The notes under the pieces were generated by a model. It did no database searches and was not told where the DNA came from. It worked only from the letters and a program-made list of their open reading frames with translations. Positions 1-64,000 of a stretch of DNA of 64,000 bases are shown piece by piece (within the stretch, counting starts at the first letter, position 1; the number at the start of each line of letters is the position of its first letter). The DNA is from Halorarum salinum (GTDB lineage Archaea > Halobacteriota > Halobacteria > Halobacteriales > Haloferacaceae), in the NCBI RefSeq assembly GCF_013402875.1, contig NZ_CP058579.1, forward strand, positions 62,001 through 126,000, read 5' to 3'. The position numbers were made by a program, and so were the translations under genes.

Positions 1-798
1 ACCGACCTCTACTCGAAGAAAGCGGGGACGGCGATCGGTTTGACGATGGCCGGTGGCAGTCTCGGAAGTGCCACCTTTCCGGTGATAACAACGATGATTG
101 CTGTCTACCTGAGTTGGAGACATGGGTTCGGATTATTTTTGGTGCTTTTCGCGATAGTAGCAGTCGGTCTTCGATTAACCGTACCACAGCGGACATCACC
201 TAAATCAAACGTAGTAAACCAATTCTCCAGAGAAACACTTGATCAATTGGTGAAGGGCATTTCCAGGGAATCGATCCTGACTGTCGTGATGATCCAAGTA
301 TGCATCTCCTTCATAATGCAGGGGTTTTCGTCGTTTTATCCTTCATTTCTCGTTGATATGCGAGGGATCTCTCCGGGAGTGGCTTCATCCCTCTTTGGTG
401 GATTTTTCATCATAGGCGCCATCGTGCAACCACTCGCTGGTAATATCACGGATCGATTTGGTGCGAAATGGACGCTGACAGGATTATTGGGCGTGTCTGC
501 GTCCGGTTTGTGGTTGCTCTTGTTCGTGGAGGAATTCGTTGCACTAGTGTTAGTAACAATTCTCATCAGCACTTTGAACGGCTGTTACGTAGTTACTCAG
601 ACCAAAATCGCCGACACGTTACCGACTGATCTGCAGGGAACCGGTCTAGGATCACTGAAAGCCGGCTGGATGCTACTCGGAGCGACGTCACCGTTGATTA
701 TCGGTGTGCTCGCGAGCGGTGGTCACTTCCGGATAGGATACGTGCTGTTGGCAGTAATCGGGACGGGCGGAATGCTCATCTCTCTGTTGCGACTGTGA
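1..798 (+). CDS. MFS transporter, C-terminal part (5' end outside window)
   Basis: The reading frame is open from base 1, so the gene begins upstream and only about 265 residues are visible. They contain some seven or eight hydrophobic helices with short polar loops, and the loop signature D-R-F-G-A-K-W between two helices (near 447-471), typical of the conserved cytoplasmic loops of the major facilitator superfamily. It is an inner-membrane secondary carrier; the substrate cannot be read from the sequence. It lies just ahead of a crotonase gene and a tripartite carboxylate transporter, so an organic-acid substrate is a reasonable guess but no more. The stop is followed by about 140 non-coding bases. 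Confidence 0.85.
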   Translation, partial: TDLYSKKAGTAIGLTMAGGSLGSATFPVITTMIAVYLSWRHGFGLFLVLFAIVAVGLRLTVPQRTSPKSNVVNQFSRETLDQLVKGISRESILTVVMIQVCISFIMQGFSSFYPSFLVDMRGISPGVASSLFGGFFIIGAIVQPLAGNITDRFGAKWTLTGLLGVSASGLWLLLFVEEFVALVLVTILISTLNGCYVVTQTKIADTLPTDLQGTGLGSLKAGWMLLGATSPLIIGVLASGGHFRIGYVLLAVIGTGGMLISLLRL

Positions 799-941
799 AT
801 TCGTTGTACCGGTTAAGGCGACCAAGCGGCAGGCGACTCTCGAAAACAGAACCACGCGATACGGGTGGAGCAGATTGATCGCAATGGACAAATTATTGTA
901 ATTTCCTAACGTACTTAACCCACTGGAACTACCGGAAACGT

Positions 942-1733
942 ATGGGCGATTTAGACACCATAGACTATACCGTCAAGGAAGGACGCGCCGAAATCATCTT
1001 CGACCGACCGGACAAGCTGAACGCGATAACTGAGACGTTGATGGAGGAACTGAACGTCGCGATAGAAGAAGCTCTCAACGACGATTCAGTGTACGTCATT
1101 ATCCTGTCCGGCCGTGGCCGCGCGTTCTGTGCCGGAGCAGATCTTGATGAGATGAGCGAAGGTGGCGTCGGTTCCGACAACAAACTCGCCTCCGGAGAAT
1201 ATCTGTGGAAAGACCTGAACGCCTGCCGCCTACTGTGGGAGGGGGACAAGCCCACGCTCGCCGCGATTAATGGGCCGGCTGTAGGAGGAGGATTCGACTT
1301 CCTTCTCTCGTGCGATCTCAGGGTCATGAGCGAAGATACGTTCATTCGGGACGGACACACGAAGGTGGGAATGCTACCCACGTTCGCTTCGTATCTCCTC
1401 CCCCGCCTCATCGGTCTGAGTAAGGCGAACGAGATCCTACTGACTGGCAACAATATTACCGCACAAGAGGCGGAGGAGCTAGGGCTGGTATCCGAATTAG
1501 CGCCGGAAGACGAAATCATGGAAGTAGCTCGGGAGTGGGCGAACGAATTGCGGGATCTACCAAGGCTCTCGATAAAACATTCCAAAGCTATGGTCGGTTC
1601 CCAGGATTCGTTGGACGAGGCCCTCAACGATGGATTTGAAAGACGTTGGGAGTGCGTTCAAGATTCCGAACGCAACGAAGCCATTGATGCGTTCCTAGAT
1701 GGCCGGTCACCGGAGTTTGATCGAGAGTATTGA
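942..1733 (+). CDS. Enoyl-CoA hydratase/isomerase family (crotonase fold)
   Basis: 263 residues, the usual crotonase length. The two oxyanion-hole segments are clear: RGRAFCAGADLDEM near residue 55-70 and INGPAVGGGFDFLLSCDLRV near 108-128. Family members act on CoA thioesters (hydration, isomerisation, hydrolysis or decarboxylation). The position of the first catalytic Glu of true enoyl-CoA hydratases (motif PExxLG) reads GHTKVG here. The second Glu position (ANEILLTG) is kept. The protein may therefore be an isomerase or another crotonase rather than a standard hydratase; that is inference. A TATA-like ACTTAA is centred about 26 bases before the ATG, fitting a leaderless transcript. The tripartite transporter operon follows in the same direction after 267 bases. 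Confidence 0.85.
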   Translation: MGDLDTIDYTVKEGRAEIIFDRPDKLNAITETLMEELNVAIEEALNDDSVYVIILSGRGRAFCAGADLDEMSEGGVGSDNKLASGEYLWKDLNACRLLWEGDKPTLAAINGPAVGGGFDFLLSCDLRVMSEDTFIRDGHTKVGMLPTFASYLLPRLIGLSKANEILLTGNNITAQEAEELGLVSELAPEDEIMEVAREWANELRDLPRLSIKHSKAMVGSQDSLDEALNDGFERRWECVQDSERNEAIDAFLDGRSPEFDREY

Positions 1734-2000
1734 TCGATTCTGTAAACGTCGATTTGGCGCGACGCATCGATCGATTTGATCCGGAAACCAATCGGCATTC
1801 CCATAGCAACGATTCGTTCCATGTCGTGTAAACCGTATTGATCGGAAAATTGGCCGACGAGTGAAGATCAGTAACTGAAACTGTTACTGGGTGGGACAGA
1901 GGTAATATTGTATGCGAGTTTTGTGAAACATGCAATTAACCATCATCGACTGTGATTATCCGTTAAGGTTAATACCCATTGTTATGTGGTATAGAAACGC

Positions 2001-3077
2001 ATGGTGTTAGATGACAGCAGTAAACTGGTAAACCGGCGACGATTCGTCAAATATACAGGAGGAAGCTCGATAGCGGCTCTAGCGGGATGTCTCGGCGGCG
2101 GTGGCGACGATAACGGCGACGGAAACGGCGACGGAAACGGCGGCGGAAACGGCGGCGGCGACGATTTCCCGTCCGATACCTTCAACACAATCGTACCGTA
2201 CGCCGAAGGTGGTGGGTCGGATGCGTACGCGCGACACTTCACAGCCGAGCTCGCGGACATAACTGGCACCGATTATCAAGTAGAGAACCTCCCTGGAGCG
2301 GGTGCCACGCGAGGGATGACGGTCCTCCACGACAGACCCGCTAACGGATATCACATGGGCCTCGCGTCGCCACCGGCATCGGGACTGATGACGTACCTTC
2401 TGGAACCCGACCGGCTGGATTGGGATTACAGTGACTTCTCCGGACTCGCCGTCGTGGGACGAAGTACCACGATCGTCACGGCGAATCCAGATCTCGGTAT
2501 CGAAGATTACGAGGACCTCGCCGAAAGGGTTCGGTCCGGGGAATTTACGACGACCGGCGGTCCAGGTCTCGGAGGAATCGAACACGTGGCCTACGTGTTC
2601 ATGAAAGAGAACCACGACATGCCGATCGAAGATTTCGTCGCATACGACGGCTGTGGGCCGACCCAGCAGGCCGTAGCATCCGGTGAAATTCCCTTCGGCA
2701 TCTGTTCGGAGCCCTCGGCGCAACCGTTTATCGAGAGCGGAGACGTAGAGCCCATCGCGGATATCACAACGAGTGGCGGCCTCATCAGCGATATCCCGTC
2801 GGTCGCAGATTTCGGATACGCTGATATGGACTCCTTCGGATATCCGACGCGGTGTCTCTTGGGTCCGCCGGGCGTCCCCGAAGAGCGGCGCGAGGCTCTC
2901 TCCCAAGCTTTCAAGGAGGCCACTGAGACGGAAAGCACCCAGCAGTGGGAGGAAGAAACCGGCAACGCCGTGCTGTGGGGAGACCACGAAGAAGCCGAAC
3001 AGGCTTGGAAAGGAGCCATTGAGTCGATCCCCGAAGAAGTCAATCTGGATGCCGTGCGAGAAGACATGCAAGAGTAA
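2001..3077 (+). CDS. tctC: Tripartite tricarboxylate transporter substrate-binding lipoprotein (TctC family)
   Basis: 358 residues. The N-terminus has a twin-arginine-like NRRRFVKY, a hydrophobic stretch and a lipobox LAGC, then a long Gly/Asp/Asn linker (about residues 32-53) tying the protein to the membrane, the usual haloarchaeal arrangement. The mature part begins with VPYAEGGGSDAYAR, the ligand-binding start of TctC/Bug proteins, and later has GGPGLGG and a C-terminal PPGVPEER segment, both typical of the family. It binds an organic acid outside the cell and hands it to the TctAB membrane pair encoded directly downstream (33 bases to tctB). A TATA-like TTAATA lies about 29 bases before the ATG. 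The Gly/Asp linker is encoded by a short imprecise tandem repeat (about 2097-2160). Confidence 0.93.
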   Translation: MVLDDSSKLVNRRRFVKYTGGSSIAALAGCLGGGGDDNGDGNGDGNGGGNGGGDDFPSDTFNTIVPYAEGGGSDAYARHFTAELADITGTDYQVENLPGAGATRGMTVLHDRPANGYHMGLASPPASGLMTYLLEPDRLDWDYSDFSGLAVVGRSTTIVTANPDLGIEDYEDLAERVRSGEFTTTGGPGLGGIEHVAYVFMKENHDMPIEDFVAYDGCGPTQQAVASGEIPFGICSEPSAQPFIESGDVEPIADITTSGGLISDIPSVADFGYADMDSFGYPTRCLLGPPGVPEERREALSQAFKEATETESTQQWEEETGNAVLWGDHEEAEQAWKGAIESIPEEVNLDAVREDMQE

Positions 3078-3109
3078 TAGATTTATAGTCAGAAGCAGAT
3101 ATCAGATTA

Positions 3110-3622
3110 ATGTTCGAAAGAGAAAAGATCGATTCTGAAACTTTTTTATTGTTGATGCTCCTCGTCATAGCCATTTACATGCATATTAACGCGTACCAGT
3201 ACCCACAGGTTGCGCAACGGTTCCCACAATTCATGTCCACCGTCGTCATCGTGGGAGCCACAATACTACTCGGGAAGAATTTATTCCCTGACAAAATGGA
3301 CATCCTGAGTGTGGAAGAGGAAGACATGGCTTTCAACTTCGGCGAGGCCGAAGGTGAAGAGTTACAAGATTCGTCGGACGAGATGGAGATGAACTCCAAA
3401 TATGTTCAAGTAACGCTATTGTTGACTACCGTGTATATCGTTTCCGGCTTATTCGTCGGATTCTATTGGTTGTCGCCATTATTTGTGGCTGTGTACGCCA
3501 AGTACTTCGGTTTGAGTAACACACGGGTAGTGTTACTCACGGTCTTAGCTTTCTTGATATCCCACGTGTTCCTGGTATTCATGGATGCACCGATCAACCA
3601 AGGGTTACTCGAAGGGTGGTAA
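3110..3622 (+). CDS. tctB: Tripartite tricarboxylate transporter small membrane subunit (TctB family)
   Basis: 170 residues with four predicted hydrophobic helices: two near the N-terminus (about 10-30 and 42-58), a polar acidic loop of about 35 residues (EEEDMAFNFGEAEGEE region), and two in the C-terminal half (about 97-125 and 132-160). Size, topology and position between tctC and tctA identify it as TctB, the poorly conserved small membrane component. It ends one base before the tctA start, so the two are probably translated together. A large acidic loop facing the cytoplasm or exterior is common in haloarchaeal members. Confidence 0.85.
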   Translation: MFEREKIDSETFLLLMLLVIAIYMHINAYQYPQVAQRFPQFMSTVVIVGATILLGKNLFPDKMDILSVEEEDMAFNFGEAEGEELQDSSDEMEMNSKYVQVTLLLTTVYIVSGLFVGFYWLSPLFVAVYAKYFGLSNTRVVLLTVLAFLISHVFLVFMDAPINQGLLEGW

Positions 3623-3623
3623 T

Positions 3624-5126
3624 ATGTTAGAAAACATTATTCAAGGAATAGAAATAGTTATCAGTTATCCGACGTACTTATTCGTGATAGTCGGTCTCGT
3701 ACTTGGCATAATTATCGGTGCAATTCCGGGCATTGGACCGATTATTGGAATGGCCATCTTGCTGCCGCTCACGGCACCCCTAGAAGGCGTCAATGTGATC
3801 ATCATGTTCATCATGATCTATCTCGGCGGCATGTATGGGGGAAGCATCGCTGCCATCCTGATCAACACTCCAGGGACGGCAGGAGCGGCAGCTACGACGT
3901 TCGACGGGTATCCGATGTCGAAGAAAGGGAGGGCGAAAGACGCGTTAGCGATTTCTGCCGTAGCATCTTCGGCAGGAGGGATCATTTCCCTCGTTATCTT
4001 GTTCTTGGTGCTGCCAATCGTGACGACGATCGTGTTGGCGTTTGGCTCCCCGGAGTACTTCTTGATCGCCCTTCTTGGTATCGTGATGATCACTATCGTC
4101 GCCGAAGGTGCTCTGTTGAAGGGGTTGACAGTCGGAAGTTTTGGATTACTGATAACCACCGTCGGAGTAGCCCCGATGACTCTCGATTTCCGATATCCAA
4201 TTCACGGTGCATTGTACGACGGCATCAGTTTCGTCGCGGTACTGATCGGACTGTTCGCTATATCCGAGATGCTTCAATTAGCTGGGAAGCAGGGGACGAT
4301 CGCCAGCGAGAACGAAGGCGGTGGGGTGAGCGGATCGATTTGGGACGGGGCGTTGGAGGTCGTGAGACGTCCGTTCACCGTACTCAAATCAGGATTGATA
4401 GGGATGTCCATCGGGGCGATCCCCGGAGCAGGAGGGTCTGTTTCTAACTTTATAGCATACGCAGAGACCTTACGGAGTGATAAAAATCCGGATTCGTTCG
4501 GGGATGGAAATCCGAGAGGAGTGATGTCCTCCGAAGCGTCCAACAGCGCTACGGTTGCGGGGTCGCTCATTCCAACGTTATCGTTCGGAATCCCCGGCAG
4601 TGGTACGACTGCCGTCCTGCTAGGGGCGCTTATTCTTCACGGGATACAGCCGGGTCCCAGTTTGTTCGCAGAAAACATACAAATTACGTATAGCTTCTTG
4701 TTCGCTCTAGTCCTCGGGAACCTTCTCATATTGACACTGGGTCTGACAATCATCACAAAAGCGGGAATCATAACACGGATTGATGTTAATCAGATCATCC
4801 CGCTCGTGATAATTCTCGCGGTGTACGGAGCGATCAACCTTCGAATTAACTTCATCGACATAGTGACACTGCTCCTGTTCGGCGTGATCGGATTTTACAT
4901 GGTCAAACACGATTACTCTATCATTGCTCTCGTGTTGGGAGTAGTGTTGGGACGAATAGCTGAAGCGAACCTCTACAGGTCATTACAACTCTCCGGTGGA
5001 GAGCTCTCGATTTTTGTTAGCCCCTCTCAGCCGTTATCGCTGTTGTTAACAATATCGATTGTGTTGTTGTTATTCCTCCCGATTACGCTCCCATATATAA
5101 GGAAAATTAGCACAAATTACATATAA
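3624..5126 (+). CDS. tctA: Tripartite tricarboxylate transporter large membrane subunit (TctA family)
   Basis: 500 residues and about twelve helices. The two TctA signature segments are present: GAIPGIGPIIG near residue 35-46 and the repeat-half counterpart GAIPGAGGSVSNFIAYAE near 268-285. The conserved YGGSIAAILINTPGTAGAAAT near residues 75-95 is also seen. I place the start at the ATG two bases after the tctB stop rather than at an upstream in-frame start inside tctB, because homologues begin with a short N-terminus before the first helix. It is the pore-forming subunit of the secondary carrier that takes its substrate from TctC. No genes follow in this direction for a long way, so tctCBA seems a closed operon. 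Confidence 0.95.
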   Translation: MLENIIQGIEIVISYPTYLFVIVGLVLGIIIGAIPGIGPIIGMAILLPLTAPLEGVNVIIMFIMIYLGGMYGGSIAAILINTPGTAGAAATTFDGYPMSKKGRAKDALAISAVASSAGGIISLVILFLVLPIVTTIVLAFGSPEYFLIALLGIVMITIVAEGALLKGLTVGSFGLLITTVGVAPMTLDFRYPIHGALYDGISFVAVLIGLFAISEMLQLAGKQGTIASENEGGGVSGSIWDGALEVVRRPFTVLKSGLIGMSIGAIPGAGGSVSNFIAYAETLRSDKNPDSFGDGNPRGVMSSEASNSATVAGSLIPTLSFGIPGSGTTAVLLGALILHGIQPGPSLFAENIQITYSFLFALVLGNLLILTLGLTIITKAGIITRIDVNQIIPLVIILAVYGAINLRINFIDIVTLLLFGVIGFYMVKHDYSIIALVLGVVLGRIAEANLYRSLQLSGGELSIFVSPSQPLSLLLTISIVLLLFLPITLPYIRKISTNYI

Positions 5127-5283
5127 GAATCAGCAGTTTTCCTTTCACTATATTGAACGAAGCCGCGCTATCAGCCGCGATTCTACAGACAGCGTAGCGT
5201 CAGCAAGTCAACTAGTGATAGAACCCTCATTCGTGAAAGAGCGTAGAATACGTTGACTTGGTCGAATCTAGTCGATAGAATGA

Positions 5284-6813
5284 TCAAGAGAGGAGCGACT
5301 CCGGACTCTCGATGCTCGATTGAAGCTCTTGCAAAAAGCTCACGGCAGTCGCACCTTCGACGACACGATGGTCGTAGGTGAGCGTAAGATGCATGAACTT
5401 TCGAGGTTCGATCTCGCCCTCTACAATGCCAGCGTCTTCAAAAATCGTACACATTCCAAGGACGGCAGTTTGTGGCGGCCGGATCTGTGGGGTATTGAGG
5501 TAGGCCCCGAGTTGGCCAGCGTTCGAAACGGAAAACGTTCCGTTCTGTAATTCGACCGGATCGAGACGTCCCTCTCGAGCGGCTGTGGCGAGTTCATCGA
5601 TCTCTTCGCTCAAATCCCTAATGGTTATCTCGTCGGCATGGTAAATAGTCGGGACGAGAAGTCCTCGATCGGTATTCACGGCGATGCCGACGTTGATATC
5701 ACTGTAGGTGTCGATAGTTTGATCCGAGATTGAAGCGTTGAGAAGTCGGTACTCCTCGGACGAGAGAGCGTCGGCTACTGCCCGGACGACGAATGCAGTG
5801 TACGATAGATCCACTGTCCATGCCTCGGAAAGTCGAACACGTAACTCGACGAGATCGGTGACGTCGACGCGGATCATCGTCGTAGTGTTCGCGTATTCTC
5901 CTGCTGCACGACCCATTTGTTCGAACATGACCTCTCTTGGCCCTTCGATCGGTACGGTTTCAGCGATGCTGGGAGCACTGCGCTGGCTGTCACGCTGGGA
6001 TTGGATGCTGGTATGGTCCTCAAACGCAGCGTACTGTCGAACGTACGCCTTCACGTCGGATTCTCGGAGTTCATCCTCGTCGAGTCGTTCCGCTACGACC
6101 GATAAATCGACGCCATATTCCTCCGCAACGACTCTCGCTCGTGGCGAAGCGAGTACGGCGTTCTTCCGCTCGCCCGTGTTCTTTCCTCTAGATCGGTTAT
6201 CGCGTTCCGGCGTGTTACCCTGGTGGGACATTCGCTTCTCTCCTTCCTGCACTTCGTCAGGTGGGTCTCGTTCTTTCGCCCGGTTTGGAGAGACAGATGT
6301 CGATTTCATGTCTTCGCCCCGTGATACGTTAGTAGGGCGTTTGTCGAGCAAGGCCAAAACGTCGTCACGATCCAATCGGCGTTTCCCTACCGTAGCAGCC
6401 ACGGTTTCGAGTTCGAGGCCGTGCTCACGTGCTAACTTACGAGCACTGGGCGTCGCCCTGACGATCGACCGGTCGTCATCTTCATCCTCTGTCGTACCCC
6501 CGGATGGCGGTCCTCCGATCGGGTTTGCGGAACTCCCGACTTCCGGTCCGACCTGATCAAGGGTATCGTCTATCTCATTGGGGGTCCCGATACGGCCCAG
6601 GAGGGTTCCGACCGGAACCGTCTCGGTTTCTGTAACCGCTTTGTCGAGCAACTGTCCGCTCTCTTCAGCACACAATTTGAACGACGTCTTGTCAGATTCG
6701 ACGACGACCACGGGATCCCCAGAATCAACGGCATTACCGGTTTCGACGAGCCACTTGATGACGGTCCCTTTCTCCATCGCTTGACCACTCTTGGGAAGAC
6801 GAATTTCTTGCAT
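5284..6813 (-). CDS. 2-oxoacid dehydrogenase E2, dihydrolipoamide acyltransferase with two subunit-binding domains
   Basis: 509 residues. Domains in order: a lipoyl domain (1-78, lipoyl-lysine in ESDKTS at K42), then two separate peripheral subunit-binding domains, the first near 119-156 (RATPSARKLAREHG) and the second near 220-258 (LASPRARVVAEEYG), linked by charged segments. The acyltransferase catalytic domain follows (about 275-509). The active-site motif reads DHRVVEG, with His482 present and the usual Asp of DHRxxDG replaced by Glu486. E2 forms the core of the complex and carries acyl groups to CoA. It is the last gene of an E1alpha-E1beta-E2 operon, two bases after E1beta. No E3 (lipoamide dehydrogenase) is in the window. 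Substrate: branched-chain 2-oxoacids, acetoin or pyruvate are all possible. Confidence 0.92.
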   Translation of the reverse strand: MQEIRLPKSGQAMEKGTVIKWLVETGNAVDSGDPVVVVESDKTSFKLCAEESGQLLDKAVTETETVPVGTLLGRIGTPNEIDDTLDQVGPEVGSSANPIGGPPSGGTTEDEDDDRSIVRATPSARKLAREHGLELETVAATVGKRRLDRDDVLALLDKRPTNVSRGEDMKSTSVSPNRAKERDPPDEVQEGEKRMSHQGNTPERDNRSRGKNTGERKNAVLASPRARVVAEEYGVDLSVVAERLDEDELRESDVKAYVRQYAAFEDHTSIQSQRDSQRSAPSIAETVPIEGPREVMFEQMGRAAGEYANTTTMIRVDVTDLVELRVRLSEAWTVDLSYTAFVVRAVADALSSEEYRLLNASISDQTIDTYSDINVGIAVNTDRGLLVPTIYHADEITIRDLSEEIDELATAAREGRLDPVELQNGTFSVSNAGQLGAYLNTPQIRPPQTAVLGMCTIFEDAGIVEGEIEPRKFMHLTLTYDHRVVEGATAVSFLQELQSSIESPESLLS

Positions 6814-6815
6814 GG

Positions 6816-7790
6816 TTACTCAAGGATATCGCGAAGGGACGACTCAATGTCGGTGGCGTCGGGGAGATAATAGTCTTCGAGGTTCTCCGCGAACGGAACC
6901 GGCGTGAACGGCGCACCGATCCTGGTTATCGGGGCATCCAGGTAGAAAAGTGCGTTCTCCGCAATTTGAGCCGCGATCTCCCCTCCGATTCCACCGAATA
7001 TAGGCGCCTCGTGGACGGTCGCGAGAGCGTTGGTCTTTTGGACCGAGCCGACGATCGGGGCGATATCCAGCGGAACCAACGTACGGGGATTTATGACCTC
7101 CACGTAGATTCCGTTCTTCTCCAAGTTTTCAGCAGCCGCAAGAGCTTCGCGCACCATACCGCCGATTGCGACGACCGTCGCATCCTCGCCGTATCGGACG
7201 ATTTCCGATCTACAGAGCGGGAACGTCTCCGGCTCTTCGGGGACATCGCCTTTGATGTCGTACTGACGTTTATTTTCCAGGAAGACAACTGGATCGTTAT
7301 CGCGAATAGCAGCCTTTAGCAATGCCCGATACTCTCGCGGCGTCGCGGGTGCTACGAGTTTCAATCCCGGAACGTTCTGAAACCAGCTCACCGGACTCTG
7401 ACTGTGGTGAAGACCGAACTGATCGCCAGCGCCGTAGGTGGTTCGAACGACCAAGGGGACACTCGTGTCGTCGGCGTAGTTGAAGTGCATCTTCGCAGCA
7501 TAGTTGATTAGGTGGTCGGCGATGATCGACGTGAAATCGCCGAACATGATTTCGACGACCGGACGAGCTCCTGACAACGCGGCTCCAACCGCAGTCCCAC
7601 CGAGAGCGGTTTCTGACAGCGGAGTGTCAAATACGCGATCTTCTCCGAACTTATCCTGAAGACCCGCAGTGACCTGAAAGAGCCCTCCATACTCTCCAAC
7701 GTCTTCTCCATAAACGAAGACGCGTTCGTCTCGCTCGAGTTCTTCCCGGAGTGCTATGTTCAGCGCCTCGATGGCCGAGAGTTCAGTCAT
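6816..7790 (-). CDS. 2-oxoacid dehydrogenase E1 beta subunit (transketolase-like)
   Basis: 324 residues, full length for the E1-beta family. Recognisable segments are FVYGEDVGEYGGLFQVT near the N-terminus, the ThDP-contacting FDTPLSETALGGTAVGAAL, the middle TTYGAGDQFGLHHSQSP and the C-terminal LATVHEAPIFGGIGGEIAAQ. E1beta pairs with E1alpha to make the thiamine-diphosphate-dependent decarboxylase of a 2-oxoacid (or acetoin) dehydrogenase complex. It overlaps the end of the E1alpha gene by 8 bases and is followed by E2 after two bases, so the three are one transcription unit. Confidence 0.95.
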   Translation of the reverse strand: MTELSAIEALNIALREELERDERVFVYGEDVGEYGGLFQVTAGLQDKFGEDRVFDTPLSETALGGTAVGAALSGARPVVEIMFGDFTSIIADHLINYAAKMHFNYADDTSVPLVVRTTYGAGDQFGLHHSQSPVSWFQNVPGLKLVAPATPREYRALLKAAIRDNDPVVFLENKRQYDIKGDVPEEPETFPLCRSEIVRYGEDATVVAIGGMVREALAAAENLEKNGIYVEVINPRTLVPLDIAPIVGSVQKTNALATVHEAPIFGGIGGEIAAQIAENALFYLDAPITRIGAPFTPVPFAENLEDYYLPDATDIESSLRDILE

Positions 7791-8769
7791 CGGTTACAGT
7801 TCCCTCCGGACCGACGTCTGCATCACTGTAAACGTGGTACATGGCCTCTTCCTCGGGAAGCGAGTCTTCCTGAGCTGCTTCGAAAGCCTCGTCCACCTGC
7901 TGTCGGATTTGTTCGTCCGTATCCCGGATCCACGTCTCGTCGACGATATCAGCTTCGAGTAATCGGGATCGATAGATATCGACGGGGTCCCGTTCTTTCC
8001 ACCGTTCTAGTTGATCGCTATCTCGCTGATCCTGCATTATCTCGGCGTGCGGACGGTAGCGGAACGTTTTGGCCTCAATCAAGGTGGGTCCCTCGCCGTT
8101 CCTCGCCCGGTTGGCTGCCTCCTCCGTTGCCTCGGCCACTTCGTCTGCGTCCTGGCCGTCGACGATTCGTTTCGGGAGATACGATCCGATGAAATCGACG
8201 AGATCGTCCACTGGCGTAATCTTTTCGACAGGTGTCGCTTCCGTCCATTGGTTGTTCTCGATCACGAAAACGACGGGGAGTTGGAAGACCGACGCAAAGT
8301 TCAACGCCGTGTGGAACTCACCGCGAGTGGTCGTGCCGTCTCCGAAGAATACCAACGAAACGAACTTACGGTCAAGCAATTTACTTGTCAACCCCACACC
8401 GACAGCCGTGTTGAGATGGCTTCCGACCAAACCAGTCGTACCGAGAATCCGGTGTTCCGTAGACCCGACGTGGTGCTGAGTCGTTCGTCCGGAAGAAGGT
8501 CCCGCTTCAGTTCCGAACATGCCGGCGACGACCGTATCGAGCGGCATACGCATCAGAATAGCGGCGCGGGTACGGAGGGACGGTGCTACGAAATCCGTCT
8601 TGGCGACTGCCGCAGTAGCACCGACGCCGACGGCCTCCTGTCCGATACTGAGATGGGGGAGTTCCGGTACCCCCTCCAGTTCGTGTATCTTAAGAGCCTT
8701 CTCTTCGCACCGGCGCGTCAAGAGAAGAGACTCCATGATAGTTCGTCTCTGTTCTTCTGATAAGGGCAT
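7783..8769 (-). CDS. 2-oxoacid dehydrogenase E1 alpha subunit
   Basis: 328 residues from the ATG at 8769; a TTG seven codons upstream is also in frame but homologues start near MPLSEEQR. The ThDP motif is clear: VFFGDGTTTRGEFHTALNFA followed by VIENNQW (GDG...NN). The segment SLRTRAAILMRMP and the phosphorylation-loop region YRPHAE are typical of the E1alpha family. First gene of the E1alpha-E1beta-E2 operon. A 17-base palindrome lies 37-53 bases upstream of the ATG and may be its operator. The enzyme oxidatively decarboxylates a 2-oxo acid in the cytoplasm; without the E3 subunit and biochemical data the substrate remains open. Confidence 0.95.
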   Translation of the reverse strand: MPLSEEQRRTIMESLLLTRRCEEKALKIHELEGVPELPHLSIGQEAVGVGATAAVAKTDFVAPSLRTRAAILMRMPLDTVVAGMFGTEAGPSSGRTTQHHVGSTEHRILGTTGLVGSHLNTAVGVGLTSKLLDRKFVSLVFFGDGTTTRGEFHTALNFASVFQLPVVFVIENNQWTEATPVEKITPVDDLVDFIGSYLPKRIVDGQDADEVAEATEEAANRARNGEGPTLIEAKTFRYRPHAEIMQDQRDSDQLERWKERDPVDIYRSRLLEADIVDETWIRDTDEQIRQQVDEAFEAAQEDSLPEEEAMYHVYSDADVGPEGTVTDD

Positions 8770-8805
8770 ATAGATAGAACAGGGAGACAATCAACATGAG
8801 CATTG

Positions 8806-8822
8806 TGACAGACTATCTGTCA
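8806..8822. promoter_or_regulatory. Palindrome upstream of the E1alpha operon
   Basis: TGACAGACTATCTGTCA: two perfect 7-base arms around CTA, lying about 37-53 bases ahead of the E1alpha start. This is where a haloarchaeal promoter and operator would sit. The regulator is unknown. Role as an operator is inference. Confidence 0.45.
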
Positions 8823-8918
8823 TTAGCTCGTAGACCGTACGTACAGACAGCGAAACGAGCGGCGATATCGATGGAAATTGGCCAGTTAGCGCCACTCGTA
8901 CGATTGGACTTTGACTAT

Positions 8919-8936
8919 CCACGGCTTTAGTCGTGG
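8919..8936. repeat. Hairpin resembling an IS200/IS605 end
   Basis: CCACGGCTTTAGTCGTGG, a small hairpin preceded on the minus strand by GAGGAGAAAAC. It resembles the subterminal hairpins that mark the right ends of haloarchaeal IS1341/IS605 elements. It sits exactly where the dead FAH gene loses similarity to its family, suggesting a past insertion or deletion at this point. No TnpB sequence remains here. Confidence 0.4.
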
Positions 8937-8944
8937 GTTTTCTC

Positions 8945-9545
8945 CTCGCCCCTTCAATAATTGTTCGACGACGTTTTCAAGGACACTGATATTCTCGGTT
9001 CCGATGCGGACGACGTCCTCTGGTTCGAGCGTCAGGTCGTCCAGTGGATTGATCGACGTTCCCGTGAGTAAGACAGTAGACTCGGGTACCTCGTTGTATC
9101 GCTGGTAGTATTCGACGAGTTCTTCGAAGTGCGAACCATCTCGTTCGGCGACGTCTCGTCCTGAAAAATCACGTCGCCGTCGCGTAAAACCGACATTGTA
9201 ATGTCGACGTCAAGCGGATCACCAATCGTCTCTTCCGTAGCGATACACAGTCCGATCGAGCAACTCTTCGAATATATTTTGCTCTGGAGTAAATACAGGA
9301 AGTTTTCTCGTTCAATCGATCAACTGCAGATGTCGTTACCGATTGTGTAACACGATGGAAAGTTCCGGTTCGGGAACGTCCCAGTCCGAATCACTGCGGA
9401 TCCTGATCGCATCATCCGGTCCGACAGTACGGCTCGGCGTCGCTTTGAAATAAATCTCTGGTCTCTCACTCTCGTACGCGTTCATGTTTTGGAACGGTCC
9501 AACCGTTTTGTTAAAATATGTCGGCGTCTACTTGTTGTTTCCAGC
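8945..9545 (-). pseudogene. Fumarylacetoacetate hydrolase family protein, decayed
   Basis: Reading the minus strand, pieces of an FAH-family protein appear in order. RPEIYFKATPSRTVGPDDA then SDWDVPEPELSIVLH come from 9475 to about 9345, followed by a stop. In other frames come IGNDICS, then an in-frame stop, CSIGLCIATEETIGDPLDV, VLRDGDVIFQDETSP and finally VLLTGTSINPLDDLTLEPEDVV. At least two frameshifts and two stops make it non-functional. The missing N-terminal third may extend toward 9545-9650 but is not convincing. Intact family members open or hydrate acyl-pyruvate-type intermediates from aromatic or sugar-acid degradation. Its 3' end runs into an IS605-like hairpin. Confidence 0.75.
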
Positions 9546-9660
9546 ACCTACGAAAGTTGGCTCGAGAAGGGATTCCTCGCGATTGAAGGACCCGAGTCAG
9601 AGACGCCCCGGGTCACGAAAGGGGGCAAGGTTTTTACTAATAGTTATACTTGTCTTCGTT

Positions 9661-10311
9661 ATGTGGATCGACCTATCGCAACCCTTCTCGGAGGACATGC
9701 CTCACCCGGCCAGCATGCCTTCGCCCGAATTCTCACCGGTGAGAGATGTAGATGACGACGGGATTAACGTACAGAAGTATCAATTGATAACTCACGTCGG
9801 AACGCATGTCGATGCGCCATACCACTTCATCCCCGACGGGAAGAAAATAGACGAGATTAGCCTCGAAAAGATGAACGGGCAAGCGATAGTAATCGATATC
9901 CCGAAGCGATCCCCCGAGGAGATTACAGTCGACGATGTGAAATCAAAAGACGCAGAGATTCGAGAAAACGATATAGTGATCCTCAATACGGGATGGCACT
10001 CGAAATATGGCGACGAGGACTACGAGCCCCACCCGTGGTTGAATACCGAAGTAGCAGAGTGGTTCGTCGAGAAGAAAATAAACATGCTTTGCATGGATGT
10101 TCTGACCCCGGACCTGCCTTGGTCGCTGAGAGAGGAAGGCTGGAACGAGTTTCCCGTACACCAGACTTTACTAGAAAATGAAGTTCTGATCGCAGAGAAC
10201 CTAGGAAACTTAGACGAAGTGGGGGATGAGCGGATCGAACTGTTTGGAAGTCCGATTGAGATACAAGGCGGCGACGGATCCCCGGCCAGGTTCGTGGCTC
10301 GCAGGGGGTAG
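9661..10311 (+). CDS. Cyclase family protein (kynurenine-formamidase-like metal hydrolase)
   Basis: 216 residues from the ATG at 9661 (MWIDLSQPFSEDMPHPASMP). An upstream in-frame start at 9484 would add a tail overlapping the dead FAH gene and is rejected. The signature HVGTHVDAPYHF (residues about 44-55) is the HxGTHxDxP metal-binding motif of the cyclase/KynB family, which hydrolyses formamides, lactones or similar bonds. PHPWL, DVLTPD and the C-terminal FGSPIEIQGGDGSPARFVA also match the family layout. It precedes a cupin gene (about 260 bases) and a SnoaL-like gene in the same direction. Substrate unknown; isatin-type or cyclic amide or lactone substrates are possible. Confidence 0.88.
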   Translation: MWIDLSQPFSEDMPHPASMPSPEFSPVRDVDDDGINVQKYQLITHVGTHVDAPYHFIPDGKKIDEISLEKMNGQAIVIDIPKRSPEEITVDDVKSKDAEIRENDIVILNTGWHSKYGDEDYEPHPWLNTEVAEWFVEKKINMLCMDVLTPDLPWSLREEGWNEFPVHQTLLENEVLIAENLGNLDEVGDERIELFGSPIEIQGGDGSPARFVARRG

Positions 10312-10570
10312 CATAGGACACTAGTTCGAATAATTCAGCGCGTGGGAGAAAACGGGGTGAATTATCCCTTTGTAGCAAACCTTCCAGAGTAGTTATGGCG
10401 CGAAGGGACGTACAGCATCATACGAGCCCCATAAAACCCAGTTGTCGTAGGTCACGAGAACCCAACGAGTAATAAATGCAGGATGACGTATGTCAGCCTA
10501 TAGACCCAACACAAAATCGTTGAACCAAAGGATCGCAATGTTATTGTGGCCTGGTATCATTGCTCTATAT

Positions 10571-11005
10571 ATGGGAGAACCATTCGTAATCGAACCTGAG
10601 GAACGAAAACCACTCGATACGCCCTATCACGACAATATGACCGCCAGGGAACTCGTTAATCCTGAGTTCGGATCAGATAATATTGTATTCAGAATAACCG
10701 AGATCGAACCTGGAAAGCGCGCCGTGGACGATTGGCACGCCCACGATACGTCCGAGCAATTGTTCTACATCCTGAGCGGTGAAGGCACACTGCGTATGAG
10801 CGAGACGGGCAGAGAAGAAGACGAGGAAATCTACGACCTCGTCCCGGACGTCTTTGCGTTTATTCCTCCGGGAACGTATCATAACGCTTGGAGCACTGGA
10901 GATACTCCCCTAAGAATGATCGTTATCTGGACCCCGCCATACGAATCATTCGAGGATTGGAACGTCGACAGCGACAACGAGTCAGATGAATCCGAAAGTC
11001 AGTAA
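10571..11005 (+). CDS. Cupin domain protein
   Basis: 144 residues from the ATG at 10571; an in-frame ATG at 10490 would add 27 residues of low-complexity sequence ahead of MGEPFVIEPEERK, which looks like the true start. One beta-barrel cupin domain: DWHAHDTSEQLFYILSGEG is the first cupin motif (two His and a Glu as metal ligands), and FIPPGTYHNAWSTGDTPL the second motif with the last His. Such single-domain cupins serve as small dioxygenases, isomerases or sensors. It ends three bases before the SnoaL-like gene, so the two are co-transcribed. Confidence 0.85.
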   Translation: MGEPFVIEPEERKPLDTPYHDNMTARELVNPEFGSDNIVFRITEIEPGKRAVDDWHAHDTSEQLFYILSGEGTLRMSETGREEDEEIYDLVPDVFAFIPPGTYHNAWSTGDTPLRMIVIWTPPYESFEDWNVDSDNESDESESQ

Positions 11006-11007
11006 GA

Positions 11008-11361
11008 ATGGAAACTGAACAACGAGAGAAGCTTGCACAAGCATACTTTGATGCGCTTGATGAGTCCGACTATGAGTCTCTTCGCTCGGTGTTTTCCGAC
11101 GACGTTGTGTACCACTATCCCAAGGTAAGCGTAGTGGAAGGTATCGACAACGTCGTCGAATTCATGACGGAGCGGAAACCCACCTCAAACACAAATCACG
11201 AAATCACTAGATACCTTCACACGGGCGAAGCGTCCGTTTGCGAGGGTTATTCGACGGGTGAACTCGATGGAGACTCCTTCGAAGGACATTTCTGTGACGT
11301 AGTCGAGTTCGACAGCGCCGAAAACAGGATCACCACGCTTGCCGTGTATTCGAGGATTTGA
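11008..11361 (+). CDS. SnoaL/NTF2-like protein
   Basis: 117 residues. It has the NTF2-fold pattern: an N-terminal helix (QREKLAQAYFDALDESDYESLRS), a short strand with VFSDDVVYHYP, a helix around EGIDNVVEFMTERK, and antiparallel strands ending in a Tyr-rich tail. Family members are small isomerases, cyclases, hydrolase-like enzymes or binding domains. It is joined to the cupin gene with a two-base gap and probably acts on the same metabolite as the upstream cyclase family enzyme; this is inferred from position only. Confidence 0.75.
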   Translation: METEQREKLAQAYFDALDESDYESLRSVFSDDVVYHYPKVSVVEGIDNVVEFMTERKPTSNTNHEITRYLHTGEASVCEGYSTGELDGDSFEGHFCDVVEFDSAENRITTLAVYSRI

Positions 11362-11454
11362 CCTTCAGGGAAGACTACACTCCTCGAGACCCAGAGTCGA
11401 TACACGGCAGATTGGTAGTCTCTGCACCCATCAATCCGTGGAATTCCGATTCAC

Positions 11455-12122
11455 GCATTGTTCAGATAAGGTCTGAAGGGCGAGGCGGCCAAATTCGCCG
11501 CCTCATCAATCCTAGCGACTGTCAGATTAGATTTTGTGAAACGAGAAGCGACACCGGAGCCGCTGATGCGACTCAGTATCCATCTTCAGGTGGTCGTATT
11601 ATCTGTTTTAGATAATGTCTGTCTTCTCTATAGTTTCGATGTTCCACACGTATGATCTACCATTCACAATGGGTACAGAAAGCCAATCTACAACCGACTT
11701 GCGGCAAGTTGCCGAATCACGTCGCGGTCGACGAGACCGTGATTCACCTCAACAACCAGCGGTTTTGGCTGTACGCCGCTGTCGATTCTGCAACGAATAA
11801 ATTTCTGCACATCCGACTGTTTCTGACGCGAACCATTGTTCTGACAAAACAGTCTCTGAAGAACCACAAGCGAAATATGACGCCGCTGACGCAGTAATTC
11901 TTATCGATGGTGCACCATGGTTACAAGCGGCACTCTTCGAAGAAACCCTACGATTTCAGCACGTTATCCATGGAAATCGGAACGCTGTCGAACGTGTTTT
12001 CAAAGAGGTAAAACGACGAACTGAGCAGTCTTCGAATCATTTACCTCCTGCCACAGCCGAATCCGCCGAAACATGGCTTCAAACCTTCGCATTCGACTGG
12101 AACCAGCTAATCTGAACAATGC
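11455..12122 (+). mobile_element. Decayed IS6-family-like insertion sequence
   Basis: The ends carry a perfect 13-base inverted repeat: GCATTGTTCAGAT at 11455-11467 and ATCTGAACAATGC at 12110-12122, giving a 668-base element. Inside, broken frames encode a transposase of the haloarchaeal IS6-like type. The TGA stop of the transposase lies inside the right inverted repeat (CTA-ATC-TGA). No clear target duplication is seen beside the ends. Confidence 0.75.
11495..12116 (+). pseudogene. IS6-like transposase, broken
   Basis: Pieces of one transposase occur in different frames: a weak N-terminal part, then WVQKANLQPTCGKLPNHVAV and DETVIHLNNQRFWLYAAVDS (from about 11660), a break near 11870-11890, then VILIDGAPWLQAALFEETL, HGNRNAVERVFKEVKRRT and FDWNQLI in another frame. 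All three acidic catalytic residues (D in DETV, D in IDGAP, E in VERVF) can still be recognised, but frameshifts and loss of the N-terminal part make it inactive. Confidence 0.75.
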
Positions 12123-12168
12123 CGGGTTCGAGTGCTTGGAGGCACTCTCTCAATCCCGTTATTATCTG

Positions 12169-13122
12169 TTATTCGTACTCCTCGACAGCTAGGATAAATA
12201 TCTCGGCTGTCCGACTGATCCGATCGAGTCGGTCGAGGATCTCCTCCGGGTTCTCACCGTGCCAGGCAGCCAGATAGTACTCGGAGCCGCTCGTATCGAG
12301 GTCGAAGTAGCGACCGACGATCGCGGCGACCGCTTCGGCTTCGAGTTCACGTTTCGCTCGTTCGGGGTCGTCGACACCGCCGTGAAGTTTGGCGTGAGCA
12401 TATTCGTGGATGAGCGTCACGGCGAGGTCAGCTCGGTTCATTCGATTACGGACCTCCACAGCCGCCTGTCCACTTTGATCACCTGAATACGTACAGTTGC
12501 CTTTCGCATCACCGTATGTCCACGCAGCAGGCTCGACGACTTCCACATCGATGGAGAACTTAAGGGCAGTTTCGAGCAGCGTTGGAACCAGCTCTGCTGC
12601 GTCTCCCGTCGCCCCTGTCTCAAGGTTGGGAAGTGGTTCGCCCTCCGTCTGGGAGATGTCGAACACGGGAACCGGGCGAAAGCCGACCAGGCCCTTGTCC
12701 CACTCCTCGGGGTCGGTCTCGTCATACTCGCAGTCACTCGAGTCGTGATACGACGAGGAGTTCTCACACTCGGGACATCGAGTCGTGATGATCGGTGCCC
12801 AGATCCAGATCGCGGATTCGCCCTCCTGGACCTGTCTGTCGAACTCCTCCTGCCACGTGCGATAGCCGGCGACGCGGGTCGCTTCTGGACACTGGAGGGT
12901 GATGAGGAGCGTGTTCCGATGTGAGTAGTCGTGGAACCGGCTCTGGACGTCAAGCCATGCATCGAACGCCTCGCTCGCTCTCGCGTCGGTAACGCCGTCC
13001 ACGAGTTTACGCACCCACTGTTCGATCATGCTGTGCATCTCGTCATCCCGGTCGTCCGGGTCGTTGAACGAGACCTCTTCTTCGCTGGTCGCGACAGGCC
13101 CGTCAGTGGTTGTATCAGGCAT
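12169..13122 (-). CDS. ArdC-like antirestriction N-domain plus ImmA/IrrE-type metallopeptidase
   Basis: 317 residues. The first half (about 28-150) resembles the ArdC/DUF1738 ssDNA-binding domain of plasmid antirestriction proteins (FHDYSHRNTLLITLQCPEATRVAGYRTW). It has an inserted short cysteine pair region (CPECENSSS..SDCEYD) that may bind zinc. The second half carries a zinc-peptidase motif LIHEYAHAKLHGG (HExxH near residue 240) followed by a downstream Glu-rich helix ELEAEAVAAIVGRYF, the ImmA/IrrE pattern. Such proteins come with plasmids and integrative elements. The codons immediately upstream of the ATG still read as a zinc-finger-like segment, so the N-terminus may be truncated by a stop. 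It lies between two dead IS6-like elements. Confidence 0.8.
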   Translation of the reverse strand: MPDTTTDGPVATSEEEVSFNDPDDRDDEMHSMIEQWVRKLVDGVTDARASEAFDAWLDVQSRFHDYSHRNTLLITLQCPEATRVAGYRTWQEEFDRQVQEGESAIWIWAPIITTRCPECENSSSYHDSSDCEYDETDPEEWDKGLVGFRPVPVFDISQTEGEPLPNLETGATGDAAELVPTLLETALKFSIDVEVVEPAAWTYGDAKGNCTYSGDQSGQAAVEVRNRMNRADLAVTLIHEYAHAKLHGGVDDPERAKRELEAEAVAAIVGRYFDLDTSGSEYYLAAWHGENPEEILDRLDRISRTAEIFILAVEEYE

Positions 13123-13240
13123 TTCAAATCGCTCCGCACACTTCAGGGAGCAGAAAAACTCGCCATCTGGACCCGGTGGTGGTGAGGCGATCGATGAGAG
13201 CCGTCCGTCTGAATTGGTCTGTCCCCAGCCAACACGAGAT
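13123..13240 (-). pseudogene. Coding-like zinc-finger extension upstream of the ArdC/ImmA gene
   Basis: In frame with the ATG at 13122, the minus strand reads SRVGWGQTNSDGRLSS, then PPPGPDGEFF, then CSLKCAERFE directly into the Met, after a TAA. This looks like protein: a paired-cysteine CxxxC segment and a GWGQT strand, as in small treble-clef zinc fingers. It has no ATG/GTG start of its own near the 5' end, so either an unusual start is used or the N-terminal domain has been cut off. Confidence 0.4.
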
Positions 13241-13289
13241 TAGTTAACTTCAACTACGAGTGACTGAATCCACCGCTAAGTTGATCTGC

Positions 13290-13446
13290 TTACTCAGCGG
13301 TCAGTTGGTCCCGTTTCGTGTAGAGAATAAACGCCATTATACTACCAAATACCGCGTGCACGGCTCGTAGCGTATCCGTTCCAATCACTTCGGAATACTG
13401 CGTGAGGACCAGGACGAAGGCTGTACCGTACAGGAGACAGGGGATC
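13290..13446 (-). pseudogene. C-terminal stub of a small membrane protein, cut by the IS
   Basis: The minus strand from the edge of the IS (13446) to a stop at 13290 reads about 51 residues with two hydrophobic helices: IPCLLYGTAFVLVLTQYSEV, a polar turn IGTDTL, then RAVHAVFGSIMAFILY and a charged tail KRDQLTAE. The frame runs straight into the left end of the insertion element, so the N-terminal half was lost or displaced by the insertion. No matching N-terminal part is visible on the other side. Not recognised as a named family. Confidence 0.5.
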
Positions 13447-14119
13447 GTGTTTAGTTAAGGATGAAGCGGCCGAATTTCGATTTGCCTATGGCTGAAATCG
13501 CCCGCCTCAGCGGTAGTAGCGACTGGATTGATTTGGGTTTTGTGGAGCGCGAGCGGACACCGAGCTGATGGAACTCGGTATTCGCCTCCATCTCACGGCA
13601 CTATCACTTTCGAATACAAAATAGGAACTTGGGAAGTTCGGTGTCGAACGCTCGTAGAAAGCCGTTCATGATTGGGTGCAGAAGACCGATCTACAACCGA
13701 CCAGTAACGCGAGTCCAGATCACATCGCGCTCGACGAAACCGTGATCCGCATCAATGGCCAGCAGTACTGGCTGTACGCCGCCGATCCAGAGACGAACGA
13801 ATTCCTCCACGTACGGCTGTTTACGACGACAACGGCGGTATTAACTGAGCGATTCTTGCAGGAACTCCGGGAGAAACGCGATGTCAAGGACGCCGTGTTT
13901 CTCGTCGATTACGCCCAGCATCTCAGAACGGCACTACAACGAGTTGGGCTCCGATTCCAGCCCGTTCGCCACGGAAATCGGAACGCTGTCAAACGTGTTT
14001 TTAGAGAGGTAAAACGACGAACCCCTCGTTTAGCAATAGTTTCAGTCACATCGATCCAGCGACCGCCGAAACGTGACTGCAAGCGTTCGCCGTCTGGTGA
14101 AATTCACTTAACTAAACAC
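13447..14119 (+). mobile_element. Decayed IS6-family-like insertion sequence
   Basis: Bounded by a perfect 12-base inverted repeat GTGTTTAGTTAA (13447-13458) and TTAACTAAACAC (14108-14119), 673 bases. The ends differ from those of the 11.45 kb element, so the two are different members of the family. The transposase inside is broken. It separates a membrane-protein stub from the Tfx-type regulator gene. Confidence 0.75.
13480..14119 (+). pseudogene. IS6-like transposase, broken
   Basis: The longest intact piece begins about 13670 (HDWVQKTDLQPTSNASPDHIA) and runs through DETVIRINGQQYWLYAA to RNAVKRVFREVKRR. Upstream, LMELGIRLHLTALSLS-like sequence lies in another frame. The second catalytic motif, normally VDGAPWLQ, reads VDYAQHLR, and the Glu motif VERVF reads VKRVF. 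Two of the three acidic active-site motifs are therefore damaged in addition to the frameshifts. The frame runs past the IS end into flanking DNA without meaning. Confidence 0.75.
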
Positions 14120-14145
14120 AATGGACTCACAAGCCCAAGCCACTC

Positions 14146-14571
14146 TCAGTGGTCCTCAGTAAAGACTCTCACCTCGCCCTCCTTGGTAATCCCAACATCA
14201 ATGCTTGATTTCAGTTCGTTCTGTTTCGTATACTTTTCAAGGACGCCATAGAGGTGTGTATAGAGCTCCGGACGACAGTACGAGACTTTGATGCCGGCCT
14301 CATCCCCATGTGAGTAGACACTGGCGACCAATTCATCGAAACTCGTCCCCGGAGAAACAGAAAATTGAACCGGCGAACGGATCGTCCGGATGAGTTCTAA
14401 TGTCCGACGAGCCTTGTCTACGTTCTGTTCTGCTGCCCGTTCGACAGCGCTGATGTTCGAGTTAGTCGTCCCCAGTCGGTCCGCCACTTCCTGTTGGGTT
14501 TGCCCATGCTCTCGGAGTTCGAGTACCTCCACCTGCCGTTCGGTCAATGTTGTCGAGTCAGCAGAAACCAT
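14146..14571 (-). CDS. Tfx-family DNA-binding regulator
   Basis: 141 residues. The N-terminal half (about 8-60) is a helix-turn-helix with TLTERQVEVLELREHG, TQQEVADRLGTTNSNISAVE and RAAEQNVDKARRTLELI, the Tfx arrangement known from the methanogen regulator of the Mo formylmethanofuran dehydrogenase operon. The C-terminal half (about 65-141) is a separate small alpha/beta domain (SPVQFSVSPGTSFDELVASV). The gene is divergent from a molybdate/tungstate ABC transporter, 59 bases apart, with a palindrome between. A Mo- or W-responsive role is inferred from this position and the known relative. The HTH assignment is firm. Confidence 0.85.
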   Translation of the reverse strand: MVSADSTTLTERQVEVLELREHGQTQQEVADRLGTTNSNISAVERAAEQNVDKARRTLELIRTIRSPVQFSVSPGTSFDELVASVYSHGDEAGIKVSYCRPELYTHLYGVLEKYTKQNELKSSIDVGITKEGEVRVFTEDH

Positions 14572-14577
14572 ACTGGT

Positions 14578-14595
14578 TCAAACAGATGTGTTTGA
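14578..14595. promoter_or_regulatory. Palindrome between the Tfx regulator and the Mo/W transporter
   Basis: TCAAACAGATGTGTTTGA: perfect 7-base arms with a 4-base spacer, 7-24 bases ahead of the Tfx start and between it and a TATA-like TTATCT on the minus strand. A protein bound here would block the regulator's own transcription and lies about 36-53 bases ahead of the transporter start. A natural candidate operator, not proven. Confidence 0.5.
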
Positions 14596-14630
14596 GATAA
14601 GCTTTTTCCTCATATGATTCTCTACCTCGT

Positions 14631-15647
14631 ATGATGAGTGATAGGTTTCCTAATACGCGTCGGCGGTTTCTCCTGACTGCTGGGACGGCGGCCATCGCTG
14701 GCAATGCAGGCTGTACAGGTGGAAGCAGTCAAGATGGTGGTCAATCGACGACGATCGCCATCCTCGCAGCTGGCAGCCTCCAGAATGCATTAGCTAACGG
14801 GCTCGAGCCTGCTGTAGACGTTCCAGTTCAGATCGAGGCACACGGCTCGGCAACGGTCGCTCGTATGATCGACGAGGACCAACGTGACCCCGATATCGTC
14901 TCAGTCGCCGATGTAGCGCTCTTTGATGAACCGCTCTCACTGCCGTGGTATTCCGTGTTCACCAGCAACTCAGTCGTCATCGCGTACAATCCGGACACAG
15001 TTGGAGGACAACGATTGGCCGACGCCGGAACGGAGAGCTGGTACGAACCAATGATTAACGGGGACGTGAACATCGGTCGAACCGACCCTGACCAAGACCC
15101 ACTTGGATATCGTGCTCTCTTCATGCTCGAACTCGCCTCACGGTATTACGACGACGCATCGAATCTCAGAGAACAGATCCTCCGGGAAAACCAGATCTAT
15201 CCCGAAACATCGTTGGTCAGTCAGTTCGAAACTGGCTCCATCGACGCCGCAATCGCCTACCGCAATATGGCTGTCGAACGCGATTACGAGTACTTTGAGT
15301 TACCGGACCAGATCAATCTGAGTGATCCACAGTACGCCGAGGATTGGTACTCAACAACTTCGTATACAGTGTCGAGCGGCCAGGAAATCCAGGGTGGACT
15401 CATCAGCTACGGCTCGACCATTCGGCACATGAGCGACGCCGCAGTCTCTGTGTTCGACACACATACGACCGGAAGCTATCTCGAAGAACACGGATTCCTC
15501 GTGCGTGAGCATTTCCCTGCCTATACGGGCGAAGTTCCCCAGCGCGTCAGACAGGCGACCGATCAATCCAACGTAAATCAATCTCGGCTCGACGGTCCCA
15601 ACAAAGAGCTATCGTCGGCAGTTTCGGATATCACTGTCCTGATCTGA
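14631..15647 (+). CDS. wtpA: Molybdate/tungstate ABC transporter substrate-binding protein
   Basis: 338 residues. N-terminus: NTRRRFLLTAGTAAIAG with twin-arginine motif, followed by a lipobox ending NAGC and a Gly/Ser/Gln linker, so a Tat-exported lipoprotein. The mature part starts IAILAAGSLQNAL, the ModA/WtpA oxyanion-site strand, and includes FTSNSVVIAYNPD, GRTDPDQDPLGYRALFMLEL and IDAAIAYRNMA, the arrangement of the archaeal WtpA branch. Start: two ATGs in tandem; the first is used here. Forms an operon with the permease (stop and start abut) and ATPase genes. WtpA versus ModA and tungstate versus molybdate cannot be settled by eye. Confidence 0.88.
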   Translation: MMSDRFPNTRRRFLLTAGTAAIAGNAGCTGGSSQDGGQSTTIAILAAGSLQNALANGLEPAVDVPVQIEAHGSATVARMIDEDQRDPDIVSVADVALFDEPLSLPWYSVFTSNSVVIAYNPDTVGGQRLADAGTESWYEPMINGDVNIGRTDPDQDPLGYRALFMLELASRYYDDASNLREQILRENQIYPETSLVSQFETGSIDAAIAYRNMAVERDYEYFELPDQINLSDPQYAEDWYSTTSYTVSSGQEIQGGLISYGSTIRHMSDAAVSVFDTHTTGSYLEEHGFLVREHFPAYTGEVPQRVRQATDQSNVNQSRLDGPNKELSSAVSDITVLI

Positions 15648-16463
15648 ATGGCAACACGTTCAAACTCGAACCGATCGGGAACAGTGACCTTCGGTCTCGA
15701 CTGGCTCAGCGTTGCGCTCATCCTTGGGGGCGTGCTACTCCTGTACTACATCGTGCCGATGATGTCGCTGTTTCTCTCGGTGCCACCAGGCGACATCCTT
15801 GCTCGGATGAACAATCCAACCGTCGTGGATTCGGCGACCACATCGCTGCTGTCGGCATCGATCAGCACAGTCGTCGCAACGCTGTTTGGCTTGCCGCTCG
15901 CGTACTGGCTCGCACGCACCGATGGAGCTGTGACGAAGATGGTCCTCGCAGTCGTGGTCCTCCCGTTGGTGCTTCCCCCGACGGTCGGTGGAATCGTGTT
16001 GCTCACCGTCTTCGGCCCGGGGTCACCGTTGGGTGGAGCCGCAGTCGCTGCTGGCTTCCCGCTCACACGGTCGCTCGCCGGGGTGGTGCTCGCCCAGACG
16101 TTCGTCGCGTCACCGTTCGTGGTCGTTACGGCAAAAGCGGCGTTTGAGAGCGTTGACCAGACGCTCGAATACGCCTCTCGCTCGCTCGGGAAAAGCCGAT
16201 TGACGACCGCTCGCCATGTGACGCTGCCCCTAGCTGGCTCCGGCATTCTCGCCGGAGTGACCCTCACCTTCGCGCGAGCGATCGGTGAGTTCGGCGCGAC
16301 GATGATGATGGCGTACTATCCCCGGACAATGCCGGTCCAAATCTGGGTGGCGTTTATTGAACTCGGCCTGGACAACGCCTATCCGGTGGCGATACTGTTG
16401 GTTGTGATCGCCGCCGTAGCTCTGTTGATTCTCAACACCGTCGCCTCGAACCCATGGGAATGA
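15648..16463 (+). CDS. wtpB: Molybdate/tungstate ABC transporter permease
   Basis: 271 residues with about six helices. The cytoplasmic coupling loop is EYASRSLGKSRLTTARHVTLPLAGSGILAGV (EAA motif) near residue 175-205, and FARAIGEFGATMMMAYYP follows it, a hallmark of ModB/WtpB-type permeases. The start codon directly follows the wtpA stop, and the last bases overlap the ATPase gene as ATGA. It forms the membrane channel of the oxyanion importer. Confidence 0.92.
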   Translation: MATRSNSNRSGTVTFGLDWLSVALILGGVLLLYYIVPMMSLFLSVPPGDILARMNNPTVVDSATTSLLSASISTVVATLFGLPLAYWLARTDGAVTKMVLAVVVLPLVLPPTVGGIVLLTVFGPGSPLGGAAVAAGFPLTRSLAGVVLAQTFVASPFVVVTAKAAFESVDQTLEYASRSLGKSRLTTARHVTLPLAGSGILAGVTLTFARAIGEFGATMMMAYYPRTMPVQIWVAFIELGLDNAYPVAILLVVIAAVALLILNTVASNPWE

Positions 16464-17515
16464 TACTTGAACTCTCTCAATTGAGCAAAGCCTACAGCCA
16501 GTTCGACTTCGGCCCCGTGGACCTGACGGTCGATGAAGAAGTGCTTGCCGTCTTGGGGCCGTCCGGCAGCGGGAAGACCACGCTACTCTCGTTGATCGCC
16601 GGCATCACCGGCCTCGATTCGGGATCAATTCTGCTCGACGGGCGAGAACTGGTCGGTCAGCCGCTCGAAGATCGGCATGTAGGGATGGTCTTCCAAGAAG
16701 GAGCGCTCTTTCCACACATGACCGCCCGGGAAAACATCGAGTACGCGGCTACAGCCAGCGATCACGTCGACGAACTTGCGACGCTCCTCGAACTAGAGGA
16801 GGTCCTCAACAGGAAGCCCCCGACGCTCTCCGGTGGGGAACGCCAACGAGTCGCCCTCGCGCGATCGCTGGCGACCGACCCGGACGTGTTACTCCTTGAC
16901 GAGCCGTTGTCGAGCCTCGACGCGCCGATCCGGAAACGGCTCCGGGACGAACTGCACAACCTGTTTGAATCGCTTGAAATCCCGATTCTCTACGTCACGC
17001 ACGATCAGCGGACGGCGACGGCACTCGGTGACCGAATCGCCATCGTTCGAGACGGTGGCCTCGAACAGGTCGGTTCGCCGTCGACAGTGCTCACCCGGCC
17101 AACCAATCGGTTCGTCGCGCGCTTTACTGGGAACGAGAACCTATTTGAGGGGTCAGTGACCGATCGAGCCGCAGACGGAGCAAGGGTTCGGTTCGGCGAT
17201 CTCCAGCTCCAGACGACCGCGTCGGATATCTCTACGTCGGCCGTGACGGTCTGTATCCACCCCTCGCGAGTGGAGGTCGAAACCCCCATTGTCGCTGACG
17301 GCAACCGGTCGGTGAACACGGTCACAGGGACGGTTGCTCGTTGGTTGAATGAGGGGAGCGTGTATCGGGTCGATATTCAAATCGAAGCGGGCTCACTTAC
17401 TCTTACGGCGAACGTTCGTCCGCCGACGTTCGAACGACTAACGATTGACAACGGCTCAGAAATTCAAGTGCTGATTCCGCAAGAGTCGATTCATTTGATT
17501 CCAGAACTTGAGTAA
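16454..17515 (+). CDS. wtpC: Molybdate/tungstate ABC transporter ATP-binding protein
   Basis: 353 residues. ABC ATPase core: Walker A GPSGSGKTT (residue 35-43), Q-loop VFQEGALF, signature LSGGERQRVALARSL, Walker B VLLLDEPLSSLD and the switch His in YVTHDQ. After residue 235 comes a TOBE-type C-terminal region (LFEGSVTDRAADGARVRFG, later GTVARWLNEGSVYRVDI) as in ModC/WtpC, which may bind oxyanion and damp activity. The start at 16454 and a second ATG at 16460 (ATGA overlap with the permease stop) are both plausible. Completes the transporter downstream of the Tfx-type gene. Confidence 0.9.
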   Translation: MGMILELSQLSKAYSQFDFGPVDLTVDEEVLAVLGPSGSGKTTLLSLIAGITGLDSGSILLDGRELVGQPLEDRHVGMVFQEGALFPHMTARENIEYAATASDHVDELATLLELEEVLNRKPPTLSGGERQRVALARSLATDPDVLLLDEPLSSLDAPIRKRLRDELHNLFESLEIPILYVTHDQRTATALGDRIAIVRDGGLEQVGSPSTVLTRPTNRFVARFTGNENLFEGSVTDRAADGARVRFGDLQLQTTASDISTSAVTVCIHPSRVEVETPIVADGNRSVNTVTGTVARWLNEGSVYRVDIQIEAGSLTLTANVRPPTFERLTIDNGSEIQVLIPQESIHLIPELE

Positions 17516-17775
17516 TTTCGATTCGAGACTTCCCTGACCCGCGTCTGGACAGAATACTCAGTGGATGGAAGCATATGCATTGAGAACACGGGCCTCAACT
17601 ACTGGCCAAAACATTATATATAGCGGTATCCGGTATATTGATGGTGCGGTTAGCTCAATACGGAGAATATCGGCAGGTATGAGCAGTGATGGATGACACC
17701 GATAGCAGTCCGTTCCCACTTTGCCTTACCTGATAAGGTGAAGTGGATTTAAGGGAGGGGGCTGCGCCGTCGGGT

Positions 17776-18932
17776 GAGCCGACCCGATGGATCTGCCGCC
17801 TGACGCCCCTTCCCCGGGGATTGACCGCCGAAACACCCCTCGCCACCGCCGCAGCCTCCTTCGTCGACGCAAAGCAGAAGCCGGGCGGTGGCGGCCGCTA
17901 CGCGAGCGACAGTCGCGTCGTCCTCGAGGGCTGAGTGGAGTGGGCCGCCTATCGCGACGCACTGTGCCTCGAGGACGTCGACGCCGACCTCATGCATAGC
18001 TACGTGGACTACCTCCGGGCCCGCGTCGACGCCAGGGTTTCGAACGACACGCCCCCGACGCTGGCGTCGCGGGCTCGACGGCGCGGCAGTACTACGCCCG
18101 GGTGCGGGCGTTACTCACGTGGTGCGTCGGCCACGAGCTCATCGCGACGAACCCAGCGAAGAAGGAGTCCGTCCTCGGCGATCTCCCCGACGAAGACGAC
18201 GGTCGCGATGGCGACGGCCAGCAGTTCTGGACGCCCACGTTCCGCGACCAGTTCCTCCGCTGGACGGACTGGCGGTTCGAGACGGCCGCCGACCAGGGCC
18301 GGATGGACCCAGCCGTCGCTGCCCATGACCGCGCACTCGTCGCCGTGCTCGCCTTCTCGGGAGCACAGGACGCGGAGGTCCTGCGTGAACCGCGTGACGC
18401 TCGCCGAAACGGCCTCACCTAGGGCGACGTCGCCCAGCTGACCGTCCGGGGGAAGAACCAGACCTGCGAACAGGTCGGCCTCCTCGAACAGGGCGCAGAC
18501 CGACTCCGGGCGCACTGGCGGCGCTCGCAGCGGCCGCCAGACTAGTGGCCCGTCTTTCCGACCGGCCACCTGCCCTCACTCTACGAGTCGGTACGAGACG
18601 CGGCTGACGGCGACGTTGAGGCCGACCTCGGGCCGGACACGGTGCTGGACGTCCTTCGACACGCCGGTGGCACGCCGCCATCCCTGACGGTCGCCGGCGG
18701 CGCGTCGATCCTCGAACGGCTTGCCATGGAGTCTGGGCTCCGCGTCGATGGCGACATCCCGAAGCCGCACGGGGCGCGGCGCGGGCTTGGCGACGAACTC
18801 TACCTCGTGAACCCCGCGACCGCGCAGGACCAGCTCCGACACCAGTCCATCGAGACGACGAACAAAGCCTATCGTGACCGCCAGACTGACCGGACAACAC
18901 GAGACGCGCAGAATATCATCGACAGTTCCTAA
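17776..18932 (+). pseudogene. Tyrosine recombinase/integrase (XerC/D-like), multiply broken
   Basis: A GC-rich remnant whose parts read in order. TAETPLATAAASFVDAKQKP and YASDSRVVLEG end at a TGA near 17934. VEWAAYRDALCLEDVDADLM continues in the same frame to about 18060. A frameshift leads to QYYARVRALLTWCVGHELI and NPAKKESVLGDL, followed by TAG near 18420 and another TAG near 18543. Finally PHGARRGLGDELYLV and AQDQLRHQSIETTNKAYRD give the C-terminal catalytic His-x-x-Arg, His and Tyr box. The core-binding and catalytic domains of an archaeal plasmid/phage integrase are recognisable, but one frameshift and three stops abolish function. Base composition is visibly richer in G+C than the surroundings. 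Confidence 0.8.
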
Positions 18933-18979
18933 CTACGCGTCGGTCGCCATCACAGGATCGACATGGATGCGTACGCTCG

Positions 18980-19452
18980 TCATCTATCCGCTAAATCGTA
19001 ACCCCATTCGCGAAGCATCTCGGCGATGAGCTCCGGCCTGCGTTGGACGACGACCATGGCAGCCTCCCGATAATCGGACTTGTAGACGTCCTCGCCGAGG
19101 CGCTCTTCGAGCGTATCCTGGAGTTCGTCTTCGGCGTTGATGATTTCCTCCCTGAGGAAGTACGGCATCTGTTCACGGCCTTCGTTTACTTTCTCTCGGC
19201 GCAGTTTTAGGGAATCGAGTTCATAGCCGGCCGCTGCTCCGAACTCCCTGCCTCACTGGTGTCGCCACCTGTGTCTTCGGAGGCTCTCGTTTCCCGGTCA
19301 CTCATCGAGGGGTCCTCCTCGGCGACCGGTTCTGCCGGAGACTCCGGCACCTGCTCGTCGTCGAGATCTCGGCGTTCCTGCTCCGGTGGTTGGGTATCGG
19401 TGTCGTCAGATTCGTCGAGGCCTGCGTCGCGAGAACCGGATTTGAGTCCCAT
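18980..19452 (-). pseudogene. Partner gene of the plasmid ParA, frameshifted
   Basis: Two pieces of one small protein. The first begins with the ATG at 19452 (MGLKSGSRDAGLDESDD), overlapping the ParA stop as TGATG, and is strongly acidic. After a frameshift near 19240 the second piece reads ELDSLKLRREKVNEG, REQMPYFLREEII, EDVYKSDYREAAMVVVQRRP and ends WGYDLADR at 18980. Read straight, the first frame stops at 19207 after 81 residues, and the second has its own ATG at 19168 (62 residues), so two short peptides could still be made. In haloarchaeal plasmids such proteins follow ParA and are thought to help partition. Confidence 0.65.
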
Positions 19453-19964
19453 CAGACGGACACCTCGGGCACTGTGAGTCCCGCTTCTCGTTCGAGATGG
19501 CGGGCTAGCGTGTCGAACTGATCGAGCGTTTCGAGTTCGTACTCGCGCTTGCGGTCGCGATGTTTCTCGATGTAGCGAAAGGGAATCGACGATAAGAACG
19601 TCATAGGTGTCCCGAAGGTTCGCTTCGCGCAAGACGCGGTGGAGTTCGTGGTATATGCTGTACGATTCTCCTAGTTTCTCAGCCTGGTTTTTCTCGTTGA
19701 GGAGGAACTCGTGGACGTCCTCAAGCATGTTATGCGACGGAATGAGGTCGATGCCGTCCTCTACCTTGTGCGTGAGGTCGTCAAAGTCACCTTTCGGTCG
19801 GCCAACTAGGTGGCGAACGAGGTTATCTGCCTCTGGATCTCCTCGATCGTAGTCAGGACCGAAGAAGTACGTGAGGCTCCAGTTTTGCGTGTCCATATCG
19901 ATAACAAGCACATCTTGGCCCGCGCGTGCATGGCTGGCGGCCAGCGTTGCTGCCGTCGTCGTCT
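19450..19964 (-). pseudogene. ParA-family partition ATPase, truncated and internally deleted
   Basis: The minus strand reads TTTAATLAASHARAGQDV then LVIDMDTQNWSLTYFFG, the P-loop end and switch region of ParA, but the residues before TTT (the glycine-rich P-loop) are gone: the frame is cut at about 19964 by an IS605-type TnpB relic. Later YDVLIVDS breaks off where about 80 residues normally follow. The frame changes and FRYIEKHRDRKREYELETL, LEREAGLTVPEVSV close the protein at a TGA overlapping the next gene. So there are three lesions: loss of the N-terminus, internal deletion and frameshift. It is a dead plasmid partition gene. Confidence 0.8.
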
Positions 19965-19972
19965 AATACAAA

Positions 19973-20278
19973 GCCGAAAAATACGGTAGCTCGGTCGAAC
20001 AAGTTGACCCAGAGAATACTAGTAGACGGTGTTCACACTGTGGCTTCACCCACCCGGAGAACCGCGAGGACGAGGCGTTTGAGTGCCTGAAATGTGGGTG
20101 CGAGAACCACGCGGACTACAACGCGGCGAAAAACATCGGGTTACGGAATCTCCGTCGCACCCAAACAGGGGGCAACGGAGGCGCACACTTGGGCGTGCGC
20201 TTGAACAGCGGGATGCTAAACGTAAACGGAGGCTATTCTCCTGCCGAGAGTATCGGCCAGAACGGGAGTCCACGCTGA
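19973..20278 (+). pseudogene. TnpB (RNA-guided nuclease family) C-terminal fragment
   Basis: About 101 residues: [20 protein letters not shown], then [12 protein letters not shown] and [20 protein letters not shown], the four-cysteine zinc ribbon followed by the D of the last RuvC motif (ADYNAA), and a Gly-rich tail ending at the TGA by 20278. No start codon and no RuvC I or II segments, so inactive. Confidence 0.8.
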
Positions 20279-20280
20279 AT

Positions 20281-20300
20281 CCCACCCCTAAAGGGGTGGG
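20281..20300 (+). terminator. Perfect hairpin at the IS605-type right end
   Basis: CCCACCCCTAAAGGGGTGGG: an 8-base perfect stem with a TAAA loop directly after the TnpB stop. This is the usual right-end hairpin of haloarchaeal IS200/IS605 elements and can act as a transcription stop and, in TnpB systems, as the end of the guide RNA. Here the element is dead. Confidence 0.6.
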
Positions 20301-21674
20301 TAGCTCAACCGTGAAAGCTAGGTCACTCTGAAAGCAATACTACGATAGAGCGGTCTAGCTAGTAAATTGACCCACTGCAGTGCAAAACCGAACACATCGA
20401 TAGAAGGTGTCTCCAAGGTACGGGAGATGATTCCGGCCGTTCATCGAACTGGAACCTTAGGAACATCTCCGAACTCGGTCCCTGGCCCGGGGTTCGAAAT
20501 TGATCGGCGAGTACGTCGTGTAATCCGTCATTTTGTTTACCGTAGATTTCCTTCTGGTACTGGTCGACGTCGACCGGCTAGATGGGGAACTGACACACCC
20601 GAGACCAGTAGTGTTCCAGGCTGGACTGCCGTCGGTTTCCGCCGCCACTTTCGTGGGTGCGAGTAGGCAGAGTTCCTTCTGTGTGCTGAAGCCACGCACG
20701 ACCATGAGTAGTCGGTTTTCTTTACCTTCTCTTGGGTGTCACGAACGGATTCCTCATGAATTCGGGGATCACCTTCTCGTGTGACGAGTTCGCTGGCAAC
20801 GTGTACGAGGTCGACCGCTTTCCGAGCACCGCCGTGCGTCTGGACGGCGAACGAAATTAACAGTAAAATTATATCATCATTCCGAACACCCCATCTGGAA
20901 TACGCCGTACCGTCGACAGCGGATCATCTGCAGGTTCGTTGTATTGAATCGATGGGGTAGACGTCTTCGGAGATGAAATACCGCCCAATCAAAGCTCGCG
21001 TTGACGATCCGATCGAGCTCGTCCCAGTTTCCCATTCTCGCTACGCAACGTTTGAGAAAGTGACGTCGACATGGCTACCATCATTGGTTCACTGATTCTG
21101 GACCCTTTTTCTCTTGTCATATTCTAATGCATCAAGGGTCAGAAGGCAGTGTCCATACGTGGAGGAGGGAGGTTCGAACGTGCGGGATTTTAACTATCAT
21201 TGAGGCGGACTACTGACGTCACTATATCTTCAATAACAATATTAAGTCTGTTATTATCTATTCCGCCGCCCTACCATACAATGAACTCTCGGTCCTGATT
21301 CGAGGATGCGGAATGATGTACTCCATAGGCCGCGAATAATAGTGATATAGATATAAAGTTCGACCAAGAGGAATGGTTGAGGAATTCATGTTCGACGATA
21401 TTCCTGACCATGATCTGCAATGGTCCCATATGTGGGCTCCGGAGAGGAGAATCACCTCATCTGGATATTACTGCAAGTAGGCGTACTTGAAGAGGTTCTG
21501 TCACTAGGAGAGCGAACCGTCGCTCCGCGAATACCATACTCTTCAGAACCCAGATCTGGGCTTTTAATCCCGACTGTGTCGATACTTGATTTACGCAGAT
21601 TTCCCAACGGTCCTATCGCGCCCTTCGATTCGCAACTACAACCTCAATCAATAGTTATATTGTTCAGGAAGGAA
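20301..21674. other. Long stretch without a recognisable gene
   Basis: No frame has coding character over a useful length. On the minus strand, from about 20870 to 20700, one reads AVQTHGGARKAVDLVHVASE then TREGDPRIHEESV, which looks protein-like and may be a relic of an unknown gene. Its continuation on both sides meets stops. The part from 21180 to 21360 is AT-rich. A putative promoter for the next operon should lie near the end. Confidence 0.4.
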
Positions 21675-21689
21675 ATGAGTGTTATTGGC

Positions 21690-22667
21690 ATGCAGAGAAG
21701 AAAGTACCTCAAGGCCATAGCTGGCTCGGCAGCAACAATCAGTATTGCCGGCTGCAGCTCCGGTGGGGAGGATGAGTATCCTTCGGACACGATTACCATA
21801 GTTGTTCCATTCGGTTCCGGCGGGGGAACTGATTCCGCATTCAGAACCGTCCAGGATCCCATTGCTCAACAATTACCGGAGGAAAGCGAGTTTGTAGTCG
21901 ACAATCGACCGGGGGCTACTGGACGTCTCGGAACGCAGGACGTCTATGATGCTGATTCCGATGGGTACACCGTCCTTGCGACGCCGACAGAACCCGTCAT
22001 TGGCCAGTTCTTCTTCGACGTGAACTATGACGTATACGAGATGACTCCCATTTCGTACATGCTTGACAACATCTACTCACTCGTTGCGTCACCTGATCGA
22101 TTCGGCAACGATTTCGAGAGCTTCGTCGAGGATGCCCGTGCTGAGGATAAAGTCACCCTCGGCTCCGTCGGCATTGGTGGTAGCAATAATTTTGCCGGCG
22201 TGGCCGCTCTTGATGCGCTGGACATCGACTTCAGTCACGTTCCATATGATTCAGGGAGCCAGGTTGCGAGCGCAGCAGCGAGCGGTGACGTCGACATCGG
22301 CGTCGCGGCACATACTGGCGTGACTGGACTGATGGAAGAGGATAGACTCCAGATGCACCTATTGTTGCATGACGAACAGCTTTACGAGGGCATTCCCGTT
22401 CCAAGCACCGTCGAGTATGATATCCCAATCGTGACGTTCGCGATGGGGATGTACGCCCCACCTGATATGGACGAAGAGCGTGCAAGTGCTCTTGAAGACC
22501 TTATCGTGTCTGGCTTGGAGTCGGATGCTTCCACAGAGGCGGCCAGCAACGCCGGATTAGTCCTCCAAGCAGGCGGCGCGGACGCACTCGAAGATCTGAT
22601 TACACAGATTGAATCTGACATTGAGAGTTACCAGCTGATCCTCGATGACCAGGGTATCGATTACTGA
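21690..22667 (+). CDS. tctC: TctC-family substrate-binding lipoprotein, first of two
   Basis: 325 residues from the ATG at 21690 (MQRRKYLKAIAG); an ATG five codons upstream (21675) is possible, and longer in-frame starts back to 21420 are unlikely. The signal has RRKYLK and a lipobox SIAGC. The mature protein has VPFGSGGGTDSAFR, DNRPGATGRLG, SVGIGGSNNFAG and VPYDSGSQVASAAASGDVDI, all typical of TctC/Bug binding proteins. It is followed after about 200 bases by a second binding protein with the same plan and then by tctB and tctA. Organic acid substrate unknown. Confidence 0.9.
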   Translation: MQRRKYLKAIAGSAATISIAGCSSGGEDEYPSDTITIVVPFGSGGGTDSAFRTVQDPIAQQLPEESEFVVDNRPGATGRLGTQDVYDADSDGYTVLATPTEPVIGQFFFDVNYDVYEMTPISYMLDNIYSLVASPDRFGNDFESFVEDARAEDKVTLGSVGIGGSNNFAGVAALDALDIDFSHVPYDSGSQVASAAASGDVDIGVAAHTGVTGLMEEDRLQMHLLLHDEQLYEGIPVPSTVEYDIPIVTFAMGMYAPPDMDEERASALEDLIVSGLESDASTEAASNAGLVLQAGGADALEDLITQIESDIESYQLILDDQGIDY

Positions 22668-22873
22668 ACACCTCTCAGTCCCGCGGTCCTGTATGTAGTC
22701 TTAGAACCGTCCAGAGCAGAATGGCGGTTTATCTACCTGTAGGCGGGTCTTGCCCTATTGATATGGGTATAAAGAAAGTGTGTGACATGCCGCATCTCGT
22801 CGGAACAATCGTTATCTAAATTTCAAAAACACTTATAGCGTCTGTAGCCTACCTGTCCATCGAAGAGCCTACT

Positions 22874-23902
22874 ATGAAGAGACGAAGCTACTTGGCAAAG
22901 GCAGGTTCCATAGGTACCGTAACGCTGGTCGCGGGTTGTTCCAGTAATAGCAGTGATGGGGACGAGGGTAATCCTGACAACAGTGGCGGTAATGGTGGTG
23001 GCGAGTCGTCGAGCGAAGCACAACAGAATTTCCCCTCAAATCCAATCACGGTCATCGTACCATTTGGGGCTGGCGGGGGAACGGACTCCCAATATCGACC
23101 GTTCGACGAATATTGGACGAACGAACTCAGCGTCTCGACCAACATTGAGAACCGAGGGGGTGCAGGAGGACGACTTGGCTGGAACCATCTGTCTGGCCAA
23201 GAAGGCGATGGGTATACAGTCGGTGTCATCTCCGTGGCGACTGCGGTCCTCAACGAGGCGCTCCACGATGTAGAGTATACGATGGACGAGATGACCCCCA
23301 TCGGAAGTGCCTCGGTCGCCTACTACGGAATGGTAACTGCACCCGACCGATTCAACGGATTCGACAACTTCGTCGAGTGGGCCCAAAATAACGAACTTAC
23401 TGTCGCATCGGTCGGATCGGGAACGACCAACCACTTCTCTATGACTAGCATTCTTCAGGAGAACGGCATTGAGAACTACAACGAAGTTCCCTATGATAGT
23501 GGCAGCGAAGCGGCCGCGGCGGCCGCCTCAGGGGACGTCGATATCGCGGCCGCAAGTGTGGCCGGGATTGGTGGCCTATTGGAAGACGACCGTGTAGAGC
23601 TTATATTCATCAACAGACCTGACCAAAGCGGCGAATATCCAGATGTTGCCACCCATGCAAACTACGACTTCAGCGCTCCCGCAGTTGGGCTTGAACTAGG
23701 GATGTTCGGGCCACCGGATGTGCCGCAGGAACGCGTTAGCGCGCTCGAAGATGCCCTTATCTCTGCGACGGAGAACGAAGAGTATCAGAACTGGGCGGCG
23801 AACAACGGATATGAGGTTGCCGGCAAGAACTCAAATGAGCTCGAAGAACTTGTTGGCCAGATGAAGCAGTTGGGCGGTGACTACGTCGACTTGGTCCAAT
23901 AG
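22874..23902 (+). CDS. tctC: TctC-family substrate-binding lipoprotein, second of two
   Basis: 342 residues. Signal MKRRSYLAKAGSIGTVTLVAGC with lipobox VAGC and a Ser/Asn/Gly linker. Mature part: VPFGAGGGTDSQYRPFD, NRGGAGGRLGWNHL, SVGSGTTNHFSM, VPYDSGSEAAAAAASGDVDI. It resembles the preceding binding protein closely in order of motifs but differs in many ligand-contact positions (for example GRLG followed by WNHL rather than TQDV), so it may bind another acid. The tctB gene starts 67 bases later. Two binding proteins before one TctAB pair is uncommon. Confidence 0.92.
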   Translation: MKRRSYLAKAGSIGTVTLVAGCSSNSSDGDEGNPDNSGGNGGGESSSEAQQNFPSNPITVIVPFGAGGGTDSQYRPFDEYWTNELSVSTNIENRGGAGGRLGWNHLSGQEGDGYTVGVISVATAVLNEALHDVEYTMDEMTPIGSASVAYYGMVTAPDRFNGFDNFVEWAQNNELTVASVGSGTTNHFSMTSILQENGIENYNEVPYDSGSEAAAAAASGDVDIAAASVAGIGGLLEDDRVELIFINRPDQSGEYPDVATHANYDFSAPAVGLELGMFGPPDVPQERVSALEDALISATENEEYQNWAANNGYEVAGKNSNELEELVGQMKQLGGDYVDLVQ

Positions 23903-23969
23903 TAACTGGGGACGCAGCTATATCACTAAGGTTTTAATCTATGATCGCACTCAATAGGGTGTAACACTG

Positions 23970-24539
23970 ATGGTTGTTAACGTGCCAGAAGAACACAAAA
24001 AAGAGGTGGTCGAGCTCCTCGTGGCAATAGCCGTTCTTATCGTTTTTCTCGCTCCTGCGATGGACCTTGAGGGGCCATTAGGGCAATTTCCACGTATTTT
24101 CCTGTTCGCCGGAGTCGTATTTCTATCCACAGAGGTCGTGATTCGGTTCTTACCCGAGCCGTATCGACAGATCGCGCTCAATTTTTCGTCCGGTTTGACA
24201 AATGAAATGACCGAAGGAGTCCAAGAGGAGGTCGATGAGAAGACCAATCCGTCTGCGGCGGCTGATAACGATGCCGAGACCGTCGGACCTGTGGGTGCCG
24301 TAGAAAGTGATGTAGGAAAACTGTTCCTGTTCCTTGGCGTCCTCGGCGCCTTCTATGCCATCTCCTATCTAGTGGGCTTTCTCCCGGCAATTCCGCTGCT
24401 TACGTTCGCCATCATCTATCTGTTCGGGAAGTGGAATTGGAAAATCTGGCTAGTTACGACTGCACTCCTTGTAGCGCTCATATACGGCCTCTTCGGTGAA
24501 GTCATGAATATTCCTATTACCGAGGGGGAGTTGTTATGA
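23970..24539 (+). CDS. tctB: TctB-family small membrane subunit
   Basis: 189 residues, four hydrophobic segments (about 14-32, 38-56, 112-132, 140-180) with a long acidic loop in the middle (MTEGVQEEVDEKTN region). Same topology as the TctB at 3.1 kb but little sequence in common, as usual for this subunit. Its stop overlaps the tctA start (ATGA), a sign of translational coupling. Confidence 0.85.
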   Translation: MVVNVPEEHKKEVVELLVAIAVLIVFLAPAMDLEGPLGQFPRIFLFAGVVFLSTEVVIRFLPEPYRQIALNFSSGLTNEMTEGVQEEVDEKTNPSAAADNDAETVGPVGAVESDVGKLFLFLGVLGAFYAISYLVGFLPAIPLLTFAIIYLFGKWNWKIWLVTTALLVALIYGLFGEVMNIPITEGELL

Positions 24540-26038
24540 TGCTGTTACAGCAATACTTCTTCGAGGCAGTAAGTGTAGTCCTCACGCCGGAGTTTCTGCT
24601 CTTGATTGCCGCAGCATCTATCATCGGTATCTTCCTCGGCTCCATGCCCGGTGTCGGCCCAGCGTTGACGCTTGCGCTCGCGTTCCCGTTCACTTTCGCA
24701 ATGGAGCCTGAGATGGGGCTCATGTTGATGGCAGTTCTCTACGGATCAACGACGTATGGTGGATCAGTCTCGGCGATCCTCATTAACGTCCCAGGAACTC
24801 CTGGATCAGCAGCTACGCTCCTCGACGGCTATCCGTTAACGCGCCAAGGAAAGGCTGCACTTGCAATTGGTATTGCGACCATCTCCTCATTCATTGGCGC
24901 CGTAATCGGTCTCGGCTTTCTCGCCCTGTTCGCCCCGATACTCGCCGAACTCGCACTCATCCTCGGTCCACCGGAAATGTTCTTACTTGCCGTCCTTGGT
25001 CTCGCGACCGTTTCAGCGGTGAGTCGAGGGTCCATCTTCAAGGGATTCGCTGCGGCTGGCTTCGGAGTCGTCGTTGCAAGTATCGGATCCGACCCAATTA
25101 CAGGCCAAGTTCGGTTTACCGCTGGAACGTACTATCTGCAAGGTGGTATTGATCTCGTTGTTATGTTGATCGGCCTATTCGCCGTCTCACAGACGATAGA
25201 TATGGCAGTCTCTGAAAAAGGGCTTGCCGAGAAGAGCCTCTTTGAGGGGACCGTCTGGGACGGTGTCAGAGAGTCGTTAGGACACAAGTCAGCGATCATC
25301 CGTAGTAGTATCATCGGGTCGGTCGTCGGCGCTATTCCGGGGGCCGGTATTACGACAGCCAACTTCCTATCGTACATCTTCGCTGTAAACCTCTCCGATG
25401 ACCCAGAATCGTTTGGAACGGGGAACCCCGAAGGCGTCATTGCAGCAGAAGCCGCCAACAACGGTTCGACAATGGGTGCACTCATTCCCGCTATGGCTCT
25501 CGCGATTCCTGGTGGTGCATCGGCTGCGGTCTTCATCGGTGCCATGATGAGCTATGGGATCACCCCTGGACCGAACGCGTTCGAAGGGATCCTCCCGTAT
25601 GTTATCTACGTGAGTATCCTCCTCGGAAATGTCGTCTTTCTTGCAGTAGGGCTCACGAGCGCCAAGTACGTGGCTAGGGTCACGACGATTAGACATGACG
25701 TCGTCATGGCAAGCATCCTATCTATTGCCCTGATCGGCGCATTCGCCGTTCGGAGCAACATTCTCGACGTAGGTGTGGCGATCAGTATTGGTGTCTTGGG
25801 GTATTTGATGGGAGAATATGGGTACTCCATAGTTGGGTTCGTCTTGGGATTCATTCTCGGTCCGATCGCCGAGCGTGGCTTCCAGCGCTCCATGCTCCTT
25901 GCGGACGGGGACTACATGGTGTTCACGGAGAGCTGGATCAGTATCGTGCTTCTGATCACAACACTCATCCTCTTCTTCTCGCCAATCGCCATCAGGATTC
26001 GGCAGATGATCTCACGGGAGAGCTACGATATAGCGTGA
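24536..26038 (+). CDS. tctA: TctA-family large membrane subunit
   Basis: 500 residues. Signature segments: GSMPGVGPALTLALA near residue 36-50, YGGSVSAILINVPGTPGSAAT near 79-99, and VGAIPGAGITTANFLSYIFA in the second half. Same length as the TctA at 3.6 kb; the two are clear paralogues. It completes an operon tctC-tctC-tctB-tctA. About 945 bases without a gene follow. Confidence 0.94.
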   Translation: MMLLQQYFFEAVSVVLTPEFLLLIAAASIIGIFLGSMPGVGPALTLALAFPFTFAMEPEMGLMLMAVLYGSTTYGGSVSAILINVPGTPGSAATLLDGYPLTRQGKAALAIGIATISSFIGAVIGLGFLALFAPILAELALILGPPEMFLLAVLGLATVSAVSRGSIFKGFAAAGFGVVVASIGSDPITGQVRFTAGTYYLQGGIDLVVMLIGLFAVSQTIDMAVSEKGLAEKSLFEGTVWDGVRESLGHKSAIIRSSIIGSVVGAIPGAGITTANFLSYIFAVNLSDDPESFGTGNPEGVIAAEAANNGSTMGALIPAMALAIPGGASAAVFIGAMMSYGITPGPNAFEGILPYVIYVSILLGNVVFLAVGLTSAKYVARVTTIRHDVVMASILSIALIGAFAVRSNILDVGVAISIGVLGYLMGEYGYSIVGFVLGFILGPIAERGFQRSMLLADGDYMVFTESWISIVLLITTLILFFSPIAIRIRQMISRESYDIA

Positions 26039-26983
26039 GCTAGCTGTTTTCCGGCACATACTCCAAACGAATATCGGATTGGGCGGTTCCCAATACGGGG
26101 GGTCACGAATCCGTCCCTGAACTTTCTAAAAGGCTTCCGTAATGGCTCGCCGTTGATCAGATAGGGGTGCCACGAGGGAAGTGGATTCGTGCCGATCGGC
26201 AGGTCAAAGGATCGTTTCGAAAGAGAGGTGAGAACGAATGACGTCATCGACCAGTTCAGTGCGATGGGAGCTTGCGTGAGCGCTGGTGGGTTGGAGGCCG
26301 AGCACGGACGTCACGGACACGCACGACGGACGCATCAAGTTGGGTCTATGGGACCGTTCTCAACGGGGGAGACGAAGACGGGTGGGGACAATTGAATCCG
26401 AGTCACGGGATACGCAACGGCGTGATCGCCACCCCTCCAGTCGAGACACCATGAACACCTCTTCGGCGAACTAGTGGGACAGACGACAACACCGCATTGG
26501 GATGCTCGCTAACTCTGTAGAATGGCAGAGTAGCGTTCTGACGGACTTACCCCGACGGAAAAGGCAAGAGACAGGTCCAACCGAAATTGATAGAGAGGGA
26601 TAGTATACGTCAGTGCTATAAATGCTCTCATCGGACCACTATCCCATGGGGAGGTTTCGGGGCCGACAGAGGTAGTATAGTCGGACACACTCGGAGCCAA
26701 TGGCTCGTGGCGGACCATGGCATGACGAGTAGGTGGATTCGCCTGCTTACCGATTTCGTACCCCTGTCAAGAACAGACAACTCGAGAGAATATCCGTGGT
26801 AACGTCTCTGCGAACGCACTCAACGTACTGACCGGTTGAGCCACGGGTCTAGCCGAGAGTATCTGATCTGTATACGATCTCAGCCGTCCCCATGGTCGTG
26901 ACTAATCTCGTAGAGTCGATCGATACTTGACCGTCAGGTCACTTCGCGACACGTGAATGGTGCCATCCAAAGGGGGAGCGGCG
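26039..26983. other. Intergenic region, no gene recognised
   Basis: About 945 bases between the tctA stop and the converging mocA gene. Short frames on both strands have no family resemblance and low coding character. I see no inverted repeats long enough for a mobile element. It may hold terminators of the two converging operons and relics too eroded to name. Confidence 0.4.
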
Positions 26984-27631
26984 CTATGAGTTGTCGGGCC
27001 CTGGTAGGTCAGTTGGGTCGTCCACGTCACGACGGACTCCCGGGTCATTGGTCTCAACGAGGGCAGCATCATCGGCCGTAAGCAGGATTTCGCGCCCCCC
27101 AACGTCACCGCCTACCTTGGTCAGCGCGTCGAAGTGCTGGGCGTCAAAAATGACGGGGTTTCCCCGTTCACCGTCGTAGGCAGCTGCGAGAGCGGAGCTC
27201 TCCCAGGTCTCGTATGCTGTAAGTAACGACGTTATCGATGACGATGAGACGAATGGCATGTCGCCGAGGGCGACGAGAACAGCATCAGATTCCCGTCTGG
27301 CAGCATAGCGCACGCCAGCTCGGACCGAGGAGCTTTGTCCTGACGTAAAGGCTTCGTTCTCCAGTATTTGGACGTCTAACTCACTGAGGGCGTCCCGGAC
27401 AGCATTCGCTTCGTGCCCGAGGACCACGCCAACTCCAGTGAGGTCGGTCTGCAGAAGTGTACCAACGACCCGATGAATGATCGGCTCTCCGTCGATCTGC
27501 TGGAGGAGTTTGTTTTCGTCGCCGAAGCGCACGCTCGTTCCTGCAGCGAGGACGATTCCGGAAACGCTGGCAGTGAATGTGCCGTCGGCGGTGACCGGTG
27601 GTGATCGAATTGGGAGTGCGCTTTCCGTCAT
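26984..27631 (-). CDS. mocA: Molybdenum cofactor nucleotidyltransferase (MocA family)
   Basis: 215 residues. The N-terminal signature VSGIVLAAGTSVRFGDENKLL is the nucleotide-binding loop LAAGxSxRFG..KLL, and ALGDMPFV the metal-binding aspartate segment; RGNPVIFDAQHFDAL and GDVGGREIL are further MocA/MobA-like landmarks. MocA adds CMP to molybdopterin for Mo hydroxylases of the xanthine oxidase family. Its start overlaps the moeA stop by 4 bases (ATGA type). It lies downstream of a Mo hydroxylase operon, which supports this role over other nucleotidyltransferases. The first 17 residues are not conserved. Confidence 0.85.
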   Translation of the reverse strand: MTESALPIRSPPVTADGTFTASVSGIVLAAGTSVRFGDENKLLQQIDGEPIIHRVVGTLLQTDLTGVGVVLGHEANAVRDALSELDVQILENEAFTSGQSSSVRAGVRYAARRESDAVLVALGDMPFVSSSSITSLLTAYETWESSALAAAYDGERGNPVIFDAQHFDALTKVGGDVGGREILLTADDAALVETNDPGVRRDVDDPTDLPGPDNS

Positions 27632-28869
27632 TCGACGACTGAATATGGTATGACGGCAACGGAGTCTCCCTCCGATATCTGTTCCCGTGTAAGGACGAAT
27701 CCGTCAGCACGTGATGCACGGGTACTAGACGAGACAACGCTTGGATCAAACATCTCAGTGTACACTGGAAGAGGGGAGTCATTGTGGCCCAGCGGCGCTG
27801 CCATTCCGTCAGTCAGTATCACTGGAATCGCGTACTCAAATCCCTCAGATCCGAGAGAGACATCTGTTGTCAGCGTCGCATCAATCGTCGGAAGCGTCGC
27901 ATCACCGGAAAAGAACGGGCGCATAATGAGCGATGCTATCGTATGGGCGCCAAGTGGTTTTCCGGGGATGGCGAACGCAACCGCATCGGGGAGCTGAGCT
28001 ACTGCTATAGGTTTGCCGGGGCGGATACGAACCCGATGGAACTGTACTTCGCCAATCTCCTCTAACGCGCGGATCACATAGTCCTTATGTCCAACGCTCG
28101 TTCCGCCTGTCGTAACTACGACGTCGTAGTCTGAAGCCAGTTCTTCGATCCGATTTCGGACCTGCCCGTATTCATCTGGAACCGTCCCCGCGAACGTCGC
28201 TTCGTGTCCCCAAGACCGGATGAGTCCGGCAAGCATAGCCGAGTCAAGATCATTCGTCCTGTTCTCGTGAATCTCCGTCCCCGTTGCGAGAATCCCTGCT
28301 GAAAACCGTTCTACGACTTGAATGTGATCCATACCGAGATCGCCAAGGAGGATAGAGTCTTTTGGCGAGAGACGCTCGCTGGCGTCAAATAATTGCTCTC
28401 CTGCAGCGACATTGCTTCCTTGTTCGTAGACGTACGTTCCACGCTCGATATTAGTGCCGGTGAGTTGGCCGTCGGTGACGACTGCCTCCTCACGTTTTAG
28501 GACTGCATCCGCTCGTTCAGGAAGCGGTGCACCGGTCGCGATCCGCACTGCTTCACCGGCCGCGATTCTCGGCGGCGAGCTCTCCGGGAACACCTCTTCT
28601 CCAACAACTCGAAGCGGATACTCATCGGCGGCATCGAACGCGTATCCATCCATCGTTGCACGATCATGGGAAGGATAGTCCTGCATAGCGATAATAGAGC
28701 CGACGAGTGTCCGATCAGAGACTGAACTCACGGGAACTTCCTCAGTTGGCCGATTAGCAATCGCGTTCCGGCGGATCCTGAGGACTTCGTCGATGGCCTC
28801 CTCTCTGCCAGTTAGGGTTCCATGGCCGTGGGTCACATCCGTGGTTTCCCTCTGTATGCTCAAAAACAT
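27628..28869 (-). CDS. moeA: Molybdopterin molybdenumtransferase (MoeA family)
   Basis: 413 residues from the ATG at 28869; a GTG two codons earlier is also in frame. Family landmarks: ATMDGYAFDAADE near residue 72-84, RIATGAPLPERADAVLKRE, ILATGTEI, the nucleotide-binding VVVTTGGTSVGHKDYV near 238-253, and IPGKPLGAHTI. MoeA inserts molybdate into adenylated molybdopterin. It precedes mocA with a 4-base overlap. It is separated from the Mo hydroxylase genes by about 430 bases and has its own 16-base inverted repeat CCACGACGTCACGTGG near 28892-28907, so it may have a separate promoter. Confidence 0.92.
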   Translation of the reverse strand: MFLSIQRETTDVTHGHGTLTGREEAIDEVLRIRRNAIANRPTEEVPVSSVSDRTLVGSIIAMQDYPSHDRATMDGYAFDAADEYPLRVVGEEVFPESSPPRIAAGEAVRIATGAPLPERADAVLKREEAVVTDGQLTGTNIERGTYVYEQGSNVAAGEQLFDASERLSPKDSILLGDLGMDHIQVVERFSAGILATGTEIHENRTNDLDSAMLAGLIRSWGHEATFAGTVPDEYGQVRNRIEELASDYDVVVTTGGTSVGHKDYVIRALEEIGEVQFHRVRIRPGKPIAVAQLPDAVAFAIPGKPLGAHTIASLIMRPFFSGDATLPTIDATLTTDVSLGSEGFEYAIPVILTDGMAAPLGHNDSPLPVYTEMFDPSVVSSSTRASRADGFVLTREQISEGDSVAVIPYSVVE

Positions 28870-29295
28870 TCCCACAGGAATGACGGTTCGTCCACGACGT
28901 CACGTGGTAAATATCACACGAACAGCTCGTTGCAGAATTCATGTATGTACCTGATCTATATCAGTTTATATGTGGGCGAGAGGTTTGCAGAACACCACCT
29001 CATCGCCGGAGAATTACGACGTTTTCAGTCAATACTGTCGCACCTATTCGAAAGTACCGACGTCACGAACGCGAGATGTGAGTTCGTTCAAGTAGGAACC
29101 TCCGTGTAGATTGTTCGACCCTGGCTGTTCGCTCGGATCGTGTCTTTGTTGATCCGATGGATTACATGGCCATAGAGGCAGTCTCGTCGCCGGCTGCACT
29201 GGTTCAACTGTCTTCCGCAACCGTTTGAGAACATCGCCACTTTGTGCTGACGAATCAATACTAGCACGCGGTGGCAGAAGGTCAGCGGTAGCAGC
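28870..29295. other. Gap between moeA and the Mo hydroxylase operon
   Basis: About 426 bases with no convincing gene. Near its moeA end lies the palindrome CCACGACGTCACGTGG (about 28892-28907), 23-38 bases ahead of the moeA ATG and downstream of a TATA-like TGATATTTA on the minus strand. The rest shows nothing I can name. Confidence 0.4.
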
Positions 29296-29790
29296 TCAGT
29301 CTATGTCGAGATTTTCCGCGGCAGTGTCGATCGCATCGAAGATGGACTCGTATCCCGTACATCGACACAGATTTTCGGACATGTAGTGTTGGAGTGTCTC
29401 ATCGTCCGGATCACCGACTTCGTCGAGCATCGCTTTAGACATCATGATCATTCCCGGCGTGCAGTACCCACATTGGAATCCTTCCTCCTCCTCGAATGCC
29501 TCTTGAACCGGATCGAGTTCGTTCTTATCACCAAGTCCCTCAATAGTCTCGATGGCTAAACCGTCAGCGTTGACAGCTAGTTCCAAACAGGAGTTAACGG
29601 GTTTCCCATCTAGATAAACAGTACAGCACCCACAGACACCGACCCCACATCCCTCGGTCGTTCCGGTTAGGTTAAATTCCTCCCGTAGTAACTCGACGAG
29701 CGTCGTACTTGGATCGATCGTCCGCGTGAGTTCCTTGTCATTCACCGTCACCTGTACCTCCACGCGGTCTCTAACTGCAGTTTGGCTCAT
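29296..29790 (-). CDS. Mo hydroxylase small [2Fe-2S] subunit
   Basis: 164 residues. The first half is a plant-type ferredoxin domain with GCGVGVCGCCTVYLDGKPVN (about 46-65), and the second an all-helical [2-Fe-2S]-binding domain with CGYCTPGMIM and ENLCRCTGYESI. The cysteine spacing matches the CoxS/XdhA small-subunit family, which passes electrons from the Mo site to FAD. Its start overlaps the stop of the Mo subunit by 4 bases. Last structural gene of the four-gene operon. Confidence 0.95.
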   Translation of the reverse strand: MSQTAVRDRVEVQVTVNDKELTRTIDPSTTLVELLREEFNLTGTTEGCGVGVCGCCTVYLDGKPVNSCLELAVNADGLAIETIEGLGDKNELDPVQEAFEEEEGFQCGYCTPGMIMMSKAMLDEVGDPDDETLQHYMSENLCRCTGYESIFDAIDTAAENLDID

Positions 29791-32141
29791 TCTAGGTCAC
29801 CTCCTTCGATTTCCCGAAGTACACGCTCGGGCGTGAACGGAATTCGCTCTAACCGGGCATCTGTCGCATTGACGATGGCATTAGAGATTGCAGGTGTCAC
29901 TGCAAACGAACCGGTCTCCCCAACGCCTTTTGCGCCGAACGGCCCCTCGGCATGTTCTACTTCGACGATAATATTGTTCACTTTGTCAGGCATATCACGG
30001 AACGACGGAACCTTGTAGTCGAGTAACTGTCGATTGGTTTGCTGCCCGAACTCGAACACCATTTCTTCGTGAAGTGTCTGTCCAAGAGCGTGTGCCGCAC
30101 CGCCCTGAATCTGGCCTTTCACACGTTCAGGATCGATGGCTTGCCCGACGTCGGCCGCATTATGAAGTTCCTTGACGTTAACCTTCCCCGTTTCGACGTC
30201 GACATCCACGACCGCACCGGTTGCTCCGAAGAACCAGAATACGGTTGGCTTGTCGCTTTGCCCCGTTTCAGGATCGTGGTGGCCCCCTTCGGTGGTGTAG
30301 TATCCACGGCCAACGAGAGTACCGCCAGCATCGCCGAACTCGGCCCTGACGGTTTCACTCAGCGAGAGGCGCTTGCCCGTACTGGGATTAATTACCTCAC
30401 CATCTTCAATGAGGACATCGGACGGCGAGACGTTCCATTCGCGAGCGGCAATATCCCGCAACTGGCCCCGGATGTCCTCGATAGAGTTGATGAGGGCGTT
30501 GCCCATGTGAAACGTGCTTCGACTCCCAGCCGTGATCGTGTCGAACGGGGATGTCGCTGTATCAGGATCTTCAACTGATACTCGATCGATGCTGATCCCA
30601 AGTTCCTCAGCGACGATTTGAGCGAGTGTCGTCCGGACGCCCTGGCCGATCTCAACGCTACTCGAGTGGACTGTAACTGACCCATCACCACTCATCACGG
30701 TGAGTGCCCCCGACGAGGACGGCGTGATGCAAGCCTTGTAACCGATCGCGATTCCCTTCCCGCGTACGAGGTGGGGTTCGCCAGGTTGTTCCAGCGGTTC
30801 ATCCCAATCTATCGCCTCGACGACTTCATCGAGGCACTGAAGGAGCCCAACAGACTCGACCGTCGATCCTGTCGGATGGGTCGATCCTTCGGTGTAGCCG
30901 TGGCGGCGGCGGTATTCAACTGGGTCGACGCCGAGTGCATTTGCGATGTCGTCCATCTGCGCCTCGTAGGCCGAGACGAGCTGTGGCACACCAAACCCTC
31001 TGAACGCGCCAGCAGGCGGCTTGTTCGTGTACACGCAATGGGAATCGATACTCACATTCGGGATTTCGTACGGCCCCGCCGCAGTATATCCTGACTTCTT
31101 GGTAATACGTGGGCCGATCTCCGCGTACGCCCCTGTGTCGTAGTAGACGTCACATTCACGCCCGATGATGGTGCCGTTCTCATCGACTCCCGTTTTGAGC
31201 GTCACCTTCGTCTCGTGACGGATATTCGTGTCGAACGACTCTTCGATATCTTGCCGGAGTTTGATTGTGTGGCCGGTCAGATAGGCACACAGCGCGACGA
31301 GAGGCTCTGTTTTCGTGTACAGTTTCGCTCCGTAAGACCCCCCCACTTGTGGCACTTCCACGCGAATCTTCGACTCGGGGACGTCAAACATTTTTGCCAG
31401 TTCATTGCGGACAAAGTGGGGACTTTGGTTCGGCGTCCACAACTTCAACTTGCCACTAGGGTCGGCCCGTCCGATCGTCACGAACGGTTCGAAGGGCATG
31501 TGCTGGACGGGGGGCGTGCGGTAGGTGTTCTCGAATACTCGGTCCGCCTCCTCTAGAGCAGTGTTGGTATCGCCGTGCCGGAGATTGAACTCGAAGGCTT
31601 CGTTCGTGTTCCGTCCACCTTCAACCTGATCAAGGTCGGGGAACGTATCTGCAGACTCGAACTCTTCATGAAGGATCGGTGCATCATCGTCGAGTGCTTC
31701 ATCAACTGTCGAGCAAAAGTCAATCTCATTGTACTCGACGGTGATAAGGTCGACCGCCTCTTCAGCGGTCTTGGCATCGCGTGCAATGACCGCTGCTACT
31801 GGATCACCAATGAAGTGGACTTTCTCCAGTGCTAGTACCGGTTGATCTTTGATTGCAGGCCCGAAGTACGGGGTGAAGTTCTCTCGTTCCTGTAATTGAA
31901 ATATATCTTCCCGGGTGACAACGCGTTCGACCCCGTCAAGCGCCTCTGCATCACTCTTATCAATGTCAGTGATATACCCATGCGGGACGGTTGCCCGGTG
32001 GATTTGCATATGCCAGACGTCCTCGAAATCGAGATCATCGGCGTATTCCACAGTTCCGCGGATTTTCTCGACGGCGTCCAGCCGCGACACGTGCTTCGAA
32101 ACTGTCTCGAGTTCGGCTCGTTTCTCTTGTTGTAGCGACAT
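29787..32141 (-). CDS. Mo hydroxylase large, molybdopterin-binding subunit (xanthine dehydrogenase/aldehyde oxidase type)
   Basis: 784 residues, typical for the free-standing Mo subunit. Landmarks: YADDLDFEDVWHMQIHRATV at the N-terminus, NQSPHFVRNELAKMF, VPQVGGSYGAKL, the active-site loop PPAGAFRGFGVPQ near residue 355-366, SSSVEIGQGVRTTLAQI, and the C-terminal GPFGAKGVGETG with the catalytic Glu. The loop has AFRGFG, as in aldehyde/xanthine/aromatic hydroxylases, and lacks the CSFR cysteine of aerobic CO dehydrogenase. The enzyme hydroxylates a C-H or oxidises an aldehyde with water. Substrate unknown; no extra FeS domain of the 4-hydroxybenzoyl-CoA reductase type is present. Confidence 0.94.
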   Translation of the reverse strand: MSLQQEKRAELETVSKHVSRLDAVEKIRGTVEYADDLDFEDVWHMQIHRATVPHGYITDIDKSDAEALDGVERVVTREDIFQLQERENFTPYFGPAIKDQPVLALEKVHFIGDPVAAVIARDAKTAEEAVDLITVEYNEIDFCSTVDEALDDDAPILHEEFESADTFPDLDQVEGGRNTNEAFEFNLRHGDTNTALEEADRVFENTYRTPPVQHMPFEPFVTIGRADPSGKLKLWTPNQSPHFVRNELAKMFDVPESKIRVEVPQVGGSYGAKLYTKTEPLVALCAYLTGHTIKLRQDIEESFDTNIRHETKVTLKTGVDENGTIIGRECDVYYDTGAYAEIGPRITKKSGYTAAGPYEIPNVSIDSHCVYTNKPPAGAFRGFGVPQLVSAYEAQMDDIANALGVDPVEYRRRHGYTEGSTHPTGSTVESVGLLQCLDEVVEAIDWDEPLEQPGEPHLVRGKGIAIGYKACITPSSSGALTVMSGDGSVTVHSSSVEIGQGVRTTLAQIVAEELGISIDRVSVEDPDTATSPFDTITAGSRSTFHMGNALINSIEDIRGQLRDIAAREWNVSPSDVLIEDGEVINPSTGKRLSLSETVRAEFGDAGGTLVGRGYYTTEGGHHDPETGQSDKPTVFWFFGATGAVVDVDVETGKVNVKELHNAADVGQAIDPERVKGQIQGGAAHALGQTLHEEMVFEFGQQTNRQLLDYKVPSFRDMPDKVNNIIVEVEHAEGPFGAKGVGETGSFAVTPAISNAIVNATDARLERIPFTPERVLREIEGGDLE

Positions 32142-32998
32142 TAGTGCGCCTCTTGGAGCTGTTGGAGAGCGCGCTCGGTGAACACTCCCGCCATTCGTTC
32201 CTTGTACTCCGCTGATCCACGCAGATCATCCGAGGGGGAGACCTGCCTGCGGGCATCCTCCGCGACCTGACCTATCCGGTCATCAGACAGAGACCCGTTT
32301 AGCGTCTTATTGACGTTATCCAACCGGAAAATCGGCTTGTGGCTCACAGAATTCAATAAGACACGAACATTGGTCACGTCGTCTCCATTGGCCACCGCGA
32401 ATGCAGCGACTCCGACGCATGGCCAGTCAACCTCAGAGAAGTACCGATGCTTGACGTACGTTCCTCGGGTGTTGGAATCTGGCTTTGAAATGACGATCTC
32501 CTTGATCAGTTCCGCGTCAGCCAAATCCGTCTCGTAATATCCCTGCATGAACTCCTCAATGGGAACCTGACGTTCTTCCTCTCCGTCGGTAATGATGACG
32601 TCTGCGTCGTACCCGGCGAGCACCGGCGGCAAATCCAGGTGCACGTCAGCGTGAGCGAGATGGCCACCGAGAGTAGCCGAGTTCCGAACTCGGACGCCTG
32701 CGATTTCTTGTAGACATTCCACGACGACTGGCAGGTGTTCCGAGACGATACGCGACTGCTCAACGTCGCGAAGTGGCGTCAGTGCCCCAATACGAATCGA
32801 CTTGTCATTCTCAGTGACGTAGGAGTGGTTTTCGGCGAGTCCTCGTATATTGATGAGGAGATCTGGAGCGAACACTCCCTCTTTCATCACTACCGTTATG
32901 GCGGTTCCGCCGGCAATGACTTGGCTCCCAGGATTTTCCGCCAGCATCCGGCATGCTTCCCCGACCGTGTCCGGGAAGGCCATATCAAAGGACTTCAT
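32141..32998 (-). CDS. Mo hydroxylase FAD-binding subunit
   Basis: 285 residues. FAD pyrophosphate loop VIAGGTAITVVMKEGVFAP (about 22-40) and the isoalloxazine-side motif VRNSATLGGHLAHADVHLD (about 101-120), the CoxM/XdhB pattern. It takes electrons from the [2Fe-2S] subunit and passes them to an unknown acceptor. It shares one base with the Mo subunit start and overlaps the CoxG-like gene by 4 bases, so the order coxG-like, FAD, Mo, FeS is one transcript. Confidence 0.93.
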   Translation of the reverse strand: MKSFDMAFPDTVGEACRMLAENPGSQVIAGGTAITVVMKEGVFAPDLLINIRGLAENHSYVTENDKSIRIGALTPLRDVEQSRIVSEHLPVVVECLQEIAGVRVRNSATLGGHLAHADVHLDLPPVLAGYDADVIITDGEEERQVPIEEFMQGYYETDLADAELIKEIVISKPDSNTRGTYVKHRYFSEVDWPCVGVAAFAVANGDDVTNVRVLLNSVSHKPIFRLDNVNKTLNGSLSDDRIGQVAEDARRQVSPSDDLRGSAEYKERMAGVFTERALQQLQEAH

Positions 32999-33465
32999 TC
33001 TGTAGTTACTTTCGCCCCCTCTAGCTCCTCCTTCACGTTAGCAAGGAACTCATCGGTCAGTTTATCACATTGATGCTTGAACGCACTCTCACCTAAGGAC
33101 CCGAGACGACCGCGAATGGCAAACTCGATCGTGATTTCACCTTCCGTCGTATGATCTTCTCCCTCCGCCATCTCTAGATCACCATCGACAGTTGCGGACC
33201 CAGGCATCCGTCCGGCCGGGCTAGCCTCCGCTTCGACGGCGGCGAAATTTGACGGGTCTTTGTCTGTGATCTCAATATGCGCATCGAACGTGAGGCTCGT
33301 GTACGCGACTTCAACACCGATTTTGGCGTCGAAGATATCTTCCTCGAGTTCTTCGACTGATTCACACCCCGGGACGCAGGGCGCCATCTTGTCCGGTGTC
33401 ATGAAAAAATCCCATGTCTCTGCTACTGGAACTCCGATATTAAATTCTCTGGTTACTTCTGGCAT
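32995..33465 (-). CDS. CoxG-like SRPBCC protein
   Basis: 156 residues from the ATG at 33465 (MPEVTREFNIGVPVAETWDFF); two earlier in-frame starts (33486 and 33519) would add residues not seen in the family, and a TATA-like ACTATAAAC sits about 35 bases upstream. The START/SRPBCC fold of CoxG is shown by VPVAETWDFFMTPDKMAPCVPGCESVEEL and AAVEAEASPAGRMPGSATV. CoxG proteins help recruit or mature Mo hydroxylases at the membrane. First gene of the Mo hydroxylase operon. Confidence 0.88.
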   Translation of the reverse strand: MPEVTREFNIGVPVAETWDFFMTPDKMAPCVPGCESVEELEEDIFDAKIGVEVAYTSLTFDAHIEITDKDPSNFAAVEAEASPAGRMPGSATVDGDLEMAEGEDHTTEGEITIEFAIRGRLGSLGESAFKHQCDKLTDEFLANVKEELEGAKVTTE

Positions 33466-34260
33466 GCTACCGTTGTACTGGACCATTACGTCGGGGGGTT
33501 TATAGTTTTTGCAAGCCAATCGTCATTTGAGGCGAGTCGGAAGCTACCATAAAGCAATCTTCCTCCAAATAGTGAGGGAGAGAACGTGGTTCTCGTACCA
33601 GTACCGCCATTCTGCCGACAGCGGTGAAGATCAGCGTTGATCAGAGGATTTGATTCAATTGTACGACAACCAAGGGATCGGCATAGGTGATACCGTCGTT
33701 CTATTAGGCGGAATATTATATACTCCGGTACCGAATGCGTCTGAATACTCTGGCAGCAAATTAAAGTATAAACACGCCAGACGGGCAGCCGGCCGGTTAA
33801 CTCAGCTCACAACAGCATAGAGAGCAGATTTCGAACCATGATTATCGCAAAGTCGGTTTGTTCAGCTCTCTACTCTTAGAAGGGATCACGATTGCTCTTG
33901 ATCGCTCGCAATCGGACTAAGGGGGAAGCTCAGGGATTGGATTGGACCGTCATAGGAATCTCTGCGTCACTGTCCTTGCTTCCCCTGGGGAGGCAAGCAT
34001 AACAATATTAGTGCTGTTATCTACTGCGAGTATAGGACGTGTTACCCTTGCTGAAGTTCTACTTTGCGGAATATTATATATCCCACGTTGGATATTTCTC
34101 CCTCTGCTGGTATACCTTCCATGATCGCATCCATATCACCCGGACAGACCATTGCCAGTAATACTTCCAGCTACAGCGCATTTCATGCTGATCATTGCTA
34201 TTTCAATCAAAACGTTGTTTAGTTGTCAATTGGGGAGGAAGAGATGTTTTTGGGGTGAGG
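33466..34260. other. Intergenic region with a repeated 15-mer
   Basis: About 795 bases between two minus-strand genes. The 15-mer GCGGAATATTATATA occurs twice, near 33708-33722 and 34066-34080, each within a short hydrophobic reading (LLGGILYTP and LLCGILYIP), hinting at relics of a duplicated membrane peptide or shared promoter elements. No intact gene seen. Confidence 0.4.
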
Positions 34261-35028
34261 CTATGAATATTCAAGATTGAGTTCGAGCTCGTTAGCAGCA
34301 CCCAGTAGAAGATCAGGAAGGGTTTCTTCATACTTATCGCCCTTCATTCGATGAGTTGGACCCGAGATACTCAATGCGCCAAGAATCTGACCACTAGGAC
34401 TCAGAACCGGCGTTCCCACCGAACGAAGCCCTTTAATATTGCCTTCCCGGTTGTAGGCGACGCCGTCCTCGCGTATCTGATGAAGTTCTTTCTTCAGCCC
34501 CTCGCGTGACGTTATCGTGTTTTCAGTTCGTTTGGGGAGCCCCCATTTGTCTACGATTTCGCTGATCCGTTGATTAGGAAGATGAGCAAGTATAGATTTC
34601 CCAACAGAGGTGGAATGTAAGTACAGTCGTTTCCCGATCCGCGAATTCGTTTCGACTGCATGACTTCCAGTTTCCACATGGACGTACACGCCTCGTCCGT
34701 GTTCTTCAACTACGAATTGGCAGCGTTCGTCAGTCGCCTCGGCGAGTTCCTGAACTTTCGGTTTCGCGAGTTGGTAGGCTTTCTTCCGATTTCGCGCGTA
34801 CTCGCCAATATCTAGGAACCCAAGACCAATATGGTAGATGTCGCCCTCTTTCATGACATACCCCATATCATTGAGAGTGTTCAAATGACGGTAGACAGTG
34901 CTATTCGCTAAGTCGGTGTAGTCGCCCAGTTCAGAAATACGCGCTCCATTGAGCTCCTGCAGAGCATCGGTAATGATGAACATTCGTTCAATCGTCTTGA
35001 CCCTGTCTTCCGCCGCCTCCTTGCTCAT
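34261..35028 (-). CDS. IclR-family transcriptional regulator
   Basis: 255 residues. N-terminal winged helix (about 10-72): IERMFIITDALQELNGARIS, LGDYTDLANSTVYRHLNTL, MGYVMKEGDIYHIG. C-terminal effector domain: YLHSTSVGKSILAHLPNQRI, VAYNREGNIKGLRSVGTPV, ILGALSISGPTHRM, the IclR small-molecule pocket. IclR proteins control aromatic and organic-acid catabolic operons. A TATA box ATTTTATATA is centred 27 bases before the ATG. The Mo hydroxylase operon lies downstream in the same orientation and dead FAH gene upstream; its targets are likely one of these but this is inference. Confidence 0.95.
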   Translation of the reverse strand: MSKEAAEDRVKTIERMFIITDALQELNGARISELGDYTDLANSTVYRHLNTLNDMGYVMKEGDIYHIGLGFLDIGEYARNRKKAYQLAKPKVQELAEATDERCQFVVEEHGRGVYVHVETGSHAVETNSRIGKRLYLHSTSVGKSILAHLPNQRISEIVDKWGLPKRTENTITSREGLKKELHQIREDGVAYNREGNIKGLRSVGTPVLSPSGQILGALSISGPTHRMKGDKYEETLPDLLLGAANELELNLEYS

Positions 35029-35050
35029 ACTCCCTCATTACCGTTCATTG

Positions 35051-35060
35051 TATATAAAAT
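35051..35060 (-). promoter_or_regulatory. TATA box of the IclR gene
   Basis: ATTTTATATA on the minus strand, centred about 27 bases ahead of the ATG at 35028. This spacing implies transcription starting at or next to the start codon (leaderless). Confidence 0.6.
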
Positions 35061-35306
35061 TCTGCACCCTGAAACTCCACTCCTCGCTGTCAGGTCTGGG
35101 AAAGTCAGGAGGGGTACAGATGCCGGTCGACCTCTCGTCCTGTCTGATTCCGGAGGTCGGAACCGCGTCGGGAAACGAGCAAAGAATCGGTCAGCATACG
35201 TGATGACGATGGGCCACGGCGGAGTGGAGCCGGTGACTGGACGGTCTGATTTGCTCGCCGGAGGCGAACTCTCCAGTCGACAGAGCTTCGGTGAGTATAA
35301 ACTGAC

Positions 35307-36003
35307 ATGCGTGCCAAACACGATTTGAAATACGCTTGTGCGAAAATGCTGGACGGCGTCGTCGAAGGGCAGTATATGGACGGCATGGTGATCACCAGAG
35401 ACACCCGATACGAAGTAGGAGAAGGCGCGACCCTGTTGGCCTCGTGCGAACCGTCCACGCTGTACTGTCTGGGGAAGAACTACACGAAGACCCTCGATCA
35501 GATGGACTACGAGCGGCCGTCAGTTTCTGATTTCTTCATTAAACCGCTCGTTCCGGTTCACCCACCGAGGCGTTCCGTCCCCGTACCCCATTTCTCAAAC
35601 AAAGGGACATATGCTGATGAGCTCGCGGCCGTGATTGACCGCGAGGCCAGCCGTCTCGATCTCGCTGATATTCCCGAGATCATAAGGGAATACACCATTA
35701 TGAACGATCTCAATGTGCTCGATCAGGAGAGCCGGACGGCCCGGAAGGCTTTCGACGAATCGGCACCGCTCGGCCCGCGGATAGAAACCGATCTCGATCC
35801 GACTGTCCTTGCCAGGTATGTGGACATCAGTGGCGAGCGGCGCCAGGAGGCTAAACCAAGTTGATGTTCTTCGACCCGGCGATGGTGTCGTTTTCGGGAG
35901 CCCTGGCGATCCTAGATACAGTGAACCCGGTGACGAGGTGGCTATCGAGTACGAAGGCATCGGGACACTCCGTAACACCATCATCGCGTCGAATTGGGCG
36001 AGG
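35307..36003 (+). pseudogene. Fumarylacetoacetate hydrolase family protein, frameshifted
   Basis: The first 186 codons (ATG at 35307) read as an FAH-family enzyme: EPSTLYCLGKNYTKTLDQMD, ERPSVSDFFIKPLVPVHPP, YADELAAVIDREASRLDL, EYTIMNDLNVLDQESRTARK and DLDPTVLARYVDISGERRQE. The frame then ends at TGA (35864). The missing C-terminus follows in other frames: LRPGDGVVFGSPGDPRYSEP, GDEVAIEYEGIGTLRNTII to about 36000. At least one frameshift and a small deletion separate the halves. The Asp and Glu metal ligands of the N-terminal part (EL..VIDRE) are kept. Such enzymes hydrolyse acylpyruvates or hydrate 2-oxo-pentenoates. Confidence 0.8.
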
Positions 36004-36053
36004 ATCAGACGGGGACACCATCGGACCTGGGATCGTCGGGAACGTGTACCGCG

Positions 36054-36716
36054 TTATACGTTCAGGCCGTCAACGAGCGTCTTGACCTCGGGCTTCGAAT
36101 GTTCAGGCACGTTCAGTCCGTGAGTGAGGAATGCGGCGTCAAAGTCATAGTCGAGAAGAATGTCCATGTTCGCTTTCGTCTCCTCATCGTCCGCGTTGAG
36201 GGATGCCTTAACCGGCGCAAACGTCCCAGGCCACTCGCCCGACGCGGCCGCGAAGCTATTCTTGTGGACGAACGTGTCGCCGACGATCAGTGTGTCCGTC
36301 GCCTCATGGAGGAACGACATGTTCCCGGGCGTGTGACCGGGGACGTGAATTGTTCGGATCCCCCACCGTACTTCGTCGTGAGTGAGCGGAATATCTACAT
36401 CGACGCCGACGGCGTCCTGCATCTCCTCAACGTCGAGTTCGGGTATCGCTACCTTGGCTTCAGGATACTCCTCGACGAGCGCTGGTAACGCGTCGTAGTG
36501 GTCCGGGTCGGCGTGTTCAACCACAAGGACGTCCGGGCCGCCGAATTTGTCGAGTTCCGATGTGAGGTGATCGAAGCCAGACTTGAAGCCGGTGCCAAAG
36601 AGGACCGTCTGTTCGTCGTCGACGACGTGGACCGAGACTGGTTCGTTCGTCTGAGGGAGCGATTCATTGTACTTCGGTCGCAGTAGGTCGTACGAGTATA
36701 CGTTGTCTGGCAGCAT
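36054..36716 (-). CDS. MBL-fold metallohydrolase-like protein
   Basis: 220 residues. The metallo-beta-lactamase fold is shown by strand VVDDEQTVLFGTGF, the metal loop VVEHADPDHYDALPALVEEY, IHVPGHTPGNMSFLHE (second metal His), TLIVGDTFVHKN (bridging Asp) and LTHGLNVPEHS (last His). The canonical first motif HxHxDH reads EHADPDHYD, so the leading His ligands are partly changed (H-A-D-P-D-H), which may mean one metal or a modified site. Gene stands alone on the minus strand, convergent with the FAH pseudogene. Substrate unknown. Confidence 0.82.
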   Translation of the reverse strand: MLPDNVYSYDLLRPKYNESLPQTNEPVSVHVVDDEQTVLFGTGFKSGFDHLTSELDKFGGPDVLVVEHADPDHYDALPALVEEYPEAKVAIPELDVEEMQDAVGVDVDIPLTHDEVRWGIRTIHVPGHTPGNMSFLHEATDTLIVGDTFVHKNSFAAASGEWPGTFAPVKASLNADDEETKANMDILLDYDFDAAFLTHGLNVPEHSKPEVKTLVDGLNV

Positions 36717-36842
36717 GGTGGTCGAAGTATGGAAGGGTCCCTAGATAAAGATTGTTGTAGCCGGTCGGCGAGCTTGCGGTCGAGGGAGCGATGGTACATA
36801 CCAGCGTTCTTTAGACGAAAGAATCTGCCGATCGAATTCGGA

Positions 36843-37280
36843 CTACTGGTTCATGACCGTCATGACCGGTACTTCGGCGTTTAGCAACACTGACTGGGTA
36901 TTGCTGCCGAATACGGCCTTCCCAACGGGAGTACGTTTCCGACCACCGACGACGAGGTACCTTGCGTCTTGGCGGTTGACTTCGGCGAGCAGTTCTTCGA
37001 CCGGGCTGCCGACACGGCCTCTAGCTGTGATGTTTGTCGCGGTTCCTTCACCCAGTGTCGACGAGATCAGCCGCTGTGCCACTGATTTAGCGTCCTTGGC
37101 AGCGCTATCCCGGTAGTAATTGGGGCTCGACTCCGTGCGGTCCTCGTATGTGTCGTCGGTCATTACGTGTATGACGACCAGATCGTCACCGAAGGCCGTC
37201 GCCAGATCATGTCCGACCGAAACGACTTTGGAGTCGTCCGCTTCGTCGTCGACTGCGCTAATCACAGTCATACCAATCAT
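36843..37280 (-). CDS. Universal stress protein (UspA family)
   Basis: 145 residues from the ATG at 37280; a longer start at 37313 adds an unconserved tail. Rossmann-like UspA fold: MTVISAVDDEADDSKVV at the start, LVVIHVMTDDTYEDR, and the ATP-binding motif VVGGRKRTPVGKAVFGSNTQ then SVLLNAEVPVMTV (G-2x-G-9x-G-S/T pattern). Binds ATP or AMP and modulates stress responses. Monocistronic; divergent from the ubiX gene, separated by about 200 bases. Confidence 0.9.
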   Translation of the reverse strand: MIGMTVISAVDDEADDSKVVSVGHDLATAFGDDLVVIHVMTDDTYEDRTESSPNYYRDSAAKDAKSVAQRLISSTLGEGTATNITARGRVGSPVEELLAEVNRQDARYLVVGGRKRTPVGKAVFGSNTQSVLLNAEVPVMTVMNQ

Positions 37281-37483
37281 GTGGGAGCCGGTGGTTAAAT
37301 ATTCCGCCCTCACGGCGTCTTTCTACGGCCACGGCGTGGATTCGACCGTGTACCGACGGTGCTCACAGGGACAGGTGAAGTATCACCCAAGTCAGGCGAG
37401 AGGGGCGCCGCGGCACGAACGAGAACAGAACCGACCGCTGCGGCCCCGCAAGTTAATACCATCTGGACATAACCCTGTGGACA

Positions 37484-38053
37484 GTGACAGAGCGTATTAT
37501 CGTCGCCTTGACCGGTGCAACGGGCCAGCTGTACGGAGTGCGAGCGCTCGAGCTCCTCGTAGAGACGGACCAAGAGACACACCTCATTTATTCGAACGCG
37601 GCGGGGCTGACGCTCCGCCAGGAGACCGAGTACGAGCTATCTGACCTCGAAGACCTCGCCAATGAGACCCATAGCGTCAAGAACATTGGTGCGCGGACTG
37701 CCAGCGGGTCCTTCCGCACTGCGGGAATGCTCGTCGTACCCTGCTCGATGAAGACACTCTCCAACATTGCCCACGGAAACTCGGGGAACCTCATCACCCG
37801 GTCCGCTGACGTCGTCCTCAAGGAGCGGCGACCGCTGGTATTGATGCCCCGTGAGAAGCCATTCAACCGCATCCATCTCGAGAACATGCTTACGGTGACA
37901 GACGCCGGCGGCATCATCTGTCCTCCGTTCCCGTCGTTCTATCAGGGGATCACGGATATGGACGAGATGATCACCCGGACGGTCGCACGCGCCCTCTCGC
38001 TGATGGACGTCGAGATCTCGTTCGATGAGTGGGAAGGGCTCGAAGACTGGTAA
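37484..38053 (+). CDS. ubiX: UbiX family flavin prenyltransferase
   Basis: 189 residues with a GTG start at 37484; a TATA-like GTTAATA is about 29 bases upstream. UbiX/Pad1 landmarks: IIVALTGATGQLYGVRALELL at the N-terminus, ASGSFRTAGMLVVPCSMKTLSNIAHG, LKERRPLVLMPREKPFNRIHLENM, and GIICPPFPSFYQG. UbiX joins a dimethylallyl group to FMN to make prenylated FMN, the cofactor of UbiD decarboxylases; two UbiD-type genes lie at 48.0 and 56.0 kb. An aldo/keto reductase gene follows about 100 bases downstream in the same direction. Confidence 0.94.
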   Translation: MTERIIVALTGATGQLYGVRALELLVETDQETHLIYSNAAGLTLRQETEYELSDLEDLANETHSVKNIGARTASGSFRTAGMLVVPCSMKTLSNIAHGNSGNLITRSADVVLKERRPLVLMPREKPFNRIHLENMLTVTDAGGIICPPFPSFYQGITDMDEMITRTVARALSLMDVEISFDEWEGLEDW

Positions 38054-38149
38054 GCCGTGGTGAGTCCGCAGTGACGGTAGTGAGGCTTTCACGGGAGTAG
38101 CAGGGTAACGGGTAGAAAGATTAACCGTACTGTCTCGGCATCTTCTGGC

Positions 38150-39175
38150 ATGGAGTATACGACTCTTGGTCCGACTGGATCGGAAGTCTCCAAACTATGT
38201 CTTGGGACGTGGCGGTTCGGCCACGAAACAGACGGCGTCGTCGAAACGACGGAATCGGAGGCGCATGACCTACTGGACGCAGCCGTTGAGGCAGGGATCA
38301 ACTTCATCGATACGGCCAACCGGTACGGCGATCCGCCTGGGACCAGTGAACAGTACCTCGGAAACTGGCTCGAGGGCCGCGATCGAGAGGACTTCGTCAT
38401 CGCATCCAAGGTCGGGATGCCGGTCGACGACGGTCGCGGCTGGAACCGCGATGGCCTCTCTCGAAAGCACGTCCGGTGGCAGATCGACGCGACGCTAGAG
38501 CGATTAGGAACCGATTATCTCGACCTCTACTACATTCACCGGCTCGACGACCGGACGCCGGTCCAGGAGACCCTGACGACGCTGCACCAACTCGTGGAGG
38601 AGGGGAAAGTCCGCCACCTCGGCGCCAGCACGATGGCGGCCTGGGAACTAACTGAACTGCTGTGGAAGGCCGACGCGAACGGTCTCGAGTCCGTCGCGGT
38701 TACGCAGCCACCCGTCGACGCGACGCTGCAGAACTGGCAGCGGTACGAGCGGTTCGACCTCCACCGCTACCTGGAGGTCTGCGAAAAGCACGATATCGGC
38801 GTACTGCCGTACTCACCGCTCGCCGGCGGGTTCCTAACGGGGAAGTACGAGCGCGACGGCGACGCACCGGAGGGGTCCCGGGCCGACCTAGATCCGGATA
38901 CTTTCGAGCGGAAATACGTCTCTGAGCGCGCATGGGACGTCCTCGACGCGGTCCGCGTGGTTACTGACGAGGCGGACGCGACCGCCGCACAGGTCGCGCT
39001 CCGGTGGGTCATGGAGCAGGACCAGCTCCCAGGTGGGATGATCCCGCTGACCGGGGCTCGGACCGTCGACCAGTTGCGGGAGAACATCGGCGCCGTCGAC
39101 CTCGATCTGAGCCGCGACCAGCTGGATCGAATCGACGAGGCCCGCGGACAGCCGCTGTTCGCCGCGAAATTATAG
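38150..39175 (+). CDS. Aldo/keto reductase
   Basis: 341 residues, (beta/alpha)8 NAD(P)H-dependent oxidoreductase. Landmarks: TTLGPTGSEVSKLCLGTWRFG, DTANRYGDPPGTSEQYLG with the catalytic Tyr and Asp, IASKVGMP with the catalytic Lys, YLDLYYIHRLD with the catalytic His, VLPYSPLAGGFLTGKY, and ALRWVMEQ followed by IPLTGARTVDQLREN near the C-terminus (cofactor binding). It reduces aldehydes or ketones. Higher G+C than its upstream neighbours. Placed between ubiX and an MFS carrier on the other strand; could interconvert alcohol and aldehyde of the local pathway. Confidence 0.94.
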   Translation: MEYTTLGPTGSEVSKLCLGTWRFGHETDGVVETTESEAHDLLDAAVEAGINFIDTANRYGDPPGTSEQYLGNWLEGRDREDFVIASKVGMPVDDGRGWNRDGLSRKHVRWQIDATLERLGTDYLDLYYIHRLDDRTPVQETLTTLHQLVEEGKVRHLGASTMAAWELTELLWKADANGLESVAVTQPPVDATLQNWQRYERFDLHRYLEVCEKHDIGVLPYSPLAGGFLTGKYERDGDAPEGSRADLDPDTFERKYVSERAWDVLDAVRVVTDEADATAAQVALRWVMEQDQLPGGMIPLTGARTVDQLRENIGAVDLDLSRDQLDRIDEARGQPLFAAKL

Positions 39176-39220
39176 CGACGCGGTTCGACCGATGGTGTAG
39201 CTGCAAGCTCGTTCACCGGG

Positions 39221-40444
39221 TCAGGCCGAGAGGACTTTGACTAAGACGATCCCGTACCCGACGACGACGACCGCGGCGGACAGGAATACGACTTCGTAGC
39301 CGCTAAGCGAGAGGGCGAGACCGAACGCGGCGGGCGATGCAGCATTGGCCATGATCTTGAACGTGTTCATGAAGCTGATTATCCCTGCCCGCTGGTCGGT
39401 GCTGACGATGGTCGTGATAACGTTGTTCAAGAGCGGGACACCGATGGCGTCGCCGAGTCCGAACACGGCGACGGCTCCGACGAGCCACCACATGCCCGGC
39501 GCGACCGCCAGCATCGCCAGCCCGCTAGCTAGGAGTGCAAAGACCCCATACACGGAGTAGTTCCGATCGAGCCGCGCTGAGAGAGCGCCCGTCAGCGGTG
39601 AGCAAAGAATGCGTATCGCTCCGCGGAGCGAGAGCAATAGTCCGGCTACGAACGGGGTGACAGCGTACTCACGGACGGCGAACAGCGGCAGGAACGTTAG
39701 CACCGCCGTCTTGGTGAAGTACAGCACCGCGACGCCCAAAACGAGGACGCTCAGAATGGGGTCCCCGAACTCGCCATTGATTCCGCGCAGGTAACCGCCG
39801 AGTGACTGCATCGAGAGGCTTGTTTCGATAGCCCCCTCATCGGGAGCCGTCTCCGGCAGATATCGGTAGATCAATGCCATCGCCGGGAACGCCAAGAGAA
39901 AAATGAGGAATGGATAGCTCCACAGGAGACCCGAGAGGAATCCGCCCAGCGCGGGTGCGAGGACGTTGCTGATCCCGTGGCTACTCGTTCGAAGGCCCTG
40001 CGCGGTTGAGCCCGCTGGACCGGTGTACATGTCACCGACGACCGCGATCGTGATTGGTGTGACACCAGCAAACCCGATTCCCTGCAGCGCGCGCATCGCG
40101 AGGAGGGCCTCGAAATTCGGTACAAAGACCGTCCCGACGCCGGCCAGGCCGTACAGCGCAAGCGACGACAGCAGGACGATCCGCCGGCCATAAACGTCTG
40201 CGAGAGTACCTGCGACCGGGATTGCTACAGCCGAAGCAAGGTAAAATGAAGAGATAATCAATCCAACTCGCGCGTCCGATACGGTGAACGTGGTACTAAT
40301 GCTGGGAAGCGCGGGCGGGACGACCTGGTTAGCGAGAATGCCAAATGAACTCCCGAACAGCAGCGCCAGTAACGGCGGATCGGATGCAGGCGAATCGGTC
40401 AGATCGAATCGCCCGGACTCGTCTGCGATTCCGGAGTTTCTCAC
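39221..40444 (-). CDS. MFS transporter
   Basis: 407 residues, about twelve helices. Loop 2-3 signature LADVYGRRIVLLSSLALYG (D-x-Y-G-R-R) near residue 81-99, GIGFAGVTPITIAVVGDMY in helix 4-5, and a drug/acid-carrier style GLGDAIGVPLLNN in the second half. Faces the RibK-HAD gene upstream on the same strand (about 105 bases apart). Exports or imports a small organic compound; substrate not readable. A second, dead MFS gene lies at 41.7-42.9 kb. Confidence 0.92.
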   Translation of the reverse strand: MRNSGIADESGRFDLTDSPASDPPLLALLFGSSFGILANQVVPPALPSISTTFTVSDARVGLIISSFYLASAVAIPVAGTLADVYGRRIVLLSSLALYGLAGVGTVFVPNFEALLAMRALQGIGFAGVTPITIAVVGDMYTGPAGSTAQGLRTSSHGISNVLAPALGGFLSGLLWSYPFLIFLLAFPAMALIYRYLPETAPDEGAIETSLSMQSLGGYLRGINGEFGDPILSVLVLGVAVLYFTKTAVLTFLPLFAVREYAVTPFVAGLLLSLRGAIRILCSPLTGALSARLDRNYSVYGVFALLASGLAMLAVAPGMWWLVGAVAVFGLGDAIGVPLLNNVITTIVSTDQRAGIISFMNTFKIMANAASPAAFGLALSLSGYEVVFLSAAVVVVGYGIVLVKVLSA

Positions 40445-40549
40445 GAGCGCTGAGAGGTAGCCGTCATCGACACAATAGCGTACCTTTCTCGGTCAGGATA
40501 TCCGGTTCATCGACGCTCGCTTCGGCCGTGACGGCGCCCATTTCATTGC

Positions 40550-41479
40550 TCAATCGAACTGTGCCGGGTGGAGGAAGCTCGATCCGGCCGCGGCCGCCGC
40601 TTCGGCGTCAGTCCGCTCGTCGCCCACGAAGACACTGTTGCCAGGGTCCGCATCGAGGCGGTCGAGGCAGTGCTCCAGTGGTTCGGGATGCGGTTTCTCT
40701 TCCGAAACGGTACCCCGGCCGACGATGGCGTCCATATCGCCACGGGTGCCGTGGGATTCCAAGGCCTGTTCGGCCACGGACGGCGCGTTCGCGGTACAGA
40801 TACCGACCGAGCAGCCGATCGTCGACAGCACCGTGACGAGTGGGAGACGCGATCCTGTCCGGGCCCCCTCTGACTCGTATTCCGTGAGCAGCCGATCAAG
40901 TTCATCGTAGTGTCCGTTCTTTCGCGCGATCCGCAGGACGTCCGCTCGTGAGTACTCCGTCAGCGAGCGTTCAAGGATGTCGTCTAACAACTCCTTGATG
41001 TCATCGCGCGCAGCCCCCCAGTCGACGTCGAGGTCAACGAGCGTGCCGTCGAGGTCGAAAACCACCGCGTCGAAACCGTCTAGCTCGGACGCATCGGTGG
41101 GACCCGCGTCGGGGTGCCAGATGTCGTCTGGCGGGGAAACGGGGACCTCGTCGCCGTTATCGAATCCGAACAGTGCCCGCAGTCGGACAGGCGCAACGAG
41201 TTCGACTTTGCCGTCGGGATAATTGTCCATCAGCGGTCGGATCACAGCGCTCCGAACGCCGGAGACCGAACACGCCCGCAGCACGACCCCGTCGCAGTGC
41301 TCCGTTACAAGCGCACCCGACATCGCGGTCTTCGACGGGAGTTCGTCAAGAAGCGGCAGGCTATCTACGTTGAGCGTTCCCGAATACGGCCGGAATCCGA
41401 GTTCAGCGGCCAATTCATCGGCTGTTTCCCTGACGAAGTACGCCCCTTCGCCGGCGCCAGTCATGACAGATGGACACAT
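40550..41479 (-). CDS. Fusion: archaeal riboflavin-kinase-like (RibK/DUF120) domain with HAD phosphatase
   Basis: 309 residues. Residues 7-115 look like the CTP-dependent archaeal riboflavin kinase: GAGEGAYFV (8-16), LGFRPYSGTLNV (27-38) with the PxxGTLNV motif, and VELVAPVRLRALF then GDEVPV (92-114). Residues about 134-309 are a HAD hydrolase: VVFDLDGTLVD (D142, D144), a cap of about 55 helical residues, GICTANAPS, EEKPHPEPL with the Lys, and VFVGDERTDAEAAAAAG. All four HAD motifs are intact. Start: ATG at 41479, with ATG at 41464 as alternative. RibK normally makes FMN from riboflavin with CTP. The pairing with a phosphatase, near ubiX and ubiD, is unusual. The RibK call rests on motifs only. 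Confidence 0.75.
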   Translation of the reverse strand: MCPSVMTGAGEGAYFVRETADELAAELGFRPYSGTLNVDSLPLLDELPSKTAMSGALVTEHCDGVVLRACSVSGVRSAVIRPLMDNYPDGKVELVAPVRLRALFGFDNGDEVPVSPPDDIWHPDAGPTDASELDGFDAVVFDLDGTLVDLDVDWGAARDDIKELLDDILERSLTEYSRADVLRIARKNGHYDELDRLLTEYESEGARTGSRLPLVTVLSTIGCSVGICTANAPSVAEQALESHGTRGDMDAIVGRGTVSEEKPHPEPLEHCLDRLDADPGNSVFVGDERTDAEAAAAAGSSFLHPAQFD

Positions 41480-41712
41480 GCACCCTTCTAGTGAGGAGAA
41501 GGACTTGAAAGGTGGTTTTCTGCGGCGTTTCGCCGACCCAGACCGCCGTAATACTTTTCGGTCAAAGTAGCAACTTGTATGATATCGACAGGTTCCGAGC
41601 CATCAATCAGAGTAACAGTCCAGCGTCGTCTGGCACTGACCGCACGAGATGATCGCCGGCACACCGCACTAGCAGAGTACGTCAGCGATACAGGTAGACG
41701 CTATTGGGGGCA

Positions 41713-42900
41713 TGCATAGACAGCAGCCAAATTCGCGGATACATAGACGCTCTACTGGGACCCGGCGCGACGAGGATACTTGTGTCGCGCATAGCAATCG
41801 CCGTTTTCCTCGCCAGTGACTTGATGATGTTGCACACGCGGCTGCTCTCCCTGCTACTGCCCGCGATCGCATATAGGTACACGGGTCCGACTCCTCGGTG
41901 GGACTCGTCATGACGGCGCTCACTCTGTCGTCGATCGTCTTCATCTCGGTGATGGGAGTGCTGGTCAACCGTTTTTCTCGGCGGCACGCCCTAGCCGGGT
42001 CGCTCGTAATCGCCGCGCTCTCAGGCGTCGTGACCTCACTGGCGCTGACCTTCGAGGAACTACTATCGCCCCGCGTCGTTCAGGGACTCGGGTACAACGG
42101 CGTCATGCCGATGACGGTCACGCTCCTTGGTGATCTATTATGGAACCCGTGAGACAACGGCGCAGGGCATTCGCGCCCCCGCGAACAACGCCGGGCCACG
42201 GCGTTCCCTGTCATCGGTGGCGCACCTTCTTGTCTCGTGGAGCGCGCCCTTCCTGCTATACGTCCTCTGTTTCTCCACGGCGGCGGTCGCATACGTCACT
42301 GTGCCGACCGCGAAGTCCAGCAAGGAGCGACTGCTAGTGGAAGAGTACCTCGCTCACGTGCTGAGCGTCGCGGCCCGGCCGCGGATGCTCACCCTCGCCT
42401 TGGTCGGGTTCACGACGGTTTTCGTCCAGTACACCTTCCTCACGCACGCGTCGCTGATTCTGACGCCCAGTTCACCTTCACACCTGCGACGGTGGGCATC
42501 TACATCGGACTGGCAACGGCGGCGAGTACGCTCGGGGTGAGCTAAGTAGGTCGCATCACCAATGCCGTTACCCGGATGGGACGTTTCTGGTCTCCCTGCT
42601 CGTCGCGGGCGCCGCGATGGTACTTATCCCCGTGATCGGATCGGCAGTCCTCGTCGTTGTCACCCTCTTCGGGTTCTTCCGCGGGATCCTCGGGCCGACC
42701 CAGCACAACGTCCTCAACCAGACCATCGACACGTCCGTCCGCGCTTGGATCAACTCGGTCAGCTATACAGTGATGACAGCAGCGAAGACTACAGCGCCGA
42801 TCGCAGTCAGCGTGATTGCCGCAGCTAACTCCTACGCGGTCGGGATCCTGCTGCTGGGCGTATCTCCGTGTTCTCTACGGTGACCTTGCTGTGGGTACGC
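41713..42900 (+). pseudogene. MFS transporter, frameshifted
   Basis: Membrane-protein pieces in successive frames: DLMMLHTRLLSLLLPAIAY, then from 41895 LVMTALTLSSIVFISVMGVL, NRFSRRHALAGSLVIAAL and RVVQGLGYNGVMPMTVTLLGD. A break near 42140 leads to LVSWSAPFLLYVLCFSTAAV and TLALVGFTTVFVQYTFLTHA, another break near 42470 to FTFTPATVGIYIGLATAAST, and one near 42600 to VLVVVTLFGFFRGILGPTQH and further helices, ending about 42880. The order matches a twelve-helix MFS carrier with at least three frameshifts. It may be the relic that the MFS gene at 39.2 kb replaces. Confidence 0.75.
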
Positions 42901-42922
42901 CGGAACGCTCCGTAACGGGCGG

Positions 42923-44428
42923 TTACCCCAGGCTGTGCCAGTCATGGGTGCCGCCCTCGAAGTTGACGTTGACGTTCTTTAGGCGCGTGTGGCCAATCAA
43001 TCCTTCGAGACTGTCTTTCTTCCCGATGCCGCTTTCCTTGTAGCCGCCAAACGGCGCACCGGTGAAGTGCCCGCCGTGCTGGTTCACCCAGACGTAGCCC
43101 GCCTCGAGGTCTTCGATAGCGCGGTGGGCGTCCTGCAGTGAGTCGGTCCAGACGCTCGCCGTGAGGCCGTAGTCGACGCCGTTGGCGATCTCGATCATCT
43201 CCTCGTAGTCGCTCCAAGTGATGACCGAGAGCACGGGCCCGAATACCTCTTCGTTGGCGATGGTCAACTCCGGCGCGACCTCGAATACCGTCGGCTCGAT
43301 GAAGTAACCTGTCTCGAAGGGCTGGATCGCCTCCCCGCCCGTGAGCAGTTCCGCGCTCTCCTCTTTCGTTTGCTCGATATAGCGGAGCACCTTCTCGTAC
43401 TGCTGTCGGGAGACGATCGACCCCATGTCGGCGGACTCCTTGAATGGGTCGTCCGGCCTGACGGCCTCGAACCTATCGACAACGCGGGATACGACATCGT
43501 CGCGAATCGACTCGTGAACCAAGAGGCGCGATCCGCTGCTGCAGGACTGGCCCTGCCACGGGAGGCTCATCCCCTTGGCGGCGCCGGTCGCGGCCTTCTC
43601 GACGTTGGCGTCCGGGAAGACGATCGTCGGATTCTTACCGCCCAGCTCCAAGATCACGTCTGTGACGTTCGTCGCGGCGCTCTCCATGACCCTCTTGCCG
43701 ACCTCGACACTGCCATTCATGTTGATGAGATCCACGTTAGGGTGCTCAACGAGCATCTGACCGACGCCGCCGGCGCCAGTGATGAAGTTGACGAGCCCGT
43801 CTGGGAAGATGGCCGTTTCCTCAACGAGGTGGCCGACATAGAGCGCTGACAGCGGCGTGACCTCTGAAGGTTTCATCACGATGCCGTTACCGGCCGCGAG
43901 GGCGGGAGCGAGCTTCTTCCCGACGAACATCGCTGGGTGGTTGAACGGTGAAATGGCTGCCACGACGCCGTAGGGTTCCCGGCGAGTGAAGTCGAACGTC
44001 TGGCCCTCCGTGGGGAGTGTGTCGCCTTTGAGCTCCGTGATGAGACCGGCGAAGTATCGGATGAGTTCGGCGCCTTTCTCGGGATCATACTGCATCCGCT
44101 TGATTGTACTCCCAGTATCGGCTACGTCGAGGTTCGCAAGGTCATCGCTGGCTTCAGATAGAGCGTCCGCAAACGTCTCCAGTCGCTTCCCCTTCTCGAC
44201 GGGCGAGTACGAATTCCACTCTTGACTCGCACGGGCGGCCGCCGCCACAGCCTGGTTAATCTGGTCCTCGGTTGCGACCGGCACGTCAGCGAGGTGTGTT
44301 CCGGTCGCCGGGTCTGTTGTTGCGACGGTCTCGTCGTTCGTGACGAACTCTCCGTCGACATACATCCGATTCTCAATCAGCAGTTCGACCTCGATTCCCG
44401 TCAGCGATAAGAATCGCTCGAACTTCAT
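42923..44428 (-). CDS. Aldehyde dehydrogenase family protein
   Basis: 501 residues from the ATG at 44428, chosen because a TATA box is centred 27 bases upstream; a longer start at 44500 lies upstream of that box. NAD(P)-dependent ALDH landmarks: AAISPFNHPAMFVGKKLAPALAAGN, catalytic Glu in VILELGGKNPTIVF, the catalytic Cys in GQSCSSGSRLLVH (normally GQxCxA/SG), EVFGPVLSVI and FGGYKESGIGKKDSLEG. It oxidises an aldehyde to acid. The next gene upstream on this strand is a second, frameshifted ALDH. The local ThDP decarboxylase could provide its aldehyde (inference). Confidence 0.94.
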   Translation of the reverse strand: MKFERFLSLTGIEVELLIENRMYVDGEFVTNDETVATTDPATGTHLADVPVATEDQINQAVAAAARASQEWNSYSPVEKGKRLETFADALSEASDDLANLDVADTGSTIKRMQYDPEKGAELIRYFAGLITELKGDTLPTEGQTFDFTRREPYGVVAAISPFNHPAMFVGKKLAPALAAGNGIVMKPSEVTPLSALYVGHLVEETAIFPDGLVNFITGAGGVGQMLVEHPNVDLINMNGSVEVGKRVMESAATNVTDVILELGGKNPTIVFPDANVEKAATGAAKGMSLPWQGQSCSSGSRLLVHESIRDDVVSRVVDRFEAVRPDDPFKESADMGSIVSRQQYEKVLRYIEQTKEESAELLTGGEAIQPFETGYFIEPTVFEVAPELTIANEEVFGPVLSVITWSDYEEMIEIANGVDYGLTASVWTDSLQDAHRAIEDLEAGYVWVNQHGGHFTGAPFGGYKESGIGKKDSLEGLIGHTRLKNVNVNFEGGTHDWHSLG

Positions 44429-44450
44429 TATCCATATAATACCGACCCGC

Positions 44451-44460
44451 GTATATAAAG
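44451..44460 (-). promoter_or_regulatory. TATA box of the 44.4 kb aldehyde dehydrogenase gene
   Basis: CTTTATATAC on the minus strand, centred about 27 bases before the ATG at 44428, fitting a leaderless transcript and deciding the start. Confidence 0.65.
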
Positions 44461-44506
44461 TACGGGGTCGATTGCCGAACCGGAGAATCCACCCGCTCAC
44501 CGGCGG

Positions 44507-45996
44507 TCACAGGGATATGTCGTCGTCGGTCAGGTCTATGAGGAGACCCTTCGCTTGGTTGAACTCCCGCATCGTCTCGGCGAAGTCATTCTTCCGGCCG
44601 AAGCCGGTCCGTTTCTGCCCGCCGTGGGGCACGCCCAGCCGACCGCCTGACGGACTGTTGATCGACACCTTACCGACCTCAACGCGATCGGCCAGTCTGT
44701 GGGCTCGCTGGAGGGTCGAAGTCCAGATGTATGCTGCGAGTCCGTACTCTGTGTCATTGATCAGGTCGATCACTTCGGCCTCATCCGCAAACGGCATCAC
44801 GGCCAGCACCGGCCCGAACACCTCCTTGTACATAATGTCGTCGTCGCGCTCAACGTCGCCCAGCAGCGTCGGGGGAACCAGAATCCATCCTGCAGGCCCG
44901 GCTCGTAGGGGAGGTCCGCCTGCACGAGGACCGACGCTCCCTGATCGAGAGCCCGTTCGACCTTCTCCGCGACGTGGTCGCGGTGAGCCTGACTGATGAG
45001 CGGGCCAATCTGACAGCCCTCGTCAGTACCCTCTCCGACCGTGACTGACTCGACTCTCTTCCGTATGATCGTGACGAACTCGTCGTAGATGTCCTCGTGG
45101 ACGAGAAGCCGTTCGCTCCCGGAACAGTCCTCTCCGTTGTTCTTGAACGAACTGTATATCACGCCGTCTGCCGCCCGGCTCACGTCGACATTTGGGAACA
45201 CAACTGCAGCATTCTTTCCGCCGAGCTCCATCATAGCGGGCGTGACGGTGTCAGCGAGCGACCGGAGGATCCGTTCACCCGTCTCATCGTTGCCCACGAA
45301 TGCGACCTTGTCGACATCAGGGTGTTCAACGAGGGCCTTCCCGGTCTCGTCGCGGCCGGTCACGACGTTGAGCGCGCCGTCAGGGAGGCGGTTCCCCAGT
45401 AGTTCGGCTGCCCGGAGCGCAGAAAGGGGTGTCTCTGGCGCCGGCTTCACGACGGCGGCGTTCCCCGCGGCGATCGCGATTGCCGCGAAGTCGACGCTGT
45501 TGACCAGTGACCAGTTCCAGGGGATGACGATCCCGACGACGCCCAGTGGTTCGAAGATTTTCTTCTGGACCTCCTCCGTGGAATCGAGGACCGCGTCGCC
45601 GAGGAACTTGTCAGTGCCGCCGACGTAATATCGGACCCGCTCAACAGCGCTCTCGACATCGCTGCGCGCTTGACGTATCGGTTTGCCATTCTCGGCGACC
45701 ACCAGGTGCGCAAGTTCCTCCGCATGTGATTTGATCACATTGGCGAGGTCGTGTAGTAGATCGCCGCGACCTCGGGGCGTCATCGCCGCGAGGTCCTCAG
45801 CGGCCTCGTCCGCAGCAGCGACAGCACGGTCGATGTCCGTAGCTGTGCTGTCTGGAGTCTCCGTAAACGCCGCTCCGGTCGCTGGGTTGTGAACAGGAAG
45901 CACCGCAGATCCCGTCGATTCAACGAAAGAACCATTGACGAATAGACGCCACTCCCTATCGAACCGGTTCATGAGGCCGCCTGATCCCATACTCAT
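44507..45996 (-). pseudogene. Aldehyde dehydrogenase with a single-base frameshift
   Basis: From the ATG at 45996 a normal ALDH is read for about 375 residues: VVIPWNWSLVNSVDFAAIAI, ETPLSALRAAELLG, MELGGKNAAVVFPN and the catalytic Cys in NNGEDCSGSERLLVH. Just after DGFWFP (near 44870, in a run of C) the frame is lost. The continuation TLLGDVERDDDIMYKEV, FGPVLAVMPFADEAEVI and GGRLGVPHGGQKRTGFGRKN runs on in the next frame to a stop at 44507. One missing base explains it, so this may be a recent mutation or a sequencing slip. Restoring it would give a standard-length protein of about 495 residues. Confidence 0.85.
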
Positions 45997-46136
45997 CCTA
46001 CCGAATTATATAATAAATCCACTGACTGTTACGCTCCCACAGCGCATCAGGGTCAAAGCCGGTGAACGCCGGCTAGTTGCAGGAATCGGCCGTGTTCGGA
46101 AGCGCGAGTCAACTAGGGCGGTTCGCTCATGGAAAA

Positions 46137-46146
46137 ATTTATAAAT
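46137..46146 (+). promoter_or_regulatory. TATA box of the NitT/TauT-type ATPase gene
   Basis: ATTTATAAAT, centred about 27 bases ahead of the ATG at 46169; this spacing argues for that ATG over an in-frame GTG at 46154. Confidence 0.65.
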
Positions 46147-46168
46147 AGAGCGGGTGACTTTCTCTCAC

Positions 46169-46951
46169 ATGGCTTCGCTGCAAGCGAATAATGTGAGCAA
46201 GATCTACAACTCCGGAAAAGACGCTGTCAAGGCACTCGACGACGTTTCGCTAACAATTGGGGACCAGGAATTCGTCAGCATCGTCGGACCGTCGGGCTGT
46301 GGAAAAACCACGTTACTACGGATTCTGGACGGGCTCGTCGAACCGACGAGCGGCGAGATCCTCATCGACGGAAGTCCAGTAGTCGGGTCCGGCCAAGATC
46401 GCGGCATGGTCTTTCAGTCGTTCAACCTCTTTCCGTGGCGGACCGTCCAAGAGAACATCGAATTCGGGCTCGAGGCTCGAGGAGACGATAAATCGGAGCG
46501 TGCCGAGATAGCGAAGCAACACATCGAAATGGTCGGTCTCGAAGGGTTCGGCGACGCATATCCCCACGAGCTCTCGGGCGGGATGCAGCAGCGGGTCGGC
46601 CTAGCACGCGCGCTTGCTATCGACCCAGAGATCCTGCTAATGGACGAGCCTTTCGGCGCTCTGGACGCACAGACACGCGAGATCATGCAGACCGAACTTC
46701 TGAAGATTTGGGGCGAAAACCAAAAGACCGCTGTCTTCGTCACCCACGATATTGACGAAGCCATCTACCTCTCAGACCGGATCATCGTCCTTACTGACCG
46801 ACCGGGGCAGATCAATCGGATCGAAGACGTCCCCATCGAGCGTCCCCGGTATAATAAGGACGTGCACGCTATGGATGCGTTCAACGAACTCCATGACATC
46901 ATCTGGGATACTCTCATGGTCGATACTGAGCAGATGGAAGTCACCGTCTGA
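46169..46951 (+). CDS. ABC transporter ATP-binding protein (NitT/TauT type)
   Basis: 260 residues from the ATG at 46169. Walker A GPSGCGKTT (about 43-51), Q-loop VFQSFNLFPW, signature ELSGGMQQRVGLARALA, Walker B ILLMDEPFGALD, switch FVTHDIDEAIYLSDRI. The FNLFPWRTVQENIEFGLE stretch and RPGQINRIEDVPIERPR tail are hallmarks of the nitrate/sulfonate/taurine branch (SsuB, TauB, NrtD). The matching binding protein and two permeases are 3 kb away at 49.9-52.7 kb on the same strand, separated by a UbiD gene on the other strand, so it is probably their ATPase. Confidence 0.92.
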   Translation: MASLQANNVSKIYNSGKDAVKALDDVSLTIGDQEFVSIVGPSGCGKTTLLRILDGLVEPTSGEILIDGSPVVGSGQDRGMVFQSFNLFPWRTVQENIEFGLEARGDDKSERAEIAKQHIEMVGLEGFGDAYPHELSGGMQQRVGLARALAIDPEILLMDEPFGALDAQTREIMQTELLKIWGENQKTAVFVTHDIDEAIYLSDRIIVLTDRPGQINRIEDVPIERPRYNKDVHAMDAFNELHDIIWDTLMVDTEQMEVTV

Positions 46952-48029
46952 TTGACGCCCTCCAAGGGTTGATCCGATATTCTGCGACGTTCTCGAATTG
47001 ACGAACTGCCTCGCTTATCTCCTCGTCGCGTCGGCCCGATAATGGAATGACCGATACGATTACTGTCGCTGGTCCGATTCATACAGCCACTGTGGCCGAG
47101 TGGTATCGACTCCAAGCGGGGGTTCTATAGCTGGAATCTCTCTATCACCCGACCAGAGAATCGATAACAGAGATTCCATCTATCGGAACTTTATATAGAT
47201 TGTTGAAGATCTCTTTTGGGGGAGGGAACTGCACCCTGATTCCCCTGATTCGGCCGAGAAACCCGTCCGCTGCCCGGGATCCGGTCGCCAACCTCCGGAA
47301 GTAGCCACTTAAATCGGCTTCAAGAGTCAGATAAGTGAGTGGCACCTATCCGAGGTGGCGAAAGCCGGCTCAGGAAATAACAAATTTAACTTTGTTATAT
47401 CATCGGGCTGATCTGATGCGTGCAGATCAGACCTAGTAGAAAGCAGTCGTTGTATGCAACGCCGATCATAGGGAGATGTTCCTTAGACGGTGCAAAGTCG
47501 CCGATCGGCCGCAGCGGGCCCGATAGAGTCAACCGACCAGTCAAGGCGGAGAGTGCAACCGAGCTTACGACGAAAACGGAGGGTTCGGACGTCCTGACCC
47601 CATCAACGTTGAATGGCGGTCCATCCGGAAAATATACACGAGCGACCCATATAGTTCCGCTTTGCAGAACCCGTAATTATTTCTCCCAACTTAGAAATTC
47701 ATTTATATTTCTGTGAGTCACAAATATCTATGGGAATATTTAATGTTCTATCCTTCAGAATGGGTGCGGGGCAGTAAAACTCCCGAGCTCTGGCGGCTTA
47801 GGCAAGAGATACAAGGAACATGGATCCAGATTTCAGTCTGACATTTGCCAGTCGAAAGCGACAATCTGCGAGGGCCGGCATTCAGTCGCCAACGTATTGC
47901 CGGGAACGCAATGGACGAGGATAAGTCAGGGAGCGGAAGTTGGAATGGGAGCAAACCGGTGACGAATGCCGCTTAACGTTCAGAGTGTCTTAGATGGAAC
48001 AGAAAACGAAGCCGGAGCGACTTACGTCG
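46952..48029. other. Non-coding gap with two perfect inverted repeats
   Basis: About 1.08 kb without a credible gene, partly AT-rich (47640-47760). It holds two perfect inverted repeats close together (about 47377-47398 and 47408-47430; see separate entry). The rest shows no frame of coding character. Convergent ends of the ATPase gene and the UbiD gene frame it. Confidence 0.5.
47377..47430. repeat. Two adjacent inverted repeats
   Basis: ATAACAAA-tttaac-TTTGTTAT (about 47377-47398, 8-base arms) is followed ten bases later by CTGATCTG-atgcgtg-CAGATCAG (about 47408-47430, 8-base arms). Both are perfect. They may be regulator sites, RNA hairpins or ends of a lost element; nothing in the sequence decides. 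Confidence 0.5.
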
Positions 48030-49670
48030 TTACTTGAAGTCCTCTTCAGAGAAGACAGGCGTATTGGGTTCGATCTCGTCGGTCAATACCTGGCGGTTCT
48101 TGAGTTCCTCTCCGGTCTCGAAGTAGCGGCCCTCGACTGCGCGCTCAGCTTCCTCAACGAGTTGGTCGTTCCATTCACCAAGCGAGTACCCGTACCAAGG
48201 CATCTCAGGGTCGAGTTCTGGAAGTCCCAGCTCTTCCCAGATCTCGCGGGCATTCTCCATGTACTCCTTCTTCGGGAGTGAGATCGGGGGCATCTTCCGC
48301 TTGAGGGTGGCGTCCCAGAGGATAGCCGAGTCGCCGCTTTCGTCCTCGCCTTCGTGACGGGGAGCGTGACCGACCGACCGTCCTTCGATGATCTCGGTGT
48401 CTTCGTGAGGCTTCGAACGGTAGCCCATGGCCCAGAACACGGCGTCGAGATTGTCCGGATCGATGTCCTCGTCGACCGCGACGACGAACTTCCCGTGGGA
48501 CGCACGGAAGGAGGCGACGGCTGTGAGTGTCCGCCAGACGGCAGAGCGCTTGGTTCCCTGCTCAACTTGGACGATGATGAGCTTCCGGAGGTTCGTCAGC
48601 GGTTCGTGTAGTGTCACAGATGTAACGCAGTTGAGTTTGCAATCCTCCGTCAGGTGCTTGTAAAACAACGGTTCGAGGGCGACTTTCTTGATCACGCTGC
48701 TCTCGCTGGGCGTGACCTGACTGATGATCGACGTCATGACGGGGTTGCTGCGCTTCGTGATCCCCGTCACGTCGAACACCATGTTGTACTCCTTGTTATT
48801 AATGAACCCGTGTGACTCACCGAACGGGGCCTCGGGTTCGAGGACATCCGTCCTTATCTCGCCCTCGATGACGATATCGGCGTCCGCTGGCACCATGACG
48901 GGAACGGTCTGACCCTCTACCTCTTGTATCGGGTCGCCGACGAGACCACCCGAGACTGCGAGTTCGTCGACACCAAATGCTAGCGACTGGGCGGATGTGT
49001 AGGCGACAGCAGGCGGCGCGCTGACAACAAGCGCCGCCGGCAACGGTTCACCTCGGTCCTTAGCGACTTTCCAGTGTTCGTAGATGCCCTTCCCCCACTC
49101 GATGGAGGGGTTCATCCCCGTCCGCTTGCGACCCTTCACCTGGGCGCGATAGATCCCGACGTTCCGGTTCCCCGTTTCAGGATGGTGGGTGACGAACGCG
49201 GACATTGTGGTGTAGGGGGCGTTATCGAACCCAGGCGTCGAAATCGGAATGGGGATTCCCTCGAGCGCGTTTCCGTCCTCGTCCAGATCAGAACCGGTGT
49301 GAACGACATCGTGTACCGGTGCCTCTGAACTACTGACTTCTGTCGGCTCAATCGGGTTGTCAAGGGCGTTGTCCCACTTCTGGTTTACTTCCGACGGGTC
49401 GACACCGAGACCCGTCCCGTAGATCTCAGGATTCCCGGCTAATGCTCCGACTGTCACCGGCGTGTCGAATGCACGCCCATTCGAATCGGTGACGTTCGTG
49501 AAGAGGAACGCCTTCCGGTCTACTTCGGGGAGGCCGCCGCGGAACTGCCACCGAACGAGCGGGTGAAGCTCCGTGTCCTTGTTTATCTCACGGTCAACCG
49601 TTACGAGGAGGTCCCTTTCGCGCAATTCCTCAAGGTGGTCCCTCATGTCGGGATAGTTCGGATAAGCCAT
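48030..49670 (-). CDS. ubiD: UbiD family decarboxylase (first of two)
   Basis: 546 residues. UbiD landmarks: DMRDHLEELRERDLLVTVDREI at the N-terminus, GNRNVGIYRAQVKGRKRTGM (prenyl-FMN/metal binding), IVIEGEIRTDVLEPEAPFGE with the catalytic Arg and Glu, MTSIISQVTPSESSVIKK, KLIIVQVEQGT and FVVAVDEDIDPDNLDAVFWAMGYR. It reversibly decarboxylates an unsaturated or aromatic acid with prenylated FMN supplied by UbiX. A TATA-like TATTTAAACC on the minus strand is centred about 26 bases before the ATG. It is divergent from the ABC binding-protein gene (about 220 bases apart). Confidence 0.93.
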   Translation of the reverse strand: MAYPNYPDMRDHLEELRERDLLVTVDREINKDTELHPLVRWQFRGGLPEVDRKAFLFTNVTDSNGRAFDTPVTVGALAGNPEIYGTGLGVDPSEVNQKWDNALDNPIEPTEVSSSEAPVHDVVHTGSDLDEDGNALEGIPIPISTPGFDNAPYTTMSAFVTHHPETGNRNVGIYRAQVKGRKRTGMNPSIEWGKGIYEHWKVAKDRGEPLPAALVVSAPPAVAYTSAQSLAFGVDELAVSGGLVGDPIQEVEGQTVPVMVPADADIVIEGEIRTDVLEPEAPFGESHGFINNKEYNMVFDVTGITKRSNPVMTSIISQVTPSESSVIKKVALEPLFYKHLTEDCKLNCVTSVTLHEPLTNLRKLIIVQVEQGTKRSAVWRTLTAVASFRASHGKFVVAVDEDIDPDNLDAVFWAMGYRSKPHEDTEIIEGRSVGHAPRHEGEDESGDSAILWDATLKRKMPPISLPKKEYMENAREIWEELGLPELDPEMPWYGYSLGEWNDQLVEEAERAVEGRYFETGEELKNRQVLTDEIEPNTPVFSEEDFK

Positions 49671-49690
49671 GCCAGAGTCTCGTAAACCAG

Positions 49691-49700
49691 GGTTTAAATA
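49691..49700 (-). promoter_or_regulatory. TATA box of the 49.7 kb ubiD gene
   Basis: TATTTAAACC on the minus strand, about 26 bases from the ATG at 49670. Its spacing fits a leaderless transcript. Confidence 0.55.
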
Positions 49701-49857
49701 ATTTGGGGCTCCCTTCCGCCCGAAAGTGGGGTTATCACGGTACCCACTGCAGCTTTGGTCAGGCAGATGCCCAGAACGGCCAGATCAATTTTCAGTTGAC
49801 CCTGCTTTCCTGTTGAACCTCCAGCACGAGCCGGAATCGTTCGTGATTGTCCATTAG

Positions 49858-49866
49858 TTTTATATC
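49858..49866 (+). promoter_or_regulatory. TATA box of the ABC binding-protein gene
   Basis: TTTTATATC, centred about 27 bases before the ATG at 49889. Together with the UbiD TATA box it shows two back-to-back leaderless-type promoters in the 220-base gap. Confidence 0.6.
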
Positions 49867-49888
49867 GTTCTATAGTGGAGATGCACCC

Positions 49889-51028
49889 ATGCCATTTGAT
49901 GGCAATCACGAGCGGCGTAGAGTATTGAAAACGATCGGTGGTCTCACTGCGACTGCAGCTATTGCTGGGTGTAGCGGAGACGGCGGTGACGGTGGTAACG
50001 GTGGCGATACCGGTACGGACACTGGGGGTACCAGCACGCCGGCCTCTGAATCGGTGACGTACGATGCCACAATGGGAATCGTCGCCACGGAACTCAACCA
50101 GATCCCAAGCCTGACGGCGTTTCGGAATCTCCTGTCGCAGGCTACCGACGAGCAACTCACCGGGAGTTACCGGACGTTCCGGAACTCACAGCTGCCGATG
50201 CAGGCGATGGTCGGCGGCGAGATCGACTACTACGCTCTCAGCTTTGGCAACACCGTCTCGGCGTCCCTATCGGGTAGCGACATGCGGGTACTAGGCCCTA
50301 AGACAACTGGGACTGACTACCAGATGGTCGTTCGAACCGACATCAACGCAAGCAACCTCCAAGAACTCGTCAACGGCGATTACACCATCGGTGTGGCCGG
50401 CCTCGGGGGCCTCTCACACGTTCAGATGGCCGGGGTCCTCGCCCAAGAAGGATTAACGACGGACGTTGAGGAGGCCGGTATTCAGAACATCGGCGGTTCA
50501 AGTACGCGGACGTCTGCGGTCGCATCGGGCGAGATCGACGCGACGCCGATCCACATCGACCAGGTCGGGCGTATCCAGTCAGAGGATGCACCCGTGGAAG
50601 TGCTGTTCGACTTCCGCGAGTACTTCCCGTCGTTCATCAACCAAGCGATTACGGTTACCCAAGACTTCCTCGATTCGGAAGAGGGCCAGGCACATGTTGA
50701 GAACTATATGCAGGTGATGCTCGAAGCCAACGAGGCCGCAACGAACAACTTCGACTGGCTGTACGAGAACGCGCAGCAGCTTATGGCTGAACCGCTCGAC
50801 GAAGAAGAGGCCCGCACCTCCTGGGAATTCAACGCCGAAACCATCGAGACTTGGAAGTACGAAGCGGATGGATTCAACGATGAGAGCTTCCAGAACTACG
50901 TCGAAGCGATGGAGGCCGCCAACGTCATCGACTCAAACCAGGTCGAAGAGATCGAAATGGACGAGATTCTTGTCCACGACTACTGGGACGCGGCCGCCGA
51001 GAACCGGCAAACTGATCGATGGCTGTAG
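49889..51028 (+). CDS. ABC transporter substrate-binding lipoprotein (NMT1/NitT-TauT type)
   Basis: 379 residues from the ATG at 49889 (MPFDGNHERRRVLK). Twin-arginine region RRRVLKTIGG, hydrophobic stretch, lipobox AIAGC, then a Gly/Asp/Thr linker. Mature part of the periplasmic-binding type II fold: ATMGIVATELNQIPSL, QAMVGGEIDYYALSFGN, IGVAGLGGLSHVQMAGVLAQ, STRTSAVASGEIDATPIHID and FINQAITVTQDFLDSEEGQA, as in NMT1/TauA-like proteins. It is followed by two permease genes. Ligand probably an organic or sulfonic acid; unknown. Confidence 0.9.
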   Translation: MPFDGNHERRRVLKTIGGLTATAAIAGCSGDGGDGGNGGDTGTDTGGTSTPASESVTYDATMGIVATELNQIPSLTAFRNLLSQATDEQLTGSYRTFRNSQLPMQAMVGGEIDYYALSFGNTVSASLSGSDMRVLGPKTTGTDYQMVVRTDINASNLQELVNGDYTIGVAGLGGLSHVQMAGVLAQEGLTTDVEEAGIQNIGGSSTRTSAVASGEIDATPIHIDQVGRIQSEDAPVEVLFDFREYFPSFINQAITVTQDFLDSEEGQAHVENYMQVMLEANEAATNNFDWLYENAQQLMAEPLDEEEARTSWEFNAETIETWKYEADGFNDESFQNYVEAMEAANVIDSNQVEEIEMDEILVHDYWDAAAENRQTDRWL

Positions 51029-51082
51029 CGACGTGTGGCTGTCTCGCATTAGAAATAGCGCATCAAGCCATAAAATACACAA

Positions 51083-51910
51083 ATGACATATAATGATGGA
51101 GGACATCTGCTGAGTAGGTTCAATAGTGTCCTAGAGGAGACGGATTACGTGAGCCGAGGTCGTCTCATTAACGCCCTCTCGCTCATCGCCGGCTTTATCC
51201 TCTGGGAGATGGCGTCGAACGCGCTCGGGACCGTCATCTTGGCGCCTCCGACGGACGTACTCACGCGCTTGTTCGAACTTATTGTCTCCCTCGAACTTAT
51301 CGACGCGATGATCGGTTCGCTGACGGCGCTCTCGGTCGGGTATGTCATCGCCGTCACACTCGGAACGCCGCTGGGATTCGCCCTCGCGCAGTCGAAGTAC
51401 GTGCGCTGGGCGGTGAACCCATACATCGACGCCATTTATACCACGCCGGTCATTGCATACTTGCCTCTCGTAGTTGTCTGGTTTGGTCTTGACTTTCGGG
51501 CACGCGTGTTCTTCGTGTTCATCTTCTGTTTCTTCGAGATCCTGATCAGTGTATTCGACGGCGTCAAGACGGTTCAGAACGACTATATGAGCGTCGCGAA
51601 ATCCTTCGACGCACCCTGGCTGTTCGCGCAGCGGAAAGTCATCCTTCCGGCCGCGCTGCCGTTCATCTTCTCTGGCTACCGCCTGGGGATCGGCCGCGCG
51701 GTCCGCGGGATCATTGTTGCGGAACTGTTCCTGCGGATTGTGAATATCGGAAACCTCCTGCAAGCCGCAGGAGCGACGTTCGATACCTCCCAGCAGATCG
51801 CGGTCGTCATCGCTGTAGCATTGATGGGTATCGGACTCCAGCGGATCGTTCTGGGCGGATCGCAGATAATCGCCCCGTGGTATTACGAACAAAGCGGGAG
51901 GGAGGCCTGA
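51083..51910 (+). CDS. ABC transporter permease (NitT/TauT type), first
   Basis: 275 residues, about six helices. EAA-type loop: VAKSFDAPWLFAQRKVILPA then ALPFIFSGYRLGIGRAVRGI (about 173-212), the SsuC/TauC pattern. Begins 55 bases after the binding protein and ends four bases before the second permease, so all three share an operon. Confidence 0.92.
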   Translation: MTYNDGGHLLSRFNSVLEETDYVSRGRLINALSLIAGFILWEMASNALGTVILAPPTDVLTRLFELIVSLELIDAMIGSLTALSVGYVIAVTLGTPLGFALAQSKYVRWAVNPYIDAIYTTPVIAYLPLVVVWFGLDFRARVFFVFIFCFFEILISVFDGVKTVQNDYMSVAKSFDAPWLFAQRKVILPAALPFIFSGYRLGIGRAVRGIIVAELFLRIVNIGNLLQAAGATFDTSQQIAVVIAVALMGIGLQRIVLGGSQIIAPWYYEQSGREA

Positions 51911-51913
51911 TCC

Positions 51914-52726
51914 ATGTCGACGAAAACGAGAGCGCCGGACGTATTCCATCAACTCTCCGAGCGCAATCAGCAGTGGGTCGTCCGTCTCATTACGCTGGTC
52001 ATCACCGTTCTCCTATGGGAACTCGTCGGACAGGTCCTCGGTAACCTGTTCTTCGCTCCGATCACTGACGTCATCCCGTCGTACGTGGAAATGGCGACCG
52101 AGGGTGAGATGTTCTCCGCACTCGCAGTGACGCTCTGGGAGATGTTCATCGGCTTTGGCCTGGCAGTCATCGTCGCCATTCCGATCGGGCTTGTGATGGG
52201 CCGAAATCGCGTGGTTGAGCAGGCACTCTCTCCCTGGGTGAGCGCGATGTTCGTTACCGCAACGGCTGCGCTGCTACCGCTGTTCGTCATCCTATTTGGG
52301 ATCAGCTTCGACTTCCGGATCGCCATCGTCTGGATCTCCTGTGTCTGGTTCATACTGCTCAATACCCACTACGGCGCGAAGGGAGTGGACCAGGAGTTCA
52401 CTGACGTCGGCACGTCCTTCAACGCCGGGCGGATCCAGATGTTCCAGGGCATTGTCCTCCCGGCGACGCTCCCCTTCATCTTTGCCGGCCTTCGAATGGG
52501 CCTCATCCATGCACTCAGGGGTGTCATCTTGGCGCAGACGTTCATTGAGTTCGGTTACGGCGGCCTAATCGCCCAGATGGGAAAGCAGTCGGTCGACACA
52601 GCGCCGATCCTGGCTCTCATTCTCACGCTGATGTTCCTCGGGTACGGGCTCCGCATATTGCTTGAGAAGACGGAGGCGTGGCTCTTCCCGTGGAGCGAGG
52701 AGACCGAAGCGATGGGGGCACTATAA
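51914..52726 (+). CDS. ABC transporter permease (NitT/TauT type), second
   Basis: 270 residues, about six helices. Coupling loop: VGTSFNAGRIQMFQGIVLPA then TLPFIFAGLRMGLIHALRGV. Similar in plan to the preceding permease but clearly different in sequence, so the importer has a heterodimeric channel. It ends about 60 bases before the end of the converging ThDP-enzyme gene. Confidence 0.92.
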   Translation: MSTKTRAPDVFHQLSERNQQWVVRLITLVITVLLWELVGQVLGNLFFAPITDVIPSYVEMATEGEMFSALAVTLWEMFIGFGLAVIVAIPIGLVMGRNRVVEQALSPWVSAMFVTATAALLPLFVILFGISFDFRIAIVWISCVWFILLNTHYGAKGVDQEFTDVGTSFNAGRIQMFQGIVLPATLPFIFAGLRMGLIHALRGVILAQTFIEFGYGGLIAQMGKQSVDTAPILALILTLMFLGYGLRILLEKTEAWLFPWSEETEAMGAL

Positions 52727-52785
52727 TTCCGTTCGCTTTTTCTTCGGTGTCGTGAAGAAGTCAGCACCGACAGCGGTCTCGGCCC

Positions 52786-54453
52786 CTATTCGTAGGCCTG
52801 CCGCCCAACATCGGGGTCAACGTGGACATCGAGGAGCGCCGGACCGTCCTCGGCCAGAAGGTCCGCAACGGCGTCGTCGATGGCTTCGTCGTCGCTGACC
52901 GAAATGCCGCGGAGGCCAAAGTCCTCGGCGATCTGATCAAACGCGGGGTTCCCGTACTTCGTCCCCACGTGTCGGCCGTACCGCTGGGACTGGCGGATCG
53001 CATGCGACATGAACGCATCGTTGTTCAATAGGATGATCTTCACGGGAATGTCTTCCCGAACCATTGTCTCCAAATCCTGGAGGACCATCGCGAACCCCCC
53101 GTCGCCCTCGAAGGTCATGACCTGTCGGTCGGGCATCGCTAGCTTCGCCCCCATCGCCAGCGGAAACCCCTGGCTCATACCCGTAAAGTTCGCGGTTACG
53201 AACCGCCCGTTCAGGTCCGATACCGGAAGCAGGCGGGGATAAGTGTTATGAGATCCGCCACCCGTGGTGTACGCGAAGTCATCGTCAGCGTGCTCTTTGA
53301 CGGCTCTGACGACCAGCCGCGGGTCGATGCCGTCACCGCCGTGTTCGCCGGGGGAGAGCTTCTCTCGGCGGACCGCCTCGTACTCATCGCGGGTCGTGTC
53401 TGCGACGTCGGCATACCCAATAGTACTATCTTTCCGCGCGCGTGAAGTGATCGCAGAAATCGTCGACGCCGGGTCAGCGAGCATCGTCACGTTGGCGGAA
53501 TAGAAGCGGTCGAGTTCGTCAGCGCGGACTGAAGCCTGTATGAGTGTGGCGGAGTCGTCGATGAGCGCCCAGTCGTTCGTGGTCTGGTCCGAAAGTCGCG
53601 TGCCGACGGCGAGGACGTAGTCCGCCTGCTCTAGGGCGGCGTTCGACGGTGCGAGCCCTGAGTTCGCCACGTAGCCCAGCGACCGAGAGTGGGTTTCGGG
53701 GAGTGCACCCCGGGAGCTCTGCGTCGTAACCACGGGGATATCAAACGTCTCGGCGAACGTTTGAAGCGGTTCGCTGGCGTCAAACCACCGGAACTCGTTG
53801 CCCGCGACAACGATCGGCCGCTCGGCGTCCGCGAGGAGTTCAACGGCTCGCTCGACGGCCCGCTCGGTCGGACAAGCCGGCGTCCGTGAGGCCCGTCCCC
53901 CACTGGCCGCGTTCTCGAGACGGTCGTACTGGTCGTCGGGCGGCGGGGAATAGGGTGACTCGGCCACGTCGCGTGGCACATCGACATGAACTGGACCGGG
54001 CATCCCCGTAATCGACTGAAGGACTGCATGCCGGACTTGGTTGTAGACGGCGTGGTCATGCACCTGAACGCTGTGCTTCGTGAATTGGCGGAATACGTCG
54101 GTCACGGGCCACTCGTGATTGACGTCGTTACTGATCCGGGTACTGGCCTCATTGCCCGTAATCGAGATGACTGGGATGTTGTCTCGGTTCGCAGCGGCCA
54201 CGCCGAACACCTGGTTGGCAGCTCCCGGGCCGACGTGAGAGATCGAGGCCGTCGGTCTGCGCGTCGCGAGCGCGTACCCGGTCGCCATCCCGACGGCGAC
54301 CTGCTCGTGACGGGCCGAGATGTAGTCGATCCGATCGTCCTGCGAGACCTCGTCCACAATTTCCAGAACTGTCGATCCGACGAGACCAAACATCCTGTCG
54401 ACGCCAGACCGAACGAGCGTCTCAACGATCACACCCGCGCCTGTGGGAGACAT
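52786..54453 (-). CDS. Thiamine-diphosphate-dependent lyase/decarboxylase (acetolactate synthase/benzoylformate decarboxylase superfamily)
   Basis: 555 residues, three domains. N-terminal PYR domain with the ThDP-activating Glu in SARHEQVAVGMATGYA (Glu near residue 50), NQVFGVAAANRDNIPVISITG, HVDVPRDVAE. Middle domain: ADAERPIVVAGNEFRW. C-terminal PP domain with TANFTGMSQGFPLAMGAKLA, MTFEGDGGFAMVLQDLETMV and IILLNNDAF (GDG-N-N motif). Length and motifs fit acetolactate synthase-like, benzoylformate decarboxylase-like or related enzymes; the typical ALS FAD region is not clear. Upstream neighbour is the asparaginase-like gene on the same strand. The active-site residues that would choose between these reactions cannot be assigned by eye. 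Confidence 0.88.
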   Translation of the reverse strand: MSPTGAGVIVETLVRSGVDRMFGLVGSTVLEIVDEVSQDDRIDYISARHEQVAVGMATGYALATRRPTASISHVGPGAANQVFGVAAANRDNIPVISITGNEASTRISNDVNHEWPVTDVFRQFTKHSVQVHDHAVYNQVRHAVLQSITGMPGPVHVDVPRDVAESPYSPPPDDQYDRLENAASGGRASRTPACPTERAVERAVELLADAERPIVVAGNEFRWFDASEPLQTFAETFDIPVVTTQSSRGALPETHSRSLGYVANSGLAPSNAALEQADYVLAVGTRLSDQTTNDWALIDDSATLIQASVRADELDRFYSANVTMLADPASTISAITSRARKDSTIGYADVADTTRDEYEAVRREKLSPGEHGGDGIDPRLVVRAVKEHADDDFAYTTGGGSHNTYPRLLPVSDLNGRFVTANFTGMSQGFPLAMGAKLAMPDRQVMTFEGDGGFAMVLQDLETMVREDIPVKIILLNNDAFMSHAIRQSQRYGRHVGTKYGNPAFDQIAEDFGLRGISVSDDEAIDDAVADLLAEDGPALLDVHVDPDVGRQAYE

Positions 54454-54520
54454 GCTCTACACCACCCGACAAGATTACAAAAGGATTCGGTCTACCGGTC
54501 GTGAGAGTGCAGTCCGCGCA

Positions 54521-55513
54521 TCAGAAGGTATCAAAGAACTTCTGGATTCGCTCCGGGTCGTTGGTCCGGACAAGGGCCAGCGTCAGGAGAGTCCGCGCCT
54601 TCGACGGGACGAGCGTGTCGCCCCAGACAAATCGATCATCGTCGTGGTACGTGCTCGCGGGCCACCCCTGCGTGCCGCGGTGGCTGACGACGACGGACAC
54701 GTCGGCGTCTCTAGCCCGCTCCAGAGCCTCGCGCTGGTCGGGGCGGCCGTCGCGTTTGCTCGCCGAGCCCGTCGGATAAGCGGCGAGGACGAGCCCGTCC
54801 GCGCCAGCGTCGACCGCGGCTTCTACCGACGAACCGTCGTCGTCGACGGCCGAGTAGATTACCTTGACGGTTGGGAACGCCTTGGCGTCGTCCGGAGGCA
54901 CGAACGGCGGCTCCTTGGTGTGGACCCGGTCGAGACGCCGGTAGAACTCGACGCGACCGTACTTATCGACCAGGCCAACCGGGCCGAAGTCGCCCGACTC
55001 CCACGCGTCGGGTCGCCCACTTACGACTTTCGCCACGTCGCGGGCCGCATGGATCTGGTCGTTCACGACGACGAGGACGCCGCGGCCGGCTGCTGCGGGC
55101 GAACTCACTGTCCTGACGGCGTCGATCAGATTGCGGTTACCGTCATTACCGGACATCCCAAAGTTGCGCTGTGCCGCAGTGAGCGCGATCGGCACGACCG
55201 TTCCGGTAGTGAGCTCCAGGAAATATGCCGTCTCGCTGGCGGTGTTCGATCCCAGCGTGACGACGATTCCGTCCGGTGAATGGTCCTTAAGGATGCGTCG
55301 GATCTCGTCGCGCAGAGCGAGCCAGTCCCCGTAATCGAGAGCGCTGGAAGCTTTACTTCTGACATTCGTCACCGTCACGTCGGCGATATCGTCAAGTTCA
55401 GAGACCGATCCGACTAGTTCCTCCCCCGAGATATACCCGGGCTTCTCCGGGGGATTAGCGATCGTCCCACCCATCGCGAGTAGGTGGACTGACGAATGCG
55501 ACATGGTGGACAT
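54521..55513 (-). CDS. Asparaginase-like amidohydrolase with altered second motif
   Basis: 330 residues from the ATG at 55513; an upstream in-frame start (55573) is less likely, and an ATG at 55504 is also possible. First active-site motif LLAMGGTIANPP with the nucleophile Thr17, and a Tyr near 27 as in L-asparaginases. The second motif, normally HGTDT (Thr-Asp), reads LGSNT (88-91), so the catalytic Asp is an Asn and the Thr a Ser. Further family landmarks: LVVVNDQIHAARDVAKV and WESGDFGPVGLVDKYGRVEFYR, and a C-terminal domain with DGLVLAAYPTGSASK. The fold is clearly type I/II asparaginase. The activity may differ: another amide, or a non-hydrolytic role. Confidence 0.85.
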   Translation of the reverse strand: MSTMSHSSVHLLAMGGTIANPPEKPGYISGEELVGSVSELDDIADVTVTNVRSKASSALDYGDWLALRDEIRRILKDHSPDGIVVTLGSNTASETAYFLELTTGTVVPIALTAAQRNFGMSGNDGNRNLIDAVRTVSSPAAAGRGVLVVVNDQIHAARDVAKVVSGRPDAWESGDFGPVGLVDKYGRVEFYRRLDRVHTKEPPFVPPDDAKAFPTVKVIYSAVDDDGSSVEAAVDAGADGLVLAAYPTGSASKRDGRPDQREALERARDADVSVVVSHRGTQGWPASTYHDDDRFVWGDTLVPSKARTLLTLALVRTNDPERIQKFFDTF

Positions 55514-55604
55514 CTCCCTACCACCGAAGAAAATCTTGCGGCGCTCGCGACCATACACTGACTGGTTTCGCAAAGAGAACGGATATCGTAAGTTCGGCTG
55601 CCGG

Positions 55605-55991
55605 TCACTGCGGTCGCGAGGCCTCGATGACGTAGCCGTCCGGATCTCGGAGCATGCAGAGGTAGCGGTCCCAGTCTGTCATCCGAGGTTCCGTGAGGGC
55701 CTCGCCCGCATCATGGTCGCTCGCGCGCTCGTGGACCGCGTCGATGTCGTCAACGGCCACGACTACGATGATGCCACGACCCCGGTCGTCGCCCGGCGAC
55801 TCCATGCCGAACGCCTCGAGCGCCGCCTCGTCGTGATCGCGCTCGATCTTGAGCGTGCATTCGCCGGTGTCGAAGGCGATGCTGTTTTCACTCTCATCTG
55901 CGGCCTCAAGACCCAGAACCTTTGTGTAAAACTCCCGGGACCGCTTGAGGTCAGTCGTCATCAAGTACGTCTGGTGGAGGCGCGGTGCCAT
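55605..55991 (-). CDS. VOC family (glyoxalase/bleomycin-resistance fold) protein
   Basis: 128 residues from the ATG at 55991; a longer start at 56051 would overlap the UbiD gene. One vicinal-oxygen-chelate domain: PRLHQTYLMTTDLKRSREFYTKVLGLEA, AFDTGECTLKIERDHDEAA, IIVVVAVDDIDAVHERA, DRYLCMLRDPDGYVIEA. Metal ligands are likely His in LHQTYL, and Glu in KIE and YVIEA. Such proteins are dioxygenases, isomerases or lyases. Lies between the second ubiD and the asparaginase-like gene, all on the minus strand with short gaps. Confidence 0.88.
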   Translation of the reverse strand: MAPRLHQTYLMTTDLKRSREFYTKVLGLEAADESENSIAFDTGECTLKIERDHDEAALEAFGMESPGDDRGRGIIVVVAVDDIDAVHERASDHDAGEALTEPRMTDWDRYLCMLRDPDGYVIEASRPQ

Positions 55992-56029
55992 AGCAGCGTT
56001 GGGGACCGCGAGTCCCCTAAAGTTCACGC

Positions 56030-57448
56030 TCAGATCTCGTCGAGGTTCCACTCCTCAAGTACGCGTTCACGTAGTTCATCGTCAGCGCGGTTGACTGTCG
56101 GGAACAAGTCCCGTTCCTCGTAGGGGCGGCAGGCATTCATCACCATGCGAGAGCTCTTGGCTTCGCCCTCGTCGGACACCGGGTCTAACGGGCTAGTGTA
56201 CAGGTCCCGGATCACGTCGATCTCCTCGACATTACACCGGGTACACAACGCCCAGAGGACATCTTCGGTGTCCGTGACATTGACATCATCGTCAACTACG
56301 ATCGTGTACCGGCCGCCGTAGACGCCGTTGGGAACCGTAGCGGCCGCCGTTGCGACCTGTTTGGCATGACCGGGATACTGCTGTTCGATCGAGATCGTAA
56401 GGAACTGCGGGCGCTCGAACACATGAGACCAGACACCGGTGATCCCGCTGATACCGGCGTTCTCGAGTTGATTCCAGACACCGCCAGCGGTCCGGATTGG
56501 GACTTCGTAGTAGCCCCCTGGGGGCTTGAGCGGCGGGATGCCTAGCAGGATTGGGTCATCCCGATGGGTAATCGTCTCGATCTCGAGGACTGGCTGATTT
56601 TCGGACGCAGGCGTCGCATAGCCAGGCCACTCGCCGAAGGGGCCGTCAGAGCAGTTGCGCTCCGAGAGCGGCGGGACTGTCCCCTCCAAAACAATCTCGG
56701 CGGTCGCCGGGACTGGGAGGCCTGTGTACTCGCTCTCAACGACCGGGACCGGTTCACCCCGCATCCACCCCGCGAGTTCGTACTCGCTTTCTTGGCGCCC
56801 AGCGGTCATCGAGGAGGCGAACCAGGTATGGGGATCTTCGCCCAGTACTATCGCTACCGGACACGGCTTACCCCGCTCGTGGTACTTCTCCATGGTGATC
56901 CGGCCGTCCTTGCCGGGGAGGAACAGAACGGAGACGCTCTCATCATCGAGGATGACGCTACGATATACGCCGAGGTTGACCCAGCCAGTGTCGGGGTCCT
57001 CCGTGATCACGGTGCAGCCGGTCCCGATGTACCGGCCGCCGTCATGTGCATGCCACCTCGGCGCTGGAATAGCCGTCACGTCGACGTCTGCACCCATGTG
57101 AACGTTCTCCCGAATCGGCGCTCCGTCTGCGCCGACTTCGGTCGGCGAGACGCCCTCGTAGTCGTTGCTCTCGGTGCGCCACGTATCGATCACTTCCAGC
57201 GGCCCTAGCGAGGGTTCCATGTTCAGCCCTAGCTTCGTCCGCGCGATTGTTCCGAACGGATTGGTTAGCACGCGAAAGCCCGACGAATAGTCGACGATAT
57301 CGTCGAACAGCAGCGCCGGACCGTCCTCGCGCTCGGCCACGACTTCGGTGACTGCGCCAAGTTCAAGGTTCCAGTCAACCCCGTCCAGTCGGGCGAGTTC
57401 ACCCTCGTCATCGACCATCTCGACAAACTCACGGAGATCGGAAAGCAT
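56030..57448 (-). CDS. ubiD: UbiD family decarboxylase (second)
   Basis: 472 residues from the ATG at 57448 (MLSDLREFVEMVDDEGELARL); an upstream start (57496) adds an unconserved tail. Landmarks: WVNLGVYRSVILDDESVSVL, EIVLEGTVPPLSERNCSDGPFGEWPGY with the catalytic Glu/Arg cluster, VLEIETITHRDDPILLGIPP, ILENAGI-type GVWNQLENAGISGITGVW, and TIVVDDDVNVTDTEDVLWALC. It is distinct in length and sequence from the 48 kb UbiD, so the two probably act on different acids. The gene is followed by the VOC gene after 39 bases. UbiX at 37.5 kb could serve both. Confidence 0.93.
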   Translation of the reverse strand: MLSDLREFVEMVDDEGELARLDGVDWNLELGAVTEVVAEREDGPALLFDDIVDYSSGFRVLTNPFGTIARTKLGLNMEPSLGPLEVIDTWRTESNDYEGVSPTEVGADGAPIRENVHMGADVDVTAIPAPRWHAHDGGRYIGTGCTVITEDPDTGWVNLGVYRSVILDDESVSVLFLPGKDGRITMEKYHERGKPCPVAIVLGEDPHTWFASSMTAGRQESEYELAGWMRGEPVPVVESEYTGLPVPATAEIVLEGTVPPLSERNCSDGPFGEWPGYATPASENQPVLEIETITHRDDPILLGIPPLKPPGGYYEVPIRTAGGVWNQLENAGISGITGVWSHVFERPQFLTISIEQQYPGHAKQVATAAATVPNGVYGGRYTIVVDDDVNVTDTEDVLWALCTRCNVEEIDVIRDLYTSPLDPVSDEGEAKSSRMVMNACRPYEERDLFPTVNRADDELRERVLEEWNLDEI

Positions 57449-57675
57449 TACATTGGCATCCTTCGTAGAGCATCTTAGTGATTTCGGGGACGACATCCTT
57501 CCCGCCGTTTACGCAGGAACTCCCCGAACCAAGGTCGGGCATTGAGAGTACTAGTACCTGCATCCGCAAGTCTGCTATGAACGAATACGGTTTCCACCGA
57601 TGATGGGCATTGGGCTCCCACCCAATCGGCCCCTAAGAGAAACCAATTAACTAATCCGAGCACATAGACCCCAGT

Positions 57676-58836
57676 ATGGACACTCCCGACGAATCTGACC
57701 CATGGAGTATCTCCAAGCCGGCCCTCTATAGAGAACTACAACGCTCTCAACAGAACGATGAAACAATTGTGCTCGCAACAATCGTTAATGTCGAGGGGTC
57801 CGCTTATCGTCGGCCGGGAGCAAAGATGCTTATTTCCGCTGATAACGAAAGTCTGGGTGCAGTCACAGCGGGTTGCCTCGAGGAGCCAGTAGTGGACTTG
57901 GCATCAACAGTCCGAGAGGAAGAGCGTCCTCAGGTAGAGACGTTTGACCTTATGGACGACGAATGGGGACTGGGCCTCGGGTGTAACGGTATCATTGACA
58001 TTCTGTTGGAACCGGTCGATGCTTCGATCGAACCAGTTCTTGCAGCACTACATGACCGCAGACCAGTCACGGTGGTTACTGCGGTCCGTTCAGACAACCC
58101 CGCGGTTTCGATCGGAGCCCGGACAGTTATCTCCACAAACGGTGATGTTTCGAACTCACATGACCGCAGTCAGCTCCCGAAGAGCGTGGTTGACGCGGTG
58201 AAGACAACCGCCGAAACGATTCAGAACAGCGGCAAGGCTACTATATGTGACATCTCGACCTCGGGTGGGGACGTTCAAGTGTTCATTGATAGTATCGAGC
58301 CATCCCCTCGACTACTTCTGTTTGGGAACCAAAATGACGTTCATCCTGTGTCACGATTCGGGCGACAGGTTGGTTTCGAGGTTATTGTCGCCTCTGCTCG
58401 CGGGTCCCGTTCGTCGAGTAGCGACTTTCCGTGTGCTCACGAAGTATATGCGACTCATCCGACGGACATTCACGAGTTAACCGATGAACGGACCTACGTC
58501 GTGTTGATGTCGCATAACCTCCTCGATGATCAGCTTGCCCTCGAATCCCTTCAGTTTGCACCCGACGTCCCCTACATTGGGCTTATGGGACCGCAAGAAC
58601 GGTTCGAGCAGATATGCGATAAATTGGCTAAGGATGGAACAGCATTTACAGCGGATCAATTAGAGCGAGTGTCGACACCGGTAGGACTTGATCTTGGAGG
58701 TGGTGAACCTATGCAGATCGCCCTAAGTATCGTAAGTGAAGTGCTTGCGATTCACAATGAACGAACTGGAGGCCGTTTAAAAGATAAGAAAGGCCCAATA
58801 CACGATAGAGTTTCCATTGGTACAGACGGATCATGA
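57676..58836 (+). CDS. xdhC: XdhC/CoxI family Mo-hydroxylase maturation protein
   Basis: 386 residues. N-terminal XdhC domain: VLATIVNVEGSAYRRPGAKM and GAVTAGCLEEPVVDLAS (the family's GxxxGGC-type motif with Cys). Then LGLGCNGIIDILLEPV, and a C-terminal Rossmann part with LLLFGNQNDVHPVSRFGRQVGFEVIVAS and YIGLMGPQERFEQICDKL. XdhC/CoxI proteins bind the molybdenum cofactor, deliver the sulfurated form and insert it into xanthine dehydrogenase-type enzymes. It is unlinked to the Mo hydroxylase genes (24 kb away), but is the only candidate for that job here. Stands alone; the next gene on this strand is rdfA after about 260 bases. Confidence 0.9.
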   Translation: MDTPDESDPWSISKPALYRELQRSQQNDETIVLATIVNVEGSAYRRPGAKMLISADNESLGAVTAGCLEEPVVDLASTVREEERPQVETFDLMDDEWGLGLGCNGIIDILLEPVDASIEPVLAALHDRRPVTVVTAVRSDNPAVSIGARTVISTNGDVSNSHDRSQLPKSVVDAVKTTAETIQNSGKATICDISTSGGDVQVFIDSIEPSPRLLLFGNQNDVHPVSRFGRQVGFEVIVASARGSRSSSSDFPCAHEVYATHPTDIHELTDERTYVVLMSHNLLDDQLALESLQFAPDVPYIGLMGPQERFEQICDKLAKDGTAFTADQLERVSTPVGLDLGGGEPMQIALSIVSEVLAIHNERTGGRLKDKKGPIHDRVSIGTDGS

Positions 58837-59092
58837 TCTGAGTTGTGTTCCAAGAGGAATATTACGCGAGGCAATGGATCCGAAGTAGGATGAACTGTCT
58901 TCTATGTTATTGGACTATATATAAATATTAATATATCAAACACACACAATAGCACCGACTCTAACAGTTACCTCCGAGTTTGTACTGCCTCTAATTATTC
59001 GATAATAAGGAGAATTATTACTCTAAGTAGCTCTTTGTCATCGCTGAATCATAGACTTAAGGTTGGCCAGTCCGTTACTCTCGAGTAATCAT

Positions 59093-59725
59093 ATGCCATC
59101 GGATGATGATGGGGCGTCCAACGAAACGTCCATAACGAAGGTTGGTCGTCTCCTCTCCGAATACGGCCTCGGGAATGAGTATGGCGCACAACTTGAGGCC
59201 GCATGGACGACCGAAGGGGAGAAACGAAAGAGTCTCCGAGACTTAGCGGAGGAGTTCAATAGGCAGCTCGTCACGGTGGCGATGAGAGATGCAGGAATAT
59301 CGACACTAGATGGGGAAGTCGAGAATATGTTTCGGCTATTGACCGATGACAACGTGTCAGCCGGTACACGTATAAAGGTTCGTAATCGGCTTGAGCGCAG
59401 TGGTGTCAATGTAGATAAGCTCGAACGAGATTTCGTCACTTACCAAGCGATCCGATCGTATCTCCAAAACGAACGTGACGCCAAGTACGAGGGTGTGAGC
59501 GACGAAGACCGTCTCGAACGGACCATTGAGAGCATCGAACGGCTGCAGACACGGCTCAGCTCCGTCAGCGAAAGCAATCTGAATCAACTACGCAAGACAG
59601 ATCGAATCACCCTGAATGAATACCATCTGTTTGTGAGTGTCGACGTGCTGTGTGAGCACTGTAACTCACAATACACCATAGTCGAACTCCTTAATCGCGG
59701 CGGCTGTGACTGCAACGGAACGTAG
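59093..59725 (+). CDS. rdfA: RdfA-like protein (haloarchaeal rod-determining factor family)
   Basis: 210 residues from the ATG at 59093 (MPSDDDGASNETSITKVGRL); an earlier in-frame start at 59063 is possible. The body has the family order: VGRLLSEYGLGNEYGAQLEA, LRDLAEEFNRQLVTVAMRDA, LDGEVENMFRLLTDDNVSAG, RLERSGVNVDKLERDFVTYQ, ERLQTRLSSVSESNLNQLRK and a C-terminal zinc-ribbon-like CEHCNSQYTIVELLNRGGCDC. RdfA in Haloferax volcanii supports the switch from disks to rods. The gene is isolated, with AT-rich upstream DNA (about 58900-58960). Family assignment is from memory of the motif order and is less certain than a database hit. Confidence 0.75.
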   Translation: MPSDDDGASNETSITKVGRLLSEYGLGNEYGAQLEAAWTTEGEKRKSLRDLAEEFNRQLVTVAMRDAGISTLDGEVENMFRLLTDDNVSAGTRIKVRNRLERSGVNVDKLERDFVTYQAIRSYLQNERDAKYEGVSDEDRLERTIESIERLQTRLSSVSESNLNQLRKTDRITLNEYHLFVSVDVLCEHCNSQYTIVELLNRGGCDCNGT

Positions 59726-59843
59726 AACTCGCGTGAGCGTCATCTTCTTCGAGCGACGGTGACCATACCTCTTAGAAATCTCCACTACTCCCCTCTGACG
59801 CGTTGAAAACGTGTATTTCGAGCAGGCCATTATCTTGCGTATC

Positions 59844-60572
59844 TCACGCTAGACGAGGATCATTCAAGGGAGTGCCTTGTATGCTAGGTCCAACAACGAC
59901 ATAAGATGGTTGGAGGTGCCGTTGTTCTGGGTATGGCCAGATTAGCTGATTCCATGCGAAGGCGACTGCTTGCAGCCAATTTCCGGCGGTGGTCGGTTCG
60001 ATGTGGCTAAAACAATTTGAGAGCTGATGATTTTGTCGTTTTACTTTTCGGAAGACACGTTCGACACTGATCCGATTCCCATGGGTTTCGTGTCGGAATC
60101 GGAGCCTATACCGGTGACAGGTCGTCTGCATCCACGGCGCTCCGTCGACGAGAAAGGTCACGTCGTCGACGTGATGTTTTTCACGGAGTTCAGCAAGGAA
60201 CATCTCGGTAAGCGCCTGTGTTCTCGTCGAATAGAGCCGCTCATGCAGCAAGCGGTTTGTTGCGGGATCGACGGCGGCGTACAGCCAGTATCGCTCGTCG
60301 TTGAGCTGGATCACGGTCTCGTCGACCGCAACGTGATCCGGATTTGTACCCTCGACTGGCTGTAGGTCAGCCTTCTGCACCCAGTTGTGAACGGTCGAAC
60401 GACAGCGATCGACACCAAACGTATCGAGATTGGAGATTGTATCCGAAAGTGATAGTACAGCCAAATGGAGTTGGATACCGAGCTTCATCGCAGGCTCGGG
60501 TGTCGCCGCTCGCTCCAGAAAATCTAACTCGAAGCAGTCGCTACCACCGTCGAGGCGGGCTGTTTCGAGCAT
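59844..60572 (-). CDS. IS6-like transposase, nearly intact with readthrough tail
   Basis: 242 residues. It has the full family order: MKLGIQLHLAVLSLSDTISN, the helix-turn-helix and linker VDRCRSTVHNWVQKADLQPV, DETVIQLNDERYWLYAAVDP, LVDGAPWMQTTCHRYRLRF, HGNRISVERVFRKVKRQNHQ. The three acidic residues (D in DETV, D in VDGAP, E in VERVF) are all present, so the catalytic triad is intact. In the sister elements the protein ends at ...NQLI-stop inside the inverted repeat; here TGA has become TGG and the frame continues for 30 residues into flanking DNA. Transposition may be blocked by the damaged end. Confidence 0.8.
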   Translation of the reverse strand: MLETARLDGGSDCFELDFLERAATPEPAMKLGIQLHLAVLSLSDTISNLDTFGVDRCRSTVHNWVQKADLQPVEGTNPDHVAVDETVIQLNDERYWLYAAVDPATNRLLHERLYSTRTQALTEMFLAELREKHHVDDVTFLVDGAPWMQTTCHRYRLRFRHETHGNRISVERVFRKVKRQNHQLSNCFSHIEPTTAGNWLQAVAFAWNQLIWPYPEQRHLQPSYVVVGPSIQGTPLNDPRLA

Positions 60573-60625
60573 TGACCACTCACAAATCGTCCCGCCTCGC
60601 TCTTCATCCTTATCTGAACACCGCC
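59930..60625 (-). mobile_element. IS6-family-like element with one damaged end
   Basis: By comparison with the 668- and 673-base relics the element should run from about 59930 to 60625. The 5' end shows ATCTGAACACCGCC near 60612-60625. The other end near 59930-59945 reads GGGTATGGCCAGATTAGC where a copy of the repeat should be, so the left inverted repeat is lost or mutated. Target duplication not seen. Confidence 0.6.
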
Positions 60626-60695
60626 CACTGGGAGATTAGTCGTTGATCTAAGTTGTACGAACGTCTCGTAGAAATCCCACCTTTCCGACTGTGAA

Positions 60696-61631
60696 TCAGG
60701 CCGGATCAGCCAACCCATCGAGTTCACGAACCCGTTTCCGAATCGTGAGCGTAGTAACGCCTGCTTCATCCGCGAGTTCCTGTTGTGTGATCGAGCACCC
60801 TGCTGCCTGCCCGGCAGAATACACGCACGCTGCAGCGACACCGTTCGGATTCCGACCGTTCGCGATGCCTTCATCCACCGTGATACGTGCGAACCCCTGC
60901 GCGCGATGCTCGACTGCACTGGACGCGCCAACCACAGATGCGAGTCGCGGCACGAGTTCAGGCGGGTGGCGTGGCGCCGCTTCGAGCCCGAGTTCCTCGT
61001 TGAGGACGCGGTAGCCCAGTTTCACCTTCGATTCGCCACACCGAGCGACGTCAGCGATCTCGGCCAGCGTTCGGGTGACGCCGTCACAGCGGCAGGCCGC
61101 ATACAGACAGCCCGCTGCAATCGTCTCGATCGATCGGCCGCGAATCAGATCCGCCTGCATCGCCTCGCGGTAGATCGCTGCCGCCCGCTCGGCCACCGTC
61201 TTCGGTAGGTCGAGCGCGCCGGTCATCCGATTGAGTTCACCGCAAGCGTGGGCAAGATTTCGCTCGGCCTTCGATCCGAACCGCGCGCGGTTGTGTTCGC
61301 GACGCATACGTCCGACCTGCGCCTTCTTTCGATTCGAGAGGTCCCTGTCCGGATCGTTCATGCCGAAGCCAATCTCGGTCGAGAGCCCGCGGTCGTGTCT
61401 CGCTTCCGTTAACGGTGCACCCGTTCGCTTGGGAGCGGTGTCGTCATTGTCGAACGAGCGCCACTCCGGTCCGTGGTCGATCCGCTGCTCGGTGATGACG
61501 AGTCCGCAGTCGGTACAGCGACGCTCGCCGGCGTCTGCGATCACCGAGCCGTCGCACTCAGGACAGGTCGCGAAGAGGTGATTATCGGTCTGTTCGTCGA
61601 AGCCGGTGTCGTAGACGTCTCTCAGTGACAT
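60696..61631 (-). CDS. tfb: Transcription initiation factor IIB (TFB)
   Basis: 311 residues. N-terminal zinc ribbon CPECDGSVIADAGERRCTDCG (about 24-44), then the B-finger/linker region with FDNDDTAPKRTGAPLTEARHDRGLSTEIGF, and two cyclin-like repeats (about 110-205 and 206-305) with RAAAIYREAMQADLIRGRSI, CLYAACRCDGVTRTLAEIADVA and VAAACVYSAGQAAGCSITQQELADEA. TFB recruits RNA polymerase to TBP-bound promoters; haloarchaea carry several copies. A GC-rich hairpin stands about 29 bases ahead of the ATG, as in front of the SWIM-protein gene. Isolated on the minus strand, upstream of the IS6-like element. Confidence 0.96.
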   Translation of the reverse strand: MSLRDVYDTGFDEQTDNHLFATCPECDGSVIADAGERRCTDCGLVITEQRIDHGPEWRSFDNDDTAPKRTGAPLTEARHDRGLSTEIGFGMNDPDRDLSNRKKAQVGRMRREHNRARFGSKAERNLAHACGELNRMTGALDLPKTVAERAAAIYREAMQADLIRGRSIETIAAGCLYAACRCDGVTRTLAEIADVARCGESKVKLGYRVLNEELGLEAAPRHPPELVPRLASVVGASSAVEHRAQGFARITVDEGIANGRNPNGVAAACVYSAGQAAGCSITQQELADEAGVTTLTIRKRVRELDGLADPA

Positions 61632-61659
61632 CGTCGATCATGCGAGGCACCTCTCGACT

Positions 61660-61679
61660 GCCCCGCACCCGTCGGGGGC
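61660..61679 (-). repeat. GC-rich hairpin upstream of TFB
   Basis: GCCCCCGACGGGTGCGGGGC on the minus strand, 29 bases ahead of the TFB start. A near-identical copy (one base different) precedes the SWIM-protein gene at 27 bases. Confidence 0.55.
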
Positions 61680-61816
61680 CAACAAAACTCGCTGTGGTCG
61701 GTCCGCACCAAGACGTGAACGCGTCTACTCGGCATGCTGTTCCACGACAGCCGATTCGCTCACCTGTGACCGATTTGCGAGCATACATATAGGACGTCGA
61801 ACGAGTCTCGGCTGAA

Positions 61817-62734
61817 ATGGATCTACATCGTGACTGCCATCGGTTCGGTGGGGGGCTTGTCCTTCTGCTGGTTCTCGTCGTACTCACTGGCTGTCTTGGG
61901 ACTGCTGGACCTGGCTCGAGCGTACCGGATTCGACCGCGACATCGGAGGTCGAATCTCCCACGTCGACACCGACAGCGACACAGACGGCTGCAGATCCTA
62001 CTCAACCGGTGACCGTCGAACGTCCGTTCGCACCAGAAACGGTACCCGAACGGCTGAACGCCACAACGGACTGGGACCACCATAAGGAAACCCACCGGAC
62101 GCTCGTTCGGAACGGGAGCGGTGCCTCGTTCGTCTACTCGGAGGCGACCCGTGACGGGCCGATCACCGCACCAACGTCGTACGACCTATCCCTGAAATTC
62201 GCCCAGACGACGGACGTAGCGTCCGGGACGATGTTGCGGAAGAACTCGTACGGGTCCGACAGCCCCATCGAGACCATCGAGTACTACAACGAACCCAGCA
62301 CCCTCCATGCGCATGCCATCCACCACGCTGGCGGGAAGACGTACGAGGACATCGAACACGTCCCGGTGGAGGAGGAGTCCTCGGCCGAACTCGCGACCGC
62401 AACCGATCGGTGGGCGTGGGACGGTCGTACCGTGTTCGATGCTATCGACGACGTGACCTGGGAGTACGTCACCCACGAGACGCGGAGTGACGGACAGCAG
62501 GTTTCGATCTACGAGGCGACGAGCATACGCGATGACCGCGACGTCGTCGAGGGTCAACTGCAGATTACCGATACTGGTGTCGTTGTGGCCGCCAGCATCG
62601 TGACGTCGGATCCACAAGCGGAACGGCTCTCTCGAACGGAGTTCTCGCTCACGCTCGGTCCCCAAGACATCCCCGAACCGGAGTGGACGGAGCGAGCAGA
62701 AGGTCGTCACGTGATCGATTTGGACGACAGGTAA
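61817..62734 (+). CDS. Haloarchaeal exported lipoprotein, unknown function
   Basis: 305 residues. Signal GGGLVLLLVLVVLTGC with lipobox LTGC, so a Sec-type lipoprotein, followed by a Ser/Thr/Pro-rich linker (about 27-66: SVPDSTATSEVESPTSTP...). The rest alternates acidic loops with beta strands (AFAPETVPERLNATTDWDHHKE region, DVTWEYVTHETRSDGQQVSIYEATSI), and resembles DUF-type outer-surface beta proteins common in haloarchaea. No catalytic motif is visible. No partner genes in the same direction nearby. Function not assigned. Confidence 0.8.
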   Translation: MDLHRDCHRFGGGLVLLLVLVVLTGCLGTAGPGSSVPDSTATSEVESPTSTPTATQTAADPTQPVTVERPFAPETVPERLNATTDWDHHKETHRTLVRNGSGASFVYSEATRDGPITAPTSYDLSLKFAQTTDVASGTMLRKNSYGSDSPIETIEYYNEPSTLHAHAIHHAGGKTYEDIEHVPVEEESSAELATATDRWAWDGRTVFDAIDDVTWEYVTHETRSDGQQVSIYEATSIRDDRDVVEGQLQITDTGVVVAASIVTSDPQAERLSRTEFSLTLGPQDIPEPEWTERAEGRHVIDLDDR

Positions 62735-62846
62735 AGCTGGTATAGAGAGGCCAAGAGCTGGCAGATAGGAAACAAGGGACGGTCACACGAGGAGCGACGG
62801 GGGAGTTACAGAGTGTGCGATCACCGACACGCCCCATCCGTGACCG

Positions 62847-63356
62847 CTACGGGTCGGGCACGGAGCGGCGACCTGCGAGAACGCAGTTCCAGCAGGGAAA
62901 GTCATTGGTCAGGCTATCGCATTCGCAGGGGTGCTCCTCCTCGTCGGTGTCTTCGCTGGATTCGCCGTCTGTGTCGACGAGTTCGTCAGTGACGTCGACA
63001 CGCTCCGGGGACTCCTTCTCCGCAAGGTACTGCTCCTTCGAGAGCGACCGGTCGGTCGTCCCGGAGCCGTCCGCGGCGAGTTGGGCATGCACTGCTGCCT
63101 CGAGGACCGGGTTTCTGATCGCGACTGCGACGCAGTGCTTACACGCCCCGTCGTATTTCTCGTCGGCCGGGCACTCACAGTGCATGGGAAGGCCGTCGGT
63201 TACGGTGACTTGGTACTCGTGGTTCTCGGGATCAGGGTGGCTGCCGTTGCGGACGAGCAATCCTTGGTCGAGAAGTTTGAATTCGAACGCCTCGTACTGG
63301 GCGCGTTTGAGGACGCGTGTCGATACATCTAGTTGGGCAAGTGGATGTGCTGGCAT
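62847..63356 (-). CDS. SWIM zinc-finger protein
   Basis: 169 residues. A SWIM domain lies near 45-80: EYQVTVTDGLPMHCECPADE then YDGACKHCVAVAIRNP, giving C-x-C...C-x-H. Such domains bind DNA or protein. A second Cys cluster HPCECDSLTNDFPCWNC is found at the C-terminus (about 141-157) after an acidic stretch. Haloarchaeal plasmids and chromosomes often carry stand-alone SWIM proteins of this size. A GC-rich hairpin stands 27 bases upstream, as before TFB, suggesting joint control. Confidence 0.85.
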   Translation of the reverse strand: MPAHPLAQLDVSTRVLKRAQYEAFEFKLLDQGLLVRNGSHPDPENHEYQVTVTDGLPMHCECPADEKYDGACKHCVAVAIRNPVLEAAVHAQLAADGSGTTDRSLSKEQYLAEKESPERVDVTDELVDTDGESSEDTDEEEHPCECDSLTNDFPCWNCVLAGRRSVPDP

Positions 63357-63382
63357 GTCGGGACTGCGAGGGCGATCGTGTC

Positions 63383-63402
63383 GCCCCGCACCCTTCGGGG
63401 GC
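63383..63402 (-). repeat. GC-rich hairpin upstream of the SWIM gene
   Basis: GCCCCCGAAGGGTGCGGGGC on the minus strand, 27 bases ahead of the start at 63356. One base differs from the copy before TFB at 61660-61679. Confidence 0.55.
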
Positions 63403-63619
63403 GGAGAAACGCTATGCTCTACACTCGAATCATCAGGGTTCCCTCGTATTCTACTTCAAAAGCTGGTAGAACACACATCACGACGTCAACGGTGCCGAGA
63501 CAAAGCGATTCTCGGAAGTGACTCCAGTACGGCTGACTGGTGTATGCAAAGTACAGGTGAGGAACTCAACGGCTAGAGAGTGAGTAGAATTATAGCCGCG
63601 TGCGTGTCTTCCTGAGACG

Positions 63620-63838
63620 ATGCAACCGCTCATCATCGTCATGGGCGTGTTCCTGATAGTGGTTGGGGCAGTCTCTATCCGGTTTCCTCACCGTATGAGG
63701 AACTACGTGAGCTCACGTGAATGGCAAGAACACCCCGAGAGAGCCGAGCGAAAACAGGAACTCTACGCACGTGCCGTCGGCGTGTTTCTCATGTGTGGAC
63801 TCGGCTTCATGCTCATTTTCATGGGACTAGTTTTGTAG
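63620..63838 (+). CDS. Small two-helix membrane protein
   Basis: 72 residues: an N-terminal helix (LIIVMGVFLIVVGAVSI), a basic and charged turn (RFPHRMRNYVSSREWQEHPE), and a C-terminal helix (AVGVFLMCGLGFMLIFMGLVL). Resembles the small DUF6199-like haloarchaeal membrane proteins. No known function. Short gap to the partial beta-propeller gene on the other strand. Confidence 0.65.
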   Translation: MQPLIIVMGVFLIVVGAVSIRFPHRMRNYVSSREWQEHPERAERKQELYARAVGVFLMCGLGFMLIFMGLVL

Positions 63839-63907
63839 CGCGGTGCCTTCCCAGACTTGCTTAGCGGCTGTTCCATGCCAAACCACGACGAATGGATCGA
63901 GATCTTG

Positions 63908-64000
63908 TTACGATGACTCGGTTGCACTAATCGCTCGGAGCCGCCCATCGGACGCCCCGATGAAGACGTATCCCCCGATGACTGCCGGTGATGATTTCAC
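63908..64000 (-). CDS. PQQ-like beta-propeller repeat protein, C-terminal end only
   Basis: The last 30 codons of a minus-strand gene that continues beyond base 64000: SSPAVIGGYVFIGASDGRL then RAISATESS and a stop at 63908. The SSPAV-x-GG-x-V-F-x-G-x-x-D-G-x-L pattern is the repeat of PQQ-like (BamB-type) beta-propellers, common as exported haloarchaeal proteins. Only one blade is visible. Confidence 0.65.
   Translation of the reverse strand: MKSSPAVIGGYVFIGASDGRLRAISATESS

Follow-up and report, generated by a model that had tools for sequence, protein, structure and literature searches.

A riboflavin kinase-like/HAD phosphatase fusion protein of haloarchaea accompanies UbiX and may serve prFMN biosynthesis

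Within the 64,000-nucleotide stretch of the Halorarum salinum genome analysed here (hereafter the window), the gene at 40550..41479 on the minus strand raises a specific question: what might a protein that joins a riboflavin kinase-like domain to a HAD phosphatase do in the neighbourhood of the flavin prenyltransferase gene ubiX and of ubiD genes? UbiD enzymes need prFMN, and the first-pass annotation of this sequence had proposed that the fusion supplies cofactor to them, by providing FMN for UbiX, by making the dimethylallyl monophosphate (DMAP) used as prenyl donor, or by dephosphorylating a flavin precursor.

The open frame, its Pfam domains and the existence of orthologues define a product of 309 amino acids, counted from the ATG. 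Residues 5–114 (41138..41467, minus strand) match the CTP-dep_RFKase family (PF01982) at 62.5 bits against a cut-off of 25 (4.6e-17), the profile search finding the RibK similarity that had been read in this part of the protein; the motifs quoted for it (GEGAYF, PYSGTLNV and VELVAPVRLR) are present, although the RibK signature is kept only in part. Likewise, residues 137–302 (40574..41071, minus strand) match HAD_2/Hydrolase (PF13419/PF00702) at 70–72 bits (1e-19) and carry, as had been claimed, all catalytic motifs of a HAD phosphatase: DxDxT (D142, D144), T229, K262 and GDxxxD (D287, D291). No Pfam family beyond RFK and HAD was matched in the protein. All eight fusion proteins scanned match PF01982 (E <=0.01) and seven of them match HAD; in the pair from genomes G119 and G309, dN/dS is about 0.22 and 0.28 for the two domains, indicating purifying selection on both. 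The orthologues and the dN/dS values rule out a sequencing or frame artefact, and the fusion is confirmed as real rather than a chance frame. In the AlphaFold model, residues 141–290 of the HAD half mostly exceed a pLDDT of 90, and a Foldseek search with it returned phosphoglycolate-phosphatase-like HADs as best matches (2hdo at 3e-10); the equivalog models listed gave this half no named substrate, all of them scoring far below cut-off (the best, TIGR01449, at 73.6 against 180). The N-terminal domain received low confidence in two structure predictions (pLDDT 52 in one of them); these models were left unused, and our conclusions about this domain are drawn from its sequence.

Relatives of the fusion were sought in a sample of 391 haloarchaeal genomes. 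Four of them (G119, G309, G327 and G125) contain full-length relatives (41–48% identity; 37–47% across the two domains in other haloarchaea), and searching the family of G119 added a further copy from G397, a genome outside the sample, at the same coordinates as a fusion on a Natrinema gelatinilyticum plasmid. A collection of named genomes yielded the fusion in Natrarchaeobius chitinivorans AArcht7, which matches G309, and in the marine MAG JAKURE01, with an alignment as query; a single-protein query gave none there. Searches with PF01982 recovered two more fusions. That of G245 has an intact kinase-like domain (3.4e-15) but has lost most of the HAD core together with its catalytic residues, and that of G268 is frameshifted, with a degenerate HAD; both are decaying copies and both adjoin ubiX. 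In total, seven of the 391 genomes carry the fusion (two of the copies decayed), and no relatives were found on viral contigs. Extra PF01982 copies in G026, G143, G181 and other genomes were considered as fusions and rejected, those read being ordinary-type paralogues with the RT motif. Second RibK paralogues of this divergent but ordinary type (108–131 bits) occur in G026, G143, G181, G235, G238, G270, G271, G313 and G371.

The most consistent feature of the fusion's surroundings is UbiX. The ubiX gene of the window (37484..38053, plus strand; TIGR00421, 7.6e-63, 211 bits against a cut-off of 109) lies 2.5 kb from the fusion, close to the 3 kb first noted, and encodes the only UbiX of its subfamily in this genome. 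UbiX proteins of this subfamily (at least 63% identity) are present in 11 of the 391 genomes, and all seven fusion carriers of the sample fall among those 11; the naive hypergeometric P for this co-occurrence is 1.3e-12, a value that ignores shared ancestry, and the carriers span four families. The same subfamily is also found in G397 and in the marine MAG. In all eight haloarchaeal loci, G397 included, fusion and ubiX are separated by between 1 bp and 16 kb: in G327 the fusion begins 1 bp past the ubiX stop, and in G119 and G309 the genes run in the order ubiD-ubiX-receptor-fusion on one strand. Four genomes (G070, G153, G160 and G373) have a window-type UbiX without the fusion, which is thus not essential. 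On the UbiX tree, several branches of which are weak, fusion carriers are present on either side of the deeper splits; this spread suits an old association of fusion and UbiX with repeated loss, horizontal transfer being the alternative. The homologues are therefore tied to ubiX rather than scattered, and this link is stronger than the window sequence alone could show.

The UbiD partners follow a different pattern. The two ubiD genes that had been noted within 17 kb lie 6.6 and 14.6 kb from the fusion and encode UbiD-family decarboxylases A (48030..49670, minus strand; PF01977, 2.2e-47) and B (56030..57448, minus strand; PF01977, 1e-62; TIGR00148, 278 bits, above cut-off). Across the fusion loci the UbiD proteins form groups that share no more than about 40% identity, except for a pair from G000 and G125 at 57%, while the UbiX proteins at these loci keep 62–74% identity to that of the window. 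Because the UbiD partners are diverse and UbiX stays similar, the fusion appears to follow UbiX, the cofactor enzyme, and an attachment to one particular UbiD substrate is ruled out by partners that differ between loci. The same diversity weighs against the idea that the fusion activates a UbiD substrate, as the kinase and HAD phosphatase do in phenylphosphate carboxylation. UbiD B does resemble the beta subunit of phenylphosphate carboxylase (271 bits, short of the 469 cut-off), but UbiD types vary widely between loci and no UbiD was seen near the ribB-linked copies described below, so that we consider substrate activation highly improbable.

None of the other window genes tested (AKR, MFS, Usp, MBL, ALDH, XdhC and ThDP enzyme) is constant across the fusion loci, and a tie to any of them was rejected. 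Just past the start of the fusion, 41898-42883 (plus strand) holds fragments of another MFS-like transporter. The regions 26984-33486 and 57676-58836 encode a CoxLMS-type molybdenum hydroxylase with CoxG, MoeA-like, MobA-like and XdhC proteins, of which XdhC is the only one named by profile search; a related CoxL is present in G125, in G397 and at one marine ribB-fusion locus. A small protein at 55605..55961 (minus strand), detected by tblastn and assigned to the VOC (glyoxalase-like) fold by reading its sequence, has relatives by tblastn that adjoin UbiX in six other genomes (43–57% identity) and others near the marine ribB-fusion loci (30–39%); the loci are the window itself, L039, L225-L229, L281, L313 and L314. 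It may be a candidate for another prFMN accessory.

The motifs that the N-terminal domain has kept bear on whether it still acts as a riboflavin kinase. In the RibK family, the Thr and Asn of GTLN hold Mg and the nucleotide. We aligned eight fusion domains with 44 ordinary haloarchaeal RibKs, TA1064 and eight divergent paralogues. GTLN, the Glu before APxxLR (Glu93 in the window protein) and LxR are kept in all eight fusions, and GTLN and the Glu also in a marine ribB-linked copy. In contrast, PxRTx[HY] and RTFG, each present in more than 95% of the aligned ordinary RibKs, are missing: all eight fusions have P-x-[VMA]-[PD] in place of the former and [HNY]C.G in place of the latter. An RT-type motif is present in 27 of 27 RibKs read from classes outside the haloarchaea. 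The fusions have invariant residues of their own, namely C62 and G64 (CxG), C70 and Y87-P88 (YP), and the kinase domains of 14 fusions group in one clade (100/100 support) to which no ordinary archaeal RibK belongs. By these sequence criteria they form a distinct subfamily. The NCBIfam RibK models likewise score the fusion below cut-off (NF040694, 38.4 bits against 168; NF010762, 46 against 279). Compared with the archaeal CTP-dependent RibK/RbkR proteins (MJ0056 and TA1064), the fusion thus belongs to the same Pfam family across the whole domain and has GTLN, Glu and LxR in common with them, but it lacks the N-terminal HTH, PxRT, RTFG and the LxGYxxQF segment, and it differs in its own invariants, its separate clade and its attached HAD. 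Because the Arg and Thr of PxRTxH and the RTFG motif are lost, riboflavin may not be the acceptor.

Such changes could also be expected of a protein that has stopped being an enzyme and that carries or matures prFMN or FMN on a riboflavin kinase fold. Proteins of comparable function exist: LpdD and PhdC are encoded by auxiliary genes associated with UbiX/UbiD and act on prFMN (PMC10865409, PMC13040415), more such accessory proteins are expected, and the altered acceptor-site motifs and invariant C62 and C70 of the fusion would suit the same role. Their folds are unrelated to the fusion, whose Pfam matches are RFK and HAD only. However, the core phosphotransfer motifs are kept, as is the HAD active site in nearly all copies, which suggests catalysis, and a non-catalytic carrier seems to us quite unlikely.

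A second, independent flavin link of the fusion comes from its marine paralogues. In a marine haloarchaeal MAG and two relatives (G416, G685 and G686; three of three genomes), a fusion paralogue lies 2–10 bp downstream of ribB, the DHBP synthase gene, on the same strand. Another fusion paralogue, in these three genomes and in G687, adjoins panB, a position that in other haloarchaea holds a single-domain HAD. This single-domain protein occurs in nearly all haloarchaea, has intact motifs and is the nearest relative of the fusion's HAD half (~33–43% identity), from which it differs in having no kinase-like domain attached; examples beside panB are at L048, L049, L053, L057, L075, L081 and L119. 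Since the marine paralogue sits at panB where others have the single-domain HAD, and since no single-domain copy was found in the marine MAG at the threshold used, the HAD half probably descended from the panB-linked HAD. Neither UbiX nor UbiD was found in the examined parts of the marine fusion contigs, and in the ALOHA MAG UbiX is on a contig other than that of the fusion. The genes ribB and ubiX share flavin metabolism, which makes flavin the common thread of these contexts, with panB outside it.

One plain account of this thread is that the fusion merely raises FMN for UbiX, being still a riboflavin kinase with an FMN or ArPP phosphatase attached, and would thus correspond in archaea to the FMN hydrolase/riboflavin kinase of plants. 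Membership in PF01982, the kept GTLN and Glu and the ribB operon of the marine clade accord with it, and for haloarchaea a gap is recorded at the step of the ArPP phosphatase (EC 3.1.3.104; PMC8305020). The plant protein AtFHy/RFK, for which both activities are known, likewise combines a HAD phosphatase and a riboflavin kinase (PMC2972280). The plant protein has the HAD first and a eukaryotic-type RFK, whereas the fusion has the reverse order and an RFK of the archaeal family, so that the likeness is at best convergent. Moreover, the motifs of ordinary RibK have given way to others in every fusion copy examined, and an ordinary RibK is always present: in all 391 genomes of the sample, in the window genome (an HTH-RibK of 147 bits, encoded elsewhere beside a ribB identified by eye from the sequence) and in the marine MAG that carries the ribB-linked fusion. 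FMN provision for UbiX, one of the roles first suggested, is therefore possible in principle, but as plain extra supply we think it unlikely. The other suggested role in flavin metabolism, action on a flavin precursor, gains support from the ribB-linked paralogue.

A tie to UbiX could also reflect supply of its prenyl donor: the HAD would convert DMAPP to DMAP, or the kinase domain would obtain DMAP by phosphorylating prenol. The tight link between fusion and UbiX would fit such a role, and some UbiX enzymes accept DMAP only (PMC6541611). PaUbiX, which uses DMAP, has Phe181, where DMAPP-using UbiX enzymes have Gln or His, although the donor is not decided by this residue alone (PMC6541611). 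The equivalent position is Arg in the window UbiX and Arg, Asn, Thr or Tyr in others of its subfamily, so that the Phe gate of DMAP-type enzymes, with the same caveat, is missing here. In addition, G245 and G268 keep UbiX though their HAD is deleted or degenerate, and the ribB link is left unexplained. The missing Phe gate and the UbiX-adjacent G245 copy without a HAD core lower the likelihood that the HAD supplies DMAP and weaken the corresponding suggestion of the first-pass annotation; donor supply in either form is, in our view, improbable.

Genome context strongly supports flavin cofactor supply around UbiX as the functional setting, in line with the general role first proposed. Within that setting we favour, tentatively and at somewhat less than an even chance, the reading that the fusion assists prFMN biosynthesis as an accessory flavin-phosphate kinase/phosphatase with an altered acceptor. 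The observations behind it are the two domains, the motifs kept and lost, the grouping of the fusions in a single clade and the position of their genes near ubiX and ribB; from them we infer substrate, catalysis and exact step as follows. The N-terminal domain would descend from an archaeal CTP-dependent riboflavin kinase and, given that it keeps GTLN, the invariant Glu and LxR, probably still binds or transfers phosphate together with a nucleotide and Mg. Its acceptor pocket appears altered, such that the domain may accept some flavin or flavin-like compound instead of free riboflavin or in addition to it. The HAD domain would dephosphorylate a small compound related to flavin, which would be FMN or else ArPP, a riboflavin precursor, and the protein, made beside UbiX, would adjust the flavin pool that UbiX prenylates. 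Retention of the kinase-like domain in G245 despite deletion of the HAD core is consistent with this accessory role; the ordinary RibK already present in every sampled genome and the second marine paralogue beside panB, which is not a flavin gene, speak against it. A bolder proposal, possible but rather unlikely, sees in the fusion the founding member of a novel class of archaeal prFMN-pathway enzymes, in which a neofunctionalised riboflavin kinase phosphorylates or carries (prenyl)flavin for UbiX and the HAD half, like that of the ribB-linked copies, provides a phosphatase reaction on a flavin, for instance that of the ArPP phosphatase missing from archaea.

In the open-access literature searched we found no description of this fusion, which does not prove that there is none. 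Some UbiD enzymes are not activated in recombinant hosts by UbiX alone, and further helper proteins are expected (PMC10865409). The fusion, which accompanies UbiX in several haloarchaeal families and recurs in a ribB operon, is a concrete candidate for such a prFMN helper, and its HAD half is a candidate for the phosphatase step missing from the haloarchaeal riboflavin pathway (PMC8305020).
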